31,836 nt of DNA from a virus, in IMG/VR virus record IMGVR_UViG_3300030117_003339, positions 1-31,836 of that record. One strand, written 5' to 3'. Positions 1-31,836 of the stretch are shown here, piece by piece. Below the pieces are notes generated by a model. It saw nothing but the letters and a program-made list of their open reading frames with translations, was not told the origin of the DNA and ran no database searches. Numbering within the stretch: the first letter of the stretch is position 1; each line of letters opens with the position of its first letter. The position numbers were made by a program, and so were the translations under genes.

Positions 1-159
1 ACGATTATGTTTACGCATTGACTCTTCATCAATCTTTCTTGCTTCATCAATAGCATACTTGATGAGAGCATCCACTTCTTCTTTAGTGTATGTGTCTTTA
101 CTCATAGGTTTTCTGATAACCTCAGTGAGTGGGAAATCCTTAATTAAAGTTCTTACCAT
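1..159 (-). CDS. partial hypothetical protein (C-terminus outside window)
   Basis: An open frame of 53 codons runs off the left edge. Starting at 159 it reads MVRTLIKDFPLTEV and then a charged helical stretch (KEEVDALIKYAIDEARKI). The ATG at 159 overlaps the stop of the upstream halogenase-like gene (ATGGTAA), which suggests coupled translation. A second in-frame ATG at 105 (MSKDTYTKEE) is equally possible, because neither start has a clear ribosome binding site. No family is recognised. It looks like a small soluble helical protein, last visible member of the halogenase operon. Confidence 0.55.
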   Translation of the reverse strand, partial: MVRTLIKDFPLTEVIRKPMSKDTYTKEEVDALIKYAIDEARKIDEESMRKHNR

Positions 160-1538
160 GTTATTGGATCGAGGTTGATTTCTCCGAAAGGTTCGGATGA
201 TGGTGGTAACATGTCTGTCATTAATGGAAATAGGTGAGCATAAGGTGAACCGAGACCTCTAGTAGTCTCAGTAAATATCTGATAACTACCTAACAATCTA
301 TATGGTTCATCAGATACAGCAGTTTGTTTTTGTCTCAAACGCTGTTCATCATCTGCTAATCTCCTAAAATAATCTAAACGAATATTCTCCTCTGGTGGGA
401 TGAGTTCATTCATTTTAAGATATTCATATTGTATGAGATTTGTAGATATATCAAAGTATTCTCTATTCTCTAAACATAAACACGCATTTGTTCTAGTTTG
501 TTCCCAGAACTCAGTTTTATATTGAGAACCTTCCTGTAGATAGAAACCGAGTGATGATGCACAATCTTTTTTGCCATCTTGATATCTGTCCTCTACATCT
601 AATCTTTGATATTCTGTCTGTTGTCTCTCAGGGTCTTCAAACAGATACATTGATATTGCTTCTGCTAAATCTCCTTCAAGATAGTTTTTAAAGTTGTTTA
701 ACTCATCATTAAACCCCAATGCACGACCACATCTTGCATACCTATTATTAGGATGAATACAATAGTCTGATAATAGTTTATCATATTCACTTATCTTAGG
801 CAACTCATTTGTTGTTATTTCACAATGGTTATTAAAATCTAAAATTGCATCATCAAGTGTTGTTATATCTTTATCATATGAATATATCCATGTTTGAGCA
901 TCTTTAATAGGAATGCCTGTTAAATATCCATGTTTACCTGCAATATGTGCAGTATAATTCCATTTACCCTCTACATTTTTATGAACTGTTAGAGATGCAT
1001 TTGTTGGATTATATAATGCTTCACTATAAGAATCATGATCCCATAATGCACCCCTAGTACAATCAATTACAAAATCATATTTCTCATCTAATATTTTAAT
1101 ACAATCATTTTGTACATCAATACTATCTACATGAGCATCAATCATCCTAACATTTTTGGCAGTATTAGTATAACTATTCCAGAATAAATCTACCATTTTT
1201 CTACCGTTTAAATGCCAACCCACATGAGTTAGTTCATACAGTACATAAAAATTATGTGGTGTGTCATTACCAAATCCAATAAACTTTTTACCCCACTTTT
1301 GTTTACCATCTAATAATCTTGATAGATGTATTGAACTTAATGTAGTATTCTCCCCAACTATTTCTCCCCACTCGGACTCGGTTTGTATTCCATAGTCATC
1401 AATAATATGAGAACAATCACGAATCCAAACTATTTCATCATCCTGATATACACTATCCATAGTATCTCTATGTGACACGCAATTCAATAATACTTGTACT
1501 GCATCAGTACCACCAATAATAGCAATTTTTCTAGTCAT
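153..1538 (-). CDS. divergent flavin-dependent halogenase-like protein
   Basis: This 461-aa protein aligns by eye with the halogenase-like protein encoded immediately upstream. Both have an N-terminal Rossmann strand (KIAIIGG), a GENTT stretch near residue 62, a K-W-G-K-K-F-I-G-F-G segment at 81-90, DFVIDC at 155-160 and a GIP motif at 208-210. K81 falls at the position of the active-site lysine of PrnA-type tryptophan halogenases. However, the nucleotide-binding GxGxxG is degraded to GGTDAV, and the WxWxIP signature reads YLTGIP. I infer a halogenase-fold paralogue that may be inactive, may act on another substrate, or may partner its neighbour. It lies 3 nt after the neighbour's stop, so the pair is probably cotranscribed. 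Family membership is fairly sure; halogenating activity is unproven. Confidence 0.65.
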   Translation of the reverse strand: MTRKIAIIGGTDAVQVLLNCVSHRDTMDSVYQDDEIVWIRDCSHIIDDYGIQTESEWGEIVGENTTLSSIHLSRLLDGKQKWGKKFIGFGNDTPHNFYVLYELTHVGWHLNGRKMVDLFWNSYTNTAKNVRMIDAHVDSIDVQNDCIKILDEKYDFVIDCTRGALWDHDSYSEALYNPTNASLTVHKNVEGKWNYTAHIAGKHGYLTGIPIKDAQTWIYSYDKDITTLDDAILDFNNHCEITTNELPKISEYDKLLSDYCIHPNNRYARCGRALGFNDELNNFKNYLEGDLAEAISMYLFEDPERQQTEYQRLDVEDRYQDGKKDCASSLGFYLQEGSQYKTEFWEQTRTNACLCLENREYFDISTNLIQYEYLKMNELIPPEENIRLDYFRRLADDEQRLRQKQTAVSDEPYRLLGSYQIFTETTRGLGSPYAHLFPLMTDMLPPSSEPFGEINLDPITW

Positions 1539-1541
1539 AAG

Positions 1542-2849
1542 TTATGTAAATGTAGGAAACTTGTCGGCATAATCTGCACTCATTCCTCTAGTAAATGAAC
1601 TGAAGTTATAATAATCACGACAGAAATCGAAAGTAAACTCAAGATCAAGTAGATCATGAACAAATAACTTTCTCATTTCTGGGTCATCCCCTATAATATT
1701 AAACAAATCATCAGTAAATGTTTGTTCATCACTTATTAAACGACAAGGATTAATCTCCTTATTATTTAATATATCTTTAGCATTTTTCTGGACTTGTTGC
1801 CAGAATGGGGTGTCATGTTCTGAACCAAAATGATACATCCATGCAGCATTTAATAACCAATCCCCAACAACTTCTTGATAATACCAACTATTGATATCAT
1901 TAATCAGTTCTATGTTATTATATGTATCGCCGAGAGCATAATTTGCCATCTTATCTGTCACATTATCATAATACATACCTGCTAGTGCTTCAAGTGGGTC
2001 AAGAAATCCTAACGCATTTCCATTACGAGCATATCTACCACTATGATGTAACACATAGTTTGAGAATTTAGGTTTCCAAGTAAACTTATTATATTGATGT
2101 CCTTCTTGAGGAACTAGACTTCTAAAATCTTGCTGTGCCTCCTCTTCTGTTGTAACACTTGAATTATAAGCATAACCATAAGTTCTCCTGCTTTGCAATG
2201 GAATTCCAAACATCCAACCATTTCGAGTGGTCTGTGTTAATGTATAACCCCAATCTGCAGGTTCTGGTAGTCTAGTAGCAAGAACTGTATTACAAGTTTC
2301 AAAGGGTGAATCGAAGTAATAATCATCATTCACCAGTGATTTGCCACCACTACAATCTAATACAAAATCAAATGACTCCCCATCAATAACAACACCAAAG
2401 CAATGTCCACCTATAGGGTCTTGATCGAAACTTATTGATTTTATTTTAGTATCTCTTGACTCAAAATTATAACAACTCTCTTCATTTAGATGTTCAATAA
2501 AGAAACTACTGAATAATCTAGTATCAAAATGAATAGCAGCAGTACTCATAGGAAAGTATCTGGTAAAATCTCCACCATTTTTACCCCATCCTACAAATCT
2601 ATTACCAAACTTGATAGTGGCATCAAAATAATCTTTAGAATCATATCTCAAATATGATGGTGGACTAGCAATTTGCCCTGATAATGATGGTGTTGTTGAC
2701 TCTCCAATACCAAATATATCTACTGATGTATCATATAACCATACTATTGTACAATCATTTTCTGCATTAAGGTTAGTTCGCTGTTCTATCAACTGTAGAA
2801 TAGAAGTAATACCAATAACACCTGCACCGATAACAGCGATCTTTTTCAT
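1542..2849 (-). CDS. tryptophan halogenase-like flavoenzyme
   Basis: This 435-aa protein has the hallmarks of flavin-dependent tryptophan halogenases: an FAD-binding GAGVIG at residues 8-13, FGIGESTTP at 46-54 (compare GxGEAT.P in PrnA), a lysine at 80 in the sequence ATIKFGNRFVGWG matching the catalytic lysine, DFVLDCSG at 161-168, and GWMFGIP at 211-217, a near match to WxWxIP with Phe in place of the second Trp. The family uses FADH2, O2 and halide to make hypohalous acid, which the lysine relays to a substrate. The length is somewhat below the usual 500-540 aa. Halogenase homologues are known from marine cyanophages, but their substrate is not established. The start codon overlaps the next gene's stop by ATGA or lies 3 nt away, so the cluster is operonic. 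Confidence 0.75.
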   Translation of the reverse strand: MKKIAVIGAGVIGITSILQLIEQRTNLNAENDCTIVWLYDTSVDIFGIGESTTPSLSGQIASPPSYLRYDSKDYFDATIKFGNRFVGWGKNGGDFTRYFPMSTAAIHFDTRLFSSFFIEHLNEESCYNFESRDTKIKSISFDQDPIGGHCFGVVIDGESFDFVLDCSGGKSLVNDDYYFDSPFETCNTVLATRLPEPADWGYTLTQTTRNGWMFGIPLQSRRTYGYAYNSSVTTEEEAQQDFRSLVPQEGHQYNKFTWKPKFSNYVLHHSGRYARNGNALGFLDPLEALAGMYYDNVTDKMANYALGDTYNNIELINDINSWYYQEVVGDWLLNAAWMYHFGSEHDTPFWQQVQKNAKDILNNKEINPCRLISDEQTFTDDLFNIIGDDPEMRKLFVHDLLDLEFTFDFCRDYYNFSSFTRGMSADYADKFPTFT

Positions 2850-4027
2850 TGTATTCCAAAGAGAATGTTTGCTTTTCTAAAGTCATCATCAACAAACTTC
2901 ATTGCGTAGTTGTTGGTGGAAACAACATATCCCTCTGGATTTGTTGGTGTATTTCCTATGTATGTTCTTATTTGACCAACCTTGTTTAATTGTGAGATTA
3001 CCATCTTCTTAGCATCACGAATAGAAATATATGATGCAAATGTAAAATATATCTCATTCTCATACCTAGCAATAAAGTTAAGACCTTCTGCCTTCATCCT
3101 CTTGTATCTCTCTTTGCCCTTGACACTGGTTTTAGTATTGATCTCAGCATCTAATCTGTCTGAATAAAACTTAGCAAACTGTGCAACTGTTCTTCTAGTG
3201 TTTACAATAGTCTTACCAGTACGAATTTGTGTATTAAAGAATTGCTTGAATAGTGTTGGCATTAAGAATCTAGATTGACCATGACTTTGCATGATGTCAA
3301 GAAATCTTGATGCTCTCTTGAGTGAACCCTCCGCACGATTAATAGTAGCAATATACTTGATCTTCTGACTATTATTGAAACGACTTATACCTTTAGCATC
3401 ATTGAAGTTAGCATTAGGTATGAATATATCTTCTGTGCCTACAAATAAGGGTGCTTTATATACTGCCTTGCAATCTTGTATTGAACTACCTTGATATACT
3501 GTATGAAATACAATACCAATATTTGCTCTCTCTACTGCCATACCTTGACTTGATTGACACGATACTGCATAAGTTATGGCATTAGGATTAAATGTAATAA
3601 CTCTGTGTCCACCAATACTAGCATATCTCTTGTCTCCTGATGAGAATAATAAATCTCCTTGAATAATACCTTTGATATTTAATTGAGAGAGATACTTAAG
3701 ACAATCTTTTAACTTTGCACGAAGTACTTCTGACTCATAAAAACGATCAACATCAACATTATCATAACATACTTTAGGTGTAATCTTATTGAATACTGAT
3801 TTAGTTCCAACAAAGAATTTACCAGTAACAGGGTCAGTGCCACAAATAATTGCAGGAGCTCCATCCCACTTAGTAGTAACACTTAGATCAGACTTAGTGC
3901 CTGTGAGCATATTACCAAATGATCTGAGTACAGAAACGACATTGAATCCACCAACAGCACCACTGTTGAGGATGTCATCTTCTAAGTGTTCAAGATGGGT
4001 ATTCTTCATACCTATATTATACACCAT
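2846..4027 (-). CDS. putative covalent nucleotidyltransferase / ligase-like protein
   Basis: This 393-aa protein is not assigned to a named family here, but it carries in order what look like the motifs of DNA/RNA ligases and capping enzymes: TTKWDGAPA at 51-59 (motif I KxDG, K53), IIQGDLLF at 121-128 (motif III-like), GIVFHTVY at 171-178 (IIIa-like), PEGYVVS at 364-370 (motif IV-like) and YAMKFVD at 374-380 (motif V-like, K377). About 185 residues separate IIIa from IV, an unusually large helical insertion. The start at 4027 is favoured over M7 because GAGGT lies 4 nt upstream. The stop overlaps the halogenase start as ATGA. If the motifs are real, it would transfer AMP or GMP through K53. 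It could also be a degenerate, non-catalytic fold. Confidence 0.6.
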   Translation of the reverse strand: MVYNIGMKNTHLEHLEDDILNSGAVGGFNVVSVLRSFGNMLTGTKSDLSVTTKWDGAPAIICGTDPVTGKFFVGTKSVFNKITPKVCYDNVDVDRFYESEVLRAKLKDCLKYLSQLNIKGIIQGDLLFSSGDKRYASIGGHRVITFNPNAITYAVSCQSSQGMAVERANIGIVFHTVYQGSSIQDCKAVYKAPLFVGTEDIFIPNANFNDAKGISRFNNSQKIKYIATINRAEGSLKRASRFLDIMQSHGQSRFLMPTLFKQFFNTQIRTGKTIVNTRRTVAQFAKFYSDRLDAEINTKTSVKGKERYKRMKAEGLNFIARYENEIYFTFASYISIRDAKKMVISQLNKVGQIRTYIGNTPTNPEGYVVSTNNYAMKFVDDDFRKANILFGIQ

Positions 4028-4072
4028 TTTACCTCACAATGGGGATGTAGTAGACACTTAAATCACTGTCTG

Positions 4073-4672
4073 TCACTTGAATGCAGGACCATTTGCCCAG
4101 ACTACCAAACTTCTTCTAATTCCAGATGTTACAGGTTGAACCCTATGTAAAGCATAACTGGGAAATATTATTACATGTCCTCTACTATTTACTGCAGTCT
4201 GCACTTCACCATCATGCAACTGTAATTCACCACCAGTATATTCACTGGGGTCAGATAATTGTACAGTCATACTTAATTTTCTCGGTGGTACATCTGACTG
4301 CATATTATTATCTACATGCCACCTATAAAAGCCTTGATCGTCTCCTTCATATACTGTGTATTGAATATGCTCATGAAATCCACGGATATCAAACTTCCAG
4401 AACATACCATTAGTTACTCTTAATATATTACCTAAACGCTCATATAACCATTTTGTATCATTATTGCAGTCTAACCATGCAGTCTTAGATGTACGAATAG
4501 TATTTACTACATTGGTATCAATATTATTACCGACTGTAGCAGGTTTTGGTGAAAGAGACTCACCATAGTTAATAATACGATCACACTCATTTGGGGTGAA
4601 TCCATCATCCCATGTTTGATATAGTGTCTCACCCTGAAAATTAGGGGATGGACTCAAAGGATAAATTGACAT
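4073..4672 (-). CDS. 2OG-Fe(II) oxygenase (PKHD-type hydroxylase-like)
   Basis: This 199-aa protein has a double-stranded beta-helix dioxygenase signature: RWHVDNN with iron ligands H119 and D121, then GGELQL near 147-152, then FPSYALHRV with H176 and SGIRRSLVVW with the 2-oxoglutarate-binding Arg at about 186. The length fits the prolyl/lysyl hydroxylase-like family. These enzymes couple 2-oxoglutarate decarboxylation to hydroxylation of proteins or small molecules. Such genes are common in cyanophages, near structural genes. It lies 8 nt downstream of the collagen-like gene, so a hydroxylated collagen-like virion protein is an attractive but untested link. No strong ribosome binding site is visible. 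Family call confident; substrate unknown. Confidence 0.88.
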   Translation of the reverse strand: MSIYPLSPSPNFQGETLYQTWDDGFTPNECDRIINYGESLSPKPATVGNNIDTNVVNTIRTSKTAWLDCNNDTKWLYERLGNILRVTNGMFWKFDIRGFHEHIQYTVYEGDDQGFYRWHVDNNMQSDVPPRKLSMTVQLSDPSEYTGGELQLHDGEVQTAVNSRGHVIIFPSYALHRVQPVTSGIRRSLVVWANGPAFK

Positions 4673-4680
4673 AACAAAAT

Positions 4681-6384
4681 TTAGTAGATTACTTTAATAT
4701 CTCCATTATTGGGTTTAACTTCATACTTGCTACCAGCAACTGCACGACCTGCATTACCACCTTGTGAACCACCTGCTTCACCCCAGTCACCACCATTACC
4801 ACCAGGTTGACCAGGTTGACCTGGTTGACCAGGATTTCCAGGATTGCCAGGTGTACCAGGTTGACCAGGTTGACCATCGTTACCCTTTGCACCTGGTTGA
4901 CCATCGCCACCAGGTGTGCCAGGTGTACCAGGTGTTCCTGGTGTACCAGGTGTTCCTGGTGTAGCAGCGTTACAACTTGCAGCACCACCAGGTGTACCAG
5001 GTGTACCATTACTGGCAGGTGTTCCACTTCCACCAGGTGTGCCAGGTGTTCCTGGTTGTCCACTTCCGCCAGGTGTACCAGGTGTTCCTGCTCCTCCTCC
5101 ACCACCAGGTGTGCCTGGTGTTCCGAAACTACCAGGTGTTCCTGTTATGTTACCAGTCTTATAATTCCAGCCACGACCTGGTGCAGCTGTACCACCTAAT
5201 CCTTTTACTCCACCTTGTCCTGAATAACCTGCAGGTCCTCCAGTTCCACCCTGACCACCGCCACCGCCAGAGCCACCCTGACCACCTTGACCGCCACCAC
5301 CAGAATTACCATGTAAACCTTTAGAACCAGCATTACCAGCTGAACCACCGAAACATGCCATTTTTGACTGTGCTGCTGACCTTGACTGAGCAGAACCAGT
5401 TGCCTGAAATGATGTTCTACCCTGAATTTGTCCACGACGACTACGAGGCCACCCACCAAATCTTTTTCTGCGAGAACTTCTTGATTGACTAGTTGATCTA
5501 GTTTGTACTGTAGATCTTTGTTGATATGTGGTTCTTTGCATACCAGGTGTACCAGTCTGACCAGGTTGACCATTTGAACCATCAGATCCATCGCTACCTG
5601 CACCACCATCATTACCATTTGAACCAGGTGTGCCTGGTGTACCAGGTGTACCAGGCACTCCAGTACTCTCTCCACTACCAGGTGTGCCATCAGTACCATC
5701 AGTACCATTTTTTCCACCACCACCTCCACCATATATCCTAGCGTCTGAACCTTCGCACTCTACAAATACTTTTCTAATCGCAGGACCTGATGGTTGACTG
5801 ATACTAATAGCATGTCCACCAGGTTGATTGATACCACCACCTGCACCATACACACCATAAGATGATGGTGCATTGTTAACAAATACTGTTAGGTTAGATG
5901 ATGGTTGATCGGCAACAGCAGCAGGATTTGATGTATTGGTACTTACTAGTCTACCTTTAATCTTGAGATATTTTGATATATTTTTATTTAAGTTTGAGTT
6001 CCAATCAGCATTGATACTAGGTGTTGTAGGACTGCTTAGAGTAGTAACATTAAAGTTCTCTTCTTCTGTCAATGTGTCCTGTTCAATCACATATTCTTTT
6101 ATAACTCCTCTAATATCCTGTGGTGTTATAGCACCACTAGTAGGTACACCAACATTCTCAGTAGCATCTAAAACATAAGGTAGATGTGGTGTTGATGATG
6201 ATGGATATTTACCCTGACTAAAATCATATGGTGCATCAAGGTCTGTTTGTCTATGTAATTCTGAGGCAGAAATAGATTTACTAGTATCACCTATAGCAGC
6301 ACGAATTTCACCAAATGATATTTGTGTGCCAGGTGTACCAGTCAATAACTGTTGAGTTGTCTTACTCCAATTATTTGCTGCCAT
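4681..6384 (-). CDS. collagen-like virion/tail protein
   Basis: This 567-aa protein has a roughly 200-residue N-terminal part without repeats, beginning with WSKTTQQLLTGTPG and ISFGEIRAAIG, followed by Gly-X-Y collagen-like blocks from about residue 215 to 540. The triplets are mostly GTP, with GQP, GSN and GND. A non-collagenous insert at about 280-345, rich in Arg, Ser and Gln, interrupts the repeats. The final residues (SKYEVKPNNGDIKVIY) look like a beta-strand cap. Collagen-like segments form trimeric rods in phage fibres, so this is probably a tail-fibre or virion-surface rod. The start is supported by GAGG about 7 nt upstream. A 2OG dioxygenase gene follows directly. Exact virion position is not shown by the sequence. 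Confidence 0.85.
   Translation of the reverse strand: MAANNWSKTTQQLLTGTPGTQISFGEIRAAIGDTSKSISASELHRQTDLDAPYDFSQGKYPSSSTPHLPYVLDATENVGVPTSGAITPQDIRGVIKEYVIEQDTLTEEENFNVTTLSSPTTPSINADWNSNLNKNISKYLKIKGRLVSTNTSNPAAVADQPSSNLTVFVNNAPSSYGVYGAGGGINQPGGHAISISQPSGPAIRKVFVECEGSDARIYGGGGGGKNGTDGTDGTPGSGESTGVPGTPGTPGTPGSNGNDGGAGSDGSDGSNGQPGQTGTPGMQRTTYQQRSTVQTRSTSQSRSSRRKRFGGWPRSRRGQIQGRTSFQATGSAQSRSAAQSKMACFGGSAGNAGSKGLHGNSGGGGQGGQGGSGGGGGQGGTGGPAGYSGQGGVKGLGGTAAPGRGWNYKTGNITGTPGSFGTPGTPGGGGGAGTPGTPGGSGQPGTPGTPGGSGTPASNGTPGTPGGAASCNAATPGTPGTPGTPGTPGTPGGDGQPGAKGNDGQPGQPGTPGNPGNPGQPGQPGQPGGNGGDWGEAGGSQGGNAGRAVAGSKYEVKPNNGDIKVIY
4801..5733 (-). repeat. low-complexity Gly-X-Y coding repeats
   Basis: Within the collagen-like gene the DNA is a degenerate 9-base repeat; on the plus strand it reads ccaggtgta/ccaggtgttcc over and over, encoding GTP and related triplets. 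It is densest at 4801-5160 and again at about 5560-5700, with the Arg/Ser/Gln-rich insert between. Such repeats create spurious open frames on both strands and can expand or contract by slippage or recombination. Confidence 0.85.
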
Positions 6385-6393
6385 TTAATTTCC

Positions 6394-9066
6394 TCAAACT
6401 AGATTAAAAGTAGCAGATCCAATACCAGGTAGTGTGATGTAAACCTTAGTACCACTACTATCTAGTTCAATATCTATAGCGGATGTTCCTGTAGAAACAT
6501 ATGATCTATAATGTGTAGCAATTCCAATTCCTTGATTGGTTTTGTACTGGTGTTTATTGAAAGTCTTGTTGTACCACATATGTGCAGTACCCCATCCAAT
6601 TCCTTGATTACCTACCTCATCATAAGGTTGTATGATATTTGCAACTCCTTGTTCAGCAGATAATCTCTCTGCCTGAGTAGTAACACCACCTATGAATCCA
6701 AGTTCTTGTATATATTGAGCAGGATCATCACCTGTAGATAATTCAGTTTTAATACCAACCCAATTATCATTCATATCTTTGATAGAAATTGAGTTAATTG
6801 CAGTATCAAAGAATAGACAACCTTGTGATTGAATTGAGTTAGTTGGAACTGTATTGTTAGGATCATCATTAAAGTAACTTGGTATTCTTAAGAATCCACT
6901 AGTAACAAATCCTAAGTCAAGAGTTGTGCGTGGTTTATTAGTTTCAAATCCAACACGAGCAGGACCTGCATCAGTACCACCTACACCTGTATGGTATGAA
7001 TGAAATACTGTTTCTTTGTATACTTCCAACATATTACCATCATCATTACCCATCATTGTACCTATACCAACACCACCTTCAAATACTGACTGACCATTGA
7101 TAAAGTTACCTGCTCCATCTCTTCCATATCCAACATATAGAGCAACATTACTGTCTCTCTTACCTGAGGTAGTACCAATACCAATACCACTTGCAGGGGC
7201 ATCATTGACATATATCTCAGCATCATCCCAGAGAGCTATACCCTCAGTAATACCTAAAGCACCTAGAGAAGTATTAAATCCTAGTCTAGTTAATTGAATA
7301 TTACTATTTGTACCACCAGTTATATCAATATCAAAGAATGTAGATACACCAGATGTTGACTGGAAGAAGTTATTAGATGTAGTAGGACCTGTAAGATTTA
7401 ATCCACCACCAGTAATTTCTCCAGTTCTGGCATTTAATCCTGTGCAACTTATAATACCTGTACCTGCCTCAATAGATGAGCAGGATACAAATCCAGTGTT
7501 GCTATTTAATAATATCGAACCGAATGTTGCTATACTTCCACCAGTATATGAGAATGTACCACTAATATCAATATCGCCAACATTAATACCACCAGTTGTA
7601 ATAATACCACTCAAATTAGCAAATAATGTTCCAGCAGCAGCAACTTGTGTTGATGCATCACCAAAGTTTATCTGTGATCCAAATGTAGTTGTACCACCAA
7701 TAGAAAGATTTTGTCCGACTGTTAGATTTTTACCTGCTGACTGTACTACATTACCAGTAATTGTTGTATCATGTAACACACAACTAGCTGTTGTAGTAGC
7801 AGAGAGAATACCAGTTGCAATGATCTCTCCAGCAGTAACATCAGTAATATTAACCGCACCACCAAATGTACCACCGACTGATAAATTACCTGCAACTAAT
7901 AAGTCACCACCAAATGTACCAGCACCTGAAAAGTCAGCAGCACCAATAACACCCATGCCTTTTCCTATAGCAGAGGATGTAGCACCTACACCTAAGAAGT
8001 TACCTACACTAATCTCACCACCAAATGTAGATACACCAGTGTTTCTAATGAATATACTGTTAATACCTAAAGAATCTATTTTGTCTGCTTCAATATCTGG
8101 TTGTCCAGCTATCGCATATGCTACTGACGCATTTAATGCTGTAGTTGCAGTTCCACTAAATGTGGTTGCAGTCATAATACCGCCAGGACCAATACTGATA
8201 CCACCTGCAGCACTCAAAGATGTAGCACTTAATGTTCCACTCGCTGAATCAAATTGTAGATTAGTTCCTGCCTTTACTTCCTTATTACCTGCAACTACTT
8301 GTCCACTTAAAACTGCTCCATCAACAAATAGAGGGAACAATAGAGTATCAGTAGACTCATCTGTTACATATACACTATTAGCTGTTGAGGCAGTACCAGC
8401 TATTGTTGATAAACCTATTAAATTTCCATCTAATTTATCAATAACAGCAGTGTCTGTCGCTGTTATGGTTGAGAATGTACCAACTTCTCCATTTACATTA
8501 CCTTGACCAGATCCACTGGCATTGACTGCAGTTATATTTTTCGCTACTAATCCTTCAAATGTACCTATACCACTAGTAGAATCAAGTTTAATAATATCAC
8601 CAACAGCAAAATCTGCCTGAGGTAGTGTTACATATACACCAACAGGTCTGAAAGCATTGATACTACTACCAGCACCAGGATATGGATTAGTCCATACTGC
8701 AGTCGGTAAATTTGTTAGATTAGCACCTGAACCAGTGAATGTTAGAGCAGTTACATTACCATTAGAGTCAACAGTAAAACCAGTTGTACCAACACCAACT
8801 TGAAATGTAGCCTCAGGGACTGTAGTTCCTATACCTACTGAGTTTCCAACAGCAATATTAATATCACCATAAAATGTAGACTGTCCGACAACATTTACAT
8901 CCCTTAAATTTGCTTGATTTTCAACAATCAAGTTACCACGAATGTCGAGTTCTTCTCTTGGAATGGTAGTTCCGATACCTACCAGTCCATTATTAGAGAC
9001 AAGATCATTGGCATCAACCTGAATACCGTCTCTAAAATTAATGATAGTCTTATAATTGGTAGGCAT
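6394..9066 (-). CDS. tail fibre-like virion protein
   Basis: This 890-aa protein begins MPTNYKTIINFRDGIQVDAN, then shows repeated GIGTT and 'GNLIVENQANLRD' type beta-strand elements, followed by long stretches rich in Gly, Ser, Thr and Asn with recurring short motifs (for example ATTFSGT, SVGGTFGG, SIGGTTTFG). This is the pattern of trimeric beta-helix phage fibres. No enzyme motif is seen. It follows the S74-ended fibre gene after 26 nt and precedes the collagen-like gene by 9 nt, giving a three-gene fibre block. A late-promoter motif overlaps the end of the upstream gene. It is likely an adhesin or fibre shaft; receptor specificity cannot be read. Confidence 0.8.
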   Translation of the reverse strand: MPTNYKTIINFRDGIQVDANDLVSNNGLVGIGTTIPREELDIRGNLIVENQANLRDVNVVGQSTFYGDINIAVGNSVGIGTTVPEATFQVGVGTTGFTVDSNGNVTALTFTGSGANLTNLPTAVWTNPYPGAGSSINAFRPVGVYVTLPQADFAVGDIIKLDSTSGIGTFEGLVAKNITAVNASGSGQGNVNGEVGTFSTITATDTAVIDKLDGNLIGLSTIAGTASTANSVYVTDESTDTLLFPLFVDGAVLSGQVVAGNKEVKAGTNLQFDSASGTLSATSLSAAGGISIGPGGIMTATTFSGTATTALNASVAYAIAGQPDIEADKIDSLGINSIFIRNTGVSTFGGEISVGNFLGVGATSSAIGKGMGVIGAADFSGAGTFGGDLLVAGNLSVGGTFGGAVNITDVTAGEIIATGILSATTTASCVLHDTTITGNVVQSAGKNLTVGQNLSIGGTTTFGSQINFGDASTQVAAAGTLFANLSGIITTGGINVGDIDISGTFSYTGGSIATFGSILLNSNTGFVSCSSIEAGTGIISCTGLNARTGEITGGGLNLTGPTTSNNFFQSTSGVSTFFDIDITGGTNSNIQLTRLGFNTSLGALGITEGIALWDDAEIYVNDAPASGIGIGTTSGKRDSNVALYVGYGRDGAGNFINGQSVFEGGVGIGTMMGNDDGNMLEVYKETVFHSYHTGVGGTDAGPARVGFETNKPRTTLDLGFVTSGFLRIPSYFNDDPNNTVPTNSIQSQGCLFFDTAINSISIKDMNDNWVGIKTELSTGDDPAQYIQELGFIGGVTTQAERLSAEQGVANIIQPYDEVGNQGIGWGTAHMWYNKTFNKHQYKTNQGIGIATHYRSYVSTGTSAIDIELDSSGTKVYITLPGIGSATFNLV

Positions 9067-9092
9067 TATCTTATGCTAAGGAGACCTTTTTA

Positions 9093-12000
9093 TTATTTAT
9101 CTGAGCTCAGATCATCCACCTGTTTAGAGAGATCCTTGACTGCTTCAATGAGTAGAGGAATTAATTTGTTATAATGAACACCTTTAGTTCCATCTGGTTT
9201 AGTAGATACTGCGTCAGGAAGTACAGACTCAACATCCTGAGCAATAACTCCAATGTCATGTCCTGTGTAATTAGGATTACCCTCCTTCCAATCAAATTCA
9301 GTACCACGAATTTGCATTACCTTAGCAAGTGGGTTATCTAAGGTAGAAATGTTATCTTTCAATGTAGCATCAGATGATTGACCATAGAATGCAACGATAT
9401 CATCAGTCACATGTAAAGGACCACCTGCAAATGTTACAAACCCTGCAGATGAATATACATTTTGTGAGAATGATGTAAATCCATTGAAATTAACTTTATT
9501 ATCAAATACTACATCAGCAGTATATCTTGTATCAGTTGCAATCGCAACAGCAAAACCTGGTGCAGCATTAAGTACAAGATCAGATCCACATGCAGGATCA
9601 GTAGTAATTTCAGATTTATTAGTACCAACACCAGCAATAATACAATTCAACTTAGCACCAGTGGGGAATGTACCTATAATGTTAATACTTCCACCAAGTT
9701 CTACAGTTCCACTTGTAACCATATCATCAGTGAAACTAACATCATTAGAGAATGATACAGGACCATCAAACTGAGATAATATATTTTGTTGAGGACCACC
9801 CTCAACGATAATTCTTTGACGAACAATAACTTCATCAAATACTACAGAGTTACTTGATACTGCTTCACCAGTAACACTAGGAATAGGAATATTGAATGAT
9901 GTTTCTTTACCACTAGAAGAAGATATTCTCTTATTTCCAATATAGAAATCACCCTCGTTATTCAAACCAGTGTAAACCACTACACCAGCAGCTCTTTCTT
10001 GTGACTGTGCTAGATACTCTTCATCATCTGATAGAGTTCTGTTTTGTACCTGAGGTAGACCTGTACTATAGTTACCAGGACCATAACCAAGATATTCAAA
10101 TGTGTGACCTGATGCACGAAGTATAGATGGTCTTCGTAACTCAAGAGCCAGAGCATTTACTTTTTTAATTAATGATCCACTGACATGATCTGCTGGTAAT
10201 GTACCAAGAACACCTCTAATAACATTAAGAGAATCGTTACCTGCACCTACTAGTCCTTGTTCTACAACTCTTACAATCTCGTTATCTATTTCAATATACT
10301 CACCTAGTTTAAATCTTAGATCAGTACCAATACCTGAGTTAGGAACTTGTATTTTAATAGCAGTAGAGAGGTTAGTAATTGCATCTTTTAATGTTGCAGT
10401 CTCACCAGCATATAAGTTTTGATATCTTGAACCTATGGTTTCTTCAATCGATACAGTCTGGTTGTTTGCAGAATATGTCTGCTGATATATTTTATGTCCA
10501 GCAGCATAATTAATATCATTAACAGTTGTGGTAGTAAATGTAGTAATTCCAGCTATGGTAGATACCAAAAACTCACCTATATTATTACTATCAGTATCTA
10601 CGACCCTGAACTTAGATCCTTTTCTCAGTCCATGAGGTGTGGATGTAGTTATGGTTGTAATACCAGTAGTAATATCAAAATGAGTGGAAGCTATAGAAAC
10701 AGCAGGAGAGTTTCTATACAAATACTGTCCTTGAACAATAAGAGGATCACCAGCAGTCACAGCTATAGCAACACTAGTCTTATTAGGTATAGATGTTATT
10801 CTGTATAATCCATCAGATGTAATTCCAATTCCAGTAATAGAAACAACATCGCCAACAGCATTTGAAATACCAGATGTAGGAACTCCAATACTTGCACTAG
10901 CAAATCCTTCAAGAGTCAATGTCTCTCCACCTTGGTATCCAGAACCAGGTGCAAATACTTCAAATCCAGTAATAGAAGTAGATCCAAGACCAACTGTTAC
11001 AGTTGCAGTTGCACCATTCCAATTACCACCATCTAGTAATCTAGTATTATATTCTGTTGTTACAGCATATCCTACACCAGTTACTAGATTTTCATGAGTG
11101 ATAAGTCCATTGAAATTATGTTGATTATCAAATGTAATAGTACATACACCAGCAGATACAGGAGTAACAGCTGAAATACCATAACCGACATTAAATGTCT
11201 TATTAAACTTATCAAGAGTTTCTCTTGTTAGAGAATTCTGTTGGTCATTGATATCAACTTTTCCTACTGGTTCTCTACGAGCAAATGATACAGCAGCAGG
11301 AGAATTTTCTACAATATTATCTCTATCTTGTTGTGGATACAGATAAGTAACATTTTGTCTATAATTTTTATAATCAAATTCTTGAGGTGGAGCATAGTCA
11401 CAACTCAATACATCTAAAATGTATACACCATCATTTGCTCCAGAAACATAAGGTTCTACAGTATTGACACGATAAACAGTAAAGTTCTTCTTGTTATCAC
11501 TAATAGAAAATCTTGGTTGGAATAGATTTCTACTGTTAGTAGTATCTACAAAGTTACCTGTGTTTCTCTCAACACCATTAATATCAGTAGTGCTATGTGC
11601 AAACTGATAAGCATCAATAAGAGCAGTTACTGTGAACAATCCATTATATCCTATACCATCAGTACCACTAGGATTATTAGAATCCTGAACATCTACAACT
11701 TTAACAATGTCACCAACCTCTACATTGTGAGGTTTCTCAGTTCTAACAGTTACTACACTAGATGTCTCACTAACAAATGCAATGAAGTTTTGATTTCTTC
11801 CATAATTATTATCATTGAGAGTTATAGTAGTGGCAGCAGCATCAGAAGTTTTTGCATATCCTACTAAAGAAGAACTTTGGAATACAAATCCGTCAACTGG
11901 ATCTCTAGAGTTAGTTGCTTCTTTTGGTATAACATAACGAATCTTATAAAGTTTATCTTCAATAGATCTTTTATCCTCAAATCTTTTAATCTGTGCTATG

Positions 12001-14339
12001 TTTGTACCAGTAACACCTATTAAATTGAAATTATTTCTAATCTGTGGATAGATGTCGTTATCAGTATCAACATGAATAAACCATCTACTTTGAGAAGAAT
12101 CCCATTGTATTGGATGTCCAAGATCATTACTCTCTTTATCAGATACTCTACTCTCAATCCTTAATGAACTACCGCCATATATTTCAATGGGAACATCATT
12201 AATAGCATTTGAGAATGTAGATGCAATCTTAATACTAGTAGGAGATACTACAATAGCATAATATATCTTATTGAATTCAATATTTTCAGGTAGATCACCA
12301 TCATCACTGAAAATTCTTATCTTTTCACCAGTTATTAGACCAATAGTATCAACTGTTAACTCAAAGAATGTATTAGGTACACCTGCAGCAGTTTTTTTAG
12401 CACCAGATTGATTACCAACTGCAGCAGTATTAATACCAGATGTCTCTATCTTGTTTTCAAGCATCAAGACATTAGCAGTATAATCTGTTGCTCCTATGGC
12501 TACATGTATTTTTTCATCATGTCTAGCACCAACTCTATATCCTTGAGATAAACTTAAAGGGGGATCATCTTCCTTATCAAAGGAGAAGATGTACAAATGA
12601 CTTGATAATCCTACTTGTTTAGTCTTATCGACATCTAACTGATAGAAACTAACACTATCAGTTTTTGCAGCAGATGTATCTACAGTCTGTGGTGTAGTAA
12701 TATGTGTAACATATCCTTGGTCATCTCTTGGGAATGCATCAGGTCTAAATCCTTCACCAATTAAAGCAAACTGTCCAAAGTTAGAGTTAGAGTTAGTGAT
12801 AGATGCGTCAGCACCACTTTGTCCTAAGAAGTGAGCATTGTAACCAATAGCAAACACAGAAACTATCTGTACAACAGCATTGTTTCTAATAGTAACATGA
12901 GCTTGCTCCCATCCTTTACGATATATTGCTCCACTATCTAAGTGATAAACAGTTGCTGCGTTAGTTGATGATGATTGAGCACTCAAATCAGCACCAATTA
13001 CCTTTTGATATGCTATTCCTTCATATAATCTAGACTCTCTATTATATTTTACAAATGCTCTGTCATCTTTTTGTAGTGATATACCAGTGAACTGTGCAAC
13101 AACCATTGATCTAAATCCAGTTGCCTTTGCACCATCAGTTATCATACCTTGCATACCATACACTGATCTTAGTGAGAGGTTAAAGATATATGGTGATGCA
13201 CCTGTCACCGTATCAGCTTCGATAGTTGCTACCGCATTAGCAATATTTGATGGTGTTGCTGGTAAATTATTGGGGAATGTTGATAGAGTATATGTGAATG
13301 TAGTAGGATCTACTATAGATTGTACAATAGTAGAAATATTATACTGTGATACATTAACTCCACTAATTTTTATAGGAGTCCCTTCACTCAATCTATGTGG
13401 TTGTTGTGTTGTTACTGTTACTTGTGATGTAGCAGTACTACCATCACCTGATATAATACTTGCAATTTGTATTGGATCGTTTCCTAACGCACCAACAATT
13501 TCATATTCTGGTCTGACTGTATCAAAATCTCCTTCATTCTCTGGCCATTCATATGTAACAGCACGACCTGTTGGTTCTTGATAAGCATAACTTAACTTGT
13601 AATAATACATGCTAAGGTCTGTCCTATCATATCCCTTAACATCATTAACACCATCAGCATACTCAAAGCATGTTAATTTATGATGAGAAAATATTGGGAA
13701 TGATCTATTATCTTCATTGAACTGTTGGTGATCAGTATATACCAAACGATCACCTTTTCCGTCAAATATTGAGAACTGCCAGAAATAACAAGCACCAGTT
13801 ATTCTGAATAATGATGCAGTAGGAACATCATCATCTGTAGGGTTAGGTACATACAGAGGATATATTTTAGTTTTTCTTAAATCAAGACCAACAATAGAAG
13901 TACCACGAGGAACTATACATCCACCATATACTGAGTTAAATCTATAAAGTATATTATTTTCTACAGTAAGATCAAATTCTGCTGATAAATTTAAACTAAA
14001 TTCAGCACTAGCAAGTGTCTGAGCACCTAGAGGAGAGACACCAACTGCTCTTGAGGGGTCACTAGGATCTTTTTTAATAGCAAATCCTGGTCTGTTGTCT
14101 ATAAAATGATCACCAGGAAATAGTAATATAGTTGTCTTATCGTTTATATCGTTATCGAATCCAGTTTGATATGAAAATCGAGCAGACTCTAGTAATGCCC
14201 TTTGAATAGTCCTAAAAGGTTTCGTCAAGGAATTACCTTGATTGGTTATACTGTCTGTAGCATCCAAATCATTTGGATTAACATAGAGAATCTTACCCTC
14301 AGTATTCTTTATAAAGTTCTCTAGCTTATTAAGTGGCAT
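9093..14339 (-). CDS. giant tail fibre with C-terminal S74 self-cleaving chaperone domain
   Basis: This 1748-aa protein begins MPLNKLENFIKNTEGKILYV and has a parallel beta-helix-like N-terminal region (KPFRTIQRALLESARFS, then FPGDHFID). A long middle of mixed beta modules follows, with VTTQQPHRLSEGTPIKISG-type repeats recurring as 'HNVEVGDIVKVVDV' and 'HGLRKGSKFRVVD'. The last 93 residues match the intramolecular chaperone of endosialidase (peptidase S74): SDATLKDNI, then IGVIAQDVE, then VHYNKLIPLLIEAVK. In this family the Ser of SDxxLK and the Lys five residues later (S1656 and K1661) drive autocleavage just before the Ser after trimer folding. I infer release of a roughly 1655-residue mature fibre. 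It is probably a major receptor-binding fibre. Confidence 0.9.
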   Translation of the reverse strand: MPLNKLENFIKNTEGKILYVNPNDLDATDSITNQGNSLTKPFRTIQRALLESARFSYQTGFDNDINDKTTILLFPGDHFIDNRPGFAIKKDPSDPSRAVGVSPLGAQTLASAEFSLNLSAEFDLTVENNILYRFNSVYGGCIVPRGTSIVGLDLRKTKIYPLYVPNPTDDDVPTASLFRITGACYFWQFSIFDGKGDRLVYTDHQQFNEDNRSFPIFSHHKLTCFEYADGVNDVKGYDRTDLSMYYYKLSYAYQEPTGRAVTYEWPENEGDFDTVRPEYEIVGALGNDPIQIASIISGDGSTATSQVTVTTQQPHRLSEGTPIKISGVNVSQYNISTIVQSIVDPTTFTYTLSTFPNNLPATPSNIANAVATIEADTVTGASPYIFNLSLRSVYGMQGMITDGAKATGFRSMVVAQFTGISLQKDDRAFVKYNRESRLYEGIAYQKVIGADLSAQSSSTNAATVYHLDSGAIYRKGWEQAHVTIRNNAVVQIVSVFAIGYNAHFLGQSGADASITNSNSNFGQFALIGEGFRPDAFPRDDQGYVTHITTPQTVDTSAAKTDSVSFYQLDVDKTKQVGLSSHLYIFSFDKEDDPPLSLSQGYRVGARHDEKIHVAIGATDYTANVLMLENKIETSGINTAAVGNQSGAKKTAAGVPNTFFELTVDTIGLITGEKIRIFSDDGDLPENIEFNKIYYAIVVSPTSIKIASTFSNAINDVPIEIYGGSSLRIESRVSDKESNDLGHPIQWDSSQSRWFIHVDTDNDIYPQIRNNFNLIGVTGTNIAQIKRFEDKRSIEDKLYKIRYVIPKEATNSRDPVDGFVFQSSSLVGYAKTSDAAATTITLNDNNYGRNQNFIAFVSETSSVVTVRTEKPHNVEVGDIVKVVDVQDSNNPSGTDGIGYNGLFTVTALIDAYQFAHSTTDINGVERNTGNFVDTTNSRNLFQPRFSISDNKKNFTVYRVNTVEPYVSGANDGVYILDVLSCDYAPPQEFDYKNYRQNVTYLYPQQDRDNIVENSPAAVSFARREPVGKVDINDQQNSLTRETLDKFNKTFNVGYGISAVTPVSAGVCTITFDNQHNFNGLITHENLVTGVGYAVTTEYNTRLLDGGNWNGATATVTVGLGSTSITGFEVFAPGSGYQGGETLTLEGFASASIGVPTSGISNAVGDVVSITGIGITSDGLYRITSIPNKTSVAIAVTAGDPLIVQGQYLYRNSPAVSIASTHFDITTGITTITTSTPHGLRKGSKFRVVDTDSNNIGEFLVSTIAGITTFTTTTVNDINYAAGHKIYQQTYSANNQTVSIEETIGSRYQNLYAGETATLKDAITNLSTAIKIQVPNSGIGTDLRFKLGEYIEIDNEIVRVVEQGLVGAGNDSLNVIRGVLGTLPADHVSGSLIKKVNALALELRRPSILRASGHTFEYLGYGPGNYSTGLPQVQNRTLSDDEEYLAQSQERAAGVVVYTGLNNEGDFYIGNKRISSSSGKETSFNIPIPSVTGEAVSSNSVVFDEVIVRQRIIVEGGPQQNILSQFDGPVSFSNDVSFTDDMVTSGTVELGGSINIIGTFPTGAKLNCIIAGVGTNKSEITTDPACGSDLVLNAAPGFAVAIATDTRYTADVVFDNKVNFNGFTSFSQNVYSSAGFVTFAGGPLHVTDDIVAFYGQSSDATLKDNISTLDNPLAKVMQIRGTEFDWKEGNPNYTGHDIGVIAQDVESVLPDAVSTKPDGTKGVHYNKLIPLLIEAVKDLSKQVDDLSSDK
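9094..9101 (-). promoter_or_regulatory. late promoter motif GATAAATA
   Basis: The minus strand reads GATAAATA, a match to the NATAAATA form of the T4-type late promoter. It overlaps the stop of the S74 fibre gene and lies about 28 nt before the 890-aa fibre gene. A perfect 14-nt palindrome (ATCTGAG/CTCAGAT, 9099-9112) overlaps its 5' end. Confidence 0.55.
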
Positions 14340-14370
14340 CTCTAAAGTTCAAGAAAGTACTTGCTTCAGT

Positions 14371-14378
14371 TATTTAGC
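14371..14378 (-). promoter_or_regulatory. possible late promoter GCTAAATA for the S74 fibre gene
   Basis: In the 70-nt divergent gap the minus strand reads GCTAAATA about 32 nt before the giant fibre gene. It is one base off NATAAATA. Its position in the only gap upstream of this gene supports a late promoter, but the match is imperfect. Confidence 0.4.
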
Positions 14379-14382
14379 CAAG

Positions 14383-14408
14383 GATAAATACATCAAGCAT
14401 GATAAATA
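14383..14408 (+). promoter_or_regulatory. tandem late promoter motifs (GATAAATA twice)
   Basis: GATAAATA occurs at 14383-14390 and again at 14401-14408, both matching the T4-type late consensus NATAAATA. The first fits a transcript starting near 14396, with about 14 nt of leader before the ATG at 14410. The second abuts the ATG so closely that a transcript from it would begin inside the gene. Confidence 0.6.
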
Positions 14409-14409
14409 A

Positions 14410-14667
14410 ATGGATTTTCAAAAAGTAACTACAGGAGTAACAGCAGCAGCAGTTGTAGGAACTGGTGCAGTTGTTGGTGGTGGTCAAGTTATTGACAATA
14501 TGAATAATGGACCTGCTAGGAGACAAGAGGCACAATTAGAAGAGATTAGAAAAGTTGTTAGAGAAGAAATTTATAAACAACTGGTAGATAATTGGCCGAA
14601 GTCATCTGGTCCTGTCAAAGGATTGAAACCACCTGTAGACTACAAAAATCAAATTCCAACTCAATGA
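14410..14667 (+). CDS. small hypothetical protein with glycine-rich hydrophobic segment
   Basis: This 85-aa protein has an N-terminal apolar, Gly/Ala/Val-rich stretch at about residues 8-27 (TGVTAAAVVGTGAVVGGG). A charged helix at 38-58 (RRQEAQLEEIRKVVREEIYK) and a proline-containing tail follow. The apolar part could be a short membrane helix. No family is recognised. It sits behind tandem late promoters and 13 nt before the next plus-strand gene, so a late, possibly virion or membrane-associated role is inferred only from context. Confidence 0.65.
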   Translation: MDFQKVTTGVTAAAVVGTGAVVGGGQVIDNMNNGPARRQEAQLEEIRKVVREEIYKQLVDNWPKSSGPVKGLKPPVDYKNQIPTQ

Positions 14668-14680
14668 ATAAATCATTATT

Positions 14681-15556
14681 ATGGAACCATTTGAAATACC
14701 AAATATAGAAACTGAAGGTGTTAATATACCTAATATCCAGATTAATGGAACTGAGATTCGATTGATTCCTAATTCTGGTGTAAGAGGTATTGGTAATAAT
14801 TATGTACAAGATAATAGAGTGTGGTTAATTACACCACCACAATCTATACCAATAACAATTCCTGTTACTGAAACAATAGGAACTCCTATTGTTGATATGC
14901 CTGGTTGCGTAAAAGTCCATAAAGAAAACGCAAAAAATCCACAAAACAAAAACAAAATGTTAGTGGATAACGATCCTAAAGGAAATGTAGTATTATGTGA
15001 TGGTGGTATGCCATACTATGACCCACCTGATTATGATGCTAGAGATTTAACTTGGCAAACTGTAACAACAGAAGAACCTGAAGCTCAAGGTGTAGATACT
15101 GGAGATCCACCTCCACCTGATATAGACACTCCACAACCGCCTGTAACACCTCCAACTGATAAAGAAGTAGAATGTCCTCCTATCAATGGAAGACGAGTTG
15201 GAGACCTAAATCAAGAGGGTACAGAGAGAGTAACTGGTCATAAATTAACACCTGATGGGTTAATCTGTGAGACATTGTGGGAAGATGTTCCAACATTGCA
15301 ACAGTATGTACCGTCAGTATCTGTAGTATCAACTACCGCAGCTATAGCTACTGTGGCAACTGCGTCTGCCCTATTTGCCAAACCCCTAGCAGATTTGCTC
15401 CTGAGGGTGGTGAAACCTGTAGTGAAGAAAGCTCTTGGGAAGGTTCAGACGATCCTTGGGAAGACTCCTCAACGGGCTTCGAGATCCGATAGGATTCGGG
15501 ATCGTTATCGGGAGAAGAAAGGGTTACCTCCTCTGAAGGTGAAGAAGAAGAAGTAG
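14681..15556 (+). CDS. hypothetical virion-type protein with basic C-terminus
   Basis: This 291-aa protein starts MEPFEIPNIETEGVNIPNIQ. Its middle is rich in proline and acidic residues (about 125-165, DTGDPPPPDIDTPQPPVTPP), followed by an alanine-rich apolar segment at about 216-245 and a strongly basic tail (SDRIRDRYREKKGL, ending KVKKKK). No enzymatic motif is seen. The last 209 bp overlap the end of the convergent minus-strand gene, and there codon use shifts sharply to G/C at third positions. Membrane-anchor plus nucleic-acid- or surface-binding tail is possible. Function is unknown. Confidence 0.7.
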   Translation: MEPFEIPNIETEGVNIPNIQINGTEIRLIPNSGVRGIGNNYVQDNRVWLITPPQSIPITIPVTETIGTPIVDMPGCVKVHKENAKNPQNKNKMLVDNDPKGNVVLCDGGMPYYDPPDYDARDLTWQTVTTEEPEAQGVDTGDPPPPDIDTPQPPVTPPTDKEVECPPINGRRVGDLNQEGTERVTGHKLTPDGLICETLWEDVPTLQQYVPSVSVVSTTAAIATVATASALFAKPLADLLLRVVKPVVKKALGKVQTILGKTPQRASRSDRIRDRYREKKGLPPLKVKKKK

Positions 15557-16364
15557 GTGGTGTCCACTTAGGTTGTGGTATTTCATGTTGATGTGGTATT
15601 ATCTGACCACCAGGTGATGTTACAACTACATCAGCACAAATACTATGATATGGCGATGCAGGGTGGAAAAATATACCAGATTTTTTTAGCTCACCACAAT
15701 TTTTTAATCTTGCGATCTCGAAATCTAATCTTTTGTTAGAAACTAATTGAGTTTGCATTGCTATTTGTTGCTCAGCTGCCTGTTGACATAACTCCTTCAT
15801 TTTCTTATTCAATGGTACTGATAAAGTAGCAGATATACCAATATTAAATGATTGGTTTGCTCTCATATCAGTCCTTATAGGTTTATACCATATTGGATCT
15901 AAAGTATTATTAGTTACAGCATCAGGTACACCGTCTCCTGCAGGTACTTCAACCTCTATTTGCATATCAGCACCATCAGCAAACCATCTAGTACCATCAT
16001 CCTTAGTGCGGTTATCGTACCATGTCTCCCAAGGATAGTTTTGAACTGTTATTGTTTGAGTGACTGTTCTACCAGATATATCTGTTAAATTATATTGTGG
16101 TTCGTTATAAAAATCTTCCCAAGGATGCTTTCTGCTATCAGCAAACTGCATGTATGGTGTCATATTGAGAGTTGTACTCTGACACGATACACCATTACCG
16201 TAGGTGTTAGTTACATATGGACCTTGTAAAACTTGTATTGCCTGGTTGGTCACTGAGCCTGAAGAATTGGCAATAGGGTTGGCAGTAGCACTAACACCAC
16301 CAACACCTTCAGCTAAGGCTTTCATTGGTAACAAATAGTTAACGCCCAAAAGCGTTGCTATCAC
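15348..16364 (-). CDS. exported hypothetical protein, GTG start
   Basis: I start this gene at the GTG at 16364, which overlaps the upstream gene's TGA as GTGA, giving 338 aa. The frame stays open further upstream but only as an Arg/Asn/Gln-rich shadow of the neighbour. The N-terminus is apolar (IATLLGVNYLLP) and then ALA-E, a plausible Sec cleavage site, although the short n-region lacks an early basic residue. Mature features include VLQGPYVTNTYGNG, twin PWE motifs (HPWEDFY and YPWETWY), a helical segment (MKELCQQAAEQQIAMQTQ) and a Ser/Pro/Glu-rich tail. No family name is recognised. The last 209 bp are antiparallel to the end of the plus-strand gene. It is the third gene of an exported-protein cassette. 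Confidence 0.65.
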   Translation of the reverse strand: MIATLLGVNYLLPMKALAEGVGGVSATANPIANSSGSVTNQAIQVLQGPYVTNTYGNGVSCQSTTLNMTPYMQFADSRKHPWEDFYNEPQYNLTDISGRTVTQTITVQNYPWETWYDNRTKDDGTRWFADGADMQIEVEVPAGDGVPDAVTNNTLDPIWYKPIRTDMRANQSFNIGISATLSVPLNKKMKELCQQAAEQQIAMQTQLVSNKRLDFEIARLKNCGELKKSGIFFHPASPYHSICADVVVTSPGGQIIPHQHEIPQPKWTPPTSSSSPSEEVTLSSPDNDPESYRISKPVEESSQGSSEPSQELSSLQVSPPSGANLLGVWQIGQTQLPQ

Positions 16365-16828
16365 TGGGTAAATGTACTTGTTGTATCTGTTACGCTTTGT
16401 ATAGTTGTTACTCTTTGTATTATTGTCTGATTCGTCATACCAGGTCCTTGATAACTCTGAGTGAATTGGAAGGCTGCACCTGGCGTTGTTAGGGTGAAGT
16501 TGTTTGTTTGAGAGAAGTCTAAACTGTCGAAGGAAGAAGTTACGCTGCCTGTTACTGCTGCGTCTCCTGACCCTACGGTTGGGTTGACCGTTACTGTCGA
16601 TGTTGATGTTGGTGGGTTTAATGGCTGACCATTGTTGTCTATGCCTACCCCAGTCACTGAGTATTCCCATCCTGTCCTATAATCAATGGAATTTATGGTT
16701 TCCGTTACTGTAGATTCAGTTTCGGTATGGCTCGTCATAGAGCCTTGCTGAAAATTGGGGACCACTGGCACTGCTCTCGCTGCACCAGTACTACCTAACA
16801 ATACTAATATAGTTATAAGCCTTTTCAT
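16361..16828 (-). CDS. exported hypothetical protein B
   Basis: This 155-aa protein begins MKRLITILVLLGSTGAARA-V, a textbook Sec signal peptide with basic n-region, apolar core and ARA cleavage site. The mature part is Thr/Ser/Val-rich and beta-like, with VTGVGID at about 58-64 and GAAFQFTQSYQG near 115-126. The latter pair of motifs recurs in the upstream gene (ISGSGVD and GATFSFSQAY), so the two are likely paralogues. AGGT lies 4 nt before the ATG. Its stop overlaps the GTG start of the downstream exported protein. It probably acts in the host periplasm or at the envelope. Function unknown. Confidence 0.7.
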   Translation of the reverse strand: MKRLITILVLLGSTGAARAVPVVPNFQQGSMTSHTETESTVTETINSIDYRTGWEYSVTGVGIDNNGQPLNPPTSTSTVTVNPTVGSGDAAVTGSVTSSFDSLDFSQTNNFTLTTPGAAFQFTQSYQGPGMTNQTIIQRVTTIQSVTDTTSTFTQ

Positions 16829-16836
16829 GACCTATT

Positions 16837-17331
16837 TTATCTTATTGTAACCTCGGTTACGAACTGAGTTGTAGCTGAAGTATTAGCTCCACCAGGTGCC
16901 ACAGCACTAAAAGCGTGTGAACTAGATGTTTGACCAGCTAAATTACCAACTGTTCCTCCTGCCGTACTGACAACATTACCAAAATTAGCAGTCTCGCCAA
17001 CTGTTACAGCACCTGTAGGAACTGCATCGGCTTGAGTGTAGGCTTGGCTAAAGCTAAAAGTTGCACCAGGAACATCCTGAGTTGCTGAAATTGTACCAGG
17101 AGCATATACACCTGATGTTATGGTTCCAGCAGAAATAGTATTAGCAGTAGTACCATCAGTGGTATCAACACCACTACCAGAAATCGAGAAAGATGACCCA
17201 ATTCTCTCAGCCGAAGTATGGGCTCCTCCTACGCTCAACTGCACACTGGATGCATATCGAGTTGTAATATCGGCTCTCGCTGCAAGCGGAGCACTCATCA
17301 ATAACATTATTAAAGGGATAAACCTTTTCAT
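16837..17331 (-). CDS. exported hypothetical protein A
   Basis: This 164-aa protein begins MKRFIPLIMLLMSAPLAARA-D, a clear Sec signal peptide. The mature domain is small-residue-rich, with alternating beta-like Ser/Thr/Val/Gly, and shares SISGSGVD and GATFSFSQAY with the next gene, suggesting duplication. There are no cysteines in the mature part and no membrane segment after the signal. It is first of three exported-protein genes (8-nt gap to the second), behind a late-promoter-like CCTAAATA. Export of three consecutive phage products is unusual; roles in lysis, superinfection exclusion or host-surface modification are possible, none shown. Confidence 0.7.
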   Translation of the reverse strand: MKRFIPLIMLLMSAPLAARADITTRYASSVQLSVGGAHTSAERIGSSFSISGSGVDTTDGTTANTISAGTITSGVYAPGTISATQDVPGATFSFSQAYTQADAVPTGAVTVGETANFGNVVSTAGGTVGNLAGQTSSSHAFSAVAPGGANTSATTQFVTEVTIR

Positions 17332-17355
17332 TAGAATTAGTGCTTTAAGCCTCTC

Positions 17356-17363
17356 TATTTAGG
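17356..17363 (-). promoter_or_regulatory. possible late promoter CCTAAATA
   Basis: The minus strand reads CCTAAATA in the 45-nt gap between the nitrilase-family gene and the exported-protein cassette, about 25 nt before the ATG at 17331. It is one base off the NATAAATA late motif. The same stretch has a GCCT/AGGC inverted repeat that could form a small hairpin. Confidence 0.35.
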
Positions 17364-17376
17364 CATTTTTACTTTG

Positions 17377-18243
17377 TCATTTCTGATACAACCTACCACC
17401 TATATCATTGTAAACATCAGATAGTTTTGTACGCACTGGTGGTTCAAAGTCATATGTAAAATATTGACGACCTCTTCTAGGCACTTGAGTCTGCCATCCC
17501 TGACTATCAATCCATCCACTCTCACTAGATGTAGTGTATTTGTCTACTTCATCCTCATTTCCATCCCATAACCAATCAGTACAAGCATCAACAGTAAATA
17601 TAGGAACCATACAATTCCATGCTGCCATTCTAAGGTAAGCATCATGCCATTTCTCAAATACTAACCATGATGGATTACTTGGATCGGTTTTCCCACCATT
17701 AGTTGCATGTAATATTACATCAAGAATTCCTAGTTCTTTGTATAGTGTAGTAATAGGTTTAGTAGATGCCTCTGCATATCCCCACATATCATTACATATC
17801 AATCCAGCACCAAGACATTGTTTCTCATCATCTTTAACAAGATCAATAATAGTAAATGAATCTACTTGTGGATCTCTGCCAAGAGCAGTTTCCATATCAA
17901 CGCAAAGAGTCTTGTATGTAGCACCTCTTAGTATACCATCAGAATCATAATGTCTGATTTCATTTCTATTGATTATACCTTTCTCTTCTGGTTCTACAAA
18001 ATTGGTTCCTAAGTGTAAATATATTCCTGCTGCTTTTTGAGCATCTTCAATCTCTTTTAATCCATCTTTAATCTCATCCATATGGGTAATCCACTCACGA
18101 TCCCATCCTGATAAAGCAGCTTCTGGTGTTAAAAGATGATCTACTTTGTTTTCTTTTGCCCAGTCAATTGCTTTTAAAATTTCTTTTTTGTTAGCTTGTA
18201 TATTAGTTCCTACAGGAATTTGAGCACCACCAAATCTAATCAT
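17377..18243 (-). CDS. carbon-nitrogen hydrolase (nitrilase superfamily)
   Basis: This 288-aa protein carries the Glu-Lys-Cys triad of the nitrilase superfamily: E41 in TPEAALSGW, K111 in ATYKTLCVD and C150 in AGLICNDMW. The length matches the family. These enzymes hydrolyse non-peptide C-N bonds in nitriles, amides or carbamoyl compounds through a cysteine thioester. The C-terminal half, with ILHATNGGKTDPS and many Trp/Asp residues, is divergent, so the substrate cannot be predicted. The start overlaps the upstream oxygenase stop by 8 nt. It is the last gene of the talC operon, and thus probably expressed early with carbon-metabolism genes. An amidase releasing ammonia is one possibility. 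Confidence 0.82.
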   Translation of the reverse strand: MIRFGGAQIPVGTNIQANKKEILKAIDWAKENKVDHLLTPEAALSGWDREWITHMDEIKDGLKEIEDAQKAAGIYLHLGTNFVEPEEKGIINRNEIRHYDSDGILRGATYKTLCVDMETALGRDPQVDSFTIIDLVKDDEKQCLGAGLICNDMWGYAEASTKPITTLYKELGILDVILHATNGGKTDPSNPSWLVFEKWHDAYLRMAAWNCMVPIFTVDACTDWLWDGNEDEVDKYTTSSESGWIDSQGWQTQVPRRGRQYFTYDFEPPVRTKLSDVYNDIGGRLYQK

Positions 18244-18733
18244 AACCGTAATAATTAAAATTAATAACTTGTCTGTAAGAGTCTGAAGATGTAGTACCGC
18301 TATGCTTAGTATCTCTAGGAAAAATTACTATGCGATTAGCAACACTTTTCACCTTATAACCATCCTCAAAGTATGTATAACCGTTGCAATCATTGATATA
18401 ATAGACAGCAGTGTAATCACCGAAACTCCCATCACGATGTAAATCTTGTTCTATAATTCTTGTATTCTTGGGTGAAAAATTTGCTTTAATTCTAACCCAA
18501 GATTGTACTTTTAACCTAGGTGCAAAAATATCAGCAATCTCTGGAGTAAGACAAACTTCATTATGAAATCCACCCTCTGCCCATATAGGACTTACCATTT
18601 GATATTTGTCAGGATCTTCAAGATCTAACGGACTAACAACAAGATCATTATAAAACCAAGGAAAAACATTCTGGAGTAAATCTACTACTCTTTCATGATC
18701 TTTCTTGGGTAGAAAGTCATCAACTACCTTCAT
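18236..18733 (-). CDS. 2OG-Fe(II) oxygenase-like protein
   Basis: This 165-aa protein has the jelly-roll dioxygenase motifs: LHRDGSFGDYTAVYYIN with H99 and D101, GYTYFEDG near 118-125, FPRDTKHSG with H144 and SYRQVINF with R154 as the likely 2-oxoglutarate anchor. The N-terminal MKVVDDFLPKKD is typical of short phage members. It is a separate lineage from the oxygenase at the fibre end of the window. Its start overlaps the preceding small gene by 14 nt and its stop overlaps the hydrolase gene, so it belongs to the metabolic operon. Substrate unknown. Confidence 0.85.
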   Translation of the reverse strand: MKVVDDFLPKKDHERVVDLLQNVFPWFYNDLVVSPLDLEDPDKYQMVSPIWAEGGFHNEVCLTPEIADIFAPRLKVQSWVRIKANFSPKNTRIIEQDLHRDGSFGDYTAVYYINDCNGYTYFEDGYKVKSVANRIVIFPRDTKHSGTTSSDSYRQVINFNYYGYD

Positions 18734-18911
18734 TATTATTTGTTCTATACATCCTTTCTAACACTTCATCTAATTCAGACTTGTGAAAGATAGGTTCCTC
18801 AGCACCTACATTGCCATTTTGTAATGGCCAAACAAATCCATCTGCTGTGATGGTAAAATAATCCTCAGGATGCTCTTCAGCATCTATGCGAGGATGATCG
18901 TCTCTAGACAT
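18720..18911 (-). CDS. small acidic hypothetical protein
   Basis: I start this 63-aa protein at the ATG at 18911 (MSRDDHPRIDAEEHPEDYF). An in-frame start ten codons earlier would lengthen the overlap with talC. The protein is acidic, with an aromatic core (YFTITADGFVWPLQ) and a C-terminal helix (SELDEVLERMYR). It overlaps talC by 8 nt and the following oxygenase by 14 nt, so translational coupling is likely. No family is recognised. Confidence 0.6.
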   Translation of the reverse strand: MSRDDHPRIDAEEHPEDYFTITADGFVWPLQNGNVGAEEPIFHKSELDEVLERMYRTNNNEGS

Positions 18912-19557
18912 TTTTTTGTACCGATTTCCAGTCTTCATCAAACAACTGTAATCCTTTATCAGTTAGTACATGATTATACATCTTATCAAATACTGCAGGT
19001 GGCATTGTAACCACATGAGCACCATTAGCAAATGATTGAGATACGCTATTTACATATCTAATCGAAGCAGAAAGGATTTCTGTGCATTTTACATTTTGAA
19101 TATTATATATGTTAGATATTCTTTTGATTAAGTCTAATCCAGCAATTGAATTATCATCAAGTCTACCAACGAAAGGAGATACATATCTTGCTCCTGCTTT
19201 TGCTGCTAATATTGCTTGTGCTTCATCAAATATTAATGTGACATTGACCGCTATTAATTGTCTAGATAACTCTTTACATACAGCAAGACCATCAGGTGTA
19301 CAAGGAACTTTGATAGTTGCTTGCTTACCAAATTTTTTAGAAAGTCTTAGACCCTCTTCCCACATTTCTTTTCTATTACCAACGACCTCCATACTAATAT
19401 CTTCTATCCCCAAGTCTATGAGTTCTTGATACACATCTTCTGGATTACGACCACTCTTCATAATAAGAGTTGGATTTGTAGTTATACCATCAATAAGTCC
19501 TGTAGCGTAATACTTAGTAATTGTTGCTGTATCAGCAGTATCTAAAAAGATTTTCAT
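18904..19557 (-). CDS. talC: transaldolase TalC (fructose-6-phosphate aldolase family)
   Basis: This 217-aa protein is a short transaldolase of the TalC/FSA family: MKIFLDTADT, GITTNPTLI at 24-32, ATIKVPCT with the Schiff-base lysine K83, VSPFVGRLDD at about 146-155, and ASIRYVNSVSQ near 174-184. It is full length. TalC moves dihydroxyacetone units in the pentose phosphate pathway. It is a well-known cyanophage metabolic gene, thought to pull host carbon from the Calvin cycle toward NADPH and ribose for nucleotide synthesis. It overlaps the upstream membrane-protein gene as ATGA and lies in the operon preceded by a sigma-70 promoter and riboswitch-like leader. Confidence 0.97.
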   Translation of the reverse strand: MKIFLDTADTATITKYYATGLIDGITTNPTLIMKSGRNPEDVYQELIDLGIEDISMEVVGNRKEMWEEGLRLSKKFGKQATIKVPCTPDGLAVCKELSRQLIAVNVTLIFDEAQAILAAKAGARYVSPFVGRLDDNSIAGLDLIKRISNIYNIQNVKCTEILSASIRYVNSVSQSFANGAHVVTMPPAVFDKMYNHVLTDKGLQLFDEDWKSVQKNV

Positions 19558-19826
19558 GCGTGTAACCCCATAGCGATTTTCATAAATTGGAACTGAGGAT
19601 CAAACCCCATAATAATTTTACTAATTCCTATTGATAATAGGAATGAAAAACAAATTACTACATCCCACATTTTGTTCTTTATATAGAACGGTAAGGCAAG
19701 TAGTTCAAAGACTACATTAAGCATAGCACCAAAAAGAGTGCTTACATGCAATGTAACAAAATATCCTAATATTATACCATATGTCCCTATCATTCTAGCG
19801 ACAACAATTAGTCTATCTGTCTTCAT
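19554..19826 (-). CDS. small integral membrane protein
   Basis: This 90-aa protein is mostly apolar, with three likely transmembrane segments at about residues 13-28, 30-50 and 55-73, separated by short loops (FYIKNKMWD). No transporter motif is recognised. It overlaps the upstream 65-aa gene by 14 nt and talC by ATGA, so its product is made together with TalC. A small permease-like or membrane-regulatory role is possible; the sequence shows only topology. Confidence 0.75.
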   Translation of the reverse strand: MKTDRLIVVARMIGTYGIILGYFVTLHVSTLFGAMLNVVFELLALPFYIKNKMWDVVICFSFLLSIGISKIIMGFDPQFQFMKIAMGLHA

Positions 19827-20010
19827 CTACTAATATTTCTGTATATACGATTTCGTCTTCATCTAGTGTTGTTTTAACAAAATTCAACACATTCATAAAT
19901 TCTGTGAAAGTTTCACTTTCAAGTATCCTTCTATCTCCCTTACTAGAGACGCAACATACTCTACGAGAGCATACATCTACAACAACTTTTTCAACAAATT
20001 CTTCGGTCAT
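19813..20010 (-). CDS. small hypothetical protein, first gene of talC operon
   Basis: This 65-aa protein (MTEEFVEKVVVDVCSRRVCC...) looks like a small alpha/beta domain with an acidic C-terminus (LVDEDR). Three cysteines at 14, 19 and 20 are notable but form no recognised metal site. No ribosome binding site precedes the ATG; instead a 21-codon ORF upstream ends with its TGA inside this ATG (ATGA), which suggests translation by reinitiation. It is the first full gene after the structured leader. Confidence 0.6.
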   Translation of the reverse strand: MTEEFVEKVVVDVCSRRVCCVSSKGDRRILESETFTEFMNVLNFVKTTLDEDEIVYTEILVDEDR

Positions 20011-20072
20011 AATAAATCACATGATAAAAAGGAGGGAGGTTGGATTCCTGTGTACCAACAAAGAATGGGCAT
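20007..20072 (-). CDS. possible 21-aa leader peptide
   Basis: An ORF from the ATG at 20072 encodes a 21-residue peptide beginning MPILCWYTGIQPP and ending SCDLL. It begins 18 nt after the riboswitch-like aptamer and its TGA overlaps the ATG of the 65-aa gene as ATGA. No ribosome binding site stands out. The placement fits a leader ORF that feeds translation into the operon, but so short an ORF could arise by chance. Confidence 0.35.
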   Translation of the reverse strand: MPILCWYTGIQPPSFLSCDLL

Positions 20073-20212
20073 TACTACAGTAGTAAAAACATCCTTGCCT
20101 GAGACCCGATTGGTTGATCGGTTCTCCTTTCGGAGCAGCACCACCTGTGTCTCATCACCTTAACCAGCAGTTGCCAGTAAGTTTATTCAGTCACTCCCAT
20201 GTTGCGTCCAAC
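20011..20212 (-). promoter_or_regulatory. structured 5' leader of the talC operon
   Basis: From the start predicted by the sigma-70 promoter (G at 20212) about 200 nt precede the first annotated gene. The leader opens with a GUUG-GACG-CAAC hairpin (20212-20201) and then an unassigned segment. The glycine-aptamer-like junction follows (20154-20090), then a U5 tract, an inverted repeat (UUACU/AGUAA), a GUUGG/CCAAC hairpin (20061-20041) and a CU-rich tract (CUCCCUCC) able to pair with GGAG. Such a leader is expected for cis-regulation. It is the longest stretch in the window without an established gene. Confidence 0.7.
20090..20154 (-). ncRNA. glycine riboswitch-like aptamer
   Basis: On the minus strand, P1 is formed by UGAGAC (20154-20149) and GUCUCA (20105-20100). 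Inside come a short hairpin CAG/CUG (20147-20136), the core CCGAAAGGAGAA (20133-20122) and a hairpin CCGAU/AUCGG (20121-20106). The 3' side of P1 runs into CUCAGGCAAGGAUG. Glycine aptamers have the same order: P1, P2, a core near CCGAAGGAGCAA, P3, then CUCUCAGGCAAAAGGACAG. Only one aptamer is evident, so it would be a singlet. P1 and core deviate from consensus, so the ligand is inferred. It lies about 60 nt after the predicted start and upstream of the talC operon. Confidence 0.62.
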
Positions 20213-20218
20213 AAATAT

Positions 20219-20247
20219 ATTATAATACTATTTTATGAAACTGTCAA
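20219..20247 (-). promoter_or_regulatory. consensus sigma-70 promoter of talC operon
   Basis: The minus strand has TTGACA at 20247-20242 and TATAAT at 20224-20219, separated by exactly 17 nt: a perfect bacterial housekeeping promoter. The -35 lies inside the last codons (Leu-Thr) of the upstream 101-aa gene. Transcription should start near G20212. A promoter of this quality predicts early expression by unmodified host RNA polymerase, unlike the late-motif promoters of the structural genes. Confidence 0.85.
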
Positions 20248-20538
20248 CACCCTATCTGTAGGTAAGAGTGCGTTACCTGTAGTTCCTGTTAATTTAGTTC
20301 CAGATATGGTAAATGTCTGACCACCTATTTTTATTTTTAAAGTTCCTTGTACCTCTAACGATCCTTCTACAATTACATCACCAGTTATGGTAGCTTTACC
20401 AGATACATTTAGATTACCATCAACATTGAGATCACCCTCAAATTTTGTATCAGAGAGAAAACTAGTCTCATCAGGAAATTCAACTGAACCACCTAGTACA
20501 GTTTTTTCTGTGCCATCTTTGGATTTAGTATATCCCAT
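20233..20538 (-). CDS. small beta-repeat virion protein
   Basis: This 101-aa protein has short repeated beta-strand units in the middle (GDLNVDGNLNVSGKATITGD, then VIVEGSLEVQGTLKI), the pattern of a beta-solenoid. It lies 2 nt after the spike-like 227-aa gene and is last in the baseplate block, so it is probably a minor baseplate or spike component. Its last codons contain the -35 of the talC-operon promoter. No named family is recognised. Confidence 0.65.
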   Translation of the reverse strand: MGYTKSKDGTEKTVLGGSVEFPDETSFLSDTKFEGDLNVDGNLNVSGKATITGDVIVEGSLEVQGTLKIKIGGQTFTISGTKLTGTTGNALLPTDRVLTVS

Positions 20539-20540
20539 AA

Positions 20541-21224
20541 TTAAGCAAATAATCCTCCTAATTCTTTAGAAATTTTTCCACCTGCAGCACCACCAAGTCC
20601 AGTACTGGATAATACAGAATCAGCAAGATATCCACCAAATCCACCAGTAGCAGCAGATGCAAATGCAGCTTCACCTGTAGCTAATATAGTCTTTGAGGCA
20701 TCAGCACCAAACGCTGCTTGAAGAACATTGTTAGGAACATAAGAACCTGCAAACATATTAAGACCAAAAGATTTATGAATTAAGTTACCTCTTTTTCCTG
20801 ATGCAGAACAAGTATTTCCTTTTAAATGAACTCTACCAGATCCTGCAGTAATATTAACATTTCTTCCTCCGTTTAAATCAAGGTCTTGAGTTGCTTTAAC
20901 CATAACATTTTTACCTGAGCAACTTAATAAGCCATTATCAGCATTAACAGTAACATTACCAGCAGCAGCACTTACTCTAATATCAATTTTGCCAGGCGAA
21001 TTCTTATCACCAGCTCTAACTTCTAATGTTCTGTCAGCATAAATTCTAGACAACCCACCTTGAGTATGATCGATTAAAAATACATCATCATTATCATTTG
21101 TAGCATATATTTTAAAAACTTCTGCACCAGAAGCACCAACTTGAGGATGTCCACTATCAATCCTGAAATGTGGACCTCTACAGTCAATGACTCTTCTAGC
21201 GTAATTTTTCTTTTGTTCAGACAT
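20541..21224 (-). CDS. baseplate spike-like beta-helical protein
   Basis: This 227-aa protein has repeated beta-strand units (GKIDIRVSAAAGNVTVNADN, LLSCSGKNVMVKATQDLDLN, GRNVNITAGSGRVHLKGN) like the triple-stranded beta-helix of T4 gp5 C-terminal spikes. An Ala/Gly-rich tail follows. Its start directly follows or overlaps the gp5-like stop, so the spike function may be carried on this separate chain. This would fit a gp5 that lacks an obvious needle. It is a virion protein by context and repeat pattern. Confidence 0.65.
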   Translation of the reverse strand: MSEQKKNYARRVIDCRGPHFRIDSGHPQVGASGAEVFKIYATNDNDDVFLIDHTQGGLSRIYADRTLEVRAGDKNSPGKIDIRVSAAAGNVTVNADNGLLSCSGKNVMVKATQDLDLNGGRNVNITAGSGRVHLKGNTCSASGKRGNLIHKSFGLNMFAGSYVPNNVLQAAFGADASKTILATGEAAFASAATGGFGGYLADSVLSSTGLGGAAGGKISKELGGLFA

Positions 21225-23335
21225 TAGATACAGTCGATTGCGGATATAATACCAACTTGAGTGTCGGTTGGGATATCACCAAACAGAGGTTTTAATCTAG
21301 CACCGATACCAGTGTTACTCTTAACTATAAGAGTAGGAAGTGTCTCATCAAACCTCAATATATTTAGAACCTTAACAGCAGTTATAGTTCCATTTTCTAC
21401 GACAGTTTCGTATATAGGTGTAGTTTTACCAAATCCAGGTGAAGTAACAACAGAGTCTAGTGGAGACCCATCAACACCAGTAACAACAACTGGAGGAACC
21501 TCTACGAATACATTACCAGATGTACTAATACCAGGAAGTATAATAGGATCTGTTGGTAGATATCCTCGTCCACCAGCTTCTACTTGAATCGTAGTAATTC
21601 CTAAGTTTGATTGTGTATCTTCATCTAACTGTGCAGGATAATTTTCTCCAGTAGATTCCATAACAATAGCTTTTATACCACCCTCATCATTGAGAATAGC
21701 ATGACCAACAGCACCATACCCTATATTACATTTGTCTCTAAAATTAACTATGGGAGGATAACGATATCCAGAACCAGCATTGTTTATTTTAGCACCTAAA
21801 ATACTTGCAGTTCGTTGTACTCCACCAACTAACTTTCTTAATCCAGGTGTATTGTCTACAAAACTACCAAGGATAGGTTTAGCAACACCACCAGATCCAC
21901 CGCCACCAAATATCTCAATATATGGTCCTGTGCAATTACTCTTTTCACCACCATAACAACCACCAGGAATCGTACCACTACCACTATCTTCTAATAAACT
22001 ACCATCACCAAATATATCCCACTTACCCCATTTCTGTTCAAAAGCATTAGTCATATCAGCAGCACCCCTAGATATATTCATTGCATTTATGACATATGAA
22101 AAAGGATCGTCTCCTTTCTCTTCACTAGTACCACCGACAACATATTGCTTATCTGCAGGGCACTTACCTTTGTTAGTCTGATTACAGTCAAGGAATGCAG
22201 CAACATCCTCAAGATTACCAGCAGCACTTAATAAGAAGTCTGCAACCTTAAATCCTGGTGCGACAATTTTTGCTACTGCAGATAAAGGTCCTGACATTAA
22301 ACTATCAATTCTATCTGTAATTACATTTAAAAATGCTCCAGTAAACTGAGCACCCATACATCCAGCATAGTCTCTTCCTTGATCTATAAATCCTTTCAAT
22401 AAATCTTCAATCATACCACCTAATCCTTCAACTACTTTATTAGCAACGCAACCAATTGATTCTTGCAAAAATGATGTAGGAGGAACCATAGCAGTTTGTG
22501 CTGCAACTCCTGCTCTATGGGCAGCATTACTAGATTTTGTTACTGCAAATACTATTCGGTAGACTTTTTTATATAATTTTTCTAATCCTTGAGAACCAAC
22601 ACTCTCTAGTTTATCAAAGAGTTTGGTAAACATAGTACCAACAAATTTATTTGCTTGCAGTTCAATCAGATCAGAGGCAGATTTAAGTTCAAGGTCTAAA
22701 CTAGATCCAGCTAAAGATAACTGCTGAATTTTCAATCCCAAATTCTCAACAGTATTTGCCATCTCTGAGATAGGATTACTCTTACAAGTATCAGCAACCA
22801 TTACCTTAACACCAGTACCTACTGCGTCTGTTAATGTAGAGTCAGTAGAACTACTTGGTGGTGGTTGTGACTTTTTATTATTTTCGTTTGTTTCACTCTT
22901 AGGATTTCTAGCATTAGTAGGTGTATACTCAGTTAATCCTGTAAAAGGAGAGAATGGTGTACTATAGTCATCATTATTTACTAGCGATGTTCTACCAAAA
23001 TGTCCAATAATTAATGGAAGTTGAGCAGCATCACCATCTAAGAAAAATCCAAATACAGTATCACCCTGTTGTAATTTAACTGAGTTAGCAAATTGTGCTC
23101 CACCACTACCAGCAGTTGTAGGAAGTAAAACTTGTGCGTATGGAAGATCTTCATTAGAGATATCCTCATTAAAAGGATGATATCCCATGATTCTTACTTT
23201 GACTCTATTTCCTACTCCCTCTCCAATTGCTAATTGATCTTCTTGTGCCTCAAGAGGGGGTATCTGACCGACCCACCAACGGAATCCGTCTCTACCTAAA
23301 AATTGACTATTACCTAAAATCGATGCGTCTATCAT
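21224..23335 (-). CDS. 5: baseplate hub / spike protein gp5 (no lysozyme domain seen)
   Basis: This 703-aa protein begins with a gp5-type OB-fold: FLGRDGFRWWVGQI at 12-25, NRVKVRIMGYHPFN at about 43-56, then QQGDTVFGFFLDGDAAQLP and IGHFGR. T4 gp5 joins this domain to a lysozyme and a triple beta-helix. Here I see no lysozyme Glu/Asp motif. A long Ala/Ser/Lys-rich region follows, then two GSGYRYPPI / GRGYLPTDPI-type repeats (about 525-620). The protein is therefore hub-like but differs in its working domain. The TAATG overlap with the upstream 88-aa gene and the spike gene downstream support a baseplate hub role. Confidence 0.8.
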   Translation of the reverse strand: MIDASILGNSQFLGRDGFRWWVGQIPPLEAQEDQLAIGEGVGNRVKVRIMGYHPFNEDISNEDLPYAQVLLPTTAGSGGAQFANSVKLQQGDTVFGFFLDGDAAQLPLIIGHFGRTSLVNNDDYSTPFSPFTGLTEYTPTNARNPKSETNENNKKSQPPPSSSTDSTLTDAVGTGVKVMVADTCKSNPISEMANTVENLGLKIQQLSLAGSSLDLELKSASDLIELQANKFVGTMFTKLFDKLESVGSQGLEKLYKKVYRIVFAVTKSSNAAHRAGVAAQTAMVPPTSFLQESIGCVANKVVEGLGGMIEDLLKGFIDQGRDYAGCMGAQFTGAFLNVITDRIDSLMSGPLSAVAKIVAPGFKVADFLLSAAGNLEDVAAFLDCNQTNKGKCPADKQYVVGGTSEEKGDDPFSYVINAMNISRGAADMTNAFEQKWGKWDIFGDGSLLEDSGSGTIPGGCYGGEKSNCTGPYIEIFGGGGSGGVAKPILGSFVDNTPGLRKLVGGVQRTASILGAKINNAGSGYRYPPIVNFRDKCNIGYGAVGHAILNDEGGIKAIVMESTGENYPAQLDEDTQSNLGITTIQVEAGGRGYLPTDPIILPGISTSGNVFVEVPPVVVTGVDGSPLDSVVTSPGFGKTTPIYETVVENGTITAVKVLNILRFDETLPTLIVKSNTGIGARLKPLFGDIPTDTQVGIISAIDCI

Positions 23336-23601
23336 TAGTCGTCGTATACTCTACATTCAAATGAATCAGGATGATTATCACAATATATCTCTAGATGCTT
23401 ATCTTCATGACGAGTGTGCCAATCATTAATCTTACCCTCGTTAGGGTTGACCTCTTCTTCTGTGTGATCATGAAATGCATCATTATGCATCTTAAGATCT
23501 GCTTCAGTATATTCTATCATACCATGATTTACATGTTCTTTTCCATCTTTAGGATCAATATTTGCGTGGTTTAAATCTTGATTTGGAATTTTAGTAGTCA
23601 T
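23335..23601 (-). CDS. small His/Asp/Glu-rich hypothetical protein
   Basis: This 88-aa protein is rich in His, Asp, Glu and Asn, with clusters such as NHANIDPKDGKEHVNHG and NDAFHDHTEEEVNPNEG, and a pair of cysteines near the end. Metal binding is conceivable but not shown. It sits between the gp27-like hub and gp5, 2 nt after the former and overlapping the latter as TAATG. Its position suggests a baseplate assembly factor or a minor hub part. No family recognised. Confidence 0.6.
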   Translation of the reverse strand: MTTKIPNQDLNHANIDPKDGKEHVNHGMIEYTEADLKMHNDAFHDHTEEEVNPNEGKINDWHTRHEDKHLEIYCDNHPDSFECRVYDD

Positions 23602-23603
23602 AG

Positions 23604-24908
23604 TTATTTTTGTGGGTAAAGACCGTGTGAATCTCTAACGACTTTTAATGCTGTATAAGATGAATTGGGTAGGAATAAATGAGTGAGATCCTTTATAATA
23701 TATATTCCACTAATCCTATCGTCCATTACAGTTTCTTCATCAGTTGTCTTAGGGAAGTATACCATTATAGCATCACCAGCAACTAAATTGGTGTTAGTGG
23801 GTATTGTCAAAGTTAATTGTGTGTTGAATAGCATACCATATCTTGTGATAGCCTGTGATGTGCTATCAACAGGATCATAATTAACTTCTGTAGATACACC
23901 AACTTCTAAAGTTCCTACATCATATACTGAACTAATGATTCTAGAAGCCATCATGTTGGCTGGAATGTTTTCTGGATCAGCAACCTGAGGTTCTTCCTCT
24001 TCAGGAACTCCTAAACTTGATGCTGGTTTTTCTTTAAATACAGAATTTTGTGGTTGAGTAAACTCAAAAGTAACTGGATTAAAAAATATTCGGTATGTAG
24101 ATTTAACACCACTATTCAAATCAGTAAGAACATCAGAATCTTCTCTAACTGAAAATGCTAAAATTTTTGTAGCATTTTGAAGGGAATCTTCAAGAGAAGG
24201 ATCTACTGTTTGAGAATAATAATATTTTTGTAAGTTATCTTTTCCTTCTACTGCTTTTCTTATCATATCTTCAACCGATCTAAAATGAAATCCTTTTCTA
24301 GTTTGCCAAAAGAAAAATCCAGCACTCCTACTTGTTGCTCCTACAGGAATTGCTTTGGATGCTAACCATAATATAAGTGTAAAAGGTTTTCTTAAATTAC
24401 CAATAAAATTATAAATGTTTTCAGTTGCCTCAAATGGTTCTTGTTTTAAAGGTTCTACTAACTTAACAATTTCACCAATACTCTTATCTATAGTTTGTCC
24501 ATAGAATTTTCTAGTTACTCTACTTTGTTCATTGCTAAGAGCTTCTCTAGAAACAAGATGTAAAGTAAAAACTTCAGTTGCTTTGTCAGATACAACATCA
24601 GTTACTTTATTGACATACAAAACACTCTCAAGATGTTCTTCTTGTTCTGCCTCTGCCTCAACAGGAGTCTTTATTTTAAAATATACTCTTTCTCCACCAC
24701 GAATAGGTAAACCATTATATAATGATTGACCATCAATAGTATTACCAGTATTAACTACCTCTACTTTAGCAGTACACATTGGAGACATTAAAGTCTCAAA
24801 ATACTGCAATCTAGTAACACCACCAATTAAACTAACAGTTTTTTCACCGTTAGACGAAGTTATAGTGATTTCTTCAAAGGTAGAAGCAGCAGTTGGTGAT
24901 ATTGCCAT
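23604..24908 (-). CDS. baseplate hub subunit, gp27-like
   Basis: This 434-aa protein resembles T4 gp27-type hub proteins in layout: an N-terminal beta domain (ISPTAASTFEEITITSSNGE, then YFETLMSPMCTAKVEVVNTG), then VYFKIKTP and EVFTLHLVSREAL, a helical NEQSRVTRKFYGQTIDKSIG, and GFFFWQTRKGFHFRSVEDMI near 200-220, a sequence common to gp27-like hubs. The length is close to T4 gp27 (391 aa). Adjacent gp5 fits, because gp27 and gp5 form the hub complex. It overlaps the upstream gene as TAATG. Assigned by motif pattern and context; no alignment was run. Confidence 0.7.
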   Translation of the reverse strand: MAISPTAASTFEEITITSSNGEKTVSLIGGVTRLQYFETLMSPMCTAKVEVVNTGNTIDGQSLYNGLPIRGGERVYFKIKTPVEAEAEQEEHLESVLYVNKVTDVVSDKATEVFTLHLVSREALSNEQSRVTRKFYGQTIDKSIGEIVKLVEPLKQEPFEATENIYNFIGNLRKPFTLILWLASKAIPVGATSRSAGFFFWQTRKGFHFRSVEDMIRKAVEGKDNLQKYYYSQTVDPSLEDSLQNATKILAFSVREDSDVLTDLNSGVKSTYRIFFNPVTFEFTQPQNSVFKEKPASSLGVPEEEEPQVADPENIPANMMASRIISSVYDVGTLEVGVSTEVNYDPVDSTSQAITRYGMLFNTQLTLTIPTNTNLVAGDAIMVYFPKTTDEETVMDDRISGIYIIKDLTHLFLPNSSYTALKVVRDSHGLYPQK

Positions 24909-26401
24909 TATACAAAGTGTCTATTGAACTGATTAATTTTCTTTATTGGGTTTGTTGAAATTTCAACGACTGCAGTTGTACCCTCTTCACTACCACTAGA
25001 AATTACTTTTGTTCCATTTTTATTTATTCCGCTTTGGGAAGTATCAACAGGAACAACAATAGTTTTACCGCCAGTTGGTGATATTAGATTCATTTCATCT
25101 GGTTTGTAATTTTTTTTCATGTTCTGTATAAATTCTTCACTAGCCTCAACTTGTACAGAACTTGTATTAACATTAAATTTATCATGAAGAACTATCTCAA
25201 GTGCTCTATAGTCAAATTCTTCATCGCCAGTAAAGTCAGGATGTTTATTATGAAGTCTTAAAAACTCTTTCTTTGCTTCTTCTTTGGTTAGTCCATCAAC
25301 TCCTAAACCTGGTGGTGAGAATCTCATAGTCTCACCAAATTTGTGATATACTACTACCTTTGGTTCTTCATTATTTTCAGTGCTAGTTTCTTTACTAGTG
25401 CTAACAAAGTTAACTTCTCCATTATTCTGTAAAGAGAGATCTTTTTTCTCATTTGTACTGTCTAAATTTATTTTATCATCAAGTTTTTCAAGATCAGTAT
25501 TGATTTCTTCGTTAGTGTCACTAGTACCACCATCACCATACTGATTAGTACCAAAAAATTCAGAAGGACTTAATTCGTTTCTATCAATTTGGTTACTTAA
25601 TATTTGTGACTCTTTAGAATCACCAATATTCTCATTTTGATACAACTTATCAACCTCTGCTTCATATTGTTGTTGTGTTATTTCTCCCGAATCTCTTTTC
25701 TCTTGTAAAGCGGTTATTTGATTAACTCTTTCATTAGATTCTGCAACAACCTCTTGATCAGATTTTGGTAAACCATCAACTATCCTTTCACCTTCTTTTT
25801 TTGCATTTTCTATATCTTTTTTAATTCTTTCTTGATCTGCATTCCAATCTTTTTCTAATGTCTCAGCAACTTTTTTACCCTCTTCCATCTGTTTCTCAAT
25901 CTCATCTTTCTTCTCTTCAAACCCAAACATTTCTTTTATATTGGATATCCATTCTTTAACTGTGTTTATAATTACATCACTAACTTCTGTTACTTTATCA
26001 ACAAAATTATCTACCCATTCTTTTACACCTTTTAACCAATCAACAATTTTTTCTACTTCTTCAATAATTTTTGGTAAATTAACAACAAGAAATCCAACTA
26101 ATAATGCACCAGCAGCACCAAATAACCTCTCTACGAAAGATTTACCTGCAGCTGCAACAGCTGTTACTCCTTTTCCCATAAAATTTTTCTTCTTCTTTGC
26201 TTCAATCATTTTCTCTGCATCTGCCTTCTTTTTCCTCGCAAACATTCTTCGGAGAAATCCCTGTTTCTTCTTAGATGCGGCTTTATCTCTTTTAACTTCC
26301 TTTCCTAAAGATTTACGAATACCTTGAGTTGTCTCTCTGATAGCAAGAATGCCAGCACCAATTTCTAGTGCTTGATCCTTAGTAGGCATTAAAGTTGCCA
26401 T
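24908..26401 (-). CDS. coiled-coil virion protein with a membrane segment
   Basis: This 497-aa protein has a very basic N-terminus (KRDKAASKKKQGFLRRMF, KKKADAEKMIEAKKKK), one long apolar segment at about 92-112 (GAAGALLVGFLVVNLP) and a charged helical region (about 115-260, with many Glu/Lys). An acidic, Asn/Ser-rich linker follows, then a compact C-terminal part. Basic plus coiled-coil plus one apolar helix fits a tail-tube lumen protein such as a tape-measure-related or hub component. TAATG overlaps join it to both neighbours. No family name is certain. Confidence 0.65.
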   Translation of the reverse strand: MATLMPTKDQALEIGAGILAIRETTQGIRKSLGKEVKRDKAASKKKQGFLRRMFARKKKADAEKMIEAKKKKNFMGKGVTAVAAAGKSFVERLFGAAGALLVGFLVVNLPKIIEEVEKIVDWLKGVKEWVDNFVDKVTEVSDVIINTVKEWISNIKEMFGFEEKKDEIEKQMEEGKKVAETLEKDWNADQERIKKDIENAKKEGERIVDGLPKSDQEVVAESNERVNQITALQEKRDSGEITQQQYEAEVDKLYQNENIGDSKESQILSNQIDRNELSPSEFFGTNQYGDGGTSDTNEEINTDLEKLDDKINLDSTNEKKDLSLQNNGEVNFVSTSKETSTENNEEPKVVVYHKFGETMRFSPPGLGVDGLTKEEAKKEFLRLHNKHPDFTGDEEFDYRALEIVLHDKFNVNTSSVQVEASEEFIQNMKKNYKPDEMNLISPTGGKTIVVPVDTSQSGINKNGTKVISSGSEEGTTAVVEISTNPIKKINQFNRHFV

Positions 26402-28176
26402 TAGTCATAGACTCCATAATTAGTTTGAGCCAAATCTCTATAAAAATTATCATTATCAAAAATTGAAAAAGCTGGTAAATCTGTTTCAGCAAAGAAACTA
26501 GTGGAAGTTATATCAGAATCAACATTAGTATCATCCTGACTAATATCAAATGGAACTATGTTGAATTTTTCATTAAAAGCATCATAATCACTAATTTGAT
26601 TTGCTAATGACAAATTTTCATTCGTAAAAGCATTAGCAGTTGAGGAAATATCTAGATCAGAATTTTCATTATTTTGAGTAAGAGAATTAGTATCTTCACC
26701 CATTAATACTGGATTTCCTTCTGGCATTCTTTCTATGTCTTCAACAAGATCTGTATTCATGGTACCTAGATTATTAAAAGTATTGATTGCTAATTTTCTT
26801 AATCCTGGTGTAAGACCTTCTTTAACTTGAACTGCATCTAGAATAGGACCTGGCATTACCATTTTACCCCACCAATCAGCATTATAAAGTAAATTACCCA
26901 TATCATTTTTTCTTAAAATAGCATCTAGATAATTTTTACCATCATTTGACATCTGCTTTCTTGATGCTTTAACAGAATCAAGATACTTAATCATATTATC
27001 CTTGTGAAGTTGTTGCTCAACCATCATTGCATTAATTTTTGTCATTATATTATCAGGTACCTCTTCAAAGGTTCTTGCACCATCCATTAATGCAGTTATT
27101 TCCTGTGCTAGTGAATAAAACTTAGCCCATTCACCTCTAAAATTTTCAATGAGTTTTGGAATAGTATTGAATAATTTTGTATCCTTTTCAGACATATTTT
27201 TAGGATCCCATTGATCCCAATTACCAGTATGAGACATCCTGAGTCTATTATTATAAGCCATTAATAATTTTGCATTATCATTGGTCATGCTCATAATTGC
27301 GAGTTCAGCATCATTTTTCATCTCACCAGTCTGTTGATTTACCAAACTTGGATCTGCTTGAAGTAAAGCATCAATTCGGTTTCTCTCATTTATTCGGTAT
27401 TGTTCCATACCAACTTCTTGAATTTCTGCAATTGCTTCTTGGTTAATAGGAGCGTAAGATCCAATACCTTCTCCATCAGGACCATATTCACCTTTTAAAA
27501 ACTTATAAAGTTCTGTTCCTGTATATGCTATACCTACAGCAGCAATAATTCCTAACCAAACATAAGGATTTCCTAATAATGCTAACACTCCTTTAAATGC
27601 TCCACCCACTCCAATACTACCTATTACAGTTCCTATTGCAGATGAAATAAGTGGTAATCCAACATTAATTGCAAGAAATACTCCAGCAGCTACACCTAAT
27701 ATTGTTTTAATATCTTTTTCTAATTGCTCAAGAATACTTTTATCTCCCTCCATCCAAGCTTCTATACCTTTTAGACCTTTCACAGCAATCGTGCCTATAC
27801 CCAATGCACCAAGCACTTTGATTAGTCGTTCAAATATACCTGCCGTAGTGTCCTTCATCTTCTGTATCGGTTTTAGCACTGCATTACTTAAAATCCCCTC
27901 AAGTGCTTTTTCTGCCCCAGATTTTTGCCTTGCATCTTCGTCTCTCTGTTGTTTTTTTAATTCTGCATCATCTTCTTTTTTCTCATTTAATGCTTGTGTT
28001 TGCAGTAAATCAGCAATTGCTCCTAAATTCTTATGAATCGCAAAAAGATTTTTACTAAGTCCTATAAATGCTTTTGAATCCTCCTTAGAATTTCCAGCAA
28101 AATCCCTATCAGTAGATGCTCGTTGTCGATCAGTTCTACTAGATTTTGGAAATACTTTACTTGCTTGTACCGACAT
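26401..28176 (-). CDS. tape-measure-like protein with apolar core segments
   Basis: This 591-aa protein has a charged N-terminal coiled-coil region (about 40-95), then a run of apolar segments at about 145-215 (TILGVAAGVFLAINVGLP, then GVLALLGNPYVWLGIIAAVG). Helices and an acidic Asn/Ser/Asp-rich C-terminal tail follow. Tape-measure proteins often carry such segments, and T4's gp29 is close in length (590 aa). The gene lies in the hub block, before the 497-aa coiled-coil gene and directly after the small 58-aa gene. A tape measure or tail-length determinant is the best guess, held with caution. Confidence 0.6.
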   Translation of the reverse strand: MSVQASKVFPKSSRTDRQRASTDRDFAGNSKEDSKAFIGLSKNLFAIHKNLGAIADLLQTQALNEKKEDDAELKKQQRDEDARQKSGAEKALEGILSNAVLKPIQKMKDTTAGIFERLIKVLGALGIGTIAVKGLKGIEAWMEGDKSILEQLEKDIKTILGVAAGVFLAINVGLPLISSAIGTVIGSIGVGGAFKGVLALLGNPYVWLGIIAAVGIAYTGTELYKFLKGEYGPDGEGIGSYAPINQEAIAEIQEVGMEQYRINERNRIDALLQADPSLVNQQTGEMKNDAELAIMSMTNDNAKLLMAYNNRLRMSHTGNWDQWDPKNMSEKDTKLFNTIPKLIENFRGEWAKFYSLAQEITALMDGARTFEEVPDNIMTKINAMMVEQQLHKDNMIKYLDSVKASRKQMSNDGKNYLDAILRKNDMGNLLYNADWWGKMVMPGPILDAVQVKEGLTPGLRKLAINTFNNLGTMNTDLVEDIERMPEGNPVLMGEDTNSLTQNNENSDLDISSTANAFTNENLSLANQISDYDAFNEKFNIVPFDISQDDTNVDSDITSTSFFAETDLPAFSIFDNDNFYRDLAQTNYGVYD

Positions 28177-28352
28177 TAGCCTCTAGCTTGTTGGTTTTTT
28201 AGATTTTCTTCTTCAATATATTGTTGGAGGAGATTAATGTATATATCTCGTTCCCAAGGAATCATGTTTTCGATATCACTCAAACTGTATTTATGATGCT
28301 GCATCAAGGCGAAATTAATTTTATAAAACGCCACGATATCTTGGTGCAACAT
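28176..28352 (-). CDS. 58-aa conserved-looking baseplate-cluster protein
   Basis: This small gene (59 codons with stop) fills the gap between gp26 and the tape-measure-like gene. The ATG is at 28352, 2 nt after the gp26 stop, and its TAA overlaps the next ATG as TAATG. The protein reads MLHQDIVAFYKINFALMQHH, then KYSLSDIENMIPWERDIYIN and a Gln/Glu helix. The YSLxDIExMIPWER pattern resembles small tail-assembly chaperones. Exact junctions on both sides are strong evidence that it is real, even though it is short. Function is inferred from position only. Confidence 0.75.
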   Translation of the reverse strand: MLHQDIVAFYKINFALMQHHKYSLSDIENMIPWERDIYINLLQQYIEEENLKNQQARG

Positions 28353-28354
28353 CG

Positions 28355-29068
28355 CTAACTGAAAAAAGCTGCTAAACCCTCCAACTTCACATCGCTCTCC
28401 ATCTTTGTATTGGGATTAGTAATTGTAACAGTATGCTCTAGTTTAGGCATGGTATTGAAAAACTTTTCTACCTGCTTAAATGCATTTGATGGTAATGTCT
28501 CTACAAATGCAAGCCATTCTTTTTTAGAATGATCCTTTGCAGACCATGTTTCTTCATCTGTATAAATCATGTCTATACAAGAAGCAATAACATCAAATGA
28601 TGCAGTTACTTGATCTCTTTCTCCAAAATTTTGATTAACAAACTCAGTAAGAGAAGGATATCTCATCCTAAGAGTTAACTTTTCATCTAATTTAATATCT
28701 TTACTATGCTCTGGATCAATCTTAACTTGTATTTCATCAATACTTACTGTTACAGGAACTTTAGTTTGACCATCATCAGGGCAAGTTGCCATGACCTCAA
28801 TAGTTTCACCAATGGATTTACCACGAACATGAAGGAATAGATATTCAATGTCAAATGTGGATAATCTATCTACTCTAATTCCACGAGTATTGATACATGC
28901 AGATAGAACATCTTTAATTGCTCTACCAACTTGATCCATATTATCACTTTCCATTGCCATGATAAGAACTTTTTCTTCTTTGACTAGGAAAGGTCTATAT
29001 GTAATTTTTTTACCCGACGAAGGAATAGTTAATGTATAGGTCGGGGTAACAATTTTAGGTAATGGCAT
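28355..29068 (-). CDS. 26: baseplate hub subunit gp26
   Basis: I use the ATG at 29068 (MPLPKIVTPTYTLTIPSSGK), giving 237 aa, because GAGG lies 8 nt upstream and the longer frame would intrude deeply into ho1. The N-terminal PSSGKKITYRPFLVKEEKVLIMA matches cyanophage gp26 proteins as I know them; T4 gp26 (208 aa) is a baseplate hub assembly protein. A central RGKSIGETIEVMATCPDDG contains a single Cys with Asp/Gly. The start overlaps the ho1 stop by 14 nt. Assembly partner of the 58-aa and hub genes that follow. Confidence 0.78.
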   Translation of the reverse strand: MPLPKIVTPTYTLTIPSSGKKITYRPFLVKEEKVLIMAMESDNMDQVGRAIKDVLSACINTRGIRVDRLSTFDIEYLFLHVRGKSIGETIEVMATCPDDGQTKVPVTVSIDEIQVKIDPEHSKDIKLDEKLTLRMRYPSLTEFVNQNFGERDQVTASFDVIASCIDMIYTDEETWSAKDHSKKEWLAFVETLPSNAFKQVEKFFNTMPKLEHTVTITNPNTKMESDVKLEGLAAFFS

Positions 29069-29741
29069 CAGTATTTCCTCTAAGTACTCCGCAGAAGTAA
29101 GCAACTGCAGATTTAAACGCATTACCATCCAATTCATCAAACATGAACATATTTAAACGAAATGCGTAATTTGCTTCAGTAACGATAGCAGACACTTGTG
29201 ATTGTGTCACAGGCATCTTATTTAGTGTAGCACGATATGTGTTTTTAAATTCTTTTTTGTTCTCTATATCAGGAAACTCATAGAAGTCTAGACCTCCATC
29301 AGTTAACTTTAATGCTTTCTCTGCAATATTCTTAAGAATCTGTCCACCAGATAGATCTCCAAGATATCTTGTATAATGATGTCCTATAAGAAGTTCTGGT
29401 TCTTCATGGGCAACCTTTCCAATACGATCAATGTATTGTTGACATGCTTTTGAAGGATAAATGTTATCTCTCCAGTCAGCACCAAAGAAGTATTCACAGT
29501 CCTTTGCTAATGCATCATGACGGTAAAGTTCTTTAATATCTAAAGATCCAACGAGAGGATCATCTTTTAATCTTCTAACCTCTGACTCTATAGTGTGGTA
29601 TATGAAATAATAGTTAGCAACAAGTTGTCTATATTTTTCTTTGTTTACTACACCACGAAGAAAGGAAGAAACAAACTTAGTATTCTCTGCAGCAGAGTGA
29701 GATTGTTTAGTTCCTACTTTTAAATCTTTAGCAAGTCCCAT
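29055..29741 (-). CDS. ho1: heme oxygenase (biliverdin-producing)
   Basis: This 228-aa protein is a bacterial/cyanobacterial heme oxygenase: TKQSHSAAEN with the proximal heme ligand H15, the distal helix GDLSGGQ at 128-134, and conserved HHYTRYLGD near 121-129. Heme oxygenase opens heme to biliverdin IXalpha with ferredoxin electrons, the first step to phycobilin pigments. Cyanophages carry ho1 as a host-derived gene supporting light harvesting or phytochrome-like pigments. It sits oddly within the tail block, between the tube initiator and gp26, and has its own extended -10 promoter just upstream. Its tail overlaps the gp26 start. Confidence 0.96.
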   Translation of the reverse strand: MGLAKDLKVGTKQSHSAAENTKFVSSFLRGVVNKEKYRQLVANYYFIYHTIESEVRRLKDDPLVGSLDIKELYRHDALAKDCEYFFGADWRDNIYPSKACQQYIDRIGKVAHEEPELLIGHHYTRYLGDLSGGQILKNIAEKALKLTDGGLDFYEFPDIENKKEFKNTYRATLNKMPVTQSQVSAIVTEANYAFRLNMFMFDELDGNAFKSAVAYFCGVLRGNTDAIT

Positions 29742-29763
29742 ATAATAATAAACACTACCTTAT

Positions 29764-29772
29764 ATTATAACA
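29764..29772 (-). promoter_or_regulatory. extended -10 promoter for heme oxygenase
   Basis: The minus strand reads TGTTATAAT, a perfect extended -10 (TGnTATAAT), in the 34-nt gap before the heme oxygenase ATG. No good -35 is seen at 17 nt, as is usual for extended -10 promoters. The transcript would start near 29758, and an AGGT lies in the leader. This suggests that ho1 is expressed by host polymerase independently of late tail genes. Confidence 0.65.
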
Positions 29773-29775
29773 CAT

Positions 29776-30663
29776 TTATGCGATATATTCTTTAGGTAAA
29801 CCACCATTATTATCTGGAGATGTCAGAAGGATCTTCATTGTCTCAGAATCACTATATTCTTTATTAGGATCAAGAATTATGTCACCATTTTCTAATCCTG
29901 CATATGAAGTACCACCTGAATTACCAGTTAATTGTAATCCACTAACTGTAGGAGTATTACCTACAGCATTACCTGCATGGTCTAAGAAACTAGCTGGATA
30001 TGGGTTATTGGGATTTCCACTACCTTGATTAGTCCTAGTATCTTGTCTTCTAAGATTACCAAAGTAGTATCTATCATAAGCAAATGAAACCGATATTTCT
30101 AAGATTTGAGCTGTATCGTAACTAACCGCAACAGGAGTGATATTAACTGGAAATGAATTTAGGAAAGTATAATCTATACTATTACCATGATTCTTATCAA
30201 ATTTCTTTAAATTTAAAGTATCACACTTATATTCTGAAGGATACTGCATTCTATGATAATATGCTTTTCTATTTCTCATAGTGCCTGATCCACTTGATAT
30301 AAATTCTTGCCATAGTTCAAAGAATCTAATTACTCTATAATCATCATCAACCATGAAAGTAAATGATGCATCTGTGTATATTCTTGTATGAGCATACTTT
30401 TGATTAATGCCCATATAGTTACCATTAATCTGAGCTGTAGCGTATGCAGTTCCAGGTAATGCTGCACCTTTACACAATAAACCTAGATCTCTGAAGACAA
30501 ATGCGTTATCTATAGTATCTTCACTCTTTAACTTAATATAGGTCAACAATTGCCAAGGCATTGCTGGAAATGATAACTCATAATGACTAGTCGTTGCTAC
30601 TTTTGTAAACAACGGTAGGATATCAGATGTTCTTCTTACTCTTGGTGATCCGTCTCTTGACAC
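29776..30663 (-). CDS. tail tube initiator / tube cap (gp54- or gp48-like)
   Basis: This 295-aa protein starts at GTG (30663; AAAGG lies 8 nt upstream). Sequence features shared with tail-tube-fold proteins include KGAALPGTAYATAQINGNYM at about 65-84, YAHTRIYTDASFTFMVDDDY at about 90-109, FFELWQEFISSGSG, MQYPSEYKCDTLNLKKFD, and SYDTAQILEISVSFAYDRYY. T4 gp54 and gp48 are tube-fold proteins that nucleate the tube on the baseplate, and location beside hub genes fits. Which of the two it is cannot be decided here; tube protein gp19 is normally shorter. The Asn/Gly-rich C-terminus is specific to this protein. Confidence 0.72.
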   Translation of the reverse strand: MSRDGSPRVRRTSDILPLFTKVATTSHYELSFPAMPWQLLTYIKLKSEDTIDNAFVFRDLGLLCKGAALPGTAYATAQINGNYMGINQKYAHTRIYTDASFTFMVDDDYRVIRFFELWQEFISSGSGTMRNRKAYYHRMQYPSEYKCDTLNLKKFDKNHGNSIDYTFLNSFPVNITPVAVSYDTAQILEISVSFAYDRYYFGNLRRQDTRTNQGSGNPNNPYPASFLDHAGNAVGNTPTVSGLQLTGNSGGTSYAGLENGDIILDPNKEYSDSETMKILLTSPDNNGGLPKEYIA

Positions 30664-30671
30664 AATAAATA
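30664..30671 (+). promoter_or_regulatory. late promoter motif AATAAATA
   Basis: AATAAATA matches the NATAAATA late motif, 20 nt before the ATG of gp4. A transcript starting near 30677 would keep the AGAGG upstream of the ATG. It overlaps the 5' end of the divergent tube-initiator leader. Confidence 0.6.
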
Positions 30672-30691
30672 CCTTTAGAGGTTATAGTACG

Positions 30692-31126
30692 ATGGCTTAT
30701 TCAGGTAAGTTCAGACCTATTAATATAGAAAAGTATAGAGGGAACCATCTAAACATTATTTATCGTAGTTTGTGGGAACGCAAGTTTATGAAGTACTGTG
30801 ATAAGAACCCAAACATACTAGAATGGGGTAGTGAAGAGATAATTATCCCATATCGTAGTCCTTTGGATAACCGTATTCACAGGTATTTTCCAGATTTTTA
30901 TATTAAAGTTCGTGAGAACACTGGTCAGATTAAAAAGTATATTATAGAGGTGAAACCAAAGAAGCAGTGTATAGAACCACAAGTTAAAAAGAGAAAAACT
31001 AAAGCATATGTCCGTGAAGTATATGAATATGCTAAGAATCAAGCAAAATGGAAAGCAGCAAAAGAATATTGTCTTGATAGAAGTTTAACTTTTAAAATTT
31101 TAACAGAGGATCATTTAGGGGTATGA
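30692..31126 (+). CDS. 4: head completion protein gp4
   Basis: This 144-aa protein matches T4 gp4 (gp50/gp65), the head completion protein that acts before tail attachment: MAYSGKFRPINIEKYRG, IIYRSLWERKFMKYCDKNPN, YRSPLDNRIHRYFPDFYIK and KYIIEVKPKKQ. It shows a PD-(D/E)xK-type arrangement, PD at 67-68 and ExK at 86-88, plus WERK at 28-31, like TnsA/Vsr-type nucleases. Length is typical. It is the first plus-strand gene here, behind a late promoter motif, and overlaps the next gene as ATGA. Confidence 0.93.
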   Translation: MAYSGKFRPINIEKYRGNHLNIIYRSLWERKFMKYCDKNPNILEWGSEEIIIPYRSPLDNRIHRYFPDFYIKVRENTGQIKKYIIEVKPKKQCIEPQVKKRKTKAYVREVYEYAKNQAKWKAAKEYCLDRSLTFKILTEDHLGV

Positions 31127-31470
31127 GTAGATTACAACCTATAGTTGATGAAATGACAGGTCTAGAAGATGCTGATGATCTCATGCTAAAGATTACAGAA
31201 GCGTTAACAGATATTGAAATTGTTCCCGAACCAGGAAATTACTATACTTTTATATACAGAGCAAAAACACCCAACATTAGATATGATGAATTTCCTCTAA
31301 TAGCCTGTACTGAAGTGCAAAGATGGGGATTTAAGGGGTTTAATTATCACTGGGGAACAATGAGAAATTACACTTGGGATGAAGTTTTAGGGCAAATGCA
31401 TGTGGTTTTATCTAGTGAAATTGCAGATGCTAGGTCTATACCTTATGCTAAATTTAAAATGTCTCTATAA
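31123..31470 (+). CDS. conserved hypothetical protein downstream of gp4
   Basis: This 115-aa protein (MSRLQPIVDEMTGLEDADDL...) has an aromatic-rich middle (YYTFIYRAKTPNIRYDEFPL, RWGFKGFNYHWGTMRNYTW) and a compact C-terminus. No enzyme signature is recognised. T4 places gp53 after gp4, but the sequence does not look like gp53. Translation is coupled to gp4 by an ATGA overlap. A late virion or assembly role is likely by position only. TATAAATA overlaps its stop codon. Confidence 0.7.
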   Translation: MSRLQPIVDEMTGLEDADDLMLKITEALTDIEIVPEPGNYYTFIYRAKTPNIRYDEFPLIACTEVQRWGFKGFNYHWGTMRNYTWDEVLGQMHVVLSSEIADARSIPYAKFKMSL

Positions 31471-31473
31471 ATA
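31466..31473 (+). promoter_or_regulatory. perfect T4-type late promoter TATAAATA
   Basis: TATAAATA, the full T4 late consensus, spans the stop codon of the gp4-downstream gene. The transcript would start near 31479, about 17 nt before the next ATG. An A/T-rich stretch follows it. Confidence 0.75.
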
Positions 31474-31495
31474 AAAAAAATTTAATATATGCCTT

Positions 31496-31798
31496 ATGCT
31501 TTCCACTCAATATCGTTTGCGACTTGAAGCAATTTGTAGATCAATAGCAGCAGGAACGGAGGTTCCATTAGAAGATATGATATGGGCAGAGAAGTTATCA
31601 AAAGCGAATACATCTGCAAGAGGAATGTTAAGTTCGGCAAGAAGATTAAAAACGGATGATGATTCGACTTTTCTTAAGTACTTGGATATAGGAGACTCGG
31701 ATCCAAGGAAACACAAAAAGGGTTTCAGTGGGGCAGACGATATAGCAGATTGGTTTAAGAATGATAAAAGATCAGATGATTGGAGACAAAGAGATTAA
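31496..31798 (+). CDS. small hypothetical protein
   Basis: This 100-aa protein (MLSTQYRLRLEAICRSIAAG...) is helical in the first half (EVPLEDMIWAEKLSKANTSA), then positively charged, and ends in Asp/Trp/Lys-rich sequence (DDIADWFKNDKRSDDWRQRD). The charged mix suggests nucleic acid or protein binding but no family is recognised. It has its own late promoter. An ATG 8 nt earlier is in another frame and closes quickly. Confidence 0.65.
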   Translation: MLSTQYRLRLEAICRSIAAGTEVPLEDMIWAEKLSKANTSARGMLSSARRLKTDDDSTFLKYLDIGDSDPRKHKKGFSGADDIADWFKNDKRSDDWRQRD

Positions 31799-31799
31799 G

Positions 31800-31807
31800 T
31801 ATAAATA
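31800..31807 (+). promoter_or_regulatory. perfect T4-type late promoter TATAAATA, leaderless geometry
   Basis: TATAAATA at 31800-31807, the exact late consensus, with the ATG of the next ORF 6 nt after it. If transcription starts 6 nt past the motif, the mRNA begins at the ATG itself. Confidence 0.7.
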
Positions 31808-31812
31808 CTTAC

Positions 31813-31836
31813 ATGAAACAATTCAACACATGGGTC
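31813..31836 (+). CDS. start of a partial gene at right edge
   Basis: From the ATG at 31813 eight codons (MKQFNTWV) run in frame off the right edge. The late promoter just upstream supports a real gene start. Too little remains for identification. Confidence 0.5.

Follow-up and report, generated by a model that had tools for sequence, protein, structure and literature searches.

The window, the whole stretch of DNA that we analysed, is the 31.8 kb record of a virus, a T4-like marine cyanophage. It carries three minus-strand open reading frames at 15348–17331, where the first-pass annotation had described a three-gene cassette of exported proteins: gene 1 (16837–17331, 164 aa), coding for an exported Ser/Thr/Gly-rich protein; gene 2 (16361–16828, 155 aa), coding for an exported, distant paralogue of gene 1; and gene 3 (15348–16670, 440 aa if read from an internal ATG, see below). 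Significant full-length profile matches assign them to PHROG 564 (E 9e-61), PHROG 650 (E 4e-50) and PHROG 848 (E 9e-100), respectively; gene 2 also matches the Pfam family DUF6322 above the cut-off (E 5e-38). According to the record notes of relatives, genes 1, 2 and 3 correspond to T4-GC237, T4-GC236 and T4-GC235, and gene 1 is named 'OMP1 protein' in some records. All three PHROGs are large families without an assigned function; the earlier statement that no known family is represented was therefore wrong in a narrow sense only. Searches with tblastn found gene 1 in 403 phage records, gene 2 in 407 and gene 3 in 419, all of which carry names of Synechococcus, Prochlorococcus, cyanophage, marine or uncultured viruses. 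All three exported proteins are real, and their conservation extends over about 400 records of T4-like marine cyanophages.

The same statement is also countered by Sullivan et al. (2010, PMC3037559), whose account of a 'mobile hypothetical gene cluster' describes most of the cassette. That cluster comprises five hypothetical genes (T4-GC 218, 219, 234, 235 and 237), found in all cyanophages except S-PM2, and a functional link between them is presumed probable. By record labels, T4-GC 237, 236, 235 and 234 are common to the published cluster and the window; unlike the cluster, the window copy has T4-GC231 and lacks T4-GC218 within the 31.8 kb. The passages of that paper devoted to the cluster mention neither export nor an overlap, and neither a counterpart in T7-like phages nor a homologue in hosts. 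In S-PM2, genes 1 and 3 and T4-GC218 are all absent together.

When a simple rule on the n-, h- and c-regions was applied throughout the window, the starts of genes 1 and 2 came out as the most signal-peptide-like. The predicted Sec signal peptide of gene 1 (MKRFIPLIMLLMSAPLAARA followed by D; 17272–17331, minus) is kept in all the full-length relatives listed, and that of gene 2 (MKRLITILVLLGSTGAARA followed by V; 16772–16828, minus) in all of the full-length relatives inspected. Export of the two proteins, previously proposed on the basis of textbook signal peptides, is therefore supported at the level of the predicted signals. Both proteins lack Cys. Their suggested duplication also holds: the shared motifs are real (SFSISGSGVD and GATFSFSQAY in gene 1; EYSVTGVGID and GAAFQFTQSY in gene 2), and hhalign gives the profiles of the mature proteins a collinear alignment that scores 39.8, the highest score among 60 column shuffles being 18.7. 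By this profile comparison, the two genes are distantly related duplicates. Matches of the gene 2 profile to WD40 proteins in the PDB contained no significant stretch, looked compositional and were discarded.

Gene 3 is predicted to code for a basic N-terminal extension, a hydrophobic segment with an AxA site followed by E, a periplasmic-type domain and a Ser/Pro/Glu-rich tail. The only hydrophobic segment (16308–16364, minus) ends in KALA followed by E, and the basic n-region of this signal sequence falls within the gene 2 overlap. The site A-x-A followed by E or Q is conserved in relatives, suggesting cleavage. A signal peptide had been considered plausible for this third protein, and all three genes carry predicted Sec-type export signals. 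Four Cys are invariant in the mature protein in the alignment of relatives, which fits an oxidizing compartment and a disulphide-bonded periplasmic protein. The two PWE motifs noticed earlier are both present and are not family-defining, because the first can also be PYE or PFE and the second sits in an insertion restricted to one clade. AlphaFold models of gene 3 (pTM 0.27) and gene 2 (pTM 0.36) were weak and gave no usable structural match; PDB matches to lysenin, aerolysin and phage tail proteins reached TM-scores of no more than about 0.2, and we set them aside. Profile matches to FlgH (E 0.014), PorP/SprF (E 0.003) and C19orf12 fell below the cut-offs and were ignored.

The first-pass annotation missed an internal start of gene 3 within gene 2. 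The two genes overlap on the same strand at 16361–16670 (minus), gene 3 being read in the −1 frame, with 102 codons from its ATG (16668–16670) to the junction. This ATG arises from the gene 2 codons GGA-TGG (Gly-Trp). For 81 distinct loci of T4-like relatives, we lined up the gene 2 stops with the frames of gene 3. All of them have gene 3 in the −1 frame relative to gene 2, and its hydrophobic signal segment begins at the gene 2 stop. A start codon at the junction is absent in most of these loci, and every relative without a junction ATG has an in-frame ATG within gene 2, located 102–108 codons upstream in the clade of the window (52 loci) and 54–58 codons upstream in a second clade (28 loci). 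In six loci, gene 3 starts at a canonical ATGA (MKRVIAALLLLSAPVQA-like), and the −1 frame is closed 7–13 codons upstream.

The −1 frame is open over 102 codons in 52 of 52 loci and over 54 codons in 28 of 28. Synonymous codon resampling of gene 2 predicts such openness by chance in 0.1 per cent and 3 per cent of cases, respectively; the loci are related, with 24 and 15 left at 85 per cent nucleotide non-redundancy. Over the same lengths, the +1 frame is open in none of the loci of the two clades. The GGA codon that forms the start is kept in 51 of 51 sequences, and no other conserved Gly column is entirely GGA. The last 25 residues of gene 3 within the overlap carry a charge of +3.3, compared with −0.6 expected from resampling. 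Synonymous identity is 0.58 in the overlap, barely above the values for gene 1 (0.54) and the non-overlapping part of gene 2 (0.57). Strong protein-level constraint on the extension was dropped on these grounds; synonymous variation being only slightly reduced, most of the extension does not seem to be constrained in sequence. It appears to be constrained in its start, its openness and its charge. The internal ATG is retained in relatives that are 31–70 per cent identical (genome contigs). The most divergent cassette, at 31 per cent identity, is on contig L114 of an Alphaproteobacteria single-cell assembly; it retains the overlap, and a T4-GC218-like gene lies immediately upstream of gene 1 there.

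The constant −1 phase is also what would be expected if ribosomes reached gene 3 by a −1 frameshift close to the gene 2 stop, or initiated at a GTG, ATA or GTA overlapping that stop, the internal ATG being incidental. In the window, a GTG (16362–16364, minus) does overlap the gene 2 stop as GTGA. This codon is restricted to the window and its close relatives, and was rejected as a general start of gene 3 because other relatives lack it. Most relatives have no start codon of any kind at the junction, and some have just nine or so hydrophobic residues after it, too few for a signal peptide. A common slippery heptamer was not seen by eye in the list of junctions, and the open frame extends beyond the junction to the ATG. 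We consider frameshifting or a junction start quite unlikely, and conclude from the pattern of frames and codons that gene 3 is predicted to start at the ATG inside gene 2, in the −1 frame.

Public annotations treat this pair differently. The record of P-SSM7 (L001:5017–7035) has no gene 2, since the annotated gene 3 begins at the internal ATG, and in P-SSP7 (L141) gene 3 is annotated as starting only after gene 2 has ended.

The other end of gene 3 is also shared. A convergent gene on the plus strand (14681–15556; PHROG 570, T4-GC234) codes for a protein with a C-terminal transmembrane segment and a basic tail, and overlaps gene 3 tail to tail over 209 nt (15348–15556, both strands). The Ser/Pro/Glu-rich tail of gene 3 had been recognized correctly; what had been overlooked is that it is antisense to the 3′ end of this gene and variable in length among relatives, other clades having shorter tails or none. 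In the clade of the window, the antisense frame is open far above expectation (mean chance 0.03 per sequence, 45 loci), and the tail may therefore be functional in this clade. Taking the gene 2 and antisense overlaps together, about 170 of the 440 codons of gene 3 share their DNA with another gene.

Next to the convergent gene lies a small membrane protein gene (14410–14667, plus; 85 aa, one N-terminal transmembrane segment; PHROG 22018, T4-GC231). By hydropathy, the genes linked to the cassette in T4-like phages mostly code for such small membrane proteins: T4-GC218 has two transmembrane segments (DUF6450), T4-GC219 two hydrophobic segments, and T4-GC414 (labelled 'plasmid stability'), T4-GC234 and T4-GC231 one transmembrane segment each. 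The earlier placement of the cassette in a phage structural region is right for one side, which has tail-fibre-like genes; on the other side there is a nitrilase-like gene, and the placement differs elsewhere. This adjoining gene (window 17377–18243) resembles carbon–nitrogen hydrolases, with a strong match to PHROG 36475 and a Pfam match below the cut-off. Near the tail-fibre genes, a 567 aa protein (window 4681–6384) contains long Gly-Pro-Thr/Asn (collagen-like) repeats, and two neighbouring open reading frames (window 153–2849) resemble flavin-dependent tryptophan halogenases by eye. In several T4-like cyanophages, the cassette adjoins hsp20, near regA/gp62 and gp43.

A CTAAATA-like element (window 17361–17370), about 30 nt upstream of gene 1, is common in relatives and is a candidate late promoter; the exact late promoter NATAAATA upstream of gene 1 was found in only five of 47 distinct relatives and was not retained. 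The cassette also occurs on a 188 kb contig (L112 / G001:C10) of the Nonlabens xiamenensis assembly. The presence of psbA on the same contig identifies it as cyanophage contamination in a public bacterial genome, and a Flavobacteria host for the cassette was rejected.

A compact form of the cassette, also missed in the earlier account, recurs in T7-like cyanophages at the position of the lysis locus. It was first found on a T7-like cyanophage contig (L127) during a search of cyanobacterial genomes, and tblastn then located it in P-SSP7, S-RIP1/2, NATL1A-7, S-TIP37, P-GSP1 and others. The gene order is one-transmembrane protein, two-transmembrane protein, gene 2 and gene 3, between the tail fibres and the terminase; in annotated T7-like records, it is immediately 5′ of the small terminase gene, and P-SCSP1a has a rearranged cassette adjoining the large terminase gene. 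The record note for gene 43 of P-SSP7 gives two transmembrane segments. The gene 3 profiles of T4-like and T7-like phages match with E 6.7e-28. Gene 2 and gene 3 overlap here as well, gene 3 starting at −63, −68 or −36 codons; taken singly, these shorter overlaps give weak to moderate openness (P 0.006–0.47). The exception is P-SCSP1a, in which gene 3 has an ordinary 23-residue signal peptide and is in the other frame.

Of 250 genomes from the host order, about 17 also encode a homologue of gene 3; an additional match is a phage contig. The host profile matches those of gene 3 with E 6.5e-8 (T4-like) and 5.5e-14 (T7-like). The host genes sit in operons with paralogous exported proteins. In one such operon (L124/L128), the gene 3 homologue has a signal peptide and the same Cys/GI motif, and lies beside two paralogous exported proteins; unlike the phage cassette, the operon is chromosomal, with no overlap and no phage-type transmembrane partners. 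No similarity was detected between genes 1 and 2 and the neighbours in host operons. The operon of genome G133 (L128:2676–6604) codes for secreted low-complexity proteins of 378, 138, 137, 199, 167 and 224 aa, two of which are paralogues; none was assigned to a known family. The operon may specify a structure of the cell surface. These operons indicate that the gene 3 family is not lysis-specific.

We favour the view that the cassette is a cyanophage-specific envelope module, whose likeliest role is in the late-infection breakdown of the outer layers of picocyanobacteria. We give this reading a probability of roughly 0.45, as function is deduced from position and export signals. It falls within the options listed in the first-pass annotation (lysis, superinfection exclusion or envelope remodelling). 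We know of no genes for bursting the host envelope in these cyanophages. In phage T7, the interval from tail fibre to terminase contains the holin gene 17.5, TerS (18), Rz/Rz1 (18.5/18.7) and TerL (19). The compact cassette lies in this same interval and resembles the T7 lysis genes in having a small two-transmembrane protein beside an envelope-targeted pair in overlapping frames. It differs in that no sequence similarity to the T7 genes was found, in having predicted cleavable signal peptides and no lipoprotein, and in position relative to TerS, the cassette pair being 5′ and the T7 spanins 3′ of it.

A survey of spanins lists the T4-like phages P-HM1, P-SSM2, P-SSM4, P-SSM7, Syn33, S-SM1 and S-SSM5 and the T7-like P-SSP7 as spanin-less, and raises an alternative route through the outer membrane as a question (PMC6139136). 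Two-component spanins of the Rz/Rz1 type are overlapping same-strand pairs, with the −1 frame allowed, and have periplasmic domains and cysteines (PMC6139136). Gene 2 and gene 3 are likewise an overlapping pair in different frames, with predicted periplasmic domains and, in gene 3, cysteines; a location in the lysis region applies, by position, to the T7-like relatives only and not to the T4-like phages. In contrast to Rz/Rz1, the pair has no lipobox, no predicted stable inner-membrane anchor, and larger domains. A rule-based scan found no lipobox in the N-termini of genes 1–3, so none of them would be an o-spanin, and gene 3, with its conserved AxA site pointing to cleavage, would probably not be a classical anchored i-spanin. 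The gene 2/gene 3 pair is best read as possibly spanin-like in action but not as a member of a spanin family. T4-GC218 has, by hydropathy, the two transmembrane segments of a class II holin; it matched no holin model, only DUF6450 and PHROGs of unknown function.

In the mechanism that we propose, T4-GC218 would be a putative holin. The role of spanins would be taken by the exported products of genes 2 and 3, acting either at the outer membrane or within the periplasm, and gene 1 would be an extra copy of gene 2 in T4-like phages. Translation of gene 3 would initiate at the ATG within gene 2, and the overlap would provide a long basic N-terminus that orients the signal sequence until cleavage at A-x-A before E or Q. 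Position, export signals, overlap architecture and small membrane partners together make the cassette the best candidate spanin substitute known to us. Against a role in lysis, no endolysin was found beside the cassette, and in T4-like phages the cassette is placed among replication genes. The case of S-PM2 counts on both sides: genes 1 and 3 and T4-GC218 are absent together, and the phage manages without them.

The exported proteins could instead alter the host outer membrane and block adsorption or injection by other phages. Such superinfection exclusion or surface remodelling would account for the export signals, for the likeness of the Cys-free, Ser/Thr/Gly-rich products of genes 1 and 2 to surface proteins, and for the gene 3 homologues in host operons of secreted proteins. 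It would leave unexplained the linkage to a two-transmembrane protein and the tail-fibre-to-terminase location, which holds lysis genes in T7. Exclusion proteins, including Imm and Sp of the T4 type, were not among the PHROG and Pfam matches of genes 1–3; the significant PHROG matches were all to families of unknown function. We regard this explanation as unlikely. A similarly improbable alternative is that gene 3 was captured from a cyanobacterial surface-structure operon and kept its function, as part of an appendage, matrix or adhesin, rather than serving in lysis. The occurrence of host homologues beside paralogous exported proteins (about 17 of 250 genomes) and the closeness of podophage gene 3 to the host profile (E 5.5e-14) argue for such an origin; the lack of detectable similarity between genes 1 and 2 and the host neighbours, and of a host-operon counterpart of the small transmembrane proteins linked in phages, argue against it.

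Cyanobacterial Sec also supplies the thylakoid lumen, and the signal peptides might target proteins that adjust photosynthesis during infection; the cassette of P-HM1 is indeed near psbA, psbD and hli genes, but this neighbourhood is not general, hsp20 being beside the cassette in other phages, and no similarity to lumenal proteins was found, which makes this explanation very unlikely. The least probable alternative is that these are virion decoration proteins with accidental export signals: the cassette does adjoin tail-fibre-like genes in the window, but the records of S-SM1, for which mass spectrometry of the virion is available, and S-TIM5 label T4-GC234–237 'hypothetical protein' and others 'virion structural protein', an indirect argument based on labels.

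Envelope breakdown late in infection is thus the reading that we retain. A more specific version of it, which we hold only tentatively, is that T4-like and T7-like cyanophages may have in common a lipoprotein-free module for outer-membrane disruption, partly related to a cyanobacterial secreted-protein operon, with its key gene overprinted, that replaces spanins. Whatever the function, the gene 2/gene 3 pair is a deeply conserved overprint in abundant viruses, on which gene callers are inconsistent. If the proposed function is true, the cassette would be a spanin replacement in phages long considered spanin-less. The hosts of these cyanophages, Prochlorococcus and Synechococcus, are the commonest photosynthetic bacteria of the ocean, and a cassette present in about 400 T4-like and many T7-like records would then govern the share of ocean primary production that is released by lysis.
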